Part shown: positions 1-64,000 of the stretch, in pieces | Layout of the letters: the number at the start of each line of letters is the position of its first letter | Position numbering within the stretch: the stretch's first letter is position 1 | DNA from: Polytrichum commune | Lineage: Eukaryota; Streptophyta; Polytrichopsida; Polytrichales; Polytrichaceae | DNA: 64,000 bases | NCBI GenBank assembly: GCA_950295325.1 | Contig: OX485804.1 | Coordinates: 61,722,533-61,786,532, forward strand | Reading direction: 5' to 3' | The notes under the pieces: model-generated | Seen by the model: the letters and a program-made list of their open reading frames with translations, nothing else | The model's database searches: none | Told to the model about the DNA's origin: nothing | Position numbers and translations under genes: made by a program

Positions 1-1084
1 TACCCTTTAAGAATGCGTTTTTACAGAGAATCTCAAATGAAACGTTGACATGATCTTGGTACCACCTTCTCCGAGTACGTAGTGCATTTCTACGAAGTTT
101 GTAGCTGAACCTTCATCTTTCCACTTTGTAAATCCCACATTACAAGGCAAAAATGACCTAAACCCATTGCATGGATGGTGTTTGTTGGAGTATCTCCACC
201 ACTCCACTCCACGCTACCTTCTAAGGGTTGACATGTTGACGGAAATGGCATGTTGACGTTGTTTTTGTATTGCCCTCTCCAAGTGGGTAGTGTACATTTA
301 GGAGATACTTCACCATGCATTCACAACCCCCAAGGGATGCTCTATGTTTGTTTGAGAATACCTCCATTGCTTAACTTTGTTAGTCTCCCTAAGGGTGCAA
401 TTCCATTAAGGAATAAATGGGTGTTGATGTCATGAATAGGGTATGGCACGAATTTTCCTTCATGACATACAACTTTTTTCTTTTTAAATCCAATCTTTTC
501 ACCTTGAAATATGCATTCAACAAAGTGGAAAGATGAAGGTTCAATCACCAACCTCCTATAAATACATTTATTGCTTGGAGAAGGGGGTATCAAGATGACG
601 TAAATTTGTATGTTTTCAATCATCAATGAAAAACGGGATTTTAACCCTTGATTGTTTGATGCAACGTTTTTGTCACTCCACTACACTTCATCTTTATTAA
701 AAAAAAACATAATATTAATCCAGCGGTTGGACTCTTCATACCATGTAGGAACTAATGTGGTGTACAAAGGGGTGTTATTTGAGGCATTACCGTGGTTAAT
801 ATACATAAGGGGAGGTAATCTTTCTCTAATGCATACAAATAAAAAGGCTATCAAGAATTTCAAACTAGAGGTAGATGTATAGAAAGGGGTTTTAAGGCTC
901 AAAGAACAATAATAATAATAGATGCGTTAGCTTCATCCAAATTACATTTTCATCCGTTGTTGTCATTTGGCTATCGTCCTGTTGACTACCAAGTGCTTTT
1001 GTGTCTTCAAATGTTCCCTCATTGAAAAGTAAAAATAAAGTTTATATGCAATATAGGCCTATTATTATCATGGATTATATTTTG
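1..1084. other. AT-rich intergenic DNA
   Basis: No gene recognised. All open frames are short and lack motifs. Short direct echoes of the motif GTTGACATG occur around positions 46 and 230. A run of eight or nine A lies near 698. I see nothing else structured. Confidence 0.6.
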
Positions 1085-1275
1085 TGGACGTAGTGGAAGC
1101 ATTTATCACATTAAATTGAAAAAAAAATTAGTTAAAATACATGAACCTATTACCAAGGATATCATTAGTACATATACATTTGTTTCCTCCATAAGTTTTC
1201 TTGCACATAGGGGGTTTTATCACATAGCCGCCCACACACGTCATGTAGAATTCCAATAAAGGAGTCCCTGATATG
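1085..1275 (+). repeat. Dispersed repeat R0, copy a
   Basis: Aligns by eye with 2560-2740. Both copies share a stretch reading roughly 'cattagtacatacacatttg', then a 'cttctcgtatacaaggggttt'-like stretch, then a 'cacgcatgtca'-like segment ending in AAGGAGTCC. Divergence is high, so this is an old duplicate. No coding potential is evident. Confidence 0.5.
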
Positions 1276-1711
1276 ACACATCTATATGATCGTGCCATGA
1301 TTAAGAAACGGGAACAAAATGTTGATGTCACATCTATACCACATTCTTCAAGTATGCAATGTAGATTTAGGAGATTCATAGCTAACCCTTCAACTTATGG
1401 CTTTCCAAAGCCTACATTAGAAGGTGGAAGGGGTGGAGAGTCTATCCAAAATTGCTTATGTGGGAAAAGGTTATGCCATGGATTCTTGATGACCTCAACA
1501 ATTTGGTTCCACTTTCAAAACAAGATGAAACCATTAAATTGCAAGAACTGAAAGTTTGCAAGTCAAACTTCTCTCAATAGGTACTACATGCAATTATTAT
1601 GACATTTCATTGAACCATAAAGTGGAATTTTTACTTGAAATAGGTGTGCTTACAACCATAGATGAAATCTCAAACTTTAGAGTTATCTATAAAGTAAAGT
1701 AGACGAAACCA

Positions 1712-2110
1712 TGGGTTTAGTCCCAAACCTTGAGTTTATGAGAATTAATACAAAGTTACTCAAGTTTTCTTAATACCTAAATTATCATACACAAAGAGTG
1801 GTGTCGGCTATTAAAAACCAACTTTCTAGCTTGTCCTACTAGGATGGGTGGACCTATCTAGCCTTGCAAAGGCTGATCCAAGATTTAGGACAATGGGTCC
1901 CATTCACATACCATTTTTTTTTTTAATCCAAAAATGCTATCAAAGTTTGAGAGGTGGAAAGAGGAGGTCCCAAAAGTTTTACCCAACTTTCAAAAAAGAC
2001 TCTAATACACAACGAGCTAACGAGGTCTTAATAGAAATTTCATGGTTCCCATGGTTTCATCCTTCTTCAAACGGCTTTAACGGATAACTCTATTGACCCA
2101 AGGCTCTCCC
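1712..2110 (+). repeat. Dispersed repeat R2, copy a
   Basis: Aligns with 9590-9955. Shared landmarks are the segments CAAAGAGTGGTGT, CTAGCTTGTC, GGATGGGTGG and TAGCCTTGCA, then GAGGAGGTCCCAAA and ACAAGCTAACGAG in the same order and spacing. The copies are diverged and do not encode a recognisable protein. At 9.6 kb the homologous copy sits inside another repeat (R3), so R2 is probably mobile, but I could not define its ends. Confidence 0.6.
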
Positions 2111-2559
2111 AATCTTTGACACAAAACTACAAACTACTTTCTATCTCAAATGTTCGGGGAGCGTGGGCACTGCATATACAATTTGTCAACCAACATGCGT
2201 GCAAAGAAGATTTTTTGGGGGAGTATTATTTTGTTCTCATACTTTTATTGTGTAATTTCCAATGTCCCTATATGGTAATTGTCCTCATTGATACCTTGTC
2301 CATTCTTGTTAGGGTTTGCATTTGGGTTCTAGGTTTTTTCAAACTAAAGGCCCTTGGAGCACTTATGGGCTCCCTTAAGTTTTTCTCGTTGTATTAAGGC
2401 TAAGTTATTGTGCTCTTGTCTTTGTTTGACCAATGCAATCGTCAAGTTACTTGCTACGGGTGAAAAGATGTTCAATGACCCTTTGATTGGAATTGAAAGT
2501 GGATTTTATAAGTAATAAAGGCATGTTTAGTTCACAATTTATAATTCTATACATGTAGC
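2111..2559. other. Intergenic DNA
   Basis: AT-rich, with no recognisable coding or repeat structure. A 93-codon open frame at 2116-2397 has a hydrophobic, low-complexity translation and no homology I recognise, so it is not called. Confidence 0.5.
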
Positions 2560-2740
2560 AGAGGCAGTACGTAATCACATTAAACTGGAAAGCTTAATAT
2601 TAATACATTAGCCCATTTCTAAGTTGTCTTTAGTACATACACATTTATTTTTCTCTATAAACTTCTCGTATACAAGGGGTTTGTGTCACAATGACCCACG
2701 CATGTCACTTAGATTTCCAAGGAAGAGTCCGGCTTTAGGA
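2560..2740 (+). repeat. Dispersed repeat R0, copy b
   Basis: Partner of 1085-1275, with the same landmarks in the same order and the same orientation. Confidence 0.5.
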
Positions 2741-5389
2741 CCTTACAGATAGAAATGACAAACAACACAAGTTTAGGCAACTCAAATTATGAAAATGGAG
2801 TTGATATGTGTCTAGAGGATATGTTTTCCAATGAAGAAGAAGTTGAAGAACGTTCAAGAGAATCTCTCTCTCTCTCTCCACTGAAATCATAATGCAATCC
2901 ATTGATAAGGGACTAAGAATGAAACAAACCCAGGCCAACAATTGCAGCAAGGAATGTGATAATAGGGACAAGTTGGACATAGAAATCAACAAAGATTTAA
3001 AGTCACCCTGTGTTTACACACACATGAAATGTGTAGGTATTAAGCTTTACTATTCTCCTAGTCTACCATCGTGATCAACTAACATCCTCGTTTGCCAAGC
3101 TTACTTGCAACTTTTGATTTTGAGAAGCAGACCTTAAACATGAAACCTCCTTGTCTTTCCTTTTTTTTTTTTCAACAAATAGGTTATTTCATTGCATTCA
3201 ACGGGTGGAAAACATTCATTGATTGCACGCTAATTTCTAGCAAATTTGTGATGAAACAAGGAAAGATAACACCTTGTACTAAAATTAATTCATTTTCTCA
3301 ATGTAAATAATTAAATATATAAAATAAACTATGTATTCTACTGCTACACATTGTTGAGGCAAAAACAATTTTATTTGCATCCCCATTTACCCTTTCAAGA
3401 TTTCTCATTTTGGACGTGGATGCCCATATGGAACATTAGCTTGTGAATCTCATTTCTAAGGCATTGGATTTGTACACAATTTGGTAATACATGTGTTTTT
3501 TTCATGGATTTCTTGCACTTAAAAGAAAGCGAGACCTCCTAGCAGTAACTAAATAGGTTCACTTACCTTCCATTTTAATTTTCAAGTCTCGCTATACCCA
3601 AATACATGAATTGAATCATTTCTTTGCTTGTTTGTTTTATTATTTTTAATTTTGGAACTGGTATATCTACCTAACACAATTATAACTTCGCCCTTTGTAC
3701 CCTCTGCTACTTATAACAAATTGTATTGCATTGTAGGGACCCTATACAAAAAATAATATTTTAATCATTTTGAGCTCCCGTACATATATTACACACTAAC
3801 CTCCATATTGCCAACCCCTATAATGCCACTCCCTCTCTTATATCCCACAACCCTAGAGAAAAAATGTGCTCAATATAAATATCCCTCCTTGTTGTCACAT
3901 TTCCCTCTCATATATCATGGGTTTTGAAATAAATATAATCCATCAAAGTATTCAAACCACACGCTCACATGCATCACGCTGTCATTATTGCAAAGTTGAC
4001 TATTTCATAATGTCACACGCTACACTAATCCTCTAATATCATTAATCCATGTTAGCATTGCAAATCTCCCTAATATCACATGCACTTTGGTTGCCACATA
4101 TGTGGCATAAGGGAGGTTAGAGTGTGCTTCATCCATGTATTTGATTGACGATAGCTTTACAATGCAAACACATAGTGCTCCGGTTTTTTTTATTTTTTTA
4201 ATCTTTTATGATGTGTGCATAAAACATTTAATTTCCGCCTATTCAAGGGTAATCAAAAGTGTATAGATCAATACGTAATTGTGTTTGAATTGTTATGCTC
4301 CATTCACAGCTAAAGTAAAGATTATGCAAAACCCACATGTGAACCACCAAAATCTTATCACCACTAACTAAGGAGATAATATCTCCTAACATCAAATTCT
4401 ATTTTCCAACATACGGTGTTATAAGTTGGCATTATGGAGGTATTGCATTATGAATTAACCCTTGATCAAGCACCAACTCACTGGAAGAAAATCCAGGGGT
4501 GTGTTCAATAAAACCCCGCATGAAAGTATTAAAAACATGGCCAAGAGTTTTCCATGGGAATATGTGAATGCTTGTGCCCTCTAAAGGTCAAGAAACCCAA
4601 TAGTGGTGTCCATGTTGGTTCCCAATCGAAGAACATGGTGGGGCTGGTGTTTGTCCAACTTCGACCAAATTTTTGTCGGAACTTGTGTTCAATGCATGTG
4701 AAACCCATTTTCCTTAGCCCTCCGTGAGTACAATGTTGTGTGTTTAGTGTAAGTACCAAGTTTTATTGATCAACGGAAAGTTTACACGTAAGCTAGATGA
4801 AGTTGGCATCACCTTTTGGCCTCACACACATGCTTCGGTTCCCTAAAAAGCCAACAATACCATATTCCCTTGATTTGCTCGATCTTGGTCAATGGTTCCC
4901 CACGAGAAGTGCCTTTAGACAAGTGTAAGATTTGAGATATTATCTTTGAACATGATAATATACCTAGTCATCACAGAGAGCTCCCATTTTTTAAATTTTT
5001 TTTAAATTTTTTTGTAATGCTAGACATAAGTTGACGTACTACATGATAACGGGGCATTAACATTTGGATTTGAATGGAGCACTTTCACAACAGCCCCATT
5101 CGACAGCTTTTGTTTTGAGTCAAATTGCTTCAACAGCAACACCGTTTCGAGTCGAAACATTTCGACACCGTTTCGGGAGGTCGATTGGGGTGCGTTCACA
5201 TTGGTCGAACTAGGTTTGGATTGTCAAAAGAGGTTCGGTGACCTACTTCATAGACTCGGTAGCTATGATTGAGGTATGATGTTTGCTACATATTTCTTTT
5301 GCCACCCTAATGAATGTATGGGCACGAGTTAAAATAAAAATTTGGCACATGATAGTATAATTTTTCTTGCTACATTTTCATTTGAGCTC
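2741..5389. other. AT-rich intergenic DNA
   Basis: Holds a (CT)n microsatellite at about 2864-2879 and several T or A runs. A direct echo of TTTCGA motifs (GTTTCGAGTCGAAACATTTC and neighbours) lies near 5143-5180. No gene or retroelement protein was recognised in any frame. Confidence 0.55.
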
Positions 5390-5391
5390 TA

Positions 5392-5609
5392 CATTGATTG
5401 TTCCAATTAGTGTGTGTTACTATGCAGAGGTTACGCAATGCTATAATTATTTAACGAGAATGTGATATTTTACCAAGAAAAGTCATTTATGTTCTATAAT
5501 GCCCAAACAACTTATTAAGCTTTCATTAGTAAGCATTGAACTCTTGAATAAGACGTTATTGCATTGCGTAACTCCAAATAGTAACACACACCAATTGGGA
5601 TAATGAGTG
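5392..5609. mobile_element. Tc1/mariner-like MITE, subfamily M2, copy a
   Basis: A 218-bp element flanked by TA on both sides (5390-5391 and 5610-5611). Its inverted ends read CATTGATTGTTCCAATTAGTG on the left and, reverse-complemented, CACTCATTATCCCAATTGGTG on the right. Both continue into GTGTTACTAT and a TTACGCAATGC block. There is no coding capacity. The closest relative is the 54937-55153 copy. The core also matches subfamily M1 (8308-8531), but the outermost arms differ. TA duplication and short non-coding length fit a Stowaway-like MITE. Superfamily assignment is inferred from TSD and TIR only. Confidence 0.8.
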
Positions 5610-5611
5610 TA

Positions 5612-5996
5612 GCATTGGGTATTTAACATTCATAAATCTCAATGGGTGAAAATTTTCATCGAGCAAGCACATGCAAGTCACAAAAATTGTCATATCAAGT
5701 TAACAATAGGAGTTGAGGTGGGAAAATATACAAGATGTGATAATAAGTGTGTGTGTGTCTCTATCTATTTATTTGTCTATCTATCTATAAGCGATTGTGT
5801 AGGTACTCTCAACTATGTTCGTAATTGGATCTAGAGTGGTCTCTATATTTTGAGAACATACTTTGTTCTCATTGATTTGATGTCAACCATTCCACTCCAC
5901 TCTACATTCAAGCTTTGGGGCTCAAGGAAGTTTGAATGAATGGGAATTACATGGACTCTACATGACATAAAATGGATAATGTGTCAAGGGTTACTA
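5612..5996. other. Intergenic DNA with TCTA microsatellite
   Basis: Contains an imperfect (TCTA)n/(TG)n stretch at about 5746-5789. No gene seen. Confidence 0.5.
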
Positions 5997-6157
5997 CACC
6001 AAATATTGTATTTTGTGTCAAATGGTATTTTGTGTCACTATGGTAAGTTTTATGATGAAAATTTTATGAATAAGTAGCACACTACTTATTATTTTATATA
6101 CTCTCAATCATAAGGTAGTCGTTTTGCAATCATATTGAGATACATTTTCTAGTAGTG
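5997..6157. mobile_element. MITE fragment, subfamily M4, copy a
   Basis: Starts after TA with CACCAAATATTGTATTTTG. Aligns with the left part of 34585-34951 through the shared landmarks ATGGTATTT, GTCACTAYGGTAA and ATGAATAAGT. The right end is unclear. At 6149-6157 it runs into CTAGTAGTG, a CACTA-type terminus also found at 14686-14694, so the copy is broken or composite. Confidence 0.5.
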
Positions 6158-6218
6158 CATGTGTCCAATATGGAGCAAGCCCATATTTAATCATTGTGTA
6201 TGACACATCTCGGTGACC

Positions 6219-6355
6219 AAAGAAGAAGAAGAACTCCGGTCTCCGAAGGAGGCCAAAGTGAATAGAGTGTATGTTCATAAAACATCCTTGGCCACGCCCT
6301 AAGGACAATGGCGTTGGATGTGAAATTATTTCACCCCTTGCAAGGAGTAGACACT
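6219..6355 (-). mobile_element. SINE-like retroposon, copy 2 (partial)
   Basis: Read on the minus strand, the segment ends with CCGGAGTT followed by a (CTT)n tail (6219-6232). It aligns with the SINE-like insertion at 21852-22114. Shared landmarks are GACACT.TATTCAC, GGCC and GACCGGAGTT at the 3' end, and AGTGTC near the 5' side. The other copy carries a (TCTA)n tail at the same point. A conserved 3' end followed by a different simple-sequence tail in each copy is typical of retroposed non-autonomous elements. No pol III boxes could be assigned. Confidence 0.55.
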
Positions 6356-6472
6356 ATATTTAGTAAATAGTAACCATTAACATAAATTGGCAACATGTAA
6401 TCATCCTTGGCGGGAGACGTTCGAGAACGTAGTAATATTTAGGGGGGTAAGGTAGTTTTTGTTGTTGTATAC

Positions 6473-6492
6473 ATATATATATATATATATAT
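6473..6492. repeat. (AT)n microsatellite at LINE 3' end
   Basis: About ten AT units directly follow the minus-strand stop region of the LINE remnant at 6493-8220. It probably represents the retrotransposon's tail or slippage from it. Confidence 0.7.
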
Positions 6493-8220
6493 CTAATTTT
6501 TCATACATTTTTTAGTGTATTTATGACAAGTTTTGGAGGTCTGTCGATTCTCTAGTCTTTGCTTATGGACTAGTATAGAATGTGCATAATGTGCGGCGAT
6601 TATGTTTATTTGTTTGAATGTATTCTTGATTTTTACAATAGGGATTTTAAGTTTTGTTTCCAAACTTTTCACTGATGGAATATGTGTTGTGGCTCTTGCA
6701 CATGTAGTCAGGACCATAAGTGGTGCTATGTTCCATCCTCTTGTTGTGATGTTATTGATCAGCAATTGATATTTTGTAGTTATCCTACGAGGGTTTATGT
6801 AGCAAATCTATCATTATAGTATGTGTATTCTATAAATTATATAGTGAGTTGTGGTGTAGGGGCTTTTGGCGGGGGGTGGTCGTGTGGGTGGCCTATGACG
6901 CACATTATGTCGGGCGTTGTAGTGGCATCTTTGGGTACCACATGTGCATGGCAATAGCCATGTTGGTATAATGTTTTCTTGAGGTATTCCGTTATAAGTT
7001 CCTACGTTCATAAGTGTGTAGTGTCGTGATATTTTAGTTCATAAGATGAGTTTACATAATTCCCATACAACTTTGTTGTGTCTTTTTGTTATTGGTGCAT
7101 GAATATGTTGTTGTTTGCATTTAAGGAATACATGTAGCCATGTATCCGCATTTGACGAGTTGCAGATAGGGCATGTTTTCGATGGGTAGGTTCTTCTACC
7201 GAAGAAGAGTTGTTTTCTGGCATGACACATATACTACCCAGTTCGGAATTTGATTAGGCATGTTTTTTGTTTATCCGTGATAGTGGGGTTTGTCCAGGAG
7301 TCATTTGATAATACTTTATCAATATCATCATTCTTGAGCCATTGTGTAGTTGGTGTGTTTGGTGTGTTTGGTTTGCTATAATTGCTAAATTGTGTCTTTT
7401 GTCATATTTAAGGATGTATTTTCCAAGGTGTCTAATGGGACCTTTGTATGTTGTCTCTTGCATTGAGTGCCATTATTCTTTTTGGAAGTAGTATGGTGTA
7501 GGGTGTGTGTGTTTATATGGTGTTGCAACATTTCTGTGGTTGTTCACGCCCAGTTTGGCTAGTGCGTCCGCATGTTCATTGCCATTGATGTTAGCGTGAG
7601 CTATTATTTTGTGGAGTGTGGTGATTTGTGTACGGGATATTAACATTTTAATCATAACTTCTAGGATATTAACATTTGTGTGGCTGTTATGCAGCGTGGG
7701 TGTTTGATTTGGGTATTTAAGAGGTATAGGACATTGAGGCAGTTTGTGAATATATGGGTTGGTTCATCATAATATGTTATGGTGAGGAGTTGGAGGGTGT
7801 GGTGTATGGCCATCATTTATGCTCGTAGTATGTTTTTTAGGTCTTTGAAAGGCTTATAAACACCATAGCTTGTTTTTTCACATTTCTAATGTCCATTGGT
7901 TGTTTCTTTAGGTGGTTTGAATGACAAGTCTATGTAGTATCAAAATTGTGGTGGATATTTTAAGGGCTAGGCATCATTAGGGGTTGATGATCAGTGGGGT
8001 ATCTAGGGTTTGAATGATGGGGGGGGGGGGAGGGGGTATGTGAGTTTAGCCCATTTTGTATTGCGGTTCACTGGGGTGTCCACTGGTGTAGGTGGTGTGG
8101 CATGGTTGAACATTGTGGGGATTTGCAAAGTGTTGGTGATGACGTTCATTTGTTGGGTATGTTCTTTTGATCCAATGGGTGTGTTCTTATGGTGTATGCA
8201 TCTCGATGGCCAAAATGGAT
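6493..8220 (-). pseudogene. 5'-truncated LINE ORF2 tail with dead RNase H domain
   Basis: Minus-strand remnant of a non-LTR retrotransposon polyprotein, read through several stops and frameshifts. Order from the 5' side: linker after the reverse transcriptase (about 8040-8200); RNase H (about 7480-7950), with the ID..F start, the YGVY block and the C-terminal motif NGNEHADALAKLG; a zinc-binding motif CPICNSSNADTWLHVFLKC (CX2CX9HX4C, in 7039-7230); and a C-terminal domain (6493-6765) with RGWN.APL, TTHIPS and IPIVKIKNTFKQIN. This C-terminal domain matches the second LINE at 35.6 kb. In RNase H the catalytic Glu codon is TAA (7817-7819) and the following catalytic Asp is Asn (AAC, 7742-7744), so the enzyme cannot work. 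No endonuclease or reverse transcriptase is present. A run of 12 G (8019-8030) lies inside. Confidence 0.8.
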
Positions 8221-8307
8221 AATAGTACCTCGTAATACAATATGATATAATTGTGATTTCTATAGCACATCAGTTGAATATGGGGAGAACCATTTCTTCA
8301 TATACTA

Positions 8308-8531
8308 CACTAAATATTGTATTTAGTGTCACTCACTATTCGGAGTTGCACAATGCTATATTTTTCTAATTCTTAATGTAAATTGAGCAAGTAAAGATGT
8401 TAATGTTCTATAATGTTCAAATAACCAATTTGACCTTTGTTGGCAAAAATGAGATAAATAGTAAATAATTATAGCATTCCATAATTTCAAATGGTAAGTG
8501 ACACTAAATACAATATTTAGTGTATTTAGTG
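8308..8531. mobile_element. Tc1/mariner-like MITE, subfamily M1, copy a
   Basis: 224 bp between TA dinucleotides (8306-8307 and 8532-8533). The left arm begins CACTAAATATTGTATTTAG and continues GTGTCACT. The right arm mirrors it, but with an extra ACTAAATAC-type duplication at the tip. The internal part carries TTGCACAATGC and CCAATTTGACCTTTG segments found in the copies at 32004, 49554 and 25790. Non-coding. Confidence 0.85.
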
Positions 8532-8533
8532 TA

Positions 8534-8902
8534 GTAATTAGAAAACCTCTTCTAACATAACATTATCAAGTAGTGTGCGTTCGTTCTTTGAACCCTGAGA
8601 AAATAATTATGGGATGCACAAACCTTGCACAAGGAGACCAAAATTTAGAGTGAGCTCCTAGCACCCCACGATTATATTCCCAAGGCCCACAATTGCTTAG
8701 TAATGTAACAAGTTGAAAGGTTTCTTTTTCTTTCTTTTCCTTCTTATTTTCTTGTATTTTGCAATCCAACGTACAATTCTCGCTAGAGACTTTAGGAATC
8801 TTTTCAAGGTAGTCAAACATTTTGGTGAAATAGATACTTAGGGCCTTTTATGCATATGATCAAGGCTGAAAATAAAAATGATTTAGGATCATGATGGGCG
8901 GG
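8534..8902. other. Intergenic DNA
   Basis: No coding features. Two TTTCTT-rich tracts lie at about 8720-8760. Confidence 0.5.
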
Positions 8903-8965
8903 CATAACATTACTCAACTTAGCCATGGTGTTCTATGGGCCATGGCTAAGTTGAGTAATGCTATG
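8903..8965. repeat. Near-perfect 26-bp inverted repeat (hairpin)
   Basis: Left arm 8903-8928 and right arm 8940-8965 are reverse complements with a single mismatch (A against C at the fourth or fifth base from the outer end). The loop is 11 nt (8929-8939). The arms contain ACTCAACTTAGCCATGG. Arm length would suit a small hairpin RNA precursor or a minimal foldback element. No promoter or target was identified. Confidence 0.8.
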
Positions 8966-9239
8966 TGAAAGCCATTACCATGAGAGATTTAGTCAAAATT
9001 TAAAAAGTTTGGTGATGGAAGATAGTGTAGTGAGGATTTAAATCAAGATGCAATATTTAGAATGAAAATAAATTAACTATAACTATAACTATAACTATAT
9101 ATAAAATCCATTTTTGCTAACCATCTAGACCATGCCCCACTTATTGTGTGGGATAAAGGTGTTTGCAATACTTATTATGCTCTTGCTTAAACTTGATGGT
9201 TTTGAGAATATGGGAGCACAAATGACATGCCACACTTGT
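8966..9239. other. Intergenic DNA with (ACTATA)n
   Basis: Contains about four ACTATA units at 9076-9100. Nothing else was recognised. Confidence 0.5.
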
Positions 9240-10360
9240 TTATAATGGCTTCCATATAGTTCAATAAAGGGTATGGCCAAATTTTGGGTCCCACCTACAT
9301 TGGAGCCTTCACTAGCTTACCATCGACATGATGTGTTACATGGTGAACAAGTTGCATGTGACATTGATCATGCTATGCCTTCATTCAGGATGATATGATT
9401 GATTTCATTACACTGATTATGGTAATTATTGTGGGCATATAGTTTTGTGTGACTTACCCTTTGCATCCCTATAGTGTGGTCCACAATATACACCATCACG
9501 CATGTAAGTATCGTGCAACTTTGGTACATTTGAATCTTCAACCACTCAATATAATTATTTGTAAAATCTTGGCATCAAACTTCCACTATGGCTAAGACAC
9601 GAGTTTGGGAATTTATGCTTGAAGTCACCCTAGTTTTCTTGATGCATAAAAAAACCATGCTCAAAGAGTGGTGTTGGTCTATTTAAAACTAGGTCCTAGC
9701 TTGTCATACTAGAATGGGTGGGCCAAGCTAGCCTTGCATATGTTAATCCATGGGTTTGGGATGGTAGGTCCACAACATGCCCTATTTCAGATCCTAAAGT
9801 TCTCTCAAAGTTTTTGGGATGGCAAGAGGAGGTCCCAAAGTTTCACCAAATTTTCAAAATAGGCTTTGACACATGACAAGCTAACGAGCTCTTAATAAGA
9901 AGTTCTCCCAAAGAAGGATCAAACCATAATTTTGTTCCTCTTAAATAGACTTTATTGGGAATGCTCTTATGTTTCCACTCTTTCACTTCTAATTGAAGAT
10001 AAGATATCAATTGAAAGGAATTGAAAATGAAATTTCAAAGAGCTTAAATCACTTTTTGAATCCAAGAATCAAAGGAGGAAGACATCAAAAATAAACATGC
10101 AAGTACTTTTAGAAAAAGTATATGCAACTAATCTTTGAATGGTTATTGAGGTCAAATGGCAAAAAGTTAGGAGTCGATCTTGGTGTCCAAAACAAGACAC
10201 AAAAACTCTATCTAGTAAAATTCGTTTGTGAAATTATACATTAATCTAAAAAACCATCATTTATTTCTTGAATCTTTGATGTCATGTAGTGAGGATTATT
10301 GAATAGTGTGCACCCACAATATCATCCCCACTACTTTTGGTGTGATTCCTTGTTATTAAT
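9240..10360 (+). repeat. Dispersed repeat R3, copy a, interrupted by R2
   Basis: Its outer parts (about 9400-9560 and 9956-10160) align in order with 19660-20000. Shared landmarks are GACTTACCCTTTGCATCCCTA, GTCCACAATATACACCAT, TCTTTCACTTCTA and ATATCAATTG. The middle (about 9590-9955) has no counterpart at 19.7 kb but matches R2 at 1712-2110. The simplest reading is insertion of R2 into this copy. Deletion from the other copy is possible. Confidence 0.55.
9590..9955 (+). repeat. Dispersed repeat R2, copy b
   Basis: Partner of 1712-2110, nested within R3. Clear terminal inverted repeats or a target duplication were not found, so its class is unknown. Confidence 0.55.
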
Positions 10361-11182
10361 GTGACCAACAATATTCACCAAAATCAGTGTAGTTGAGTAA
10401 AAATGGAAATCACAACCATACTGATACTCTCCACAATGGACCACATTCCTGCCTTGCAAATGGTGTAGGTTTCATCCCAAATTTTCATGAAGCTTTGGTA
10501 CGGTCACGAATTTCGTATTTCAATCAAAAGTATAAAAAAGTAACTGAAGCTATGCAACAAATAGGACCGACTGATAATACTTAAGGGCCACTTCACACAC
10601 GAGACTAAGTGCCCGTGACCAGTACACTTCAAGCACTCTCAATGGTGGAAAAGGCAGAGCCGGTCCCAAGTTCGCTTCACACTATGCTTAAGAAACCAAC
10701 GGAGTCTGTGAATGCAAGATGGATGTCAAGTCTACATGGTTTCCTACATGGCATCAAATGGATCATGTTTCATGGTCACTTAGACTATTTTCAAAAATCA
10801 CTTTTTGGAGATGGACCTAACACAAAATCGGTGGACCATGGCACTTTGAACGCTCACAACTGTTGATTTATTTTATTTTATCATGTGTGAGGACCAGAGT
10901 TCGGGAAGTTTTTGAAGCCTTAGTGGCTAATTGCCGGTAGTTGCTACGAAGGGTCGGATTTTTTCCAATTTACATCGGCAAGAGCTGGTCTTTTGTAAAA
11001 TCAATCAGCCAATTGCCTATATTTTCATATTTTCATTGGCCAATATCCGATTAAATGGAATTCATATCAGCACTAATTGTTTAAAAAATGTATGAAAAGT
11101 TATTAGAAATCATTTCTTAGTACAAAATCTTGAATAAGTGAAAAGAAAGGCGTGTTCAAAACTTTAAATTTGAAGAGTTAAT
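10361..11182. other. Intergenic DNA
   Basis: No recognised gene. Two short open frames (10393-10584, 10609-10866) have no motif. Segments with GCTAATTGCCGG and ATCGGC near 10925-11050 recur in degenerate form at 11760-11880, suggesting a diverged direct repeat. Confidence 0.5.
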
Positions 11183-11236
11183 ATCCTTGGCAGGAATTGA
11201 ACCTAGCAATGCCTTCACCGCTTGAAGGCCAAGGAT
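11183..11236 (-). other. tRNA-like stem structure (tRNA relic or SINE head)
   Basis: On the minus strand an 8-bp closing stem (CCAAGGAT at 11229-11236 against ATCCTTGG at 11183-11190) encloses a 7-bp hairpin (11211-11229) and a perfect pol III B-box, GGTTCAATTCC (11193-11203). The first hairpin reads TGGCC..CAAGCGG, like an A-box/D-arm. There is room for only 39 nt inside, so the anticodon arm of a normal tRNA is missing. Most likely a deleted tRNA pseudogene or tRNA-derived repeat. A functional tRNA is unlikely. Confidence 0.4.
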
Positions 11237-12490
11237 CCCCCAATTCTTCATAGAAGCAATTGGATTTGGTCATGGAAAGGTTGCATAATTCAAAAAGTTT
11301 AAGGTTTAGGGTACTTCCTCAAGTGCATCATCAGATGCCCCAGACAAATAGCGCTTTGGATTGCTATACAAATGGTGAAACTTAGCAGCATCCTTCCAAA
11401 GATCTAGAGCACTTGTTAGAATGTCATCAAAATCATTGTTTGGGCCTTCTATAGCAACACGCAACATACTTTTAAGTTAGATGTAGACATTCGATTACGA
11501 AGTTTTTGTTTAATAGTATTTTGAACAAAAATCGCCCTTTCACGGAGGATGGAGGCGCCGCCGCGGAGCAAGTTGCCGTTCATCTTCGAAGCCCTGACCT
11601 GCATCCCTCGATACTTGCCTACACTCAGATACCCATGCTCATGACCTAGAGGGTATCGGTTACCATTTCCCGGGTATCGACCAGTATTTGAATACTCCTT
11701 CCGGCTTAAATCCAGTAACTCACAAGAAGAATCGGCTACATTTCCGGGACATTTTTTGGTCCATCGGCTAATTGCCAGAGGATTGAAATTACAATCGGAT
11801 TGCCATCCGATGGTTGGAAATTTGGACCGGCCATGAGGGGAAATCCATCGGCTGATAATGAACTAGCCGTCGGTTTTCCCCGACCATTGGTGAGGACCTG
11901 CATGAATAGAGATTCATTGAAATAACATTTGATTGAGGGCCTAGTCACATATGACTCCACACTACACTCGAGGATCCGTGACCACACTACATGATTTTGG
12001 AGGTGTGTTGGGATGGCCTTTGGAGACTTTCTTTTGGGCTCTCACAATATCATGGTCACGGCTCTTGGCTCATGTGTGAAGTGACCGTAAGTATGGAAAG
12101 TGGCCGAATTGTCTCAAAGTTCTTCTCAGTCAATAATGTGAAGGTTACCTGCTATGGTCGCCAAAGTTGTGGATAACAAGAGAGTTAATGAGTTTTAGGG
12201 GAAGAAAGACAAATGAGCATCCTAGTTGATTGTGTTAGGGCTAGAATTAAGTGCTTGCCTTTGAATTGAGACAAAGCCCAAGTAGTAGACAGTCGCATGG
12301 TAATTAGTATTAATTACTATTTGGAATTCTAAAATGCTATAATGTTTTACTTGCAATGTAAGTTCCTACCATGCAAAGTCTACCTACTAGATTCTAAGTG
12401 ATTTTACAATATCCCTTACTCAAAGATGTATGAATAAAATGATAGGTCTGATGTATTTTCTAATTCATGTGTTGTCAACTGAATACCAAC
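11237..12490. other. Intergenic DNA with a small GC-rich patch
   Basis: About 11546-11660 is GC-rich and holds a 30-odd-codon frame from ATG at 11550 (starts MEAPPRSKLPF) with no recognisable homology; it could be a stray exon fragment. A 7-bp hairpin, ATCGGAT-TGCC-ATCCGAT, lies near 11794-11811. A short MITE-core fragment (ACTATTTGGAATTC..AATGCTATAA) lies near 12311-12345. Confidence 0.45.
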
Positions 12491-12605
12491 ATATGAGTGC
12501 TAGACAATCATCCTGCATCTTTGAAAGAACAATGCAAATCTACCATTGTGGTAAATTTGCGAGTATTCTAGTGACGTAGGACAAGTTTTCAATGTGGAAT
12601 ACAAT
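12491..12605 (+). repeat. Dispersed repeat R4, copy a
   Basis: Aligns with 50870-51005 through the landmarks GAACAATGCAAAT, GTAAATTT and AAGTTTTCA.TG. Diverged, non-coding. Confidence 0.4.
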
Positions 12606-14437
12606 TACTTATGGTTTGTATGCTTGTATTGACTTAAACATTCAGCTTTTGGTAGGCATTTGCTTCCTACCGGGTTGCAATCAAACACAACTCCCAAGTT
12701 GTAAAGAAGTTATCATACGTGTCATGACACCTCCCGCCCAGCGTGGGGTTTTTTTATACCGACAAGATAACTCAAATTTCAATTCTTAGAAAGTTGTGAA
12801 GGTAGCTAAGGGGGGAGGGGGGAAGGGGGGGAAGTTTGACAAGCGTGCACATGTGCCTTTTTGCTCAAGTGAAAGATGTTTGAGCACGTGCGGTGGCCAT
12901 ATATTTTCTTCTTCTCATTCTCCGATTTTATAAACTCAAGTGGGCAAAAGTGACCTACTAAACTCAAGATAGGGAGTTTGGGTAACCTTATTGGATACCC
13001 TAGGTTGGATGAAGGTCCAAACCGAACTAGATATCACATAAAGGTGGACAAAAGAGTGGTCTTATCGAGTGCTACCTAGACGAGACTCTTGTGCGGGTAG
13101 CCCTTTGAAAACCATGTATTGTATGGTTGAGGCATGCATGCATGGGATTGGGCTTATATTATTCGGCTCTCAAAGTCCATGGCTAGTAGTGTCTTGTGGG
13201 CATGGTCAACGTATAGCCAACCCGGCCCAACCCGGCATGGGAAAGAAGTTGTGGAGCCCAACATAATGGTGGCTTATCTTCTCCCCAAAATAAGCATATT
13301 ATGAGCAACTCGGCCACTTATTCAGGTATATGAGCTTAAAATTTACATTCTTTTCAAAATGGTACAAATGCACGACAATCCTACATTTGTATTTCAAAAC
13401 GTAAAGATTTTTCTCAAATTTTAGAGAAACCTAACTTTATAGTCAATGTTTGTTTTAGGCTCATATCCTTTATGTGGATTCACCACAAAATATCTACTTC
13501 ATTAAGAAGCATGTGAATAATGATGGTTCATCTTGTTTTCTGAAAGAAGAGCCATTTGATCTCCTAATAAGGTATGTGAGCCTTAAAATAATATTTCTTA
13601 TAATATTATTAATATTTTACATTCTATATTTGCATTTCAAAATAAAACGACGTGCTACATTTTAAACGATTCAATTTATGGGCCTATTAAAATGCTACGA
13701 AGCAAACTTTAGGCTTTCCAACCTCCTACGACATGCATGCCCTAAACAAAGTCATATTTTCATATTTAAGAAAAACATGTGGGTTGGAGGTATGTAGGTT
13801 GTATGTTGATTTTGGTGTCAAATCAACTAAGAATAAGAATCATCAAGCTAAAGATTGTTCATGTATTTTTTTTTCACATGGATGGATGAGGTATTCTTTG
13901 AATATACCATAGAAAACAAATCCTTACATTACTTTGAAGGTTTTTCCATGCTTGAAGTAAATTCACATGGTTAAATTATGAAACATTTAATAAATTATGT
14001 GAACAAAAGGAAGTAACATTCTTCAAGGATTTTTTTTAAATTTTTTATTATCAGTAGTAGTAGTAGTAGTATTTTATTTTTATTTCTAAAATTCCTTGTG
14101 ATGCCCATCCAAAATACATGTAGAATTATACCAACACAAAGATGAAGCCTTGGAGCCATACTTCACAATGGTGGAAATCTTGGAGTTTATCTCTCTTTCT
14201 TCTATGTAAGTAAATAGATTCTTGAAAAGTCTAATACGAATCAAAAAAACCCACATGAGTTTAAGAAACTTCATACTTAAAATGCAACGTACAAAAAGAG
14301 GAGAAGAAATTGTTGTAAGGAAGAAGAAGAAGGAAAAAAAAACTAACATTAGTATTGCTATCTAAGTGATTTTGTTTTTGCACAAATCTATTTTACCTTG
14401 CTCGTGTTGTTTGTCATGAAGTTGTGCTCACATGCAC
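12606..14437. other. AT-rich intergenic DNA
   Basis: Holds G-rich runs at about 12810-12833, long T runs at 13867 and 14030-14046, and a (GTA)n tract at about 14053-14070. No coding sequence recognised. Confidence 0.5.
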
Positions 14438-14439
14438 TA

Positions 14440-14750
14440 CACTAATTACGATATTTGGTGGGGATAACAAACACAAACACAATCAGGGTTTGCCCATGTC
14501 TCTTCCCACGAAATTACTTTCACAATGCAAATAAGCATTTGCATACCATGTAATTATAGTTGGTTTATCAATTTTATGTATGTCAATGTGTGACTTTGTA
14601 GATTGGACTCGGCACATGTAAATGGGGTCATGTCACAATGACCACCCCAGTCAGATGAGAAGTGTATTTTATGATCATGATTTTCTAGTAGTGTATACAA
14701 ATTCTATTACATGAAATCAATGTGAAATGCACCAAATACCATATTTAGTG
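14440..14750. mobile_element. TA-flanked MITE, family M6
   Basis: 311 bp between TA dinucleotides (14438-14439, 14751-14752). Ends are CACTAATTACGATATTTGGTG and, reverse-complemented, CACTAAATATGGTATTTGGTG. The tips belong to the same TIR style as M1 and M3. The interior contains one arm of the CACTA-like foldback described at 14775-14970 (here about 14600-14694, ending CTAGTAGTG), so the element is composite. Confidence 0.65.
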
Positions 14751-14774
14751 TACATCATTGTAAGAAGGTGCAAC

Positions 14775-14970
14775 CACTATTAGAAAATGGGATCTTAGAA
14801 CACACTTCCTATTCGACACGGACAATCACTGTGACATGGTCCCATTTACATGTGTCGAGTCCAATCTTCAATTGCCATAGATTGGAGTCGACACACGTAA
14901 ATGGGTCATGTTGCAATGATTGCATGTGTCAAATGGGAGGTGTGTGGTATTATCCACAATTCTAGTAGTG
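14775..14970. mobile_element. CACTA-like foldback element
   Basis: The ends are CACTATTAGAA and its partner TTCTAGTAGTG. Almost the whole 196 bp is a palindrome: arms 14775-14867 and 14879-14970, with an 11-nt loop. The central 65 bp of each arm pair well (for example CCAATCT with AGATTGG, and GTGTCGA with TCGACAC). The CACTA terminus suggests a CMC-type MITE. The flanking triplets AAC and ACC match at only two of three bases, so the TSD is not secure. Confidence 0.65.
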
Positions 14971-15453
14971 ACCACACTCGGTTGTGAAATTGTCTAGGTG
15001 ACAAGCTCAGGCAACATGAGTAAATGGATCTAATATGCTTGGACTAAAAAATCTTGAATTTTGTCTTCACCTAGAGTTCATCAAGCTTGATATTTAATGA
15101 TTGAGTTGCCAAATTTGTTTGAGACAACAACTAGTAGTCAACCAAACTCTTCTTAAGTTGGAAGTTCAATTTGAAAATAAACTAGGACCTTGCAAACAAT
15201 AGCAATCATGTTCTTGTTACTTGTCTCCCCAATTTCTAGTAAAACTTTTACCATATCATGAGTTGACCGGTCTCCTTAGTTGATCAACTGGACTAGTGAA
15301 GCAACCTTATGAGGGAGGGAGGGTTAACACAAGTTTTATTCACCCTCTTTCAATAGAGCCGTGTGATCCACCACTCAATCACCTCAGATAAAACAATATC
15401 ATCTACAATGAAGTTTATGATGTGCTAAATTTTAGAAGATATTTCCCCCTTGT

Positions 15454-16050
15454 GGACAATAATTACTTTGGGTCACAACCCTTACGTCCATATTCCATGT
15501 TATTAAAGATTGGCATCCAATGACCTCATGTTATGAGTCACTTTTAGATCAAATCATCCACCATATTCCAAGATACTTCATTCCCATCGTCATGTCATGG
15601 AGGCACACTTTACTTTCAAACGGCCTCATAGACATGGAAGAAACTAAGTCGCAACATGATCTCATGCACCGCCCGCTCATGTCATGTCTTCCAACTATGG
15701 CTCCGCCCACAATCATGGTGGTGTGTTCTTCCATCAACAACCTCCATGAAGCAAACCCGTTTGATTGCATGCCCGGATGGTACGATAATTCTCGGGTTGA
15801 CAAACTCAAGCTTGTGGGCAAAGCATTGTACCCTCGTAGCCTAGAGAATAATAAGCCTACCGCTAAATACTAGCCCACAAAAGGCAAGTAGCCATATATT
15901 CCTAGCAAGGGCTAACACGAAAAAAAATCGTACATGGCGATTATGGCCCCCTACATTTACCCTAGAGATATTGAGAGCTTGAAGAAAGGGGCCTTCGCAT
16001 TGGTGAGGAGCCGCTTATGTACGCTTGTTCGATCAACTCCACTTTAGAGT
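15454..16050 (+). pseudogene. Possible decayed coding sequence, unknown family
   Basis: A 117-codon frame (15520-15873), one of the longer ones in the window, continues in the same frame past three stops to about 16050. The downstream part contains YMAIMAPYIYPRDIESLK. No conserved domain, signal peptide or membrane segment was recognised. Codon use is not distinctive in this AT-rich DNA. It could be a degraded retroelement or host gene, or chance. No function is proposed. Confidence 0.25.
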
Positions 16051-16179
16051 TGAGCTTCAACTTGAGAGCTTCAACATTTTGCCGGGCTTCTAGGTGATGT
16101 CTTGTTGGATCTTATGTGGAAGCAATAACAACATGTTCTTGATCAAAATCTTAAGTTATTTTCATGGAGGTTGCTTAAG

Positions 16180-16650
16180 TATGTTGAGTATTTGAGCCCT
16201 CATTTTGTGGGTTCCAAGTCAATGTACTTGCAAACATTCTTTGACTTCTCATGAGTTCTCCTTGTTTAAAAACATCTTTATCTTGATATCCCGTTTGAGT
16301 AGACTCACTTTAGACTTGCTCAAACTATTGAAAACTTGAGGAATGTTGAACCTCACAATGACATGAAATTCATTTTAAAGTTCAAGAAATCAAAAGACTT
16401 ATACTCCACTATCAAAATGGGATCAAATTTATCCAATTCTGTAGAGATAGTGGGGTGTGGTGACCTTTGTGAGGTAACGGTCTTAAAACCAACATGACAA
16501 TCTAGTTGGTAGAAGGACTAGAGACTACCTAGTGCTACATTTTGGTGATTTAGGACATGGCTTGAACTTTGGATGAAAGTTGGTCAATATTCAAGTATCA
16601 AACCCTCAAAAATTGTAGATCTAAGCTCTCAACTTGAGCTCTAAAGTATG
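16180..16650 (+). repeat. Dispersed repeat R7, copy a
   Basis: Aligns loosely with 43780-44040. Shared landmarks are ATTCTTTG.CT, TTGATATCC, CACTTTA..TTGCTCAAAC, GAACTTTGGATGAAAG and AAAATTG.A. Non-coding, old. Confidence 0.45.
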
Positions 16651-16684
16651 TAGGTGTTATTATTGTATTCTTCTTATCGGATAC

Positions 16685-17283
16685 CTATATTTGATTGGTA
16701 TGTGATTTAGTGAGTATCAAGAAACAAACACTATAAAAAAACATCCTCGAAAGAGATTGAACTATGTTTCAAATTTATCAACCATTGCACACCCAATAGT
16801 GCACATAGTTGGGAGGACCTATGTGCTTAGTTGAGGTATCAACAAACATGTAAATTTGATACTTAAATCAAGAGAGGTTCAATTTTTTATTCGATCTGTT
16901 GATGAACCATCATAGATTTGCTAATCCAACATTAGTTTCACTGTTTAAGGTATGTGGGTGTTGCTCGGTTAGTTTGTCATGTTCTCCAACTTCTACCAAT
17001 TAGATTTATGCAATAAAATGTGTGTTGCATTAGCTTATCTACAATGAAAGGTAAGAAAATATCAGGTCTTCCATGATTTGGTTATAATTCTCGAAAGTGC
17101 ATGTTTGTTGATTTCTTGGTTGAGTACATATATAGGTCCTCCCAATTATGTTCACTATTGAGCATAGAGTAGTTGATAAGTCTAATGACGTAGTCCAATT
17201 TCTTTTTAAAATGTATCTTTATGATTTTTGTTCTTTGATCCTCACCTAACCACACACCAATCAAATACATGTGTTTGGCTAAG
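16685..17283. repeat. Large foldback: inverted arms of about 180 bp
   Basis: The left arm (about 16685-16860) and right arm (about 17088-17283) are inverted copies of each other. Landmarks are TTTGATTGGT.TGTG, AAGAA(C)AAA, AATAGTG, TTGGGAGGACCTAT and ATCAACAAACATG, mirrored on the right. A third copy of the left arm lies at 47575-47765 without its inverted partner. This may be a TIR element with long arms, but no target duplication was identified. Confidence 0.55.
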
Positions 17284-17350
17284 AAATGTACACCACTCAT
17301 GTACATTGAATCTACCGTAGAGGTGCTCTATTTCATTGTTACAGTAACTA

Positions 17351-17886
17351 CATTGTTCTATGGTATTTAGTGTCACATGTGTAAGAGTGTCACTTCCCCT
17401 ATTTTGAGGCGTATGCTAGGTTACATCAATGGTCATCAACTTCATCATTAGGGTCACCTCATGACACATGACATTCAAATGTGCTTACTTATGCCTTGGC
17501 TTAAGTGTGGTCAATAATATAATGAGGTGTATGCCTATGTTCACAATGGTTTGCAAGATGACTAAAGTTTATACATATGACACTTGGCATTAGTATGCTC
17601 AAAGAATATCTTCCTCTTGGATATTAAAATGTAAGCACATAACAATTTCCATTAGTATGCTGAAGAAAATCCTCCCCTTGCATACTAAAATGCAAAACGA
17701 TCATCTTAATTATTCCAATGTGCTACCCTAAATGTCATAATATAATAATTTTCATTAAAAAAAACTACACATGTTGAAAAATCGTACCATATTGGCAATG
17801 AATGAATGTGACACTTTGAAACCTCCAAGCATCTAGTTTAGGCCCTGCCCAATTAATGTACATGACACTAAATACCACAAACGATG
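17351..17886. mobile_element. TA-flanked MITE, family M3, copy a
   Basis: 536 bp between TA dinucleotides (17349-17350, 17887-17888). The left end is CATTGTTCTATGGTATTTAG then TGTCACATG. The right end reverse-complements to CATCGTTTGTGGTATTTAG then TGTCATG. The interior has recurring CATTAGTATGCT and TCTTCCTCTTG motifs, also present in 47982-48460 and 49835-50302. No protein is encoded. Confidence 0.8.
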
Positions 17887-17888
17887 TA

Positions 17889-19659
17889 GTGTTGGAATGT
17901 AGTTTTCACGTGGGATTCAAGAAGGCCTCAACCAACTTAAAAATAACACTAGAAAAAACTTGAGGCATAAACAATTCTTAATTTTTATCGTAATAAAGAG
18001 CCCTCTGTGATAATTGATTGAAAGTTGGAGAACATGAAAATCTACACATGAACACATCCGACCCACTATTATCTAGAATCTAGTGGACGAGTGTCCTACA
18101 TGGAAACTCACCCCAAGTAGAATATCCCTTGAATTTTATTGTGGACCCCATCTATCACCCTCCCTTTTGTTGGTGCATTAGTACTTCGCCCAACTTTTTT
18201 GGGCGGGCAACTACCCCAATGCCCGCCCGCCCGCCCATTCATTCATCGGGTCGCTAGCCAATAGCGATGGTTGGTGGCACGTCCTTCCGCGCCGTGTGAC
18301 CCAATTCGGCGCAATTGATTGGGTAGGTGTATGTAAGTTATGAATGTGGGCTCTCATATGAGTCCCACCCTTTGCCATGGCCTTGTCAATCTTTTTCACC
18401 CTTGTGATGGATTGGCAATCATGTACTTATTGGGTTCGTGTTCAAACTAGAATCCTCCCCAATACCATGGATGCAACAAAATGTAGCAAGAAAAAGGGTT
18501 GTTGTCATCACGTTTATGGTCGTTCCATCTTACTTGACTCATGAGGGTAACTCTCTTGTAGAGATATGAATCATGTGTGATGGAGGAGTACTTTTGATTG
18601 GGCTACAAAGTAACACACAAATTTATGGGATGTTTTGCACATTTAGGTTGTATGCAAGTATTTAGACTAGTTCAAGTATTTATACCAACAAGTTTCTTTT
18701 CCAAGTATTTGAGGTATTAGGATTTTTTTTTTAAAAAAAAAAAATTTACCCCAAGGTTGTATGCATGCCAATTTGAAGTGTTTAAGACAATTTGAGAAGT
18801 TTTAGTGTTGATTGCCAGTTTTTTTGCAAGCAATTTAAGTCTTAAGACATATTTTATGTGGAGAGTTGTGTTTTGTTGGTTTCCAAGGTTGGATATTTGA
18901 CGATTTGAGGTTTTTAAGCTAGATTAAGGGTATTTTGTTGTATATTTTGGGTTTTATTTTAAGGTTTTGTATTTTGTTGCTTTTCAACCTCTACTTTATG
19001 AAGGTCTTTGGTGATCAATGTGTGTAGCTCATCCTCTAGCTGCGCCGCAACATCTAGTTGGTGGTTGGGTCTCATGTAAAGAGAAGGAATATTCGGAGTA
19101 GGTGAGGCATTTTTGGGTACCCTATAGATGTTTTGGATAAGCGTATTGCACCTAGGTTGGCAAATGATGCATCTTGCATGATTACCCTAAATTGGTTTTC
19201 TAAAACCAAAAGCCAACTCAAGTACAAATATGATGGTATTGACATGCATTGGGTAGGTATAGAGACCATAATCTCTTCTATCACAATGACTTTTGGTCCC
19301 CATGATATGTACAAACTAGATGCTTGTGACACAAAAACTCTAAAAAAGAGTTTGTTTCTAGTATGAAAAAACAAGAATAAATTTTGTTATGGTTTGTTAC
19401 AGTAAGTTTGGGCACCCACTTCACTTTTTAACTAGAAGATGGTGTTTGGTATCTCCTAATAATGGTTTTTTCTAAATCACCTCCAAAAATAAGAAAATTT
19501 ACAATATCATATCAAAATAGGTAGTCCCCCCCCCCCCCCAAACGGAGATAATCCCCTCTATTATAAACATTGTTATCGCACATGGTCTCCTAAATAATAT
19601 AGAGAGGAACTTTTTTGAGGTTGCATAAGAGCATTCTTCTTATTCAACTATATTAATTA
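17889..19659. other. Intergenic DNA with a (GCCC)n GC patch
   Basis: A GC-rich patch at about 18195-18300 contains (CCCG)n at 18221-18236 and a GGGCGGGCA segment that can pair with it. T8/A12 runs occur at 18722-18745. A run of 14 C lies at 19526-19539. No gene was recognised. A pair of overlapping opposite-strand frames around 19072-19374 lacks any motif. Confidence 0.5.
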
Positions 19660-20250
19660 TGGTAAATACAATATATTGTGGGCGTATAGGTATAGTCTCA
19701 CTTACCCTTTGCATCCCTATGGTGGGGTCCACAATATACACCATACACATGACAATAGTGTATAGTGCTCAATGCACTTGAATGTTTAATATTTTGCTTT
19801 CTTCTCATTCTTTCACTTCTAGTTGTGCATAAGGTATCAATTGTAAGCAACTAAGGATTTGAATCTAAAGAGCATAAAGTCACTTCCTAAGTCCAAGAAT
19901 TAAGGAGACAACATCAAACACCAACATCCATGTGTTTCTTGAAGGTATACAAGTAGTTGATCTTTGAGCAGTTGCTACGTTTAAATGACTAAGAACAAGG
20001 ACATGATTTTGATGTCTTTAGAAAGAGCATGAGAACCTTTACAAGATAGATTGCTTCTTTGTAGAAGATGGACAATACCTCCAAAGTGCCCAAATGCGCC
20101 TCTTGCCTACAAAGCTATCAAAGTCTAGTGTATATGTAGCATATCCAAAACTTTATCAAGATCTCCAAGTGCCTAGATTTGCCTCTTTGCTTGCCAATAT
20201 CTTGCTATACACAGTTTAGTAGTTTACATAATGGAAATCACAATATTAGA
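19660..20250 (+). repeat. Dispersed repeat R3, copy b (uninterrupted)
   Basis: Partner of 9240-10360, lacking the R2 segment. It gives the uninterrupted arrangement ...AATATACACCAT...TTCTTTCACTTCTAGTTG.... Confidence 0.55.
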
Positions 20251-21359
20251 TGAGAACTTCCATACATAGACCACAAAATAGTCAAATTTTTAGGCTTTAA
20301 ATTCTAGAACTCTCCTCATTGCATCCACCAATAAAATATTCAACTGCACTTCATGAATGTTCTAAACCGCATTTTAAAGTGGACTCCCATAATTTATTTT
20401 TTTGCTATTACTCGACCCAAGTAAAACAAACAAAAAATACCAGGGTATTAGGTTTTTAGGGAACATTGGTATAAGGATTGAGTGTCACATTGGGATAGGA
20501 AAGCTATAACAATTGATGGTTCTTCATTCTCAATTTCCTCTTAACAAGGTTAATTATCCACTCCTCTCTCTCATGAAGGTTTGTTTGTGCTTCTTACAGT
20601 TGTGTGTGAATCTGTCCTATATGTGGATTCCTCGGTGTTCTATTTGCATGCTTCTACATCAATTGTGAAGCTCAATAGCTTAGGGTAATAGTCTTGTAGC
20701 TTGGCAATGGTCATTTTCCCTTTTTAGGAGGCAATAATCTATTGAAGACTTTCGTTGGGAGTTTTTTACATTAGTCCATTCCTTGATTACTTCATTTTTA
20801 CTTGCCATTCAACAAAACATTGCATCGACCAAACATTTGACATTCAATTATAGTTCAAATTCCATGAAAAGACCAAAACCAACACCTACAAGTTAAGAAA
20901 ATTGTCCCAACACTCTCATACAAGTACATCAACAAGACAATAATCAATAAAAATGACACGTATAGGTTATGGCCAAGCCATCCAATCAACCATACAAATC
21001 AGTCTATGTAATGGCAAATAGTCATAATTCCAACAACCTAATTGCCTAACCACTTCCTAACAACTGCGCTAACTCGCTCAATTGTGCCCTCTTGCTTCTA
21101 GCCTATCTCTCTATCTCTCTACTTTACTTTCATTTTTAGTTATGAGGTTGATCGCCTATCTCTCTAAGAGCTTCATTCAACGAACCTCTCCGTATCATAT
21201 TTTTTCCATCTTCGAGCGATATACTCTTGTCTCTCTCAGACTCTTCTTCAATCAACCTCGGCTATATTGGTTTACATCGTGCGTGCATCCTCAATGTCAT
21301 ATGTTCTATCTACTCTTCATTCTATCATCAAGAATAACACATCAAACTTAGTAAATGGC
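20251..21359. other. AT-rich intergenic DNA
   Basis: No recognisable gene. Contains a CTATCTCTCTATCTCTCTA tract at about 21103-21121. Confidence 0.5.
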
Positions 21360-22440
21360 TCTCATAACTTTCAATTTCTTATTGCCTCGTCAACTGGCTA
21401 ATTAGGCTCAAACCTAATTGTGTTTATAACATCTCTCTGCCACAACATGGTCAATACTTTCTCTTGACCGACATTCAGCTCTAACTTGCTCACTCAATCT
21501 TTCTCCTTCTCCTTGGCCTATCGCCAAAGTTTGTTCATTTGCACTCAATTTTGATCATTATTATCATTAATAATTGTCTCTTGATCCTCACAATGCTCTT
21601 GCTTAGACTCAAGATTAAAGCCATTGCTGACACACATTTAAGATAGTTGATTGCACACAATAATACAAAACTCCATCTTAGTTGGAATATTGGCTATATC
21701 ATATGAATATTCTGAGTATCATTTCATATCATAGGAGATATGAATGTTTGGTGATAATCCACTCAATAGTTCTCTCACAGACACTATCTCGCTCAGTTAA
21801 CCCTTATTCAAGGCTCTAGTCTCCCTTGCTGCTTCAATAGCTTCAAATTCAGATAGATAGAAACTCCGGTCCCTTTTTAGCAAGGGGCCGGCGTGAATAA
21901 AGTGTCCGTTCATAATGCCAATGACCCGATGCCCATTGGACAAGGGGGGCATTGGGACAATACTACTCTCCCCTTTCGAGGATGGACACTATAGTGACAC
22001 ACTATACTAGTTCCTAGCTAGCCACTAGTGCCTTGAAGATACCGGACATGGTATCCCCCCAAAGGGCTTTGAGGTACCCATACAACAAGGTCCAAGGACC
22101 CCCCACCATAGTTGGCTTCAAATTCATAGCCTAATGCCCTCACGTTCTCTCGCGCTATTCTACACTCTTTGAGCTCTCTAAGCTACTTCTTGACTATTGT
22201 CGTGCCTTCTTGTAGTCATGTTTGGTGGCTAACATCTTAAGTAGTTATGACCGTCTTTACCTCACAATTGCCTCATGTTTTCAACTAATAGATTTTTTCA
22301 CATCTTATCAATGTTCTTTTACAGAATGCCAAGGCCTACATATGAAAATAAAAAGATTATGGCCAAAAATTCTAGATTACAACTCTGTATGCACAAATGA
22401 CCATGCTCCCTACATGATACAGTAGTGGCATTTTTGGGCT
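21360..22440 (-). pseudogene. Decayed coiled-coil protein, possibly retrotransposon gag
   Basis: On the minus strand one frame stays readable far longer than chance, punctured mostly by stops where Glu, Arg or Gln codons would fit. It includes LRELKECRIARENVRALGY and, after removal of the SINE-like insertion at 21852-22114, continues in frame into EFEAIEAARETRALN and LSEIVSVRELLSGLSP. Further on it reads AKEKEKD.VSKLELNVGQ and VLTMLWQRDVINTIRFEPN. The charged heptad-like pattern suggests a coiled coil, as in many plant gag-type proteins. No catalytic domain or zinc knuckle was seen, and the upstream limit is unclear. Exact identity is unknown; a host coiled-coil gene cannot be excluded. Confidence 0.4.
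21852..22114 (-). mobile_element. SINE-like retroposon, copy 1, with 12-bp target duplication
   Basis: 263 bp flanked by perfect GCTTCAAATTCA repeats (21840-21851 and 22115-22126). Read on the minus strand, it ends GACCGGAGTTTC followed by a (TCTA)n tail next to the duplication, as expected for target-primed retroposition. It interrupts the coiled-coil frame, which rejoins in frame when the insert and one duplication are removed. It matches 6219-6355. No ORF and no convincing A or B box, so it may be tRNA-independent or a short LINE-tail derivative. Confidence 0.7.
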
Positions 22441-23500
22441 AGTGCATTTAAGGGCTAAACCCCACTTGAGGGGGAGACAATCTACAAAGTGAAAACAAAT
22501 GAAATGGCCCTTTAATTATGGTAAAAATAATGGAGAGATATGCTCAAATGCAACAAGTCCCTTTGGCCATATAAATATTGTAGATGTGAAATTTGACATG
22601 CTTTACTCATGTACTTGTGTTGAAGTTGATCACACCTCATGCGTTCGTATTGTTACACCAATAAAACATTGTTGAGAGAGTGTAATGTTGACCCTTTGCT
22701 AAAAGTGGAAACGTAATGCAAGTTGGAAAACATGGGAATAAACCATACCACACATAGATCACTATATTCGTTAGTTATATATGAACACCCGTTAATATAT
22801 ATATTCGTTTAATTTTTGAGTTTTTTCTCAAATCCGTTTGAATGCCTCCCAACCTTCAATACCTGTTCATAACATTGTTCAATCTCGTGAGGGGGAGGGG
22901 GAGTCCTGATAGGAGAATTTTTTGGTGCAAACACAACAATGGGTCATCCTAGCCATCCTTAAGGCATAATATAACATGAAATGGGAGATCAAATTCGCAA
23001 CGGAACTTTATATTGCAACAAATGTACCAAATTCACCCATCCGTTGCAATGCAAGGCGATGACACGACAATTGGTGTCATTTGGATCACAGATATGGGAG
23101 CATCAACGGAAAATTGTTTCCAATCCATTTGAATGCCTTCAAATTCTCAATGTTCTATTCATAGCATTACTTAGCACCTTCCAAAAGGAACCCATTCTTA
23201 AAAGTAGCTTTGACCGGAGATCCATTGTAGAACAATAGGCCATCCTAGCCATTCTTAAGGATGAGCATGATATGTGTTATGAGGTGTAACTTCACTAACC
23301 AAACCTCTAACCACAATATCACCAATTGCTATGCTATCACCCCATGTTGCAAAGAATGGCTAGATCAGTTACAAATACTGCAATATATATATTTATGAGT
23401 TACAAATCCTCCGCTGCAACTCCAACCTCTCTCATTTATACATAAAACTCAACCTAAAAAATGACGAGGATGGCCCAATACTATTGCGCTCGTGATAAAA
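22441..23500. other. Intergenic DNA
   Basis: Two G-rich purine tracts (GAGGGGGAGAC at about 22469 and GAGGGGGAGGGGGAG at about 22890) resemble LTR-retrotransposon polypurine tracts, but no adjacent LTR or protein supports that. No gene seen. Confidence 0.45.
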
Positions 23501-24117
23501 GATCATTGTCATAGACGTCCCTTGTGGAACAACGTCACGAACGGCAAGTGGAAAGTGGGGAGGCATTGGAGTGGATTTGGTGGCACTTGAAAGTCGGCGA
23601 TTGTTCCAAATCTGCGCTCAAATATCACAAATCGATGTGTGGCCGCCCCCCCCCCCCCCCCCCCCCCCCCGGCGCCCCTACTCCCACCGAGCAGCAAATG
23701 ATGGGTGGGGTGGCTCCAGGTTACACGCACCGGCAGGAGGCACCTATGGAAGTGGTGGAAGGACCCTGGGGATGATCCACTTTAGCCACTCCTGTGGCAC
23801 TACTGACTCCTCCTCCTCGGAGACGAGCCTTGCGCTCACCTTTGACAGGCCAGCCCATGCTTTTCTTCGGCCACACCCTCAGAAGCCGCATGCTCCTCAC
23901 TCAATCCTTCGTTCCTTCCTTCGTTCCTTTGTTCGTACGTACATACATACATGGGCTGCTTACTTACTTATTTACTTACTTACTTACTTAACTCGTTTTC
24001 CTCCTTGACTCACTCGATTCAAGTTGCAGCAAGTGTCCCTGCACCCACCCAGCCACCCACCCAGCCATCCATTTATCCGCCGGCCTGCCTGCCGCACCAC
24101 ATCACTTCTCCTCTTCA
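23501..24117. other. GC-rich island with long C run and 4-bp microsatellites
   Basis: Much richer in G+C than its surroundings. Contains 25 consecutive C (23646-23670), CTCCTCCTCCTCGG, (CGTTCCTT)n and (TACA)n near 23905-23952, (TTAC)n at 23962-23992 and (CACCCAGC)n at about 24042-24066. Several overlapping frames are open, but they are dominated by simple sequence. The island could be a promoter or 5' UTR zone for the possible exon that follows. Confidence 0.5.
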
Positions 24118-24278
24118 GTGCGGCAGTGTTTGCTTTGCCACGGAAACGAGTGGCAACAGATGATGAAGATGATGATGCAGTGAACATCGTAACCGGGACT
24201 GCAAGAACCCAACAACCGTTTCATGACATAAGAGAGGAATTAAGCGTAAAGAAAGCGAGGAAACTGGGAAGCTTCTAG
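24118..24278 (+). CDS. Possible terminal exon, acidic then basic tail
   Basis: A pyrimidine-rich stretch ending TCTCCTCTTCAG (to 24117) would make a good 3' splice site. From there a frame runs to the stop TAG at 24276-24278 and encodes PRKRVATDDEDDDAVNIVTG and then a Lys/Arg-rich end, VKKARKLGSF. The pattern (basic cluster, acidic cluster, basic C-terminus) would suit a nuclear protein. I do not recognise the family, and no upstream exon can be assigned. Alternatives are a captured exon or a chance open frame. Confidence 0.35.
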
Positions 24279-24369
24279 GTGTGGAGCGACATTTGGGTTT
24301 CATGTGGTTAATTAGTCATCGTCATCAGACACATGTATAATTAATTCAAGTGCTGTATGGCAAGGCTTG

Positions 24370-25275
24370 TTGGTTATGAATGAACACCAAGAAGCTACAT
24401 GTCATGATGAGATTGGGCTACATGTTGACGACATGTTGATTATCTAGGTTCAATAGTGAGCACCACAACATCCTTCAGTCATGCAAAGCTATTCTCTTTA
24501 CTATTGTTAGCAAAGCTTTGTTGTTCCTGCACACTTCAAACTTAGGTTGAAATTTTGGAAGATCTTATTGTAGTACCCCTAGCACTTTGAGTCTAACATA
24601 TGCCTATCTTAATTCTCTGGGAAGTGAGCGTGTTGATCTCGTTGAAGAATGTTGTAACAATATAGAGGACCTACATGGTTGATTACATAGAAAGAAGATA
24701 TTCACTTTCATCTCCTATAGATTTTACATCTCAACCTTGATTGTTGTTGTTGTTGTTGGGACAACCAAAAAGAATCTTATTCCATTGTTATAAATGATAT
24801 AAGACCACATGGACTTGGAACAGAGAGCGGGGCAACTATTTGGGGTGCACCTGATGAAACTACGTGACCTCGAGGGAGGGTTAAACATCTACGCATGATT
24901 AACGAAGCCAACATTTGACGACTTAATGATCCAAAAGGTTGTAGAGTTAGAGAGATGATACAAAAAGGTTGTTGCCACCCCCACCGTTTGTCAAAGTTCT
25001 CCATAACTGCACTATAAAGGAAAATCTTTCTCCACGGTTTTAGTGTCGTTTCCCAACAACCAATTTCCGTGTACTAGTTGAGAAGGCCTTACCAAATGGT
25101 TTGTTGAACTTCCTTCTCATCCTAATTATGAAACTTTGAACTGAAGATATATGTGATTCACAATTACTAACTGGATAAGACAATTCCCGATCCGATCCAA
25201 TCCAATCCAATGGCCAATATTGACCGTGGAAGTGGAGGTGGAAGTGCCCACAATAGGGCCACGCCTATACCGTAA
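24370..25275 (+). repeat. Dispersed repeat R1, copy c (diverged)
   Basis: Parts align in order with 28520-28860 and 52640-52985. Landmarks are ATGATGAGATTGG.CTA, GTTGCATCTCAAC-like, and GACAAT..C.ATCC.ATCCAA followed by GTGGAAGTGGAGGTGG. About 360 bp (24770-25130) has no counterpart, so the copy is rearranged. Confidence 0.45.
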
Positions 25276-25789
25276 GGCTTATTAGGTGCACATGAGTATA
25301 TATGGGAGCCTGCAGATGAGTGAGTGAGTGACTTGCGCGTAGCTAGTAAGGAAGGTATTGATCGAGAATTCAGGATTACTGGACACTCACTTTTGTGCTT
25401 TCATGATTAAAGCCTCCTGAGGGCACTCAGTTGACCTACCAGACCAACCGACCGATCGATCGATCAATCAATCGAGCGGCTTTCAAAATTAAAGCTGGCC
25501 TGGCCTGGACTGGCCTGGAGCCTTCAAATGCAAGACTCCTCGACTCAAGTAGCGGCTATGCTTATTAGTAGGCTGTCCTCGCAAACCACTGCCTGCTTAT
25601 CACCCCCAGTTACTGTAATTTCACTCCACACTCACAGTCCGAATGTCAGTGTAAATCCAATATTCTGCACAAGGCAACTGCCCCGGCACAAGTATATACA
25701 ACGTATCCGAGGTGGTGTTTTTTCCCCTGTAAATTGAAAAGAACAACTGGTTTCCATACATTACAGCACGACAATAACAAATAAATCAA
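25276..25789. other. Intergenic DNA with (GATC)n tract
   Basis: Holds ACCGATCGATCGATCAATCA at about 25449-25471, (TGAG)n near 25318 and CTGGCCTGG direct repeats at about 25496-25519. No gene recognised. Confidence 0.5.
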
Positions 25790-25862
25790 TTATTGTCACA
25801 CACTATTTAGAATTACGCAATTGTATGACTATTCTTTGTATATCTCATTCATTTTTGCCAAC
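25790..25862. mobile_element. MITE fragment, subfamily M1, copy d
   Basis: Carries CACACTATTTAGAATTACG, then TATATCTCATTCATTTTTGCC, matching the M1 interior. Both outer ends are missing. Confidence 0.5.
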
Positions 25863-25889
25863 ACTCAACCCTCCATCCACATTTGACCT

Positions 25890-27059
25890 TCATGTGTTTA
25901 CTTTCTTTAAACACTGTTGAGGACGCTCTTTCAATGTCTTCTCTTGGAAGGTGTTCTCCTGATAAGCCTGCATATATATGGCATACACTTTCTTCCACAT
26001 TGCATATGGTATGATTTGATTGACCTTCTTCTTGTCATTTGAAGATTGCTCAAAGTGGATGTTGTTAATGTTCCCCAACATTGCAAGCCAACTCTTTCCC
26101 TTCTAGTATGCAACAAGGGAAGTCAAAATAATGGTGTTTAAGGTCTCTATCATGCGCATAATTAAATCCTTGTCCTCCTAATTGCTCCTCCCGCATTTGT
26201 GCAATCTCTATCATGATGGTCCAGTAGAAGTCATCGTATGCCAACAATTCTTTCACATCTATACCCACAACTAGCTTGGTATAATGTGAGTAGGAGTTCC
26301 AATTGACAAGGGGCACCACATAACCACCATGTAACACCTCAAAGGTGGGTGCCAATATGGACTAGTCACTAGATGTACCCATACTCCAACACCCTGCAAT
26401 CAACAATAAGGTATGCTTTAAGTATGTGGCAATATAATAACAAAACAATTATTGCCATGGAGGCCCATATAATGCCTTTATACTCCTACCCACTCTACAC
26501 TAGAGCGTCACACTTGTCAGACAACCTCTACAAACCTACCTTAGGTGTGAAGTACACACACTCCTAATGACAACAATTGGGGTCAAGTTCATCATAGTAG
26601 CCTCTTGCAAAAGGTCCCCAAGTAGAACCAATTCCTTTGTTCTAAGACCCGGAAATTGTATGACCGATAAGCGTAAAGATGTGTGGGGAGGGCAAACTAC
26701 TGATTTCTTGAAGAGCTCAAGATACCGATTGTATCTGCAAAATACCTTTTGTTCAAACCACCCCTTATGTTTACAACCTCTAAACCTTCTCAAAATAGTG
26801 TTTAACAAAACAAATAGATGTGGATGAGATCAATCATCACTACTTGTGGTTTCAACAATGGAGATCGTACATGGGTGACACATCACTTGGGATAACCCTT
26901 ATCAAAGGGTCACAGTTGGCCACAAGACGTGGAAGATTACAATCCATCACCAAATCGTTGGGAAGGCTAGGGATGTCTACAACATCTAGGTCCTCAAGGG
27001 TATACTTTGTGTTGAGCTCGTGTTCAGGCAAGACAAAGTTCCAACCAAAAAAAAGCTAG
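25890..27059 (-). pseudogene. Fragmented minus-strand reading frames, unknown protein
   Basis: Minus-strand frames at 26820-27059 (contains LPEHELNTKYTLEDLDVVD), 26536-26808 (contains FRGCKHKGWFEQKV) and 26065-26355 (contains GGYVVPLVNWNSYSHYTKLV) lie in order, are separated by stops or frameshifts, and read like protein. 25890-26081 may extend them. I recognise no domain. The arrangement suits a decayed transposon protein next to repeat R1, but a dead host gene is equally possible. Confidence 0.3.
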
Positions 27060-28860
27060 TAAAACAAACAAAAAAAACACACAAATATAACCCCTTAATA
27101 GAAACCATCAAAGCTCAAGTTGGCAAGTTAGCCCTCTCATAGTAATCACCATGGTCTGCAAGTGTAAGAAGAGAAATAAGCACCCATAATATGAACCAAC
27201 TAGGACACATGTAGTGTCCTCCCTCATTTGTGAAGAAATCAATGAAAGAGATACACCCGGGGAGGGCACTCATACATGTATTTAATAACCCATCTGCGAC
27301 GGAAGGGTATTTATCATGGGGCTATTTATCTAAAAATTGAAATTCTTTACACCCTATCAGTACAGATAAATCTAAATTTTGTCATTTTAGATGACCCTAT
27401 TGGTATTTATAAAGTCGCAACTGAACTAGTTTCTAGTACCCTATGTTTCTTATAATTTTTATATTTGACCCCATGAATGACAACTCATAGGACTCTTGAA
27501 AGTTTGTAGTGAAAATTCAATAAACCATGTCTAGATTGAAGACATCAAACAATGTACCAAAACATAAAAACTTGAAGCATTATTAAGACCTCCTATTGTT
27601 CCAAAACATACATCAAACAATGTTCAAATCAAACAAATTTGAAGCAAGTAAACTTGAGAGAAACACCAAAATAAAACGAATGAAGACAAGATTCTACTAC
27701 TAGAACTCCGAAAACCGCACACAACCACAAAATACACGTCAAGAACTTCAACACCAAATCCTACCTCACAAGCAGCGCTGCATTGGCGCAAGCAACCCTA
27801 GGCAAAAATCAAAGATACAACGCACAAAGCAAAGAACACCAAAACCCTCGTCATCCAAATTTTTCATTCGGGAATTTGGATTGAAAATGGATAGTTTTTC
27901 ATCCATTGACCACCATAAAATGCATTATATACCTCTGCCTCAATATATTTTTCTCTACCTACTATTCCCAACCCTATTTTAGATTGAAAGAATTAGATAA
28001 ACTGATGCATTATATGGTACCCTTATTTTTTTATATACACAACTTTGTAATTGAAGAGGTGCTTCATTATATCGAAGAATTGTATAAATTTTATCACAAA
28101 TGAATAAAAAATACCCTACATTCTTTCTCACATGGTTTAATAAATTTTCGCGAGTGCCCTCCCCGGGGAGATACACCTAATTGCCATCAAATACCTCACA
28201 TACCTTGCCCTAAGCAAACGGAAACTAGAGGTACAACTCCCTCCCACACACCCCCCCCCCCCCCACCCCCACGGAACACTTGACTCACTTCTCTCATAAC
28301 ATGACCATAGAGCCCACCTATTGAAAGGTAGGCAAGAATCCCTACCCTAGTCCGATCTCATTAAATATGTGTCATTTTGGTGTCCCCTTTACAAGCCTTA
28401 CCATATTCCAGTCAAACTTGTGTTTCCAAAAAAGAAGAATGACCACATAAGACCCAAATACCTTAGGGTATGCGGACCCAAAATTGAACACTAATCTCGT
28501 ACAAATGATATATTTGAGTGGTGTATGACTTGTAGTTAGGAACAGACACCAAAAAGACAAATGTTACGATGAGATTGGACTATATGCTTAAAATGTGACA
28601 CCATATTAAATTTAATTATTAACACAATTGAAAGAGCATATGTGATTGCTCAAAGAGAAAGACGAAGCTTCACTTTGACCTTGTGTAACTGTTGCATCTC
28701 AACACCAATTTTGACAATTAAACATGACAATCTTCATAAATCGCTAACCATATGAGACAATCCACAATCCCATCCAACGGCACAAAATGGATGTGAAGTT
28801 GGAGATGTCCATTGTAGGCCTGCATACCTTACTAGGGGGAAGATTATGCCTCGGGTGCAT
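27060..28860. repeat. Dispersed repeat R1, copy a, interrupted by an 8-bp-TSD element
   Basis: The flanks (27089-27255 and 28168-28857) align closely with the uninterrupted copy at 52141-52985. Shared landmarks are CCTTAATAGAAACCATCAAA, GTGAAGAAATCAATGAA, a long C run (28251-28264) at the equivalent place, and CCTTAGGGTATG. The minus-strand frame at 28372-28560 is partly conserved between copies (FWCLFLTTSH, YPKV, VKG.PK), but copy b has a stop within it. Confidence 0.8.
27256..28167. mobile_element. TIR DNA transposon, 8-bp TSD, copy 1 (912 bp)
   Basis: Ends are perfect 16-bp inverted repeats (CCCGGGGAGGGCACTC / GAGTGCCCTCCCCGGG). Flanked by GAGATACA on both sides (27248-27255, 28168-28175). 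The empty site with a single GAGATACA is at 52292-52299. The second copy, 40140-40949, shares both ends but not the middle. A short frame near the right end (27906-28103, ending YIEELYKFYHK) is open in both copies, but the evidence for selection is too thin to call it a gene. An 8-bp TSD fits hAT or KDZ/Zisupton-type elements. The termini do not look like the usual CA.G hAT ends. Superfamily unresolved. Confidence 0.9.
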
Positions 28861-29417
28861 AAATACGTCATCCGTATTTAGCCTAGTGCACCCCGCGAGG
28901 TGTACATGAGGAGGTATGGTGTGAGGCCAAAACCACCCCCCTTAGGCGTCCTAGTCCGGGTGATGGTGTTGAGAATCACATGTATTGTTCATATCAAAAG
29001 AATGATCTCTTTGCATCCCAAGGCATACATGTCATTTTGAATCACTTTGTTTATTAGTAATGACCTCTTGGCTTGTGACCGAATTGGCCTTCTCAAGAGT
29101 CCAACCGGCAGCCTTGGCAACACAAGCTCTCAAGGATATTCTCCTTGCGCCTTTGATTATCCTCTCCTTCACCTTGCCAATGCTAGAGTCCTCCTCCCTC
29201 TCCATTGTTATATAAGTGATTGATTTTTTTACCAACAAGGATGTAAGTGTTGAAAAACACTCCCTCAATGGTTAACCTCAAATATAGTTGCTTGTAAAAA
29301 CCCCACACCCTCCTAGCTATCTAACCACACAACTCACACATTGACTAATTTCATTAAGTCCTTTCCCTAAGTCCTAATTCTAAGTCACTAGGATGATGGC
29401 ACTAAAGTTTGGCCAAG
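28861..29417. other. Intergenic DNA with weak minus-strand frame
   Basis: A minus-strand frame at 29032-29268 (78 codons, contains VKERIIKGARRISLRACVAK) is basic and open but unrecognised. An imperfect hairpin built on GGGTGC...GCACCC lies at 28855-28892. Confidence 0.4.
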
Positions 29418-29941
29418 TAAGCTTGTATGCTGCCCAACCGGTAAGCTCGTCTGTTGGCCCAACCGTAAGCTTATATGCTGCCCAACCGGTAAGTTTGTAT
29501 GTTGCCCAACCGGTAAGCTCTTCTGCTGGCCCACCGTAAGTTCGTCTGCTGCCCAACCGGTAAGCTCTTCTGCTGGCCCAACCGTAAGCTTATATACTAC
29601 CCAACCGGTAAGCTAGTCTGCTGCCCAGCCGGTAAGCTTGTCTGCTGCCCCACCGTAAGTTCGTTTGTTGGCCCAACCGTAAGCTTATATGTTGCCCAAC
29701 CGGTAAGCTCTTATGCTGCCCAGCCGTGAGCTCGTCTGCTGGCCCAACCGGTTAAGCTTGTCTGCTGCCCAACCGTAAGCTTATATGCTGCCCAACCGGT
29801 AAGCTCTTCTGCTGCCCAGCCGTGAGCTCGTCTGCTGGCCCAACCATAAGCTTATATGCTGCCCAACCGTAAGCTAGTCTGCTGGCCCAACCATAAGCTT
29901 ATATGCTGCCCAGCCGTAAGCTCAGTCTGATGGGCAGAGCC
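29418..29941. repeat. Minisatellite, about 22 units of 23-24 bp
   Basis: Units start TAAGCT and end CCCAACCGG or CCCAACCG, with variation such as TAAGCTTATATGCTG and TAAGCTCTTCTGCTGG alternating in a loose higher-order order. The 23-bp units break any continuous reading frame. The array is bracketed by a near-identical 19-bp direct repeat, GCACTAARGTTTGGCCAAG, at 29399-29417 and 29952-29970. Confidence 0.95.
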
Positions 29942-29970
29942 TAGTATATTTGCACTAAGGTTTGGCCAAG

Positions 29971-30719
29971 CTCCTTAATGGCCCTAAATTAACACACAAA
30001 TTAGGAGGCTACCTAAGGGATTTCAAACTACAAACTAATTTGGTGACTCTACCTTCTAATCAAATACTTTTCTACTTGGTCTCTATGATTTGGAATAAGT
30101 AACTAAACTAACTCCCTAACATCACTAAGGCTAACTAATCCACACATGTGGCCTTCAAGCTATAAGAGCTTACTCCCATGGGGTGAATTGAGAGAGAGAG
30201 CTTAACTAACTAACTTCATTAGAAAACTAACAATCCACACACGTGGCTCAAGCTCTTAGGAGCTTGCTCCCTTGAGAGCGCTTGATGGAGAGAGAGGAAA
30301 ATGAGAGAGAAAACACCTTAAGTAGCAAAGAGGGGGAGAGGGAGAGAAAAGTGAGGATAGAGTGAGAGGATTAGCACCTCCAATCACAATCCCTTAACCT
30401 TCACCTTCAAAGTAGGGACTAATCCCCTTCCACCAAGCTTCCTTCTTCCTAAACTAACAAGATGGATCCAAAAGTGGGCATTTAACCCGCGGAGCTCACC
30501 TTGCCTCACCTTACCCCTTACTCACATAATCAAGGCATTCTCCTATTGAACTCAACCCTTGAAATAACCACCCAACACATTCTAATGTCTAAACTTAAAT
30601 CCACACCACACTTCACTCTTTTTATGTTTTGTGAATAATCATAACACCTCAAAGTCAAACTAAAATTGGTTTCGAAGAGTTAATCACCACATGTGGGCAC
30701 CATTTTGGGCTCACATATG
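29971..30719. other. Intergenic DNA with a local tandem duplication
   Basis: An imperfect duplication, 30136-30200 against 30231-30300, shares CCACACRYGTGGC, TAGGAGCTT-like, CTCCC and GAGAGAGAG tracts. No gene. Confidence 0.5.
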
Positions 30720-30930
30720 GGCATACTAATCGGTTGAGATCCTAGTGTTTGCAAGTCCAACCGGTTACATGTTGACATCCTCCGGTTTTCCTTTATTAAA
30801 TTGGGGTATATTTTCCTATAAATTCCTCTAAAAGGATCGGTAATCCTCCTGCAGTCTTGAACTTCAACCGGTGATTTCTCAAACTCAACCGGTTCATTTG
30901 TAACTAACTGCCGGTTCTCCCCAATCATAG
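30720..30930 (+). repeat. Dispersed repeat R6 (CCGGTT-rich), copy a
   Basis: Aligns with 41865-42000 and, less well, 45520-45715. Landmarks are AAGTCCAACCGGTT, CATCCTCCG.TTTTCCTTTA, TTAAATTGGGGTATATT, TTCCTCTAAA and CTCCTGCAGTCTT, followed by several AACCGGT words. Confidence 0.65.
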
Positions 30931-30932
30931 GT

Positions 30933-31193
30933 ATGGAGGCGCAATGTCTAGTTGATATTTGTGATGTTGGGAGTGGTGGTGCTTTGACCCACAAGCAAGT
31001 TTCCAGATGGGCATCAAGAAAAAAACATTCGGGAACCATGTTTTGTTTTGAGCAAAATCCTCCTGTTGATCATATAATGACTTGTAAGAAATGGAGAGTT
31101 GGGCATTATACATTGCATGATGATGATGATGTGGCAATGGAAGTTGATGGGGAGAGACCGTCCCATTCGGCATCACATTGCGGCGCCAATAAG
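30933..31193 (+). CDS. Possible coding fragment, unknown
   Basis: An 87-codon open frame containing HKQVSRWASRKKHSGTMFCF, CKKWRVGHYTLHDDDDVAM and the end SHCGANK. It reads more like protein than neighbouring frames. It begins immediately after repeat R6 and is followed by a C9-10 run. No domain, signal or membrane segment was recognised. It may be an exon piece or a transposon-captured fragment. Confidence 0.25.
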
Positions 31194-31199
31194 TGAAAA

Positions 31200-32003
31200 A
31201 TGACCCCCCCCCCCAAGTTTGTTGTTAATTTACTCCAATTAGATCCCAGTATGTAGAGAAAATGGGGATCTTTGACCCTGATATAGGACTCAACTTGGTT
31301 TTGAATAGACATGCTTTGTTTCATTTTAAAATAATTCATAAGTCTTCATAAGAAGAGCATGTCTGCAAGGTATCTAGTTTAGTGGCATATCCATTTTCTG
31401 AAAGGTTTTTTTTTATCAATTTTTTTGCTTTGAAAATGCGTTTAAGAAGCTCACGACCTTAATATAAAAGGTCCAACTGTACGGATGTGTTCATTACCTT
31501 TGTGACATCAATTTTGCTTCATGAATATATTTTGAAATAAGCTTGCAAATCTCACTTTATAGCTCTACTTGAAAATATTTAAAATGATTAAAAAAAACCT
31601 TAGGGTTAATAAGGGTTCACACCTGTCAAATTCATAACATTACATAGCTCCTTCATTGCATTCCATAGGGCTATTTATTCCATGAACATTATTCTCCTTA
31701 ATTCCGGGGTTCCCAATTATGGGCAACACTAAGACTGTGTCCAAGAAACTTTTTGACAAGTAGTTGTAGATTATCAAAATTTAAATTGCAGCCTTTTTCT
31801 TTAGAAAGAACCATCATATAGATGCTTAGTGAAGTTATATTTGATTCTCCTCTTTCTTTGATTAAGAGTAGAGTATTTTATAATGTATATCCAACCACCT
31901 AAATAAACATGGCATGGCTCATGTGACATGTCCATGTTTGGTCTCCAAAAATGACAATAACAAAGATATTTTTTCCTTAGAAAGTAGCAAACAAATGAAC
32001 CTA
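31200..32003. other. AT-rich intergenic DNA
   Basis: Starts with a C run (31204-31213). Otherwise no structure recognised. Confidence 0.5.
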
Positions 32004-32150
32004 CACACTAAATATTGTCTTTAGTGTCACTTATTATTTGGAATTACACAATGCTATAACTATTTAGTGTATATCTCATTTTAAGTTGACAAAGGTCAAA
32101 TTGATTGTTTAGACATTATAAAACATTACTATTTATACTTGGTAAAAAAA
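32004..32150. mobile_element. MITE, subfamily M1, copy c (truncated)
   Basis: Left end CACACTAAATATTGTCTTTAG, then GTGTCACTTATTATTTGGAA and the M1 interior (GACAAAGGTCAAATTG) in reverse orientation relative to 8308-8531. The right end is lost near 32150. Confidence 0.65.
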
Positions 32151-32178
32151 TCATCATCAATAGTAAAAAAAATACCAC

Positions 32179-32509
32179 TGTATTGGAAGTCAATAAGACT
32201 AGAGATGAGAATGCACAAGCAAAAACACATACAGAAAGGCATATGAACAATGTTTGGAGTGAGATCTCATGCTTTCCTAGTTTTGCATGTTTATTAGTTT
32301 TCTTCTTTTCCTTGGTTTATACAAACAATATGGGATAACTCCTAACCCTCCCGGACTAACGTTATAGCCTTGTTCTAACCTTATTGTCTCTCATGCCTCT
32401 TCCATTACATTTCTATTGGCTACAAGCAATCTAATGCTCTACCTTCTATAATTCCTTCTAGTATTACATTTCTATTGACTACGAGCAATCTAATGCTCCA
32501 CCTTCAACA
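32179..32509 (-). repeat. Putative 3' LTR of copia element
   Basis: On the minus strand it begins TGTTGAAGGTGG directly after a purine tract (AAAGTGGGAG, 32510-32520) and plausibly ends in CA at 32179 (331 bp). It holds a TATA-like TTTGTATAAACC and a 59-bp internal duplication (units starting at 32404 and 32463). The far end is inferred from the terminal CA only. No 5' LTR was found. Confidence 0.55.
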
Positions 32510-34530
32510 CTCCCACTTTGCGAGTAGTCAAAGACTTGTAATAATATTGAATTTCTTATTTTCTTAACATTAAATAATGAGGATTGAACAATACCTATAG
32601 GTTTCCACATATTATGCCTAATTGCTTCACTCTAACTCAAAAGAACTTTGAATATTGCCACATTGGCCCATTCTTCAACGTGTTGAGGTAAAATGTGGTT
32701 TTTCCACCATTCTCCAAGTGGTCACCGTTCCCTCATGGGATATCGTTGCTCATCACCGAATCCTTCAATAATAACGTCGTTATTTGCTGGTCCTTCACGT
32801 GCCTCTTCAATTGCAACTTCATTACTTCCCACTTGCTCGTTGTCATCCACGAATTGTCCACTGCCATCGAACAAAGCCGAGTTGGAATATTTGTCCACCA
32901 CCACCGATGTAAGGCATTCATTTCTCTCACTTGGACACATCTCCAAATCGTTTCTAATGCTCCCACTATCTTCCATAAACACAAAATCTTTATTTTTTAC
33001 GATGTTCTTTATTTTCAAACACATCTGTCTATACGCCTTCATATCTTCACAATAAGCAAGAAACACAAATTTGATTCCTTTCGCATCAAGCTTGCTTCTC
33101 GTCTTGTCCGGAACCATTGCATAAGCAAAGCTTCCAAATATACACATGTATGCAACGCAAGGCCTCCTCCTGTTTCATGTTTATTTGGGTGTAACGGAGC
33201 GCAACGCCTACGTTGGATATCGGTTTAGTGCATAAACCATGTTTGCCACTACTTCCGCCCGAAGTGATTCCTCGAGCTTTTGAGCTTCAAGCATACGCTT
33301 TGTCATTGCAATAATGGTTCGATTTGCACACTCGATTGGTCCAATGTCTTGAGGCGTGCTCTCAATACCGTGCTCCAATAAGAAAAACTTCAAAATCTTT
33401 TGAAATGGAGTCCTCTCCGCTCATCCACCGAAATACCTTGATTTCATGCTCGGAACTCCTTAAACCTCTTAAGCCACTCTCCTTTAGATTTCATCATGTA
33501 AACTCATACCTTCCTCGAAAAATCATCAACAAAAATAAAAAAATACTTTGTCCCTTCCATGGACGTATTCTTCATGGGACCACAAATATCCAAATGTACA
33601 ATAAAAAAAAGGCTATTGCTTGCCTCTCTGCATCATTGCCCAACTTTGCCATATATTGTGTACCTTCCATGCATGCTCTGCATACCAGTGAAGAGGTGGG
33701 ACGAGAGGTTTTACCTAGGTTCATGCCCCTCACCATGCTTTGGAGTGCATAAACGCTCCTCACATTCAAATGACCAAATCAACGATGCCAAACTTCAAAC
33801 AGACCGCTATCACACATGAACGCACGAAGTTGGTTGCATCCGCTCTGCATACCTCCATGAAGGTCATTTGGTACAAAAAAAATTCGCGTCGAGCTAATGC
33901 AACCACATCACCGTTCGTACCTCCCACAATGCATGCGTTTATGTGAAATGGCACCTTCAACCTGTTCGACAAAAGTTTGCTCACCGAGAGCAAGTTAGCT
34001 TGCAACTTCAACACATGAAACACATATGTGATGCGAATTTTATTCCTTATGCCTCTCGTTTCAATTCCAATGACAATGAACTCCATTCCGATGGCTTTGG
34101 CCACGTTATGTTTCATCATCCAAACGCACGTTGCGTGAAGAAATTACCTTGTAGGTGTTGAATGTCGTGCTATGCAAAGTTATGTGCTTTGTGGCTCCTG
34201 AATTCATGATCCATTTGCAAATGTTCCTCGAATGTGCTCCATGTTGTGGTGCAAATGCCAATTCATCATCTGTCTTCGTATTTTTGGCATTCTTCATTTC
34301 CTTGTTCTTTGCTTGGTAGCAAAATCACGCAATGTGCCCTGGTTTGTCACAATAGAAGCACGTCCTTTTGCCTTGCTACGAAGGTGGATCATCCGCTTTG
34401 CTTTGACGCGACACCATTGCCGCATCATCACCTTCAGGCTCTTATTCCTTGCAATTTGACATCTCGTGCATTAAACATGGTGTCACGTACTCCATCGCCA
34501 ACTCCTTCATCAACATGGACACTTGGTTGT
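32510..34530 (-). pseudogene. Ty1/copia polyprotein remnant (gag-knuckle to integrase), RT deleted
   Basis: Minus-strand blocks in copia order. Zinc knuckle CFYCDKPGHIA*FC (34319-34360), with an in-frame TGA (34325-34327) where Arg is usual. Protease WIMNSGATKHIT, with catalytic Asp replaced by Asn (34202-34204), then FHVLKLQANLLSVSKLL (33766-34119). GAG-pre-integrase NVRSVYALQSMVRGMNLGKT (33572-33769). Integrase with CANRTI and YALNRYPT (33208-33393). A C-terminal integrase block KLDAKGIKFVFLAYCEDMK (32722-33147), then RYPMRER and a GEWWKNHILPQH-like stretch. The next sequence jumps almost directly to the last residues before the polypurine tract, so reverse transcriptase and RNase H are missing. 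Several frameshifts. Non-functional. Confidence 0.9.
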
Positions 34531-34584
34531 TGAATTTTTAAAGGGTATAATGTTTTGAACATCCAAGGAAACTCAAATACACTA

Positions 34585-34951
34585 CATATGATATTTAGTA
34601 TCATATGGTATTTAATGTCACTACGGTAACATTTCAGATGACACTTCTTATGAATAAGTGAACAAATATTGTCATAGATGATGGATGAGTTCATCCATTG
34701 GCCTAAACCCTACAGGCTCTTGTCAACAACTTGTGATGAAATATTGTCACGGAGGATTGAAATTTGGATGAAAAATCACTTAGGAAGTGATAATAATTGC
34801 AACATTGTAAATCTATAATCCCCCCAAGAAAATTACAAGGGATGAAAAATATGTTGGGTTAACATTTAATGTTGGTGACACTATACTGTAGTTTACAATT
34901 AGTATTGAGAAAGACAATTAGAATTGGTGACAATAAATATCATATTTAGTG
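34585..34951. mobile_element. TA-flanked MITE, subfamily M4, copy b
   Basis: 367 bp between TA dinucleotides (34583-34584, 34952-34953). The left end has CATATGATATTTAG and a second ATGGTATTTAATGTCACTAC block. The right end reverse-complements to CACTAAATATGATATTTATTG. The left part matches 5997-6100. Confidence 0.6.
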
Positions 34952-34953
34952 TA

Positions 34954-35589
34954 GCTATCAATTTCAGTGAAGAAGCCAAGTACATTATTAGGAATTAATT
35001 TTTTAGTTGGAAACACATAAACACATATATTCATCCATAAACATGCATGTTCATCCCAAGTATACCAATGTCATCCCTTTTCAAGTAGTCGTTTGGCACT
35101 TTCATCCATGGGAAAAATCAAGAATTTGCTACCAAATATTCTTTTTGAGAAATTGAGGTCAAAATTTGGTAAAAATTTGCCATAAAAAAACCAGAGCTAT
35201 CTAGTGAACAAATTTATGTTCACAAAGGTGGCTGGATTTTCAATTACACTGAAAAATATCTCACACCAAGAATTCAAGAAGCTCAGCTGTGTCCACATAT
35301 AAAAATCTACATAAAATTATTAAAATAACATCAATGCTTTTTATTTGCACTGAGATATGAACCTACAAATCAAAATCTAAACCCTTATAATGTCTACATA
35401 TGATATTTGAATGATGTGTTAATGTGTTGAAATCTCCCTAAACTAGAAAACAAACAAAAACTGTAAATTTGGTTGATTTCATCAAAAATATTATGCTCAT
35501 CGTTCATTTTGTGAACTTTAGGTGCGTTGATCATACATATAGTCGTATCGTTGTGTCTTGTGATAGCTTGGTGTGGTAACCCAAACCTA
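34954..35589. other. AT-rich intergenic DNA
   Basis: No features recognised in any frame. Confidence 0.5.
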
Positions 35590-36230
35590 AACTTAAATTG
35601 AAGGTGATCCATTGTGTAACAATGGTAGACACCAATGTGGGATTCAATGGATTTCTGATGCCGTTAATTATGCACAACCAACCAATATTGTGTACCCCAC
35701 CCGTATTACCATCATCCAACCACACAGTACAATTTATCGAATTCACTTACTGCCATGACAGATTCCCTGAACAAGCCATTACACAGAAACATGCTAAATA
35801 CGATCCACTAAACCACGCCATCCACAACAAGGGTTGGAAAACCAACCCCGTTATAACAATCACTGCAGGCGTACGAGGAGCCATACACGAACACTCCATC
35901 CAAAAACTAACAGACTTAAAAATCCCTAAATCCAACATCAAAAAACTCATGAAAGACATACACCAAAACGCTATTAAATACCTCACATACTTAGTACTTA
36001 ATAAAAGAAAACTTGACAACAAACAACCACCCGTACCCCCACCTTAATCAAAATGGATTTCTAGAGAACCACCAGAGCCCACCTCCTAACGGAGGCATAA
36101 AACCACATACTACATCACGGAATCCCGTGATTAGTATGAGGCCAACGGGCTCGCAGTCATGCTCGTGTGAAAATACGAGCGTTATTTTTTCTTTTCTTTC
36201 TGCACAACCAAGGCCACACACGAGTTAGTC
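35590..36230 (+). pseudogene. 5'-truncated LINE ORF2 C-terminus and 3' UTR
   Basis: An open frame, 35598-36047 (149 codons), is the C-terminal domain of the same LINE family as 6493-8220. It contains FTYCHDRFPEQAIT, then GWKTNPVITITAGVRGAIH, LTDLKIPKSNIKKLMKD and IKYLTYLVLNKRKLDNK, ending PPVPPP and a TAA stop. The equivalent region at 6.5-7.0 kb shows RGWN.APL.VLT..ARATTHIPS and IPIVKIKNTFKQIN. Everything upstream, including endonuclease, RT and RNase H, is absent, as in a typical 5'-truncated insertion. The intact reading frame of this segment suggests it is younger than the 6.5-kb copy. The 3' UTR holds stem-loops (separate entry) and a T/C-rich tract at 36183-36200. Confidence 0.8.
36082..36180 (+). 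other. Three consecutive stem-loops in LINE 3' UTR
   Basis: Stem 1: CCTCC-TAAC-GGAGG (36082-36095). Stem 2: ATCACGG-AATC-CCGTGAT (36114-36131). Stem 3: GCTCGT-8 nt-ACGAGC (36161-36180). All stems are perfect, begin 34 nt after the LINE stop codon, and precede a TTTTTTCTTTTC tract. By analogy with other LINEs, such structures could be recognised by the reverse transcriptase, but this is inference. Confidence 0.7.
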
Positions 36231-39200
36231 CAATTCCCCTCAATAAACATAAGTGCAAAGTCTGTGGCATATGCTCAACTACAAGATGCCCTGGACCATA
36301 ATATTATCAGGGTTAAGTGTCGGGAGTGACCCCAACTTACGGTCCTAGGGACATGCCTCAAAGTCCATGCGGGCTACGTTTATCACTCACTAGCATCGGG
36401 GTTGTCATTCGGAAATTTGGGGCATGCTCTTATCAGTGCATGTCACTAAGGAGCCCAAATGGTTCCACCTAGATTGGATGCATTAATCTTGGGAGTCTAG
36501 GGTTGCTTTCCTTCCCCACTCATATAAGCTTATCATCCTTGGTGTGGGGCTTCACGTCACCGTCGAAGGATGGAATGTCCACCCCAAAGTGAGGCCAACT
36601 ACCACTTTCAATACTAATGCTCCTACAAACCTTGATTGGCTCTATAGTGTGTGTCTTTTATCCAATTATGACTATCTCTACATTGTTGAAGAGCCCTTAA
36701 AGATTACCTTTCCAACATTAATTGAATGACTCAAATGAGATAAGATCTTAAATTTAGGAATATGAATTCGTGTTGCTTTTAAGACAACCTCCACACATAG
36801 CCTTCATGAGGCTTAGTGTGGTCCCTTAGCGCCTCTTTGGTGCCACCCATGCACTTAGCCGTCCCTTCATATGGGCGGCCAACACCTTGTTGCCTTCCAA
36901 GACTTGAGTGTCACCCAAAGGTCCACCCCACAAGCAATGTGCCATGCTACTCCAATCAAGGGAAAAAAACAAACTAACCTTATTTGTGAACTACGTCTTC
37001 TATTGTAGACATGTTGCTTGTGCATCTACATTATGATGTTTGGGAACAAAACGCATCCATGATGATGTTGTAACCACATCACCTCTCCACTAGAAAACAT
37101 GATGGGATAAAAGAGAGGGTCCCATTCACTATTATAAAGTCAATGTTGCATACATATTAGAGAATTTTAAAGTATTGGAATTTTGTTGAACATACTAGGA
37201 ATGTTCCAAGAACATTCATCAAATTTGTGGAATATGCCATGAATACGTGCATTATTTTGAAGCCCGCCCCCTCCCTTATGATACCCCTTTTCTCTTCGGT
37301 GGTTCACATACCCCAAAATATGTATAAGCAATAGGGATTCAATCGTACTCTTCTACCTTCATCCCCAAATATTTTGTTTTGCAACGTGCATGTATCAAAA
37401 ATGTAAACGATACTCTTAAACGCAACATTCAATTTGGACGAATCTAATGTTTAGATTTACCTCCATCCTAGTCGTGGTAAAATCACCACGATATCCATTA
37501 GTATGCAGAGTCCTTCTCAATTCATCTCATGAATGATGTAAAAATCGGCATGTGCGACATTAAGATATATGGCCATGGTTGTGGGTACTTTTAACTCCAC
37601 AAAAAATGAGTTTCACGTTGGAAAGAGTATCGAATTGTGTGATCCAATTCTCAATGTCAAAACCACAATGATAATAATTTCAAATGTCAAAACCGAAGTT
37701 GGGATATGTATCTACATATGGAATTGGAATGTCATCTTTGTATCATCTTTGGTTTAGGGTTAACCCAAATGATTCAATTCAGTTGGCAGTTGCAACATGC
37801 AATTACTAATATCCTCAAACGGGCTTGAAAATCTTTTCTTTTTAGGGGAAACAAAGAAGAAAAGAAGAACTACTTTACTTGCCCACTTAAGGAGGTCTAA
37901 GTGACTTTCTACAAGCATCAAATGCACTTTGGAAGATCATTCATTTTTCGTACTCAAACAAATCTAACATGACTTGCACCCATTTATTCTTGAAACATAT
38001 ACGAATCTCTATGCATATTGGACAGCTTGGATGATGGTCAATATGAGGTGTTAGTCTAGAGTACTTTTTCAGCAAGATGTGCCTGCTTGGATCACTTACC
38101 GGTGATACTTAAGGGTTAAGTTGTTTGAACTTATAATTGTTGTCAATGTGCAACAATCCTATATTTTCATTCTAACAGACTAAAACATGTTCATCATTTT
38201 TATGATTGGTGTCCACTATAAAAACACATAGCTTAAATCCTATATAAGACAACCGTATCCTCATAATTTTATAATCATTCGATTGGTTGCACTAGTAGTA
38301 ACATTTCAAGTAGTACGGAAAACTAGAAGTCTTTTTTAATAGTATGTAGACCTATTATTGTTGTATTATTGTAATCATGCCTATGACTTTCAAACTAAAT
38401 GGATGCATTATTGATACAACTATTGTTTAAAGTGACATTCTTCCTTAGTCTTTCGTCCATAACAACCAGTATAAGGGTAGGTCCAAGTCCAAGGTAGGAA
38501 AATATGAAGTGGTGCCTACATTTCATCACTATCCCGTCCACATTCAGTTCGAACTCAAGAAAAACTTATATTAGTATGTAAAACCAATCTTCGAGCATGG
38601 GTCCAATATGGAGTCTAGTAGTAAGGTCCATGAAGATGTGTTTTGGACCCATGTCTAATGGATTTGGACCGTAATCTAAACCCACACAAAGTAGCAAGTA
38701 AAAACACATAGATCAAGCAAACGTGCTTCAAACTAAGCAATAAAGTTGAGCCTTGTTTCAATATGAAGAAATGTGTGTTCTGTATCTTTGAGCACATTGT
38801 TGGAATTTGAAGAGAGTTTTCTAGGTCATCAAGGGTGCTATTTGAAACTTGAGCTTACATGGGCTAGAAGATCCATTGGCCATGTACACTTGTCCATCTC
38901 GAAGGTGGAGCTCATACTACACTATTTTATGGGCCCTGTGGTTATGTTTGAACCATTTTTCCTTTGCCCCCAAAGGAGCATCATTGAATGAAAGAATGAA
39001 AGAAAGAAAGACAAAAAGAAACTTTGTCAATGTTGGAGGAATTTTTCACAAGATCTTGTTACATTTTGTTGGCCAAGCATTTCCATGTGGAGTAGACATG
39101 CCAACATATGAGTACAACGGTTTTATTATCAAACATACAAGTTGGAATGTGGTAGCCATGTCGTTTATCGCTATTGAAAGTTGCATGAACATATATTTTG

Positions 39201-40131
39201 AACTTTAGGTTATTGCAGTTTGAAGAAATCAAAAGTAATACAGAAACTTTAAGAAAACTTTTAATCATAACAAGAAATTTAAGCTCAAGGCAATATGCAA
39301 CAAATTTGATGTAAAAACTAAGTCCAATATGTGACAGTTTGAAGTCCACGCCAACTTGTTTCTGCAAATCAATTTCTATGCTCTCAAATGAAAGTCAATT
39401 TATGCATCCGGAATATAGAGGCAGTCAACTCCCCTTCTTCAAAGTTCAACTTCTCTCAACAATTATGCTAGCTATTGAGTATCGTTCTCTAGGTTAAATG
39501 TAAGCAAAGTTCCTTGCGGGGTGTAAGAATGGGGGGAGGGGGAGGATGCATTTTGTTTCGTTTAGTGGTTTTGCCAATTTGACGAGCACATTGAAGTTTG
39601 CCACATAATTGGAGGTGAACGTTAACAACGTCTACCAAGGATAGTAGCCATGAACGAAGAAAACCAACTACTAGTTTGAGTTTGATAATTAACCGTTTGA
39701 AGTTCAAGACTTCAGGAAAATCACCGACCATTATAGAGGAATTTATGAGAACATACCTCAAATAAATAAATAAAAGAACTGAAAGATCACAACATGTAAC
39801 CGGTTGGACTTGGAAACACTAGGATCTTGACCGATTATGCCCAAAAATTTCCCGGACAATGTGCAGTAGTACCTTGATTGCTTTAGCACCTCCCCATTGG
39901 AATTACTACTATTCATGGATTCAACAAGCCCAATTTTGATGGTTTTATGATCATAGACAATTATTGAGACATAGTCTCAAATTTTGACAAATTCCATCAT
40001 GCGGCGGGCCAAAACCCACCACCAAAGAACACTAGATATTCAATTCACTTCTTGTAGCCAGTTTTATAGAATTTGGACATACTAGGTCACCTCATAAGAG
40101 ACATTACCCACATATTGTCAATACGGTTGTT
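36231..40131. other. AT-rich intergenic DNA
   Basis: About 3.9 kb with no recognisable gene. Several short open frames (for example 38849-39208) show no motif. Contains GAAAGAAAGA tracts near 38993-39015. A fragment with AACCGGTTGGACTTGGAAAC at 39799-39818 looks like an inverted piece of repeat R6. Confidence 0.5.
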
Positions 40132-40139
40132 GTCCGACT

Positions 40140-40949
40140 CCCGGGGAGGGCACTCATACATGTATTTAATAACCCATCTGCGACGGAAGGGTATTTATCA
40201 TGGGGCTATTTATCTAAGAAATTGGAATTATTTACACCCTATTAGTACAGATAAATCTAAATTTTGTCATTTTAGATGACCCTATTTGTATTTATAAAGT
40301 CGCAACTCAACTAGTTTCTAGTACCCTATGTTCCTTATAATTTTTATATTTGACCCCATGAATGACAACGCATAGGACTCTTGTGCAGAGTGTCTCTCGT
40401 CTGGTACAGTATCGTGAGAAACTTCGGCGTCGGTTGCCCACAGAGAAACAATCAAATGATTCTACTACTAGAACTCCGAAAACCACAAGCATACCACTAG
40501 AACTCAGAAAACCGCACACAACCACAAAATGCACGTCAAGAACTTCAACACCAAATCCTGCCTCACAAACAGCGTTGCATTGGTGCAAGCAACCCTAGGC
40601 AACGCACAAAGCAAAGAACACCAAAACCCTCGTCATCCAAATTTTTCATTCAGGAATTTGGATTCAAAATGGATAGTTTTTCATCCATTGACCACCATAA
40701 AATGCATTGTATACCTCTGCCTCAACATTTTTTTCTCTACCTACTATTCCCAACCCTATTTTAGATTGAAAGAATTAGATAAATTGATGCATTATATGGT
40801 ACCCTTATTTATTTATACACACAACTTTGTATTTGTAGAGGTGCTTCATTATATCGAAGAATTGTATAAATTTTATCACAAATGAATAAAAAGTACCCTA
40901 CATTCTTTCGCACATGGTTTAATAAATTTTCGCGAGTGCCCTCCCCGGG
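40140..40949. mobile_element. TIR DNA transposon, 8-bp TSD, copy 2 (810 bp)
   Basis: Same family as 27256-28167: identical 16-bp ends, flanked by GTCCGACT (40132-40139 and 40950-40957). The first about 245 bp and last about 480 bp align with copy 1. The core differs: 40384-40458 holds a GC-richer segment (GTGCAGAGTGTCTCTCG...) with a frame reading SRLVQYREKLRRRLPTEK, replacing about 220 bp of AT-rich DNA in copy 1. A short duplication of the CTAGAACTC.GAAAACC block follows. Confidence 0.9.
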
Positions 40950-40957
40950 GTCCGACT

Positions 40958-41859
40958 TCTTCATGGTTATTACCATAGACATAGGTAGTAGAAGAGATAG
41001 TTATCAATGTAATGGTATAAATATTATTCTAATTATGATATCTTCACATTAGTCATTTGTTTGGTAGAAAAAAATTACCACATGTAATTCTCATTTAATT
41101 TATGTTTCCGACAATGCTTTGGAGTTGAAATAATTTGCCAAGGGTTGGTAAGATGGTAAACATGGTGTTATGATAATGTGGGCTTGAATTAGATCAACTG
41201 CTAGAAGTGGATGAATGATTGTCCCAACATGGGATATGACAAGACCATAAGAACAACTATAAATGAACGGTATTGCAGGCCCCTCTTATAAGGATATTGT
41301 GATTTATTTAATTAATTTTCCCTTTATTCATACAGGTGTTCATTTTTCATAGGCCGACTAAGGTGGACGTGGCTAAATCCAATGTAGCAACAATTTGTAC
41401 AACTATACTTGAATGGTATGTGGTGAGGTGCAGATCTAACAATGGATGTTTTTTTAAAATAAAATAAAAATAAAAATACATGTGTTTACAAGAAATTGGG
41501 AGGACCTAAATGACCACATAATGAACACAAAATTCTTCACTTTGATAATGGGATAAAATGTTCCTACAAACTTCAAAAATCATGAGGCAAATGGTTATGA
41601 GCACGATAGGGAGTTGCTAATTATCTCGCACTAAGAGTGTGTTTCATATCCGGCGAGAAGTGGGTGCAAAGAAAGACTCGAATCCAAATCGCCCACGTTG
41701 GGACCTTCTCTCAACCCCGCACCATTTGTGAACTCATTTGGAACGAGAATCCAAGCTCATCCGAACACACTTCGCTACTTCACTCGCATTGTTTTTGTTT
41801 GAAAGAGGGTGTTGGTAGTTTAGTGGAAACCCGTGATCGGGGAGATTGTTTGAGCATAC
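40958..41859. other. AT-rich intergenic DNA
   Basis: An A/T simple tract, (AAAAT)n, lies at about 41456-41478. No gene recognised. Confidence 0.5.
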
Positions 41860-42005
41860 AAATTGGTTTGCAAGTCCAACCGCTCCCATGTTGGCATCCT
41901 CCGCTTTTCCTTTATTAAATTGGGGTATATTCTTCTATAAATTCCTCTAAACTGATCGATAATTCTCCTGCAGTCTTCAACCAAACTCAACCGGTTATGT
42001 CATCT
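41860..42005 (+). repeat. Dispersed repeat R6, copy b
   Basis: Closest partner of 30720-30930, sharing TTCCTTTATTAAATTGGGGT, TCCTCTAAA, CTCCTGCAGTCTTCAA and CTCAACCGGTT. Confidence 0.65.
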
Positions 42006-42780
42006 GGTCCTAGCTCCCCGACCATAGATGGAAACGGACCCGGACCCATTTTTGGTTGGAAGGAAGTTACTCATTGAAGAAGGGATTTAGCATGCATTTC
42101 GTCCAAATTGGAGGGCCATGACTCGGGAACATGGTACCCGCTCGTGATGGCCGCGGAGTCTTTCTTGACCGTTTGAATGGCCATTTATTCATTTCCATCC
42201 ATTGAAGGAAGGGCGCCCGCCCGCCCGCCCGCCACCAAGAAGTACAAGAGACACATTCCCACCTCGATCATGCAAATGGTATGTTTAGGTTATCGCACTT
42301 TGTCTCCCCCTCTCATTATCCAATCATGACCCGTGCTTGCTTGCTTGCTTTCACCCCCAAAGTTTACCATTCCGGTCCAAAGCGTCCCTAGCCCGCCCCG
42401 TGAATTTCAAGTGGTTGGCGGGCCACCGAATCCCCTTGCAAATTTGGGCCGCGGGTGTACTCTCGCCAACTCCTCTCCTCCCATCCCACGCCCAAGCATT
42501 TTGGGCCCGTGACCTAGCCGTACCTTGGATTTGGAGATGGAGGCCAATCCGACACTCTCAAGGAATTGGGTGTCACAAGGTTTGAGCCCGAAAGTGCAAA
42601 GGAAGGACCGGTCCAAGCGGGATTGTGACTTTGGACTTACACAATGGCGAGCCCACTCAAGGGCCTCCACTTTTGCCATTCAAAATGAAAATTTTGTGTT
42701 CCGTGGCTTGGCTTGGCTCCTTCGTCAATTTCAAGCAAAGGTGAAGGTGAAGGTGGGGCAAGTGGGTGTCTTTTGATATG
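42006..42780. other. GC-rich island, possible gene fragment
   Basis: Much more GC-rich than its neighbours. A (CCCG)n tract at 42212-42231 is followed by a short frame (KKYKRHIPTSIMQM) that runs into ATGGTATGT, a plausible 5' splice site near 42280. A second open stretch lies at 42525-42776 on + (starts MEANPTLSRNWVSQGL), with overlapping open frames on both strands. No domain recognised. It could be exons of a host gene or captured gene fragments. Nothing firm can be called. Confidence 0.35.
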
Positions 42781-42925
42781 GTATTATGGAGCTCCAACCT
42801 TTTTGGTTTTGTCCCATCAGTGTGGGTGTTGTAGATGATTTGGTAGAAAAATAATGTGATGAACTTTAATGACTTTGATGGTGCACACTATTTAAGATGC
42901 GTACCATTATTTGGTTAGAAAACTA

Positions 42926-43144
42926 CATTAAATAGGATATTTAGTGTTGTTACCACCCTATCCAGCTCAACACTAATTTTTAATTCCTTGATAATTAGTG
43001 TTAAATATAAATGTGCCGCTACCTTCCCTACTGCCACCTCTTTTCTTATATCCTTTTTTCATGTCCTTACTAACACTAAATTCAAACATGTAACTTCCAC
43101 ATATTACCATACTTGATATTTAGTGCTTAAGTTTACATTTAATG
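42926..43144. mobile_element. TA-start MITE-like sequence, family M5
   Basis: Begins after TA with CATTAAATAGGATATTTAG and TGTTG. Ends near GATATTTAGTGC..ACATTTAATG, an imperfect inverted partner. Internal words (AACACTAA, TAGTGTTAAAT) repeat the terminal motif. The right boundary is uncertain. Confidence 0.4.
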
Positions 43145-43779
43145 TTACTTACTTTCATAGGGTTATTGATATTTAATCAATGTTTTAAAGTCATTTTGAA
43201 GTCCTCCTAAAAATTTCCCTATCCCTTGATATGCACACTAGCTATTCATATTATCTAGCTTTAAAATGTATTTTCTTGCTTTGGGAATAATCCTAGTTAT
43301 AGCAACATGCAACTTCAACTCTCTCTCTCTCTCTCTATGGAGTTGATATATTTGAATTATTCCAACACATGAGAAGTCAATGCCACATGTAACTCCAAAT
43401 TGTAGTCCACATTTTAAGAAGAAATAGTATAATAATATGAGTTGTTCGTGAATCAAGAGTTCATTTATACCCCTCTACACTAGAGCTCAAGTTGAGATCT
43501 CAAAGAATGAAGGCTTCTCGTGGATTGGGGAAGGGGGGGGGGGGGGGGGGAGGGTCCTCTTACGTGTGCTTCACTAAAGGACACTTTTCATAGGAGCTCT
43601 CAAACATGTGAGCTTGAAATTTTGACCGGGCTTATAAAGTTTTATATGGTGCCTTCATGGATCCCATGGGGAATGACTACAACAAGCGCTTGGTCATTTT
43701 TGACAAGCTCTAGGTCAAAAGCTCAAGCTACCTCCACAACGTAGCTTTGGAATGTCAAGAGCTCGAGTTGTCATTTTGT
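43145..43779. other. Intergenic DNA with (CT)n and an 18-G run
   Basis: (CT)n at about 43318-43336 and 18 consecutive G at 43533-43550. No gene. Confidence 0.5.
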
Positions 43780-44040
43780 GAGCCCCAAGCCAATGGGCCT
43801 TCAAGCATTCTTTGGCCTATTGTGAATGTTGTTTTGGCTTGTCATGAATGTTTTGTTGTTTAACTTAGTACCATTCCCCCCTTGATATCCTCTCTTTAAG
43901 TGAGACCACTTTATAATTGCTCAAACTTTTGAGCACTTGAAGATTGGTCAAGCTCTCAATATTGTGAACTTTGGATGAAAGCTTGTAAACTCCAAGGATC
44001 GTAGTCCTAAAAATTGCAAGTTCAAGCTCTAATGTAAACG
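43780..44040 (+). repeat. Dispersed repeat R7, copy b
   Basis: Partner of 16180-16650, with the same landmarks around TTGTGAGCCCCAAG..CAATG and GAACTTTGGATGAAAG. Confidence 0.45.
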
Positions 44041-46368
44041 AGGCCAACTTACTTAGGGCGGCCTTACACTAAAGCCCAAGGGCCCTTGACATGTGATATA
44101 CAAATAAATATCATTGGTCTCGAAGCTAGAGATAGTCACTATTTGCTTAACACTAGACTCTAAGGTCCTAAGGGACCAAAGACATTTGAATAGATGAAAA
44201 GAATCTACATGGCATCAAAAAACCATTCTCCATGTCTATGAGAATTTGCATCAAGGCCGCCTCAAAGAGGTGGGCCTAATGCAATATTTGGTAGACCATG
44301 GCAATAGAATGCATGAAAACACAAACACATTAAAAAAATAAAAAAATAAAAGGAAAAGCTCTAGATTGATGTCATCAAGTTTTCCTCGAATTCTTAATTT
44401 CTAGACCTTGGACTCTCTTTAATCTAGAAATTCAATAATGTGTGTTGGCATGTGAAAAAGGCTCAGTCTTTTAGAAGGTAAAGTCCATGATTGTATGGAT
44501 TCAACTCTCTGTAATGTTTGTATATCAAGTACATGTTACACAATCATGTGCAAACATCAAGATAAACCCAACAAATGAAGGTTCCTTTGTCTTCTCTCAT
44601 GTTGATCCCATAATGGTCTTATTTGCTCACAATGAAGAATACAAAGAGTAAAGTAAAAGTTAGAACAGATGTTTATCTATATTACAATTTGGGACTAGCA
44701 ATCATTGATGTAGTTGGGCAGCCACTAGCCCAACATGTAAGCAATGCAATCATTTTTCACTAGCGCAGCTTTAGGACCAGAGTCGAACACAATTATAGTT
44801 GGCTTGGTACAACAATAGGGCAAGGCATGCCAACACAAATGTTTTGTGGGTCAACTTGACAAGTTCTTTCACCTATGTCAAGAGTGGTCGGGATGGGTTT
44901 TTTTAAAGATTTTACTGTACTAGTAGTTCTAAATCATTACTATTTTCCAATTTTAAATTTATTTCTAAATTAGATCATATTTTCTAAATTCCAAAATTTC
45001 TATCATGGTAAATATCATCAAACATTGAACTTAATTTTAACCCTTTTTACATAGAAATTTAACATCAAAAGCTCCATGTTGTAGGTTACAACATTTCTAT
45101 TTGATTAAAAATTGTTCATCTGAAAGACTTCCAACCTAGGGGAAGGAGGTGGGTGATTTTCTTTTCTAAGAAAGAAGCAGAAGGTTTGAAGCACTTTTTA
45201 ATTCTACAATTTATACCATCCATAATTCATACATATGGGTGCTACATGCAAGTATATATACATGTGAAAAGCCCTAGATTTTGAGTGAAATGTAAGATGT
45301 CACATAAATATATAGACCACCATTTTGGAGTATCCATAAAATATGTTGTGGTCCCTCGACATTGTCCATTTGTCACCTTACACTAAACTCAAAGGCCCGT
45401 CAATTGCAAGACTGGATTTCTAATTAATAATCTCCACATACGATGTTTGGATGAATTTCATGGGCCCTTAAAAAGCTCGTGATCACGGCCAATGTCAAAG
45501 GAAATTTTGGACAAATCCGTCGAGATTCGAGTGTTTCCAAGTCCAACCAGTTCCATGTTGAAATCTCTCGGTTTTTCTTAATTAATTAACAATGTATGCT
45601 ACAAATTCCTCTTGCATAATTGGCAATTTGGCCTAACGTCTTTGAACTTGAACCGATTATTTCCGGAACTCAACCGGCTCATCGTTGACTAGCGGTTGGA
45701 TCTTGGTCCATGTGTAAAACGGCCTTCGGGATGCATGGCATCACTAGAAGACTTTATGGCATCATTCGGATAGACATAATGATTGATCTTCAAAATTAAT
45801 ACAACAGTTGGACTAATTTAGGAAAATTGCATCCAGTTGCCAAAGTTTGGTTGGGTGTTGCATGAGTTGGCATGCATATGCATGCCTTTGACCATGTTAT
45901 AAGGTGAGGAATGTTTGCTATTTCAAAAACATAATTAAGCACCTTGCAATGGTGACCGACTCATTGGGGGTTACTTTTAACCGTATTGTAGCTATGTTTA
46001 AATATACATTAGGAACTTTTTTATTTCATGTTGAACCACACATAACAATGCTAAGTGTCTTTTACGTTGTGGTGTGATGCGTTTAAGGGGCCCACCTTCC
46101 CTTGAAGTGGGCATGTATTCTTGGCTCTCAATTCCTTTGACGCTTCTTGGTTGGTTTTATGTTTCAGGTTTTGTTTCAACTAACATTATTAAGTGGGGAG
46201 AGCACGCTTTCTTTCTTTGGGAAGAGTCCCAGTTGGTTACCCTTGATTCTTGAATGAAAGTGTATGTTGTAGAATTTTTGTTTAACTTAAGTGGGTTTAA
46301 GCTACCGTAGCATGGCCTACGTGTCAGTTTGTATGATCCTTTGACAAGTGATGAAGTCAAATCTTACT
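44041..46368. other. AT-rich intergenic DNA with diverged repeats
   Basis: About 44940-45175 aligns weakly with 51240-51490 (shared ATGGTAAATAT, CAT.TTGTAG.TTA and AGACYTCCAAC). About 45520-45715 is a diverged copy of R6 (GTCCAAC..GTTCCATGTTG, ATTCCTCTTG, AACTCAACCGG). No gene recognised. Confidence 0.45.
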
Positions 46369-47003
46369 TACCGTAGCACCATAGCTGGTTCGTGCAAAAA
46401 TAATTCCCAAATTAAAAAACGAACAAGTTAGAAATTATGAACCCAATCAAATGGATAAGTGAAAAAATATATTAGGAAAAAAACTAATTAATGGAAATTT
46501 TGGATTCTTCTAAGCTCCAACCACGTCAATGCGCCATAAAAGGTTGCATGCTAACGCGTTAATGGCTCGGCGCCCTGCTCACTCAAAGCGGCAAACTCTC
46601 TTTCTATATCCATCTCCCTCTCCTCCTTACTAATAGGGATTAAAAAAATATTCAACCCGTTGTTGTTTTGGTGTTATTTCTAACACTCTTCTCACACATG
46701 TCAAAGTGCAAATACATACAAAAGACCTAACACATACATTGTGCAAAGACAAACAAGAGCCACACTAAGTAAGGTTAAGGTGGATACTTAGGTTTAAGGC
46801 CAGGAAGTCGCCATGAATGAATGAAAAAAACAATAACCTACTTCTAGTACTACTGAACCTTACTAAAAAAATGAATTAAATTATTTTAAATCATAGGACT
46901 AACGAAATTTCATAAATCATATTTTTAGTTGATGAACCTTATTTTTCAAAAAATAAATAAATATTTGTTTTGAGGTGCATGACCCAGCTATGGTGCTACA
47001 GTA
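46369..47003. mobile_element. TIR element of 635 bp, class unresolved
   Basis: The ends are inverted repeats of about 28 bp with four mismatches. The left starts TACCGTAGCACCATAGCTGG. The right reverse-complements to TACTGTAGCACCATAGCTGG. No convincing target duplication is visible. A GC-richer patch (46526-46600) lies inside. No transposase. A related TACCGTAGCATGG word occurs just upstream, near 46303. Confidence 0.65.
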
Positions 47004-47574
47004 GTCTATGAGGCTAAAACTAAGTGGAAGGTAATCCCCTATGTAGAGAAATTGAGAACATATACATGACAACAATGATAAGAAATATGTGGTGTGTTTT
47101 TGAAACTAGGTCATTTGAGAGAAGTGTGTATTTGCATGTCCCTATCATTGTTTTCCTTAACCATTCACATCAACAATGACCCCATCCAAAATTAAGATGA
47201 CTATTGATTGCATTCCTTGAATCGGACCATACATACATGCATACATCACAGTTGACAAAAGGAAAAATAAAAAATAAAAAAAATAAAAAAATAACATTAC
47301 ATATTCCTTTGCACAATGTTTGAAGGCCCATAAGGGACCTCTAAGATACTCAAGCAATTGATTTCAGCCTAAACCTAAAGTGGGAGGTTGTAGCCTACAC
47401 TAGGTTTGAAAGAGAACAAATGTCAATGGTCGATATGTTACATATTTTAAAGTCTTGCTCAACACTCACTCTATGTATAGAATATAAAGCCCAACTTCAT
47501 AACTTTTGGTGAAACATGCCCATGCATACTACAATCTCATCATAAGGTATGCATGTGTTCTTTGGTTACTTTTC
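47004..47574. other. Intergenic DNA
   Basis: (AAATA)n-like A-rich tract at 47262-47292. No gene recognised. Confidence 0.5.
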
Positions 47575-47960
47575 TTAATCAAACACCTAAATATGATTGG
47601 TGTGTGATTAGGTGAGATTCAAAGAACAAACACCTTAAAGACATATGTTTAAAGATATTAGGCTACATCTTCAAATTTTATCAACCACTTAACACTCAAT
47701 CGTGAACACACTTGGGAGGACTTATGTACTTTGTTAAGGAATCAATAAACGTGCAAATCTGATAACCGTAATTGAATCAAGAGAGGTCTGATTTTCAATC
47801 CAATTTTTGGGATGCTTCATCATAGAGTTGCTTATGCAACAGAACTATGAAGATGTAAATCTGATCACGCACAAGGGGAAAATTTTGAATTACACCCACA
47901 TACCTTGAAATCTAATGCATAATGCCAAGGCAATCTACTTGCATGAAATAAAATATTGTC
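47575..47960 (+). repeat. Single-arm copy of the 16.7-kb foldback
   Basis: 47575-47765 matches the left arm at 16685-16860 (TATGATTGGTGTGTGATTAG, CAAAGAACAAAC, TTGGGAGGAC). The inverted partner arm is absent. An ACACCCACATACCTTG word near 47896 is the inverse of a word at 16646. Confidence 0.5.
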
Positions 47961-47981
47961 ACTATGTGATGGAATGTACTA

Positions 47982-48460
47982 CATCATTTATGGTATCTAG
48001 TGCCACATGCATAATAGTGTCACTTACCCTAATTTGAAGCGTATGCTAGGTTACACTATTGACCAACAACTTCATAATTAGTGTCATCTCATAACACTCG
48101 GTGTTCAAGTGCGCTTACTAATATCTTTGCATGAGTACGTTCAATAAGTGATATGAGGTGTATGCCTATGTTACACAATGGTCTACAAGTTCACTAATTG
48201 TATTCACATGACACTTGACATTAGTATACTCAAGAATATCTTCCTCTTGCACACTAAAATATAAACACATAACACTTGCCATTGGTATGTTGAGTAATAT
48301 CTTCCCCTTACATTCCAAAACGCAAAAACTATCATCTCAAGTATCCCATTATGCTACGCTAAGTGTCATAATACAAATAACTTGTCACTTAGGAGAGTTA
48401 CCAATGTTGACGAAGAGTATCGTATTATCTCCTGAGAAATCCCAAATCATTCCTTCTCAC
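47982..48460. mobile_element. MITE, family M3, copy b (right end lost)
   Basis: Starts after TA (47980-47981) with CATCATTTATGGTATCTAG, then TGCCACATG. Aligns with 17351-17886 through TATGCTAGGTTACA, GAGGTGTATGCCTATGTT and CATAACACTTGCCATT. Alignment stops near 48460 without the right TIR. Confidence 0.7.
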
Positions 48461-49551
48461 AATCTCCTTCTTTGGTCACATGTGTAAAATGGCCCTCCAA
48501 TAGAGCGTATCTTATAGAGTTGGGATTGAAGGAGGGAAAGCTTTGCACATGCTACACACATATATGGTACCCAATGATGAACATTGTCAAGTATCATGCC
48601 GCCGGTACCAATGATTTAGGAATCATGCAAAAGTGCGAATTCTCATCAAAATAATTCTCACATCAATCTTAACACTATGCTTTCTACACATAAAGTTTCC
48701 AAGGACATTGTTGCCCACCTACTTTAATTCTTTCTCCCCCCGAACTTTGAGGCGCCATGGATTGTCAAGTGGGTCAGGTGTCATAACAAAAGCCAAATCA
48801 CATTGTCATATTCAGATGGTTGCTTGAACTATCACCTTGAGCGCTGAGCATGAATGGTGTTATTATATGCGAGAAGTTTCAAATGAGATTCATTGGCAAT
48901 TGATAGCGGATTCTAACGCGTCAAAGTACGTGCCATTTGAGTTCCTAATGCAAAAGTTATGAGGGTTCAAAGTGCTATTGGTAGTTGATTCAAATCCAAC
49001 GCAAAGAGTTTGCTATTAGTTTGATGGGAATTCTTATCATCGATATGTGTTTAATTGTACATGCTTTAGGGTGTTGATTTTGGGTGGCGTGTAGGGTAAT
49101 GTACGAGCTCAAATGGCCTTTCTCTGAGTCATGTGCAATGAGAGGAAAAACCATAAAATCTACTCAATTGCAATAGGATAATATTCTCCTTAAAACAAAT
49201 TCCTTTTTAAGTTAGCCACAAAGTATGGGGATAAATTGAGGTCATATTTGCCTAATGGTCCCTTGGTTGAGTGTAACAGGAAAGTCTTCAAGGACTTCTT
49301 TAAATTTTATGCTCCGACATGTTTCTTCTTTATATAACTAAAGAAAATTTGTGTCTCTTTTCACCTATATGCACACGCTTATCTAAGCACTCACTCATCT
49401 TACCACTTGTGTACTCCCCAAATATGATCAAACTCAAAAAAAGAACTAAAAAATTTCTACACAAAATTGCTTTGTTTTTATAGGTCTCTGACATACGTTT
49501 TGAAAGTAACAAATATGGGAGGTTCCTTCGAAATTTTGTTATATGATATGA
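48461..49551. other. Intergenic DNA
   Basis: No recognisable gene, RNA or repeat. All frames are short. Confidence 0.5.
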
Positions 49552-49553
49552 TA

Positions 49554-49762
49554 CAATACTAAATATAGTATTTAATGTCACTTACTCTTTGGAGTTACAC
49601 AATGTCATATTTAAAAAAAATTGATGTATTGTTTTACCAAGTAAAGTTGTTAAAGTTCTATAATGTCGAAACAACCAATTTGACATTTATTGAGATATAC
49701 AGTAAGTAATTGTAGCATTGCATTTCCAAATAGTAAATGACACGAAATACAATATTTAGGAG
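49554..49762. mobile_element. Tc1/mariner-like MITE, subfamily M1, copy b
   Basis: 209 bp between TA dinucleotides (49552-49553, 49763-49764). The left side reads CAATACTAAATATAGTATTT then AATGTCACTTACT. The right is its inverse, with GACACGAAATACAATATTTAG. Carries GGAGTTACACAATG and ACCAATTTGACATTTATTG as in copy a. Confidence 0.8.
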
Positions 49763-49834
49763 TAGAGTGGGGTTAGCACGGATTATTGTCCACAATCCAT
49801 GTGGGATATGTAAACTTGAGATGAAGCCATGGTA

Positions 49835-50302
49835 CACCGTTTAAGGTATTTAGTGTCACATGCGTAAGAGTGTCACGTGCCCTATAATGAGGCATGTGCT
49901 AGGTTACATTGATGATTAAAAACTTCACCATAAGTGTCAATATCATTGACATTATATCATGACAATGGTCTACAAGTTGATTAAAGTATACACAAGTGGC
50001 ACTCGCCATATGTATGCTCAAGAACATCTTCCTCTTGCATATTAAAATGTAAACACATGACACTTGCCATTAGTGCGCTCAAATATATCTTCTCCTTGCA
50101 TATTAATAAACCCGTTACCTAAAGCATCCCGTTGTGCTACTCTAAATGTCATAATATAGATAATTTTCACTTTAAAAAGTTAGTTGTGTTGATGAATGGA
50201 ATCATATTGGCAGTTGGATGTTGTGACACTTTGGAAACTTCTAGGCGTCTAGTTTAGGCCCTTTGCAAATAGTATACGTGACACCAAATAACCTAAACGG
50301 TG
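49835..50302. mobile_element. TA-flanked MITE, family M3, copy c (internally deleted)
   Basis: 468 bp between TA dinucleotides (49833-49834, 50303-50304). Left end CACCGTTTAAGGTATTTAG; right end reverse-complements to CACCGTTTAGGTTATTTGG. Same interior as copy a, but shorter by about 70 bp. Confidence 0.8.
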
Positions 50303-50304
50303 TA

Positions 50305-52124
50305 ATGAATACAAGAACCAAAAAGGACATCACAACCCCTACCCCACACATACACATGTCATATACCATCTCTATACAATGAACAACGTGATGGTGGTGG
50401 TGGTGGTGGTGGTGATGAGGCTGTTGTCTCACCGTTCCCTACAGTTGCGGTTGTGCCATCCCAACTTCACAGTAGTTGCAGTTGGCATGGACAACCGCTT
50501 ATGGATCATGTAGGTGGTCCCCATGAGAGCATGTAAGGGGCTTGGGTGGCTAGCTAGAGGGGACAAGGGGCACCATTGGAGGGACTCACACACATGTGTA
50601 CGTTTACGACTTATGGTTGCATGCACATTCCCATATTATGAGGTCCATAAAATAACATAGATTGGTAAGGTGAGTGATAAGGTGATATGTCTACCACATT
50701 CTCACAAGTGTGGGCATGTAAGTTATCGGTTGCAACTTCTACCGAGTGCTGATTGGTTGATTAGACATGAGTGGGTTATAACCTAGGAGGAATCGAAAAG
50801 AGAGTGCAATTTCCTACGGACTGTGTTCTCTTTAGATGGAAAAAAAATAAAAAATTGCAGCGAATCTAGGTACCCACTTGAGTCATTACTAGCATATGGG
50901 TTCTACGCAATTGTCCCACGTCGATGAAGGAACAATGCAAATATATCACTGTGCTAGATTTGTAAATTTTCCAGTTACATAAGATAAGTTTTCAGTGACG
51001 AAGGTCAATTGCCGAGAACTCGTATACTTGTAGTGGGTGCGCAAATTCTTTTTCTTTTTCTTTTTCCCTCTCACATTACATTTTTCTAAAGGAGGACACA
51101 TCAACCTCATATTCAACAATGCACACTTCAATATGCACATAAGTGTGTGTGTGCGTGTGTGCGCATGTGTGTGTGTAGAGGGTGAACATGTAATAAGTTG
51201 CTAGTTGCAGAGAAATCATTTGGAATTTAAAAAATTTGATAATCTAAAATGTTTATCTATGCTTATTTTTATGTTTTGAAACCAATTAAATTGTTCATGG
51301 TAAATATTGCGGGCCGTGGTATTGAGCTTATTTAAACCAAACAAATTTGAGTTTGATATTGAAAGTGTATACTAGTTATTAACCCATAGTGTTTTAACAT
51401 GGATGTCCACATTGTAGATTATAATACTTTTATCTTCTTGTACATATGTTGTAACTAAAAGACCTCCAACTTAGGAGAACGAGGTGCATATAGCACTAGA
51501 GCATGACAAATGTAAGTAGGGTTGTGCATTGTTTTCATGCACATTGGTGTAGAATGTGGTCAAACCATAGGGCTCAGGGGTCACTTGGAGATATATTATA
51601 GGGTTCATATAATCCTTGGACCTAAAAATCATAAACGATTAATTATAGAGAATATTGACACTACTATGAATCCGTCACGATTTGTAAATTTTGCGCATGA
51701 GTGCTAGGGGCCGGGACGCCATGGGTTTAAGCTAGTCCCATACATACTAGCCAAGCCACCCTCGACAATCAATCAAACAAGCATGATAAGAAACTTACAA
51801 ACCTTCATCAAAACCTAGCATGACAAACTCACAAACCTCCTCAAGTCATGTATACATATGCACCACCTCACATTGACCATTGTTGTCACACAAAACAATA
51901 GTCCCCAAGCAAACACCACCCCGCCATGGATCCTAACATGTAAATGCATTTCCACACAATAAACATGCATGGCGAAGCTATGACTGAACATTGTATGCAT
52001 ATAAGATGCTTCCATGGAATAGACCGGACCCCTAATACCAACACCTAACCTTAAAATCCAATTTATCAAATATGCATTCATCCACAATAGATACATAGAT
52101 AGAGCCATAACTTTTTTTTAAAGA
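50305..52124. other. Intergenic DNA with (GGT)n and diverged repeats
   Basis: (GGT)n at 50392-50414, whose reverse frames give poly-His artefacts. R4 copy b at about 50870-51005. (TG)n at 51144-51176. The partner of 44940-45175 lies at about 51240-51490. No gene. Confidence 0.5.
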
Positions 52125-52985
52125 AAAAGAAAAAAACCAAATACAACCCCTTAATAGAAACCATCAAAGCTCAAGTTGGCAAGTTAGCCCTCTCATAGTA
52201 ATCACTATGTAAGAAGAGAAATAAACACCCAAAAATTAACCAACTAGGAAACATGTAGTGCCCTCCCTCGATTGTGAAGAAATCAATGAATGAGATACAC
52301 CTAATTGTCATCAGAAACCTCACATACCATGTCCTGAGCAAACGGATTCTAGAGGCTTAACACCCCCCCCCCCCCACCCCATGGAACACTTGACTCACTA
52401 CTCCCATACCATTATCATAGAGCCCACCTATTGAAAGGTAGGCGAGAAGCCCTACTCTAGTCGAATCACATCATGATATGTGTCATTTCGGTATCCCCTT
52501 TACAAACCTTACCATATGCCACTCAAATTTACGTGTCCAAACAAAAAAGGTGACCACATAAGGCCCACATACCTTAGGGTATGTAGACCCGTAATTGAAC
52601 ACTTATCTTATGCAAATGCTATATTTGAGTGGTATATGACTTGTAGTTAGGAACAAACACCAAAAAGACACATGTTACAATGAGATTGGACTATATGCTT
52701 AAAATGTGTACACCATTCTAGATTCAATTGTTAACACAATTGGAAGAAAAAAATGTGACTGCTCAAAGAGAAAGAAGAAGCTTCACTTTGACCTCTTGCA
52801 ATTGTTGCATCTTAACTCCAATTTCGAGAATTAAAAAAAAGACAATGTTCATAAATCACAATTGCTAACCATATGAGACAATTGGCAATCCCATCCAATG
52901 GTGAAAAGTGGATGTGGAGTTGGAGGTGTTCGTTACAAGCCCGCATACCTTAGTAGGTAGTAGGGGGAAGATTATGCCTTGGGAT
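52125..52985. repeat. Dispersed repeat R1, copy b (empty site)
   Basis: Uninterrupted partner of 27060-28860. GAGATACA occurs once (52292-52299), followed directly by CCTAATTG, which fixes the insertion point and TSD of the 912-bp element. Contains 13 C at 52363-52375, at the same place as the C run in copy a. Confidence 0.85.
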
Positions 52986-54081
52986 TCCAAACCCACTTCG
53001 ACTTTGGGATAATATGTTCCCGAGGATGTTGAAAGACTTAGCTAGAACCCTTGATGTTGCCTACTAAGACATTTCCGGTAAATTCGAGGCAATGTGGTGT
53101 GTTAGTGGGCTCATTGCCACTCGAAGTAATCTAAAAATCACCTGAAAAATTAGACCTTAGATGGGTCACTACTACTTGATTCCCCTTGGTCCCTTGGTGG
53201 GAGTTCCCCTTGTTGGTTGTATTTGGGTTACTTTGGTTTCTCCTTGCAATTGAATGTGCTCAATTTGTATGAATAAAATATAATAAAAGGAACACCAATG
53301 TTTGGTTACACTAACGTGAATGGGAGCTTGTTCTTCCTAACTTTGATTGTGTTTTATCAAGCTTCAAGGTAGGAGTAATTCTTTGTTTCAGAGGGTGGGC
53401 TCTCTTACGTAGTACATGCAGGTGTTGGGCTGGAGACATTGCCTTCTGACGGGTCTACTCGATTTATTTGTTGTCTAGCTTCCTCTTGTTTAGGACTAGG
53501 TAGGTGAGGTGAATAGTGGATATTTGATGCATATGTTTCATGAGTTTTTTGTTTTTTTTGTTTTTTTTTGTTTTCCCCTTCCCATGTGGGGGTATGTTGA
53601 GATTTTAAATGCTTGCTTTGATGGTTGGTGGGTAGCTCCTCTTACGTCGGCTGAGATGGTGATAAGAGGATTAACTTTCCAGCGAGTTGTTGTGAGCTCT
53701 CAATTTTCACCGAAAAGTAAAAAAAGGAAAAGAGAAGAGAAGAGAAGAGAAGACGTAAGTTCCCTTGAAGGGCTGACAATTGATTTCGTCAAGTAAGGTG
53801 GCCACGAATCGGCAATAATCGCGGCACTTAACTTTTGTAGTTGTAACATAGTGTCCCTTTTTGTGTTTTCATGCACGAGCGTAATAATGTGGGAATTGGG
53901 GCATGGGCTGAGTGCTGGCTGTGCATGAAGCCACTCCGACTGTACGAAGGCCATGGCCTTACACTTTGGGAATCTACTTACAAGCTTCGCAAACAAACAC
54001 ATGCGGACAAACCATTTGGAGCCAGGAGCATACGGAGCTTGCTGCTCTTGTTGTTGTTGTTGTTGTTTATTACACCATATG

Positions 54082-54118
<37 letters not shown>

Positions 54119-54382
54119 ATTTCTACGTATAGTGTTTAAATCATTGCCGTGGTGATGGCACATCACCAAGTTGATCATGTAGCTACTCACTAACTAACTT
54201 GCTTCACTTCCCTCATAATGAGGCCGCCCCAAGTTGGGCATGATTCAGTGCATATATTTTATTTGTAAATGTTGTGTATGACAAGTTTGATGGGCTTGCT
54301 CAGCCGAGTCCCAATGCACACCAACGTAAGTTCCTCTTGGCAAAATAAGAATCAGTTCATGCTAGGTGGGGTTAGGAATAAG
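52986..54382. other. Repeat-poor intergenic stretch
   Basis: No dispersed repeat was recognised here. Contains T/G tracts at 53545-53575, (AGAAG)n at 53729-53754, (GTT)n at 54049-54066 and (TG)n(TA)n at 54084-54117. A frame at 53871-54059 (AWAECWLCMKPLRLYEGHGL) is slightly protein-like but unrecognised. A host gene may be present with introns, but I cannot define exons. Confidence 0.4.
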
Positions 54383-54883
54383 TCAGATAGTATTCCGAAT
54401 TATACCTTGCTTATTTTCTCTTGTCAATAGTTTCAGCCTAATAAACTCAGGTGAGACACTCTCACCATTATTATTATTATTATTAGAAGAAGAATGGAAC
54501 GGTTGACAACAATTGAATAATGTTACGAGTGGATGACACTCACGAGACCGGGAAAAGAATGTAAGCCAATAATAATAGTAGTGTAGATGTTTCAGCATCA
54601 ATGTGAACATGAACCCATTCTCTTTATGTTGATCATGTGTGATGAAGCTAAGGAAAGGTGTATTGCCTTCCTTTTGGAAGGTGGGGTTTATGGAGCTGGG
54701 AGGGAGTGGTAGAACTGGACTTGATGAGATTTTGGAGTCCGATCTTCTTTGTTTTTGACAAATACATGGCAAATAATCCACAAACCAAAAGACGCGTGAG
54801 AAAATGTGGGTTTTCGTTACCTTTCTATTGAGTAGGGTGGGAGAACGCATGAAAGTGTTACTCATCACGTCTCCTTCATTCAA
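54383..54883 (-). CDS. Longest open frame in the window, unknown, doubtful
   Basis: 166 codons on the minus strand, starting MNEGDVMSNTFMRSPTLLN. It includes poly-Asn (from (TTA)n at 54467-54485) and HYYYYW from simple sequence. No domain, signal peptide or membrane segment was recognised. An open frame of this length is unusual here, but composition and simple-sequence content argue against a conserved protein. Confidence 0.2.
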   Translation of the reverse strand: MNEGDVMSNTFMRSPTLLNRKVTKTHIFSRVFWFVDYLPCICQKQRRSDSKISSSPVLPLPPSSINPTFQKEGNTPFLSFITHDQHKENGFMFTLMLKHLHYYYYWLTFFSRSRECHPLVTLFNCCQPFHSSSNNNNNNGESVSPEFIRLKLLTRENKQGIIRNTI

Positions 54884-54936
54884 GGGTCAGTAGTAAACGA
54901 CTTTTACTGATCTCCAGCTAGAGGTGGAGAAGGCTA

Positions 54937-55153
54937 CACTGATTATCCCAATTAGTGTGTGTTACTATTTGGAGTTACGCAGTGCTATAAGTATTTATTG
55001 AGGATCTAATATTTTACCAAGCAAAGTCATGTATGTGTTAGAATGTTTGAACAACCTATTGAACCTCTTTTAGTAAAAATAGAACTCTTGAGTGAGAGGT
55101 TATTGCATTGCGTATCTCTGAACAATAGCACGCACGGATTGGGATAATCAGTG
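54937..55153. mobile_element. Tc1/mariner-like MITE, subfamily M2, copy b
   Basis: 217 bp between TA dinucleotides (54935-54936, 55154-55155). Ends CACTGATTATCCCAATTAG and, reverse-complemented, CACTGATTATCCCAATCCG. Contains GGAGTTACGCAGTGCTATAA and GGTTATTGCATTGCGTA. Close partner of 5392-5609. Confidence 0.85.
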
Positions 55154-55155
55154 TA

Positions 55156-57300
55156 TTGTTGGGGTTAACTTGCTATGAACTTAACCTTTTATTGTCGGAG
55201 GGTGCATTCAAGTGAACTTGGAACTTTCATGCCAGCGTTGATGTTGAGAACAATTCAACTCACTACCACTAGCATATTTTTTGATTAGCCACTTGTATCA
55301 GGTTGTGGTAACCAACTCCACTATGAAGATATGAAGAGAAAAATCCTTTCTTTCCAATAATATTGAGAAGATCCATTAGTTGCAAAGTTGGAGTTCCTAA
55401 GTTGGACTAGCTAGTGAAATATTGGTTCTAAATTTTGGCGGTGGAATCAAGAGGAATTCAACTTTAGAAAGAATTATTTAGGTTAGACATATGAGAACAT
55501 TTGAAATTCCGAACTTGGAGATTATATACCTACTGTAGAGGTAATAAAAAACTCATTGACTGCAAGATGATTATCTCTCGTAATGAGGTTGAATGCCAAC
55601 TTTGATACATTTTTGGCTTGGGGTGTTGCGCACACTACTATGGTTGATCCCTGTCATTAAAACACCCAAGGCTTGAAAATGCATTTCCTCCTAGTGATCT
55701 TCAATTAGCTTACAAACACATGGAGCATTTTTCTCTAAATTTAACAAAATCAACTGAAATTTGCACCTTCTATTCTTGAAACATTAAAGAATCCCCATGC
55801 CATGTGAAGTTCAAGATGAAAACGTTAGGTAGCTCCTTGGTGGCTTCTCTTTTTGAGAGAGATCTCATGGGGCTCTCGGTGGCATTGAAGGGTTAATGTT
55901 CAACACCCCTGAACCCCTAATGTCCCACGAGGACATTGTAGTCCAAATAAAAGGGATGGATGGGGATGCAAATGACATCATTTTCCCCCAAACAACTTTG
56001 TGGTAATAGATGGCATATGTATCTACTTGGGACCACAAAATATGAATCACGATTTTCATGAGTTACCATTTTGATCACAAGTGTGTTGAAAAGTGTTGTC
56101 CATCCAATGAACATTTTTTAATAGAGTTAATGCAATGAAATCGGAAAATCTTTCATAAGGAGAGGATTCTGTGTCCATTTTTAAAGTTCTCGATTTTTTG
56201 TTATTGTAAATAAGGCTACATTGAAAAAATTCATGTAGTTATACATGATGTGGACTCTATAATGATCCCAAAATGATTCAAAATTACTTAATCATACATA
56301 GGTCATAAGAAATGCACATCAAACTACAATCGATTAGACTTGATATAAAAAACCTTTTTCAATATTATGTATAACAAAGAGAAATTTCACTCATGTATGT
56401 CTTTTTCTTTCCCTAACATTCACAAATAACCATAATAAACTCCCATGTCTGAAACATCATAGTCTTACGTGTGCTTAAGATCACACCTTTTTATTCATAA
56501 ATTCTAATGCTATATAATCTTTGATTTATGAAAGATTTATCTAAACTTGAACTAACAAAAGTGCTTGCATGGAGTCCACCAAGTTATTTGAGAGCATCAA
56601 CCATATGGATTTGATCTTTAGATTGCTGCCAACAAGTTTGCTTCACAAAATCTTGACTTTCTAGTCTTGTAACCTAAATTTGACAACACTTGACTTCAAA
56701 TGTTTGCTATTATGTGCAAAAGGGTTGAACCTTCATGGGTCGAAACCACCTCAAGGAAATATGTTCCAAGAAGTACATTTTTTTGAAGGTCCCCTCTATT
56801 GCATAATAATATTCAATCCTAGTGTTGAATTATGTATTTAAAAAACCTACATACTATAAATAAATAAAATCTGCCATAGTGTTGTTCAATGTGAAGACTT
56901 CCCGTATTCAACTTTGAATCTGGTTAACCAACATGTATTCTCTTTAAAGCCATAGCATAGTTCTCAAAAGATTCATGGACCCACATAAGCCCTTACATCT
57001 AGGGATGAGTAATGCTACACAATCTTTAATAAAACTTGGGGTTTGTTTACGCAAAAACCATTAGGTCATGGCTCATGAGGATCCTTGAATTCTCATTGGA
57101 TGCGAGTGAACACCTTAGGTTTACATGAGGGTAATTTTGGACCACAACCCATAACATGTTCAGTGGATGAAAATCTACATGAAATCCCACATGCCAAGTT
57201 TAAATAATGTTGGCCATGTTTGTAGGGAAATTTTCAAGGTAACCCTGAAGCTCCAAAAGACTTTCTTATTTAATCGCACTCTTATATTCGCTTAATTGAA
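55156..57300. other. AT-rich intergenic DNA
   Basis: No recognisable gene or repeat. It leads into the gypsy remnant. Confidence 0.5.
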
Positions 57301-57317
57301 GGTTCAGGAGAGCTTGA

Positions 57318-59783
57318 TTGGAATATCATATGAGAAGGGTAAGTGAAATTGAAAGTGAACATTCACACATTAGTTTTAGATTTACTCTTCGTTCATTTGA
57401 CGAAGAATCAGCTTGTGTTAAGTTTATTGACTTTAAAATTTATTTGGAACGTTTTGAAGCATTGTGGAGTACAAGGAGGACTAAAGACAAGCTATATTGG
57501 AGCTCGGAGGAGTGGCAACCTTCAAGCAACCAGATTCAAGTCCCCGACCTCCTATTTGTCCCATTTTTTGGTTTTTATCATTTCATTGCAATAAGTACAC
57601 AAAGAGCTTGGTCATTTTGGAGTGCATCGCATTCATTCAATGTTGCACAATAATACCAATGGAGGGGAATAAAGCAAGACATAGCTACTTATGTTGGTAG
57701 GTGTGAGATTTGCAACCGGGTTCAATCTAGCTTCAACATTTTGTTTCCCTTGTTACAGCCTTTGCTTATAATGAGCTTGGAATATCATTAGAGCTTGATT
57801 TTGTAGGGCCACTTGTACCTACACTTTGTGGGGTGAATATATGTCTTAGTTATGGTGGAGCATTTTAGCAACTAGATTGAGCTTGGTGCTTAACCTCAAA
57901 ACTCTACAAAGTTGGCTGCTACAATTTTTTTGACGGTTATTTATTACATTTTGGGACACTTGTTGACATTTTAACTAACTAAGGTAGGAGATGTCTTGGT
58001 GCATTCAAGTAATTGTGCACCAAAATTTTTATTGACCAACGAACAACATCACGAGATTATTTTGTAATAAGATGGGTGGGTTTAGACCATGAAACGGTAT
58101 TTGGGTGCAAGCATGGTAAAGTGGACCAAAAAATTGCTCCGGTATACTAAAACCATAATTGTTTTGGTCAAAGGCCTAAAAGTAGTAGTAAAATGTTGTT
58201 TAAATTGGATTTCTTTTCATGATGATCTTTGTTTTTGTGTTGAATACTCAAATGTAGAAAATCAAGTTGAGATCTTCAATACTTATCATTGAAATTGATG
58301 CTCAAAAGCAAATGGTTCAGCCTGCTTTTGGATGTAGATTTCATGACCTTAACTATTTTGAAGTTGGAATTTTCTTCCATATTCCTTGAATTCATTATCT
58401 ACTTGAAAGCATCATCACAAAAATTTATGGAAAACCATCAACTTTATGTAATTTTATCATACTTTAAACAAATTTTAGGTAGTCACTTGTTCAATATTAC
58501 CTACTTGCAGACCACTTGCAATGTCTTCTAAAATATGAAGACTTTCTTGGGAATTTTTTTGTCGTCATAATTTGCTTGGCTTTATAGAACAATTTTTGAA
58601 ATGTGTATGATTTTTTTCTTCACAAAATTTAAAGTTAGTTTATAGGTTTGAATCACTTTCACTGAACACTAGGCAGGGATTTGGAGTTGCCCACTTTACC
58701 GTGCTTGCACTCATTTGTGTAATCACAGGTTTATATTGAGACAACCATCATGATGGGGATTCAATATTTCTATGAATAGCCATATGTTACCAATTCAGTC
58801 AACAAACAATATTGATTTTTTATATCTCTAATTAGTTATTGTATGACAAAAAGCCAATTTTACCAAGTTCCGTGAAAGTGAAATTAGATATGGTTGTAGA
58901 ATTGGATGACCCAAGATTTTGGGCTCAATATTTATATAATCGAGTAGAGTTCCCTCAAAAAAACAATGCTACTAGCTTTAGAGTATTTATCTATTGCCTA
59001 ATAGTGCGACCTTTTGCGGTATGCTTACAAGCATAGTGGAGCTTATCGCCCTCGTTTGCAATGATCTTGTAAGAGAAATTATTTCTATATGCAAACATGA
59101 AGCTTTCACAACCTTAGATGTCAAGGTGGGCCATACCATCCTTTCTGTAAAGGAATTTTTTTCCATTTTTTTTTTTGAATGGATTAGTTAAGGATGGACA
59201 AGAATGACAAGCACATTCTAAGAATTGTACCTCTTATGATTTCCGTATTGGTTCATGAAGGTCCACCTTATCTTATATGTAGTGAGAAAAAAATACAGTA
59301 ACAAAGTTATCAAGTTACTAAATCCAATGCGGCTGGCATATAGCATGCTTAATTCTGCCCTTGACTTTCTGTCTTCAAGCAAGTGGGTTTGTCCATGTTC
59401 TAAGAAATCTTCAAGTTTTGCAACGACTTTGACATGGCACTCATTGTTTTTGTTAAGCTTAATCACCTTTGTATATGATGACAATACCAACATTCATGTT
59501 GATTCGGTATCGAATTTGTGACCTGAGAATTTGGTTGAAAAGTGCAAGAGAATTCAACATATGTTGAACATAACTAAGGACGGGCTTATCAAATGTACCC
59601 AACCTATACGTCTCTTTCACAGGTTTGTCAAATCTTCTTATTATCCGGCGTCCAACCAATGATCCCAACAATAAATGCGTGCAGGTTTGGGTAGTTTTTT
59701 TCATTACGACATTGAACAACATTTATTATTAATATAGGCTTAGTTGTTAGATAAGGACTCCATTAGTAGCTAAGGGGGGCAAT
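57318..59783 (+). pseudogene. Ty3/gypsy integrase remnant with polypurine tract
   Basis: Plus-strand fragments in gypsy order, with many stops and frameshifts. Pre-integrase stretch (57318-57470); RTKDKLYW (about 57472-57501); a foreign stretch of about 130 bp; HHCC zinc-domain end QDIATYVGRCEICNRVQ (57677-57727); integrase core SLDFVGPLVPTLCG (about 57790-57834); CTKILIDQRTTSRD (about 58014-58055). After the 610-bp insertion come PILPSSVKVKLDMVVELDDP and FWAQ (58854-58925), then TTLDVKVGHTILSVKE (59108-59155) and an HSKNC-type tail. A purine tract, AAGGGGGGCAA (59772-59782), precedes the LTR. Protease and RT are absent. Non-functional. Confidence 0.85.
58103..58712. mobile_element. GGGTGCAAGC TIR element, copy A (610 bp)
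   Basis: Inserted in the gypsy integrase. Ends GGGTGCAAGCATGGTAAAG and, reverse-complemented, GAGTGCAAGCACGGTAAAG. Flanked by ATTT on both sides (58099-58102, 58713-58716). Removing it lets integrase-derived sequence resume. Copy B, at 62945-63955, is the same length after subtraction of its nested insert. No transposase encoded. A 4-bp duplication with GGG termini does not fit the common plant superfamilies. Confidence 0.85.
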
Positions 59784-60600
59784 TGTGAATATGTTTATTC
59801 ATGTTGTTTATTACAAGATTTATAGTATTTGTTTTCAATATGTTATGTACAACGACGTATTATTACACGACGATCGTTAGATGACATAAGGTCATTAGTT
59901 ATTTTGGTCGGAATTTTTTTTAATATTAATTGATATTGTTGCTTAGTTCATCAATTAAGTGTGTTGGTGACTAGACCGGTTCATTGAACCATGTTACAAG
60001 TGGAAGGCATTCCAATTGATACAATGTCACTTCATGAAGTCATGTCATGCATCGTGATATGCCTCTTATTAGCGGAGCCTTAATCCACTTGGTAAGTTTA
60101 ATCCATGGAATGAAGACCAAGACTATGATCCACTTGATAAGATTGTGATGTTATTTATTCTCACTGTTTATCCATTGTAGATTATGTATTTTTGGTGTGC
60201 ATTATTACATGATAAATGGGACATGAATAAACTATTGAGAGTAAGAGGCTCCTCGCCAATAACAAGGCCCGCTTCTTTGAGCTCTCAACCTCTCCAGTGT
60301 ACAAGTTAAATGATTTGTTATTTGATTACGTATAATCTTTTATAAAGGGGCCTATAGTGAATCTAGAATCATCACAAAATTCAAACATAGTGATCGATGC
60401 ACACTAATTCTACTAGGTGCTTATTCCTAGTGAACCCAGTCCACTTCTTGGACCCTTAAGTCGTTTTAACGTACCTTTTAGGCATGAAATTGTTCATTGG
60501 TTTAAGAATATTCCATAAATTATAGTGTATACCAAGATTGCCTCCATTGAAGGACTCGCGTAACATTATTCACATCCATAACAGTGTTTTGTGGGATTGA
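59784..60600 (+). repeat. Putative 3' LTR of gypsy element
   Basis: Begins TGTGAATATG directly after the polypurine tract. Contains GCTCCTCGCCAATAACAAGG (60249-60268) and a TATA-like TTTTATAAAGGGG (60338-60350), a plausible LTR promoter. The 3' end could not be fixed because no 5' LTR is present for comparison; the stated end is approximate. Confidence 0.5.
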
Positions 60601-61267
60601 CAATATTATGTAGAACATTCCTCACGCATGGATTTTCATATTGGAGTTGAAATGAACCAAGGCACAATGAGAACTTGCTTGAGTATTGCAAGGGAACCTA
60701 TCGATAAATTTGCACTTATGGTATGATAATATAATAATGAAATACATACTTGAACTAGATTATCAATATTTATCAAATGACTACATGAATTTAGCATTGA
60801 TCATAAATTCTTAAAATTTCCTAATCATATTTAGATATTCATACATTCAAATGAACTTTGAGAATGCACATCTCTCATGATTTTTCCTGATGGATATGCC
60901 CATAGAATTGAGTATTTAACCCCCCCCCCAAAAAAATCCAAATTTAGAAGCTAGAAAGCTTAAATCTACTTAATGAATGAATGATTGAATGACTAGTATT
61001 TAGGTAATTTTGGACATTTTGATTAATCTTGGACAAAATCGGTGGTTGACATTATCGTCCAAACCCCCTCAATATTATGACTTCTTCCCACATCTTTGTC
61101 GTTGTACGTCATATGTGACTTCTATTGGATTTTTAATCATACATTTATGACGTTATAGTTGTATGTTTGCACTATGTTCTAGTATGTTATCACACAACGT
61201 GTACATCATTTACAACTATCCAAAAGTTTAGAATCACCAAAGTACCAATTGTATGTATGTGTGCAGC

Positions 61268-61302
<35 letters not shown>

Positions 61303-61793
61303 TATATATGTGAGGTGAATGTAAATGTGAGCCTAATGGCCCAATAACATACATGATTGAGTTGGGTAGCATTGTAGGGACCCATTGTATGCACAATGCA
61401 AGGGTTATAAGAAGGTGCAAGAATGAAGTTCTAACACTTCAAGTATTGATTAGTTAAGTGGAAGTCCCTACCGGCATAACGATTTGGTAATGAACAATTT
61501 TCAATTGTTCATGCTACGACTGGGAGACGACTCTAGTTTATCTTACCTCTAAAGAGGTGGAAGTGGAAGAGCACAACTTGTGGTTTGTTTGATGCAATGA
61601 AGGAATCCAAGGAGTTGTCCATTGGAATCTCCTTGGCCCTTTAGGTCCTCACTCTCAACCCTACAACAAACTTGGATGATCTCAATGGGTCCCATCACAA
61701 TAAGGTGTACCAAAATTGTGTCACTTGTTCGTGATACTCTTTTGAAAAGTTAGATTTTTATTATTTTGAACTCTACTTCAATTTATATTCAAG
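60601..61793. other. Intergenic DNA with (AT)n(AC)n(AT)n
   Basis: Compound microsatellite at 61266-61309 and a C run at 60920-60929. No gene recognised. Confidence 0.5.
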
Positions 61794-61797
61794 TCTT

Positions 61798-62551
61798 GGG
61801 GCCATTCACGGTTGGGGTACTACTTTTGGGTGTCTAACGGTTTAAGGACTTTTTTTGATAACTTCACATACTTGGTATAATTGGATTTGTATTGTGGAGC
61901 ATATTTTGGATCATACCTACATTTCATCCTCCATATTGAGTACAATGACAAAGTTAATTTAGAAGGAATAGGGTCATCTATGATATCCATTTGATTCCTT
62001 ACAGGACATTCAGGAGTGTTGTCTTACTTCCTGACCTTAGGATCAAGGAACGAAAAGGACAACAAGAATTAATCGAAATGATCCCAATTTTTTTCCTCAC
62101 AATTATCGTTCAAGTGTGTACCAATAGAACCAAATATGTATTGAATAGCAATTGCCCAACTTTACATGTGGCACCAAACATGTCCAAATATACATATACT
62201 CACGGCCACACGTAAAAGGAACGTCTAGTATTAGAATTGGACAAAAACAATTATATGAATGGACACATGACACTTTTACCAAGGTACCAAGATACATAAC
62301 AGGAAATAATTGACCACCAATGCACACCTAAATAGCAAAAAAATGCCACTGATGTGGCCTAGGGTTTAGGGTTTAGGGTGATTATTAAATAATAATAATA
62401 AATATTTTTTGATAAAGCTTATGAACTATCTACTTATTTATGTAAAATTTATTGATCAAATAATAGTAAATCATGATAAAAACCAAGATCAATGTGACAA
62501 AGTCCTTAAGTCCTTTGTCCCAAAAGTAGTACCCCAACCGTGAATGGCCCC
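61798..62551. mobile_element. GGGGCC TIR element (754 bp), apparent 4-bp TSD
   Basis: The ends are inverted repeats that begin GGGGCCATTCACGGTTGGGG and stay identical for about 32 bp (61798-61829 and 62520-62551), with weaker pairing to TTAAGGACTTT. Flanked by TCTT on both sides (61794-61797, 62552-62555). A short degenerate interior frame (YPFDSLQDIQECC, near 61985-62030) is unrecognised. It includes two to three TTTAGGG units. Confidence 0.8.
62360..62378 (+). repeat. Short telomere-type TTTAGGG tract
   Basis: TAGGGTTTAGGGTTTAGGG, matching the plant telomere heptamer for about 2.7 units, inside the 754-bp TIR element. Too short to be a telomere. Confidence 0.7.
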
Positions 62552-62555
62552 TCTT

Positions 62556-62940
62556 AGTACGATTATAGATATAATCATCACATTTTGTTTTTCATGATTT
62601 GTGATTTTTACCAATAATATTACCTCAAACATGCGTCGTTATGAACTGTAAAGACTCATGTTTAATGAGTCCTTAGTGAAACCTCTTATCGCGGTTGGGC
62701 CCAACTTTTAATCCAACATATAAGAGCTTCTAGATTTGAGTGGTCTATTTTTTTTTTGCATGCTTATGTGTAACATAGCCCTCAATAAGGGTTTGCTCTA
62801 AATCTCAGATATGCTCATGTATAACATTTTGCGTTTTGAGATCTAACGAAGAATTCACCTACTTGTGGTACCATCAACTTCTTTCATTGAAAAATGTCAA
62901 ACCCTAATCTCAAAATAGAAAGGCATGTCCGATGTTTTGG
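62556..62940. other. Intergenic DNA
   Basis: No features recognised. A T run lies at 62749-62758. Confidence 0.5.
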
Positions 62941-62944
62941 ATGG

Positions 62945-63955
62945 GGGTGCAAGCATGGTAAGGGCAAGCCCAGTGACCCTGCATGTGCATCTACATTTGC
63001 GCTTTCTCATCCGCGATGCAGATGCAGGATACTGGCCCAATCACCCTGCTATACCCTAAAATTGGATGTAAAATAATATAGGAAGTGCAGAACTCCCTGC
63101 ATTTCGGCGAGATATGCAGGGAGCCTGCTATTAGCTAAGGACAAACAACTTCATGGTGGCTTTTAACAGGGTTTGTTTAACAAGACAACTCAATATGGTA
63201 GGGCCGTAGAAAACTACAAATCATTTTAGAGGAAATCCCTGAGGTAGTAAGGTAGTAAGGTAGAATGAGTGGCCTGGGTCTGCATTTGCATTCTGGGTGG
63301 AGGCCACTTTTCATTCCCGGATGCAGATGCAGATCCAGGTTCGACTGGGCTTGCTCTAAAGTGGACCAAAAAGGTGCTCCGGTATACTAAAACCATAATT
63401 TTTTTGGTCAAAGGTCTAAAAGTAGTAGCAAAGCGATATTTAAATTGGATTTTTCTTTAGGGTGACCTCTGTTGTTGTGTTAAACACTCAAATGTAGAAT
63501 ATCAAGTTGAGATCTTCAATACTTAGCATCAAAAGTGATGCTCGAAAGCAATTGGTTGAGATTGGTTTTGGACGTAAATTTCATGACCTTAACTATTTCG
63601 AGGTTGGAATTTTTTTTTTATTCCTTGAATTCATTATCTACTTGATGGCATCATCACAAAACTTTGTAGAAAACCATTAATTTAATGTAATTATATCATA
63701 TTTAAAACAAATTTTGGACAATCACTTGTTCAATATCACCTACTTGCACACCACTTGCACCATCTTCTAAAATATGTAGACTTTTCTTGGAATTTTTTTT
63801 CGTCATCATAAATTGCTTGGCTTGGTAAATCAATATGTTTTTAAAATGTCTATGATTTTTTTTCACAATATTCAAAATTAGTACATAAAATTGAATCACT
63901 TTTACTTAACACTAGGCATGGATCTGGAGTTGTCCACTTTACCGTACTTGCACCC
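62945..63955. mobile_element. GGGTGCAAGC TIR element, copy B (613 bp plus nested insert)
   Basis: Ends GGGTGCAAGCATGGTAA and, reverse-complemented, GGGTGCAAGTACGGTAAAG. Flanked by ATGG on both sides (62941-62944, 63956-63959). 63360-63955 aligns closely along its length with copy A at 58118-58712. Interrupted near its left end by 62962-63356. Confidence 0.85.
62962..63356. mobile_element. PIF/Harbinger-type MITE (395 bp), TAA target duplication
   Basis: Ends GGGCAAGCCCAGTGACCC and, reverse-complemented, GAGCAAGCCCAGTCGAACC, with further pairing around TGCATCT. Flanked by TAA (62959-62961, 63357-63359). The empty site is present in copy A as GGTAAAGTGG (58116-58125). A 3-bp TWA duplication and G.GCNNNNCCA-like ends are classic for PIF/Harbinger. 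No transposase. Confidence 0.9.
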
Positions 63956-64000
63956 ATGGATGAAACATCAAATTTCTCTAAAAATGACATTTACATATGT

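Follow-up and report, generated by a model that had tools for sequence, protein, structure and literature searches.

Copies of transposons and the empty target site

What are the two short repeats with identical ends that lie in a 64,000-nucleotide stretch of the genome of the moss Polytrichum commune (the window hereafter), and which protein could move them? The first repeat, copy 1, is 912 bp long (27256-28167) and begins and ends with the same 16-bp terminal inverted repeat, exactly CCCGGGGAGGGCACTC on the plus strand at 27256-27271 and exact on the minus strand at 28152-28167. It is flanked on each side by the octamer GAGATACA (27248-27255 and 28168-28175). The second, copy 2, has the same layout over 810 bp (40140-40949) and is flanked by GTCCGACT (40132-40139 and 40950-40957). 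The 16-bp inverted ends are thus the same in both copies and the 8-bp duplications of each are perfect. Both copies are assigned to the minus strand; for copy 1 this is the strand of a lost coding region, its 27256 end matching the gene-3′ end of an 8.6-kb copy to which we return later. The 16-mer is counted four times in the window, against 0.03 times on average in dinucleotide shuffles even when three mismatches are tolerated there.

A paralogous target site at 52292-52299 is unfilled and holds GAGATACA once. When the flanks of copy 1 are joined with a single GAGATACA and compared with 51601-53000, the two align without a break at the junction, in 722 columns with 85% identity, which supports the insertion claimed in the original prediction from this empty paralogue.

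Genome-wide distribution of the ends

The assembly searched comprises 407.8 Mb in 64 contigs, the window lying on C2. One contig (C8) is plastid, and the PsaB it encodes is most similar to PDB 8htu, 6l35/7xqp and 7ksq/7kux (1,700-1,705 bits, the next scoring 1,667), which are Physcomitrium structures; the presence of seven large contigs would agree with a moss of n = 7, as in Polytrichaceae. It contains 110 exact 16-mers (59 on the plus and 51 on the minus strand), while the backward-read pattern used as a control gives none. Among the 100 listed of these 110 places, reading yields 38 facing pairs and 24 singletons, of which 21 pairs (19 fetched and the two in the window) and 20 singletons were examined. 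The 8-bp duplication is perfect in 20 of the 21 pairs, the exception being L019, and in 21 of 22 copies with both ends placed when the 8.6-kb copy is included. Among the singletons, 16 of 20 show a perfect duplication next to a mutated second end. The four others comprise L028 and L035, whose duplications carry one and two mismatches respectively, L037, in which the family match extends over 68 bp only, and L041, which is one end of the 8.6-kb copy and whose duplication is perfect at the level of that copy. Family copies fall into size classes of ∼410, ∼810 and ∼910 bp.

The 37 different duplications have T at position 3 in 24 cases and A at position 6 in 17, a preference with a Fisher p of 7.7e-6 against the other positions, these two having been picked after inspection. 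Three comparisons of filled and unfilled sites support insertion: the window site at 52292, the element within a MULE relative at L055 set against L056, which has the target site once, and the nested element of L001 set against window copy 1, which is uninterrupted at 27607. Inverted ends, a duplication of fixed length and empty sites are all present, and the family is a class II TIR (cut-and-paste) transposon. A TIR family with 8-bp duplications had been predicted from the window copies, and such duplications are now found at nearly all the other copies examined.

A pair of ends on C5 enclosing 20,491 bp was considered as an autonomous copy and rejected: its duplication is perfect, but its interior is a composite of a retroelement and a nested LTR retroelement. 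This locus (C5:35296549-35317039; L002, L021, L022 and L003) is a family copy enlarged to 20,491 bp, and its outer 8-bp duplication is still perfect. The retroelement inside it carries frames resembling reverse transcriptase and RNase H, together with the motif GDIEPNPGP, which we take to be 2A-like, and is split by the LTR retroelement.

A wider group of related ends

Ends related to those of the window copies are found elsewhere in the genome. The end CACGGGGGGATCACTC combined with the subterminal CCACGTGCGA occurs at 39 places (control 0), and CMCGGGGRGGNCAC, where base 21 is a pyrimidine, at 311 places (control 6). Eleven loci were read for related elements, and in eight of them a total of nine elements combine two ends with a perfect 8-bp duplication (the nested element of L001, L044, L055, L059, L062, two in L063, L064 and L065). 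A further element, L066, has a duplication with one mismatch, and the scan gave no two-ended element with a duplication at L060 and L061; a 3.3-kb element considered at L060 was rejected because the flanks of its two outer ends differ. Since these related-end elements also make 8-bp duplications, the window family belongs, as one of its branches, to a larger group with such duplications. Beside the gene-3′ end of one coding relative lies another small element of ∼500 bp (L070:244-743), with CACGGGTAGATCAC ends and the duplication TCTAAACC.

A broken coding element with the same ends

One member of the group, the 1,500-bp element of L059, has a 267-codon frame that gives no Pfam match. Searching the genome with this frame returned 152 matches from 1,669 first-look candidates (144 scored). 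Several of the matches fall where frames of ∼1,500 codons end, and one of them, on C6 (L041), is located 676 bp inward from a CCCGGGGAGGGCACTC end. The latter belongs to an element of 8,611 bp (C6:7932199-7940809; L067 and L041) that has the ends CCCGGGGAGAGCACTC and CCCGGGGAGGGCACTC and the perfect duplication GTTCTCTC, and that joins the same two kinds of ends as in the window copies to a broken coding region, interrupted by at least one stop and at least one frameshift.

Both window copies align with the two extremities of this element. Bases 1-421 of copy 1 are 96.2% identical to its gene-3′ end and bases 440-912 are 91.4% identical to its other end; for copy 2 the corresponding values are 97.5% (bases 1-244) and 94.1% (bases 241-810), so that copy 2 is almost wholly covered by the two ends of the C6 element. 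By these alignments, the window copies are shown to be internal deletions of the 8,611-bp structure, as Ds is of Ac.

Long relatives and a protein of about 1,500 residues

Relatives with related ends (beginning C[ACT]CGGGG) carry a single open frame of ∼1,500 codons. The element of L071, 5,802 bp long, has 18 of 18 terminal bases matching, the perfect 8-bp duplication AATCTAGA and a frame of 1,549 codons running from stop to stop over L071:1006-5652 on the minus strand; that of L072, 6,351 bp long, has both ends, the perfect 8-bp duplication AAAGAAAC and a frame of 1,493 codons. Counting the broken copy on C6 (L067 and L041), three of the elements in which the protein occurs have two ends and a perfect 8-bp duplication. 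Four other loci (L068, L069 with one mismatch, L070 and L073) have the family end on the gene-3′ side only, and the three remaining ones of the ten protein loci (L074-L076) show no ends within the fetched flanks, which are too short to hold them.

The stop-to-stop length is 1,493-1,549 codons in seven of the ten proteins, and core identities among the ten range from 57% to 98%. Three acidic residues in the arrangement D-119-D-242-E are invariant in all ten cores, as is a DxxH motif located 47 residues past the second D. Upstream there are two segments rich in Cys and His, along with a GRP (AT-hook-like) motif, and downstream a conserved WWxGRVQ domain, all labels of our own taken from the alignment. 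The three invariant acids and the DxxH motif identify the protein as a putative DDE transposase of the DxxH/CxxH group, an assignment made by motif match and not by proof of catalysis. The DxxH motif suggests the group of DDE transposases that includes hAT, P, MuDR, Kolobok and Dada.

A trace of a similar protein is present in the window itself, where 19076-19348, translated on the plus strand, is 27-37% identical to the C-terminal domain of the large protein (best E 1e-13). The segment has no long open plus-strand frame and is therefore probably a relic of a related element.

Searches for relatives of the protein

Sequence libraries give little for this protein. Three full proteins matched no Pfam family at E 5, and at E 10 the only families to match any of the ten cores were SPP1_portal (E 0.3) and Cas1 (E 0.088), each with a single core and at chance level. 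NCBIfam returned no match, PHROGs one weak match (E 0.021), and PDB sequences two matches above E 0.6 for a single protein and none for the profile. The viral and genome contig collections searched contain no confirmed relatives, and the accessible parts of the open-licence literature yielded no description of this transposon family. The view of the original prediction that the family is undescribed holds as far as the Pfam, NCBIfam and PDB-sequence libraries reach, and a protein of ∼1,500 residues that matches nothing in the libraries searched may represent a new transposon branch.

Structure prediction with AlphaFold, from alignments of 10 and 20 rows (58-84% identical to the first sequence), reached mean pLDDT values of 41.9 and 46.0, too poor to use, and Foldseek found nothing at E 0.001 or better with either model. 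Its top ranks are unrelated proteins: RAG1 at rank 2 (E 0.41) in one search, and kinesin-like and STING proteins in the other. In both low-confidence models a strand terminates at the first D, the second D comes after a strand, and a long helical stretch precedes the helix that contains the E; this order of strands and helices hints at what would be expected of an insertion-bearing RNase H fold.

A model for mobilization

The explanation that best accounts for these observations is that the window copies are internally deleted, non-autonomous members of a cut-and-paste DNA transposon family, with the ∼1,500-residue protein most likely its transposase, and we give it a probability of about 0.8. 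The movement of the window copies would then depend entirely on a transposase supplied in trans from another place in the genome, for which the ∼1,500-residue protein encoded by longer elements with ends of this kind is the most likely candidate. This protein would have an RNase H-like fold with a DDE triad as its catalytic site. It would bind the 16-bp ends and a conserved subterminal motif resembling AACCA(T/C)(G/C)TGCGA through its N-terminal Cys/His-rich and AT-hook-like segments, cut the element out and join it to an 8-bp staggered cut. Repair by the host would fill the 8-bp gaps and produce the duplications. Short deletion derivatives and a coding copy in one genome make a clean two-component system for an activity test.

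Proposed place among DDE transposons

By every sequence test applied, the protein would represent a lineage among the DxxH/CxxH-type DDE transposases that lies outside hAT, MULE, P and KDZ. A bolder proposal, which we put forward tentatively and at somewhat less than even odds, is that of an unnamed eukaryotic DDE superfamily, characterized by 8-bp duplications with the T3/A6 preference, C[ACT]CGGGG ends, the subterminal motif and a single-frame D-119-D-242-E transposase of ∼1,500 residues, abundant and recently active in this moss and outside the plant TIR superfamilies of the reviews. These superfamilies number six or seven in the relevant sections of two reviews (PMC9033089, PMC10741241) and, as listed, share none of these features except the 8-bp duplication of hAT. 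If the proposal is true, the DDE tree would gain a lineage whose transposase is very large and uncharacterised and has many near-identical copies and open frames. It would account for MITE-like repeats that annotation pipelines fail to place, and the activity of the transposase could be tested directly.

The moss protein could instead belong to a strongly diverged lineage of the P superfamily, a reading that we consider unlikely though by no means negligible. P element and THAP9 share with the moss family duplications of ∼8 bp (for P elements, as given in an extract of PMC3706591), a DxxH motif between the second D and the last E, and the same fold order with a large helical insertion before the last E. 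In hTHAP9 and DmTNP this insertion interrupts the RNase H fold before the helix with the last E, according to passages of PMC8230255; in the moss protein it is seen in the low-confidence models only, where strands, one of them followed by a D, give way to a long helical stretch and then to the helix with the E. Against this reading, the P superfamily does not appear in the list of plant TIR superfamilies as excerpted from PMC10741241, and the P-element models PF12017 and PF21787 match neither the three full proteins nor the ten cores. They also have no match in the genome, a weak result given that the controls were equally silent. For P as for KDZ, the silence of the genome-wide controls means that it is the protein-side searches that carry weight. 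The moss family is further set apart from P by its protein of ∼1,500 residues, its C[ACT]CGGGG ends and its moss host.

Novosib elements make 8-bp duplications, a feature common to them and the moss family. Descent from Novosib, or from some other sparsely sampled superfamily of Repbase not covered by a Pfam model, is quite improbable in our judgement. Novosib is listed among the DDD/E superfamilies, and has few entries, in the sections available of PMC4455052 and PMC9587614, and was seen only in protists in one survey, as reported in part of PMC4438587. Sola, which is present in the moss Physcomitrella, resembles the moss family in having a large transposase and in being reported in mosses, but its duplications measure 4 bp (in an extract of PMC10741241) against the 8 bp found at 21 of 22 family copies.

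A very improbable reading is that of a standard hAT or MULE family with an overlooked autonomous copy, the 1,500-residue protein being a passenger. The genome is rich in both kinds of elements, with at least 150 matches to the hAT dimerisation model among 1,060 candidates and 142 matches to the MULE model among 271. Like hAT, the moss family has 8-bp duplications, short inverted ends, deletion derivatives of the Ac/Ds kind and a motif of the CxxH/DxxH type. The duplications of hAT prefer T2/A7, a preference that the 37 family duplications do not follow, showing T3/A6 instead. That 8 bp is the usual length for hAT is stated in an excerpt of PMC10741241. In none of the 12 hAT loci (L043-L054) and six MULE loci (L055-L058, L061 and L062) sampled is the hAT or MULE gene bracketed by family ends; the ends found there belong to small elements beside or inside these genes. 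MULE as a mobilizer was considered on the strength of three co-locations of ends and MULEs (L055, L061 and L062) and rejected, each being a small element inside or beside a MULE. The hAT dimerisation domain PF05699 and the MULE domain PF10551 match host hAT and MULE proteins respectively and are found in none of the three full proteins or ten cores, while hhalign of the core against the host hAT and MULE alignments gives probabilities of only 0.2% and 0.1%. Moreover, the large protein recurs in elements with related ends. The doubt originally expressed about hAT, on account of the look of the ends, is upheld by the 12 unbracketed hAT loci, the silent hAT model and the T3/A6 preference, and the full-length relatives encode no recognisable hAT or MULE transposase.

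Finally, a KDZ (Zisupton) family, suggested in the original prediction and resembling the moss family in its 8-bp duplications (described for Zisupton in a portion of PMC12730594), is scarcely credible and is left unsupported because the Pfam KDZ model PF18758 matches neither the three full proteins (E 5) nor the ten cores (E 10), nor anything in the genome, where its control was equally silent.

Host hAT and MULE loci

The sampled loci offer some observations in their own right. L047 and L048 hold hAT-domain genes with frames of 1,084 and 989 codons and long tandem-like repeats upstream; the L047 gene combines DUF659 with hAT dimerisation and has several 1,084-codon copies in the genome. The MULE-type element copies of L056 and L057 are 99.6-99.7% identical over more than 5.5 kb. 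In L062, near-identical leucine-rich units follow one another in a row on the minus strand (L062:1163-2158), adjoining a MULE fragment.
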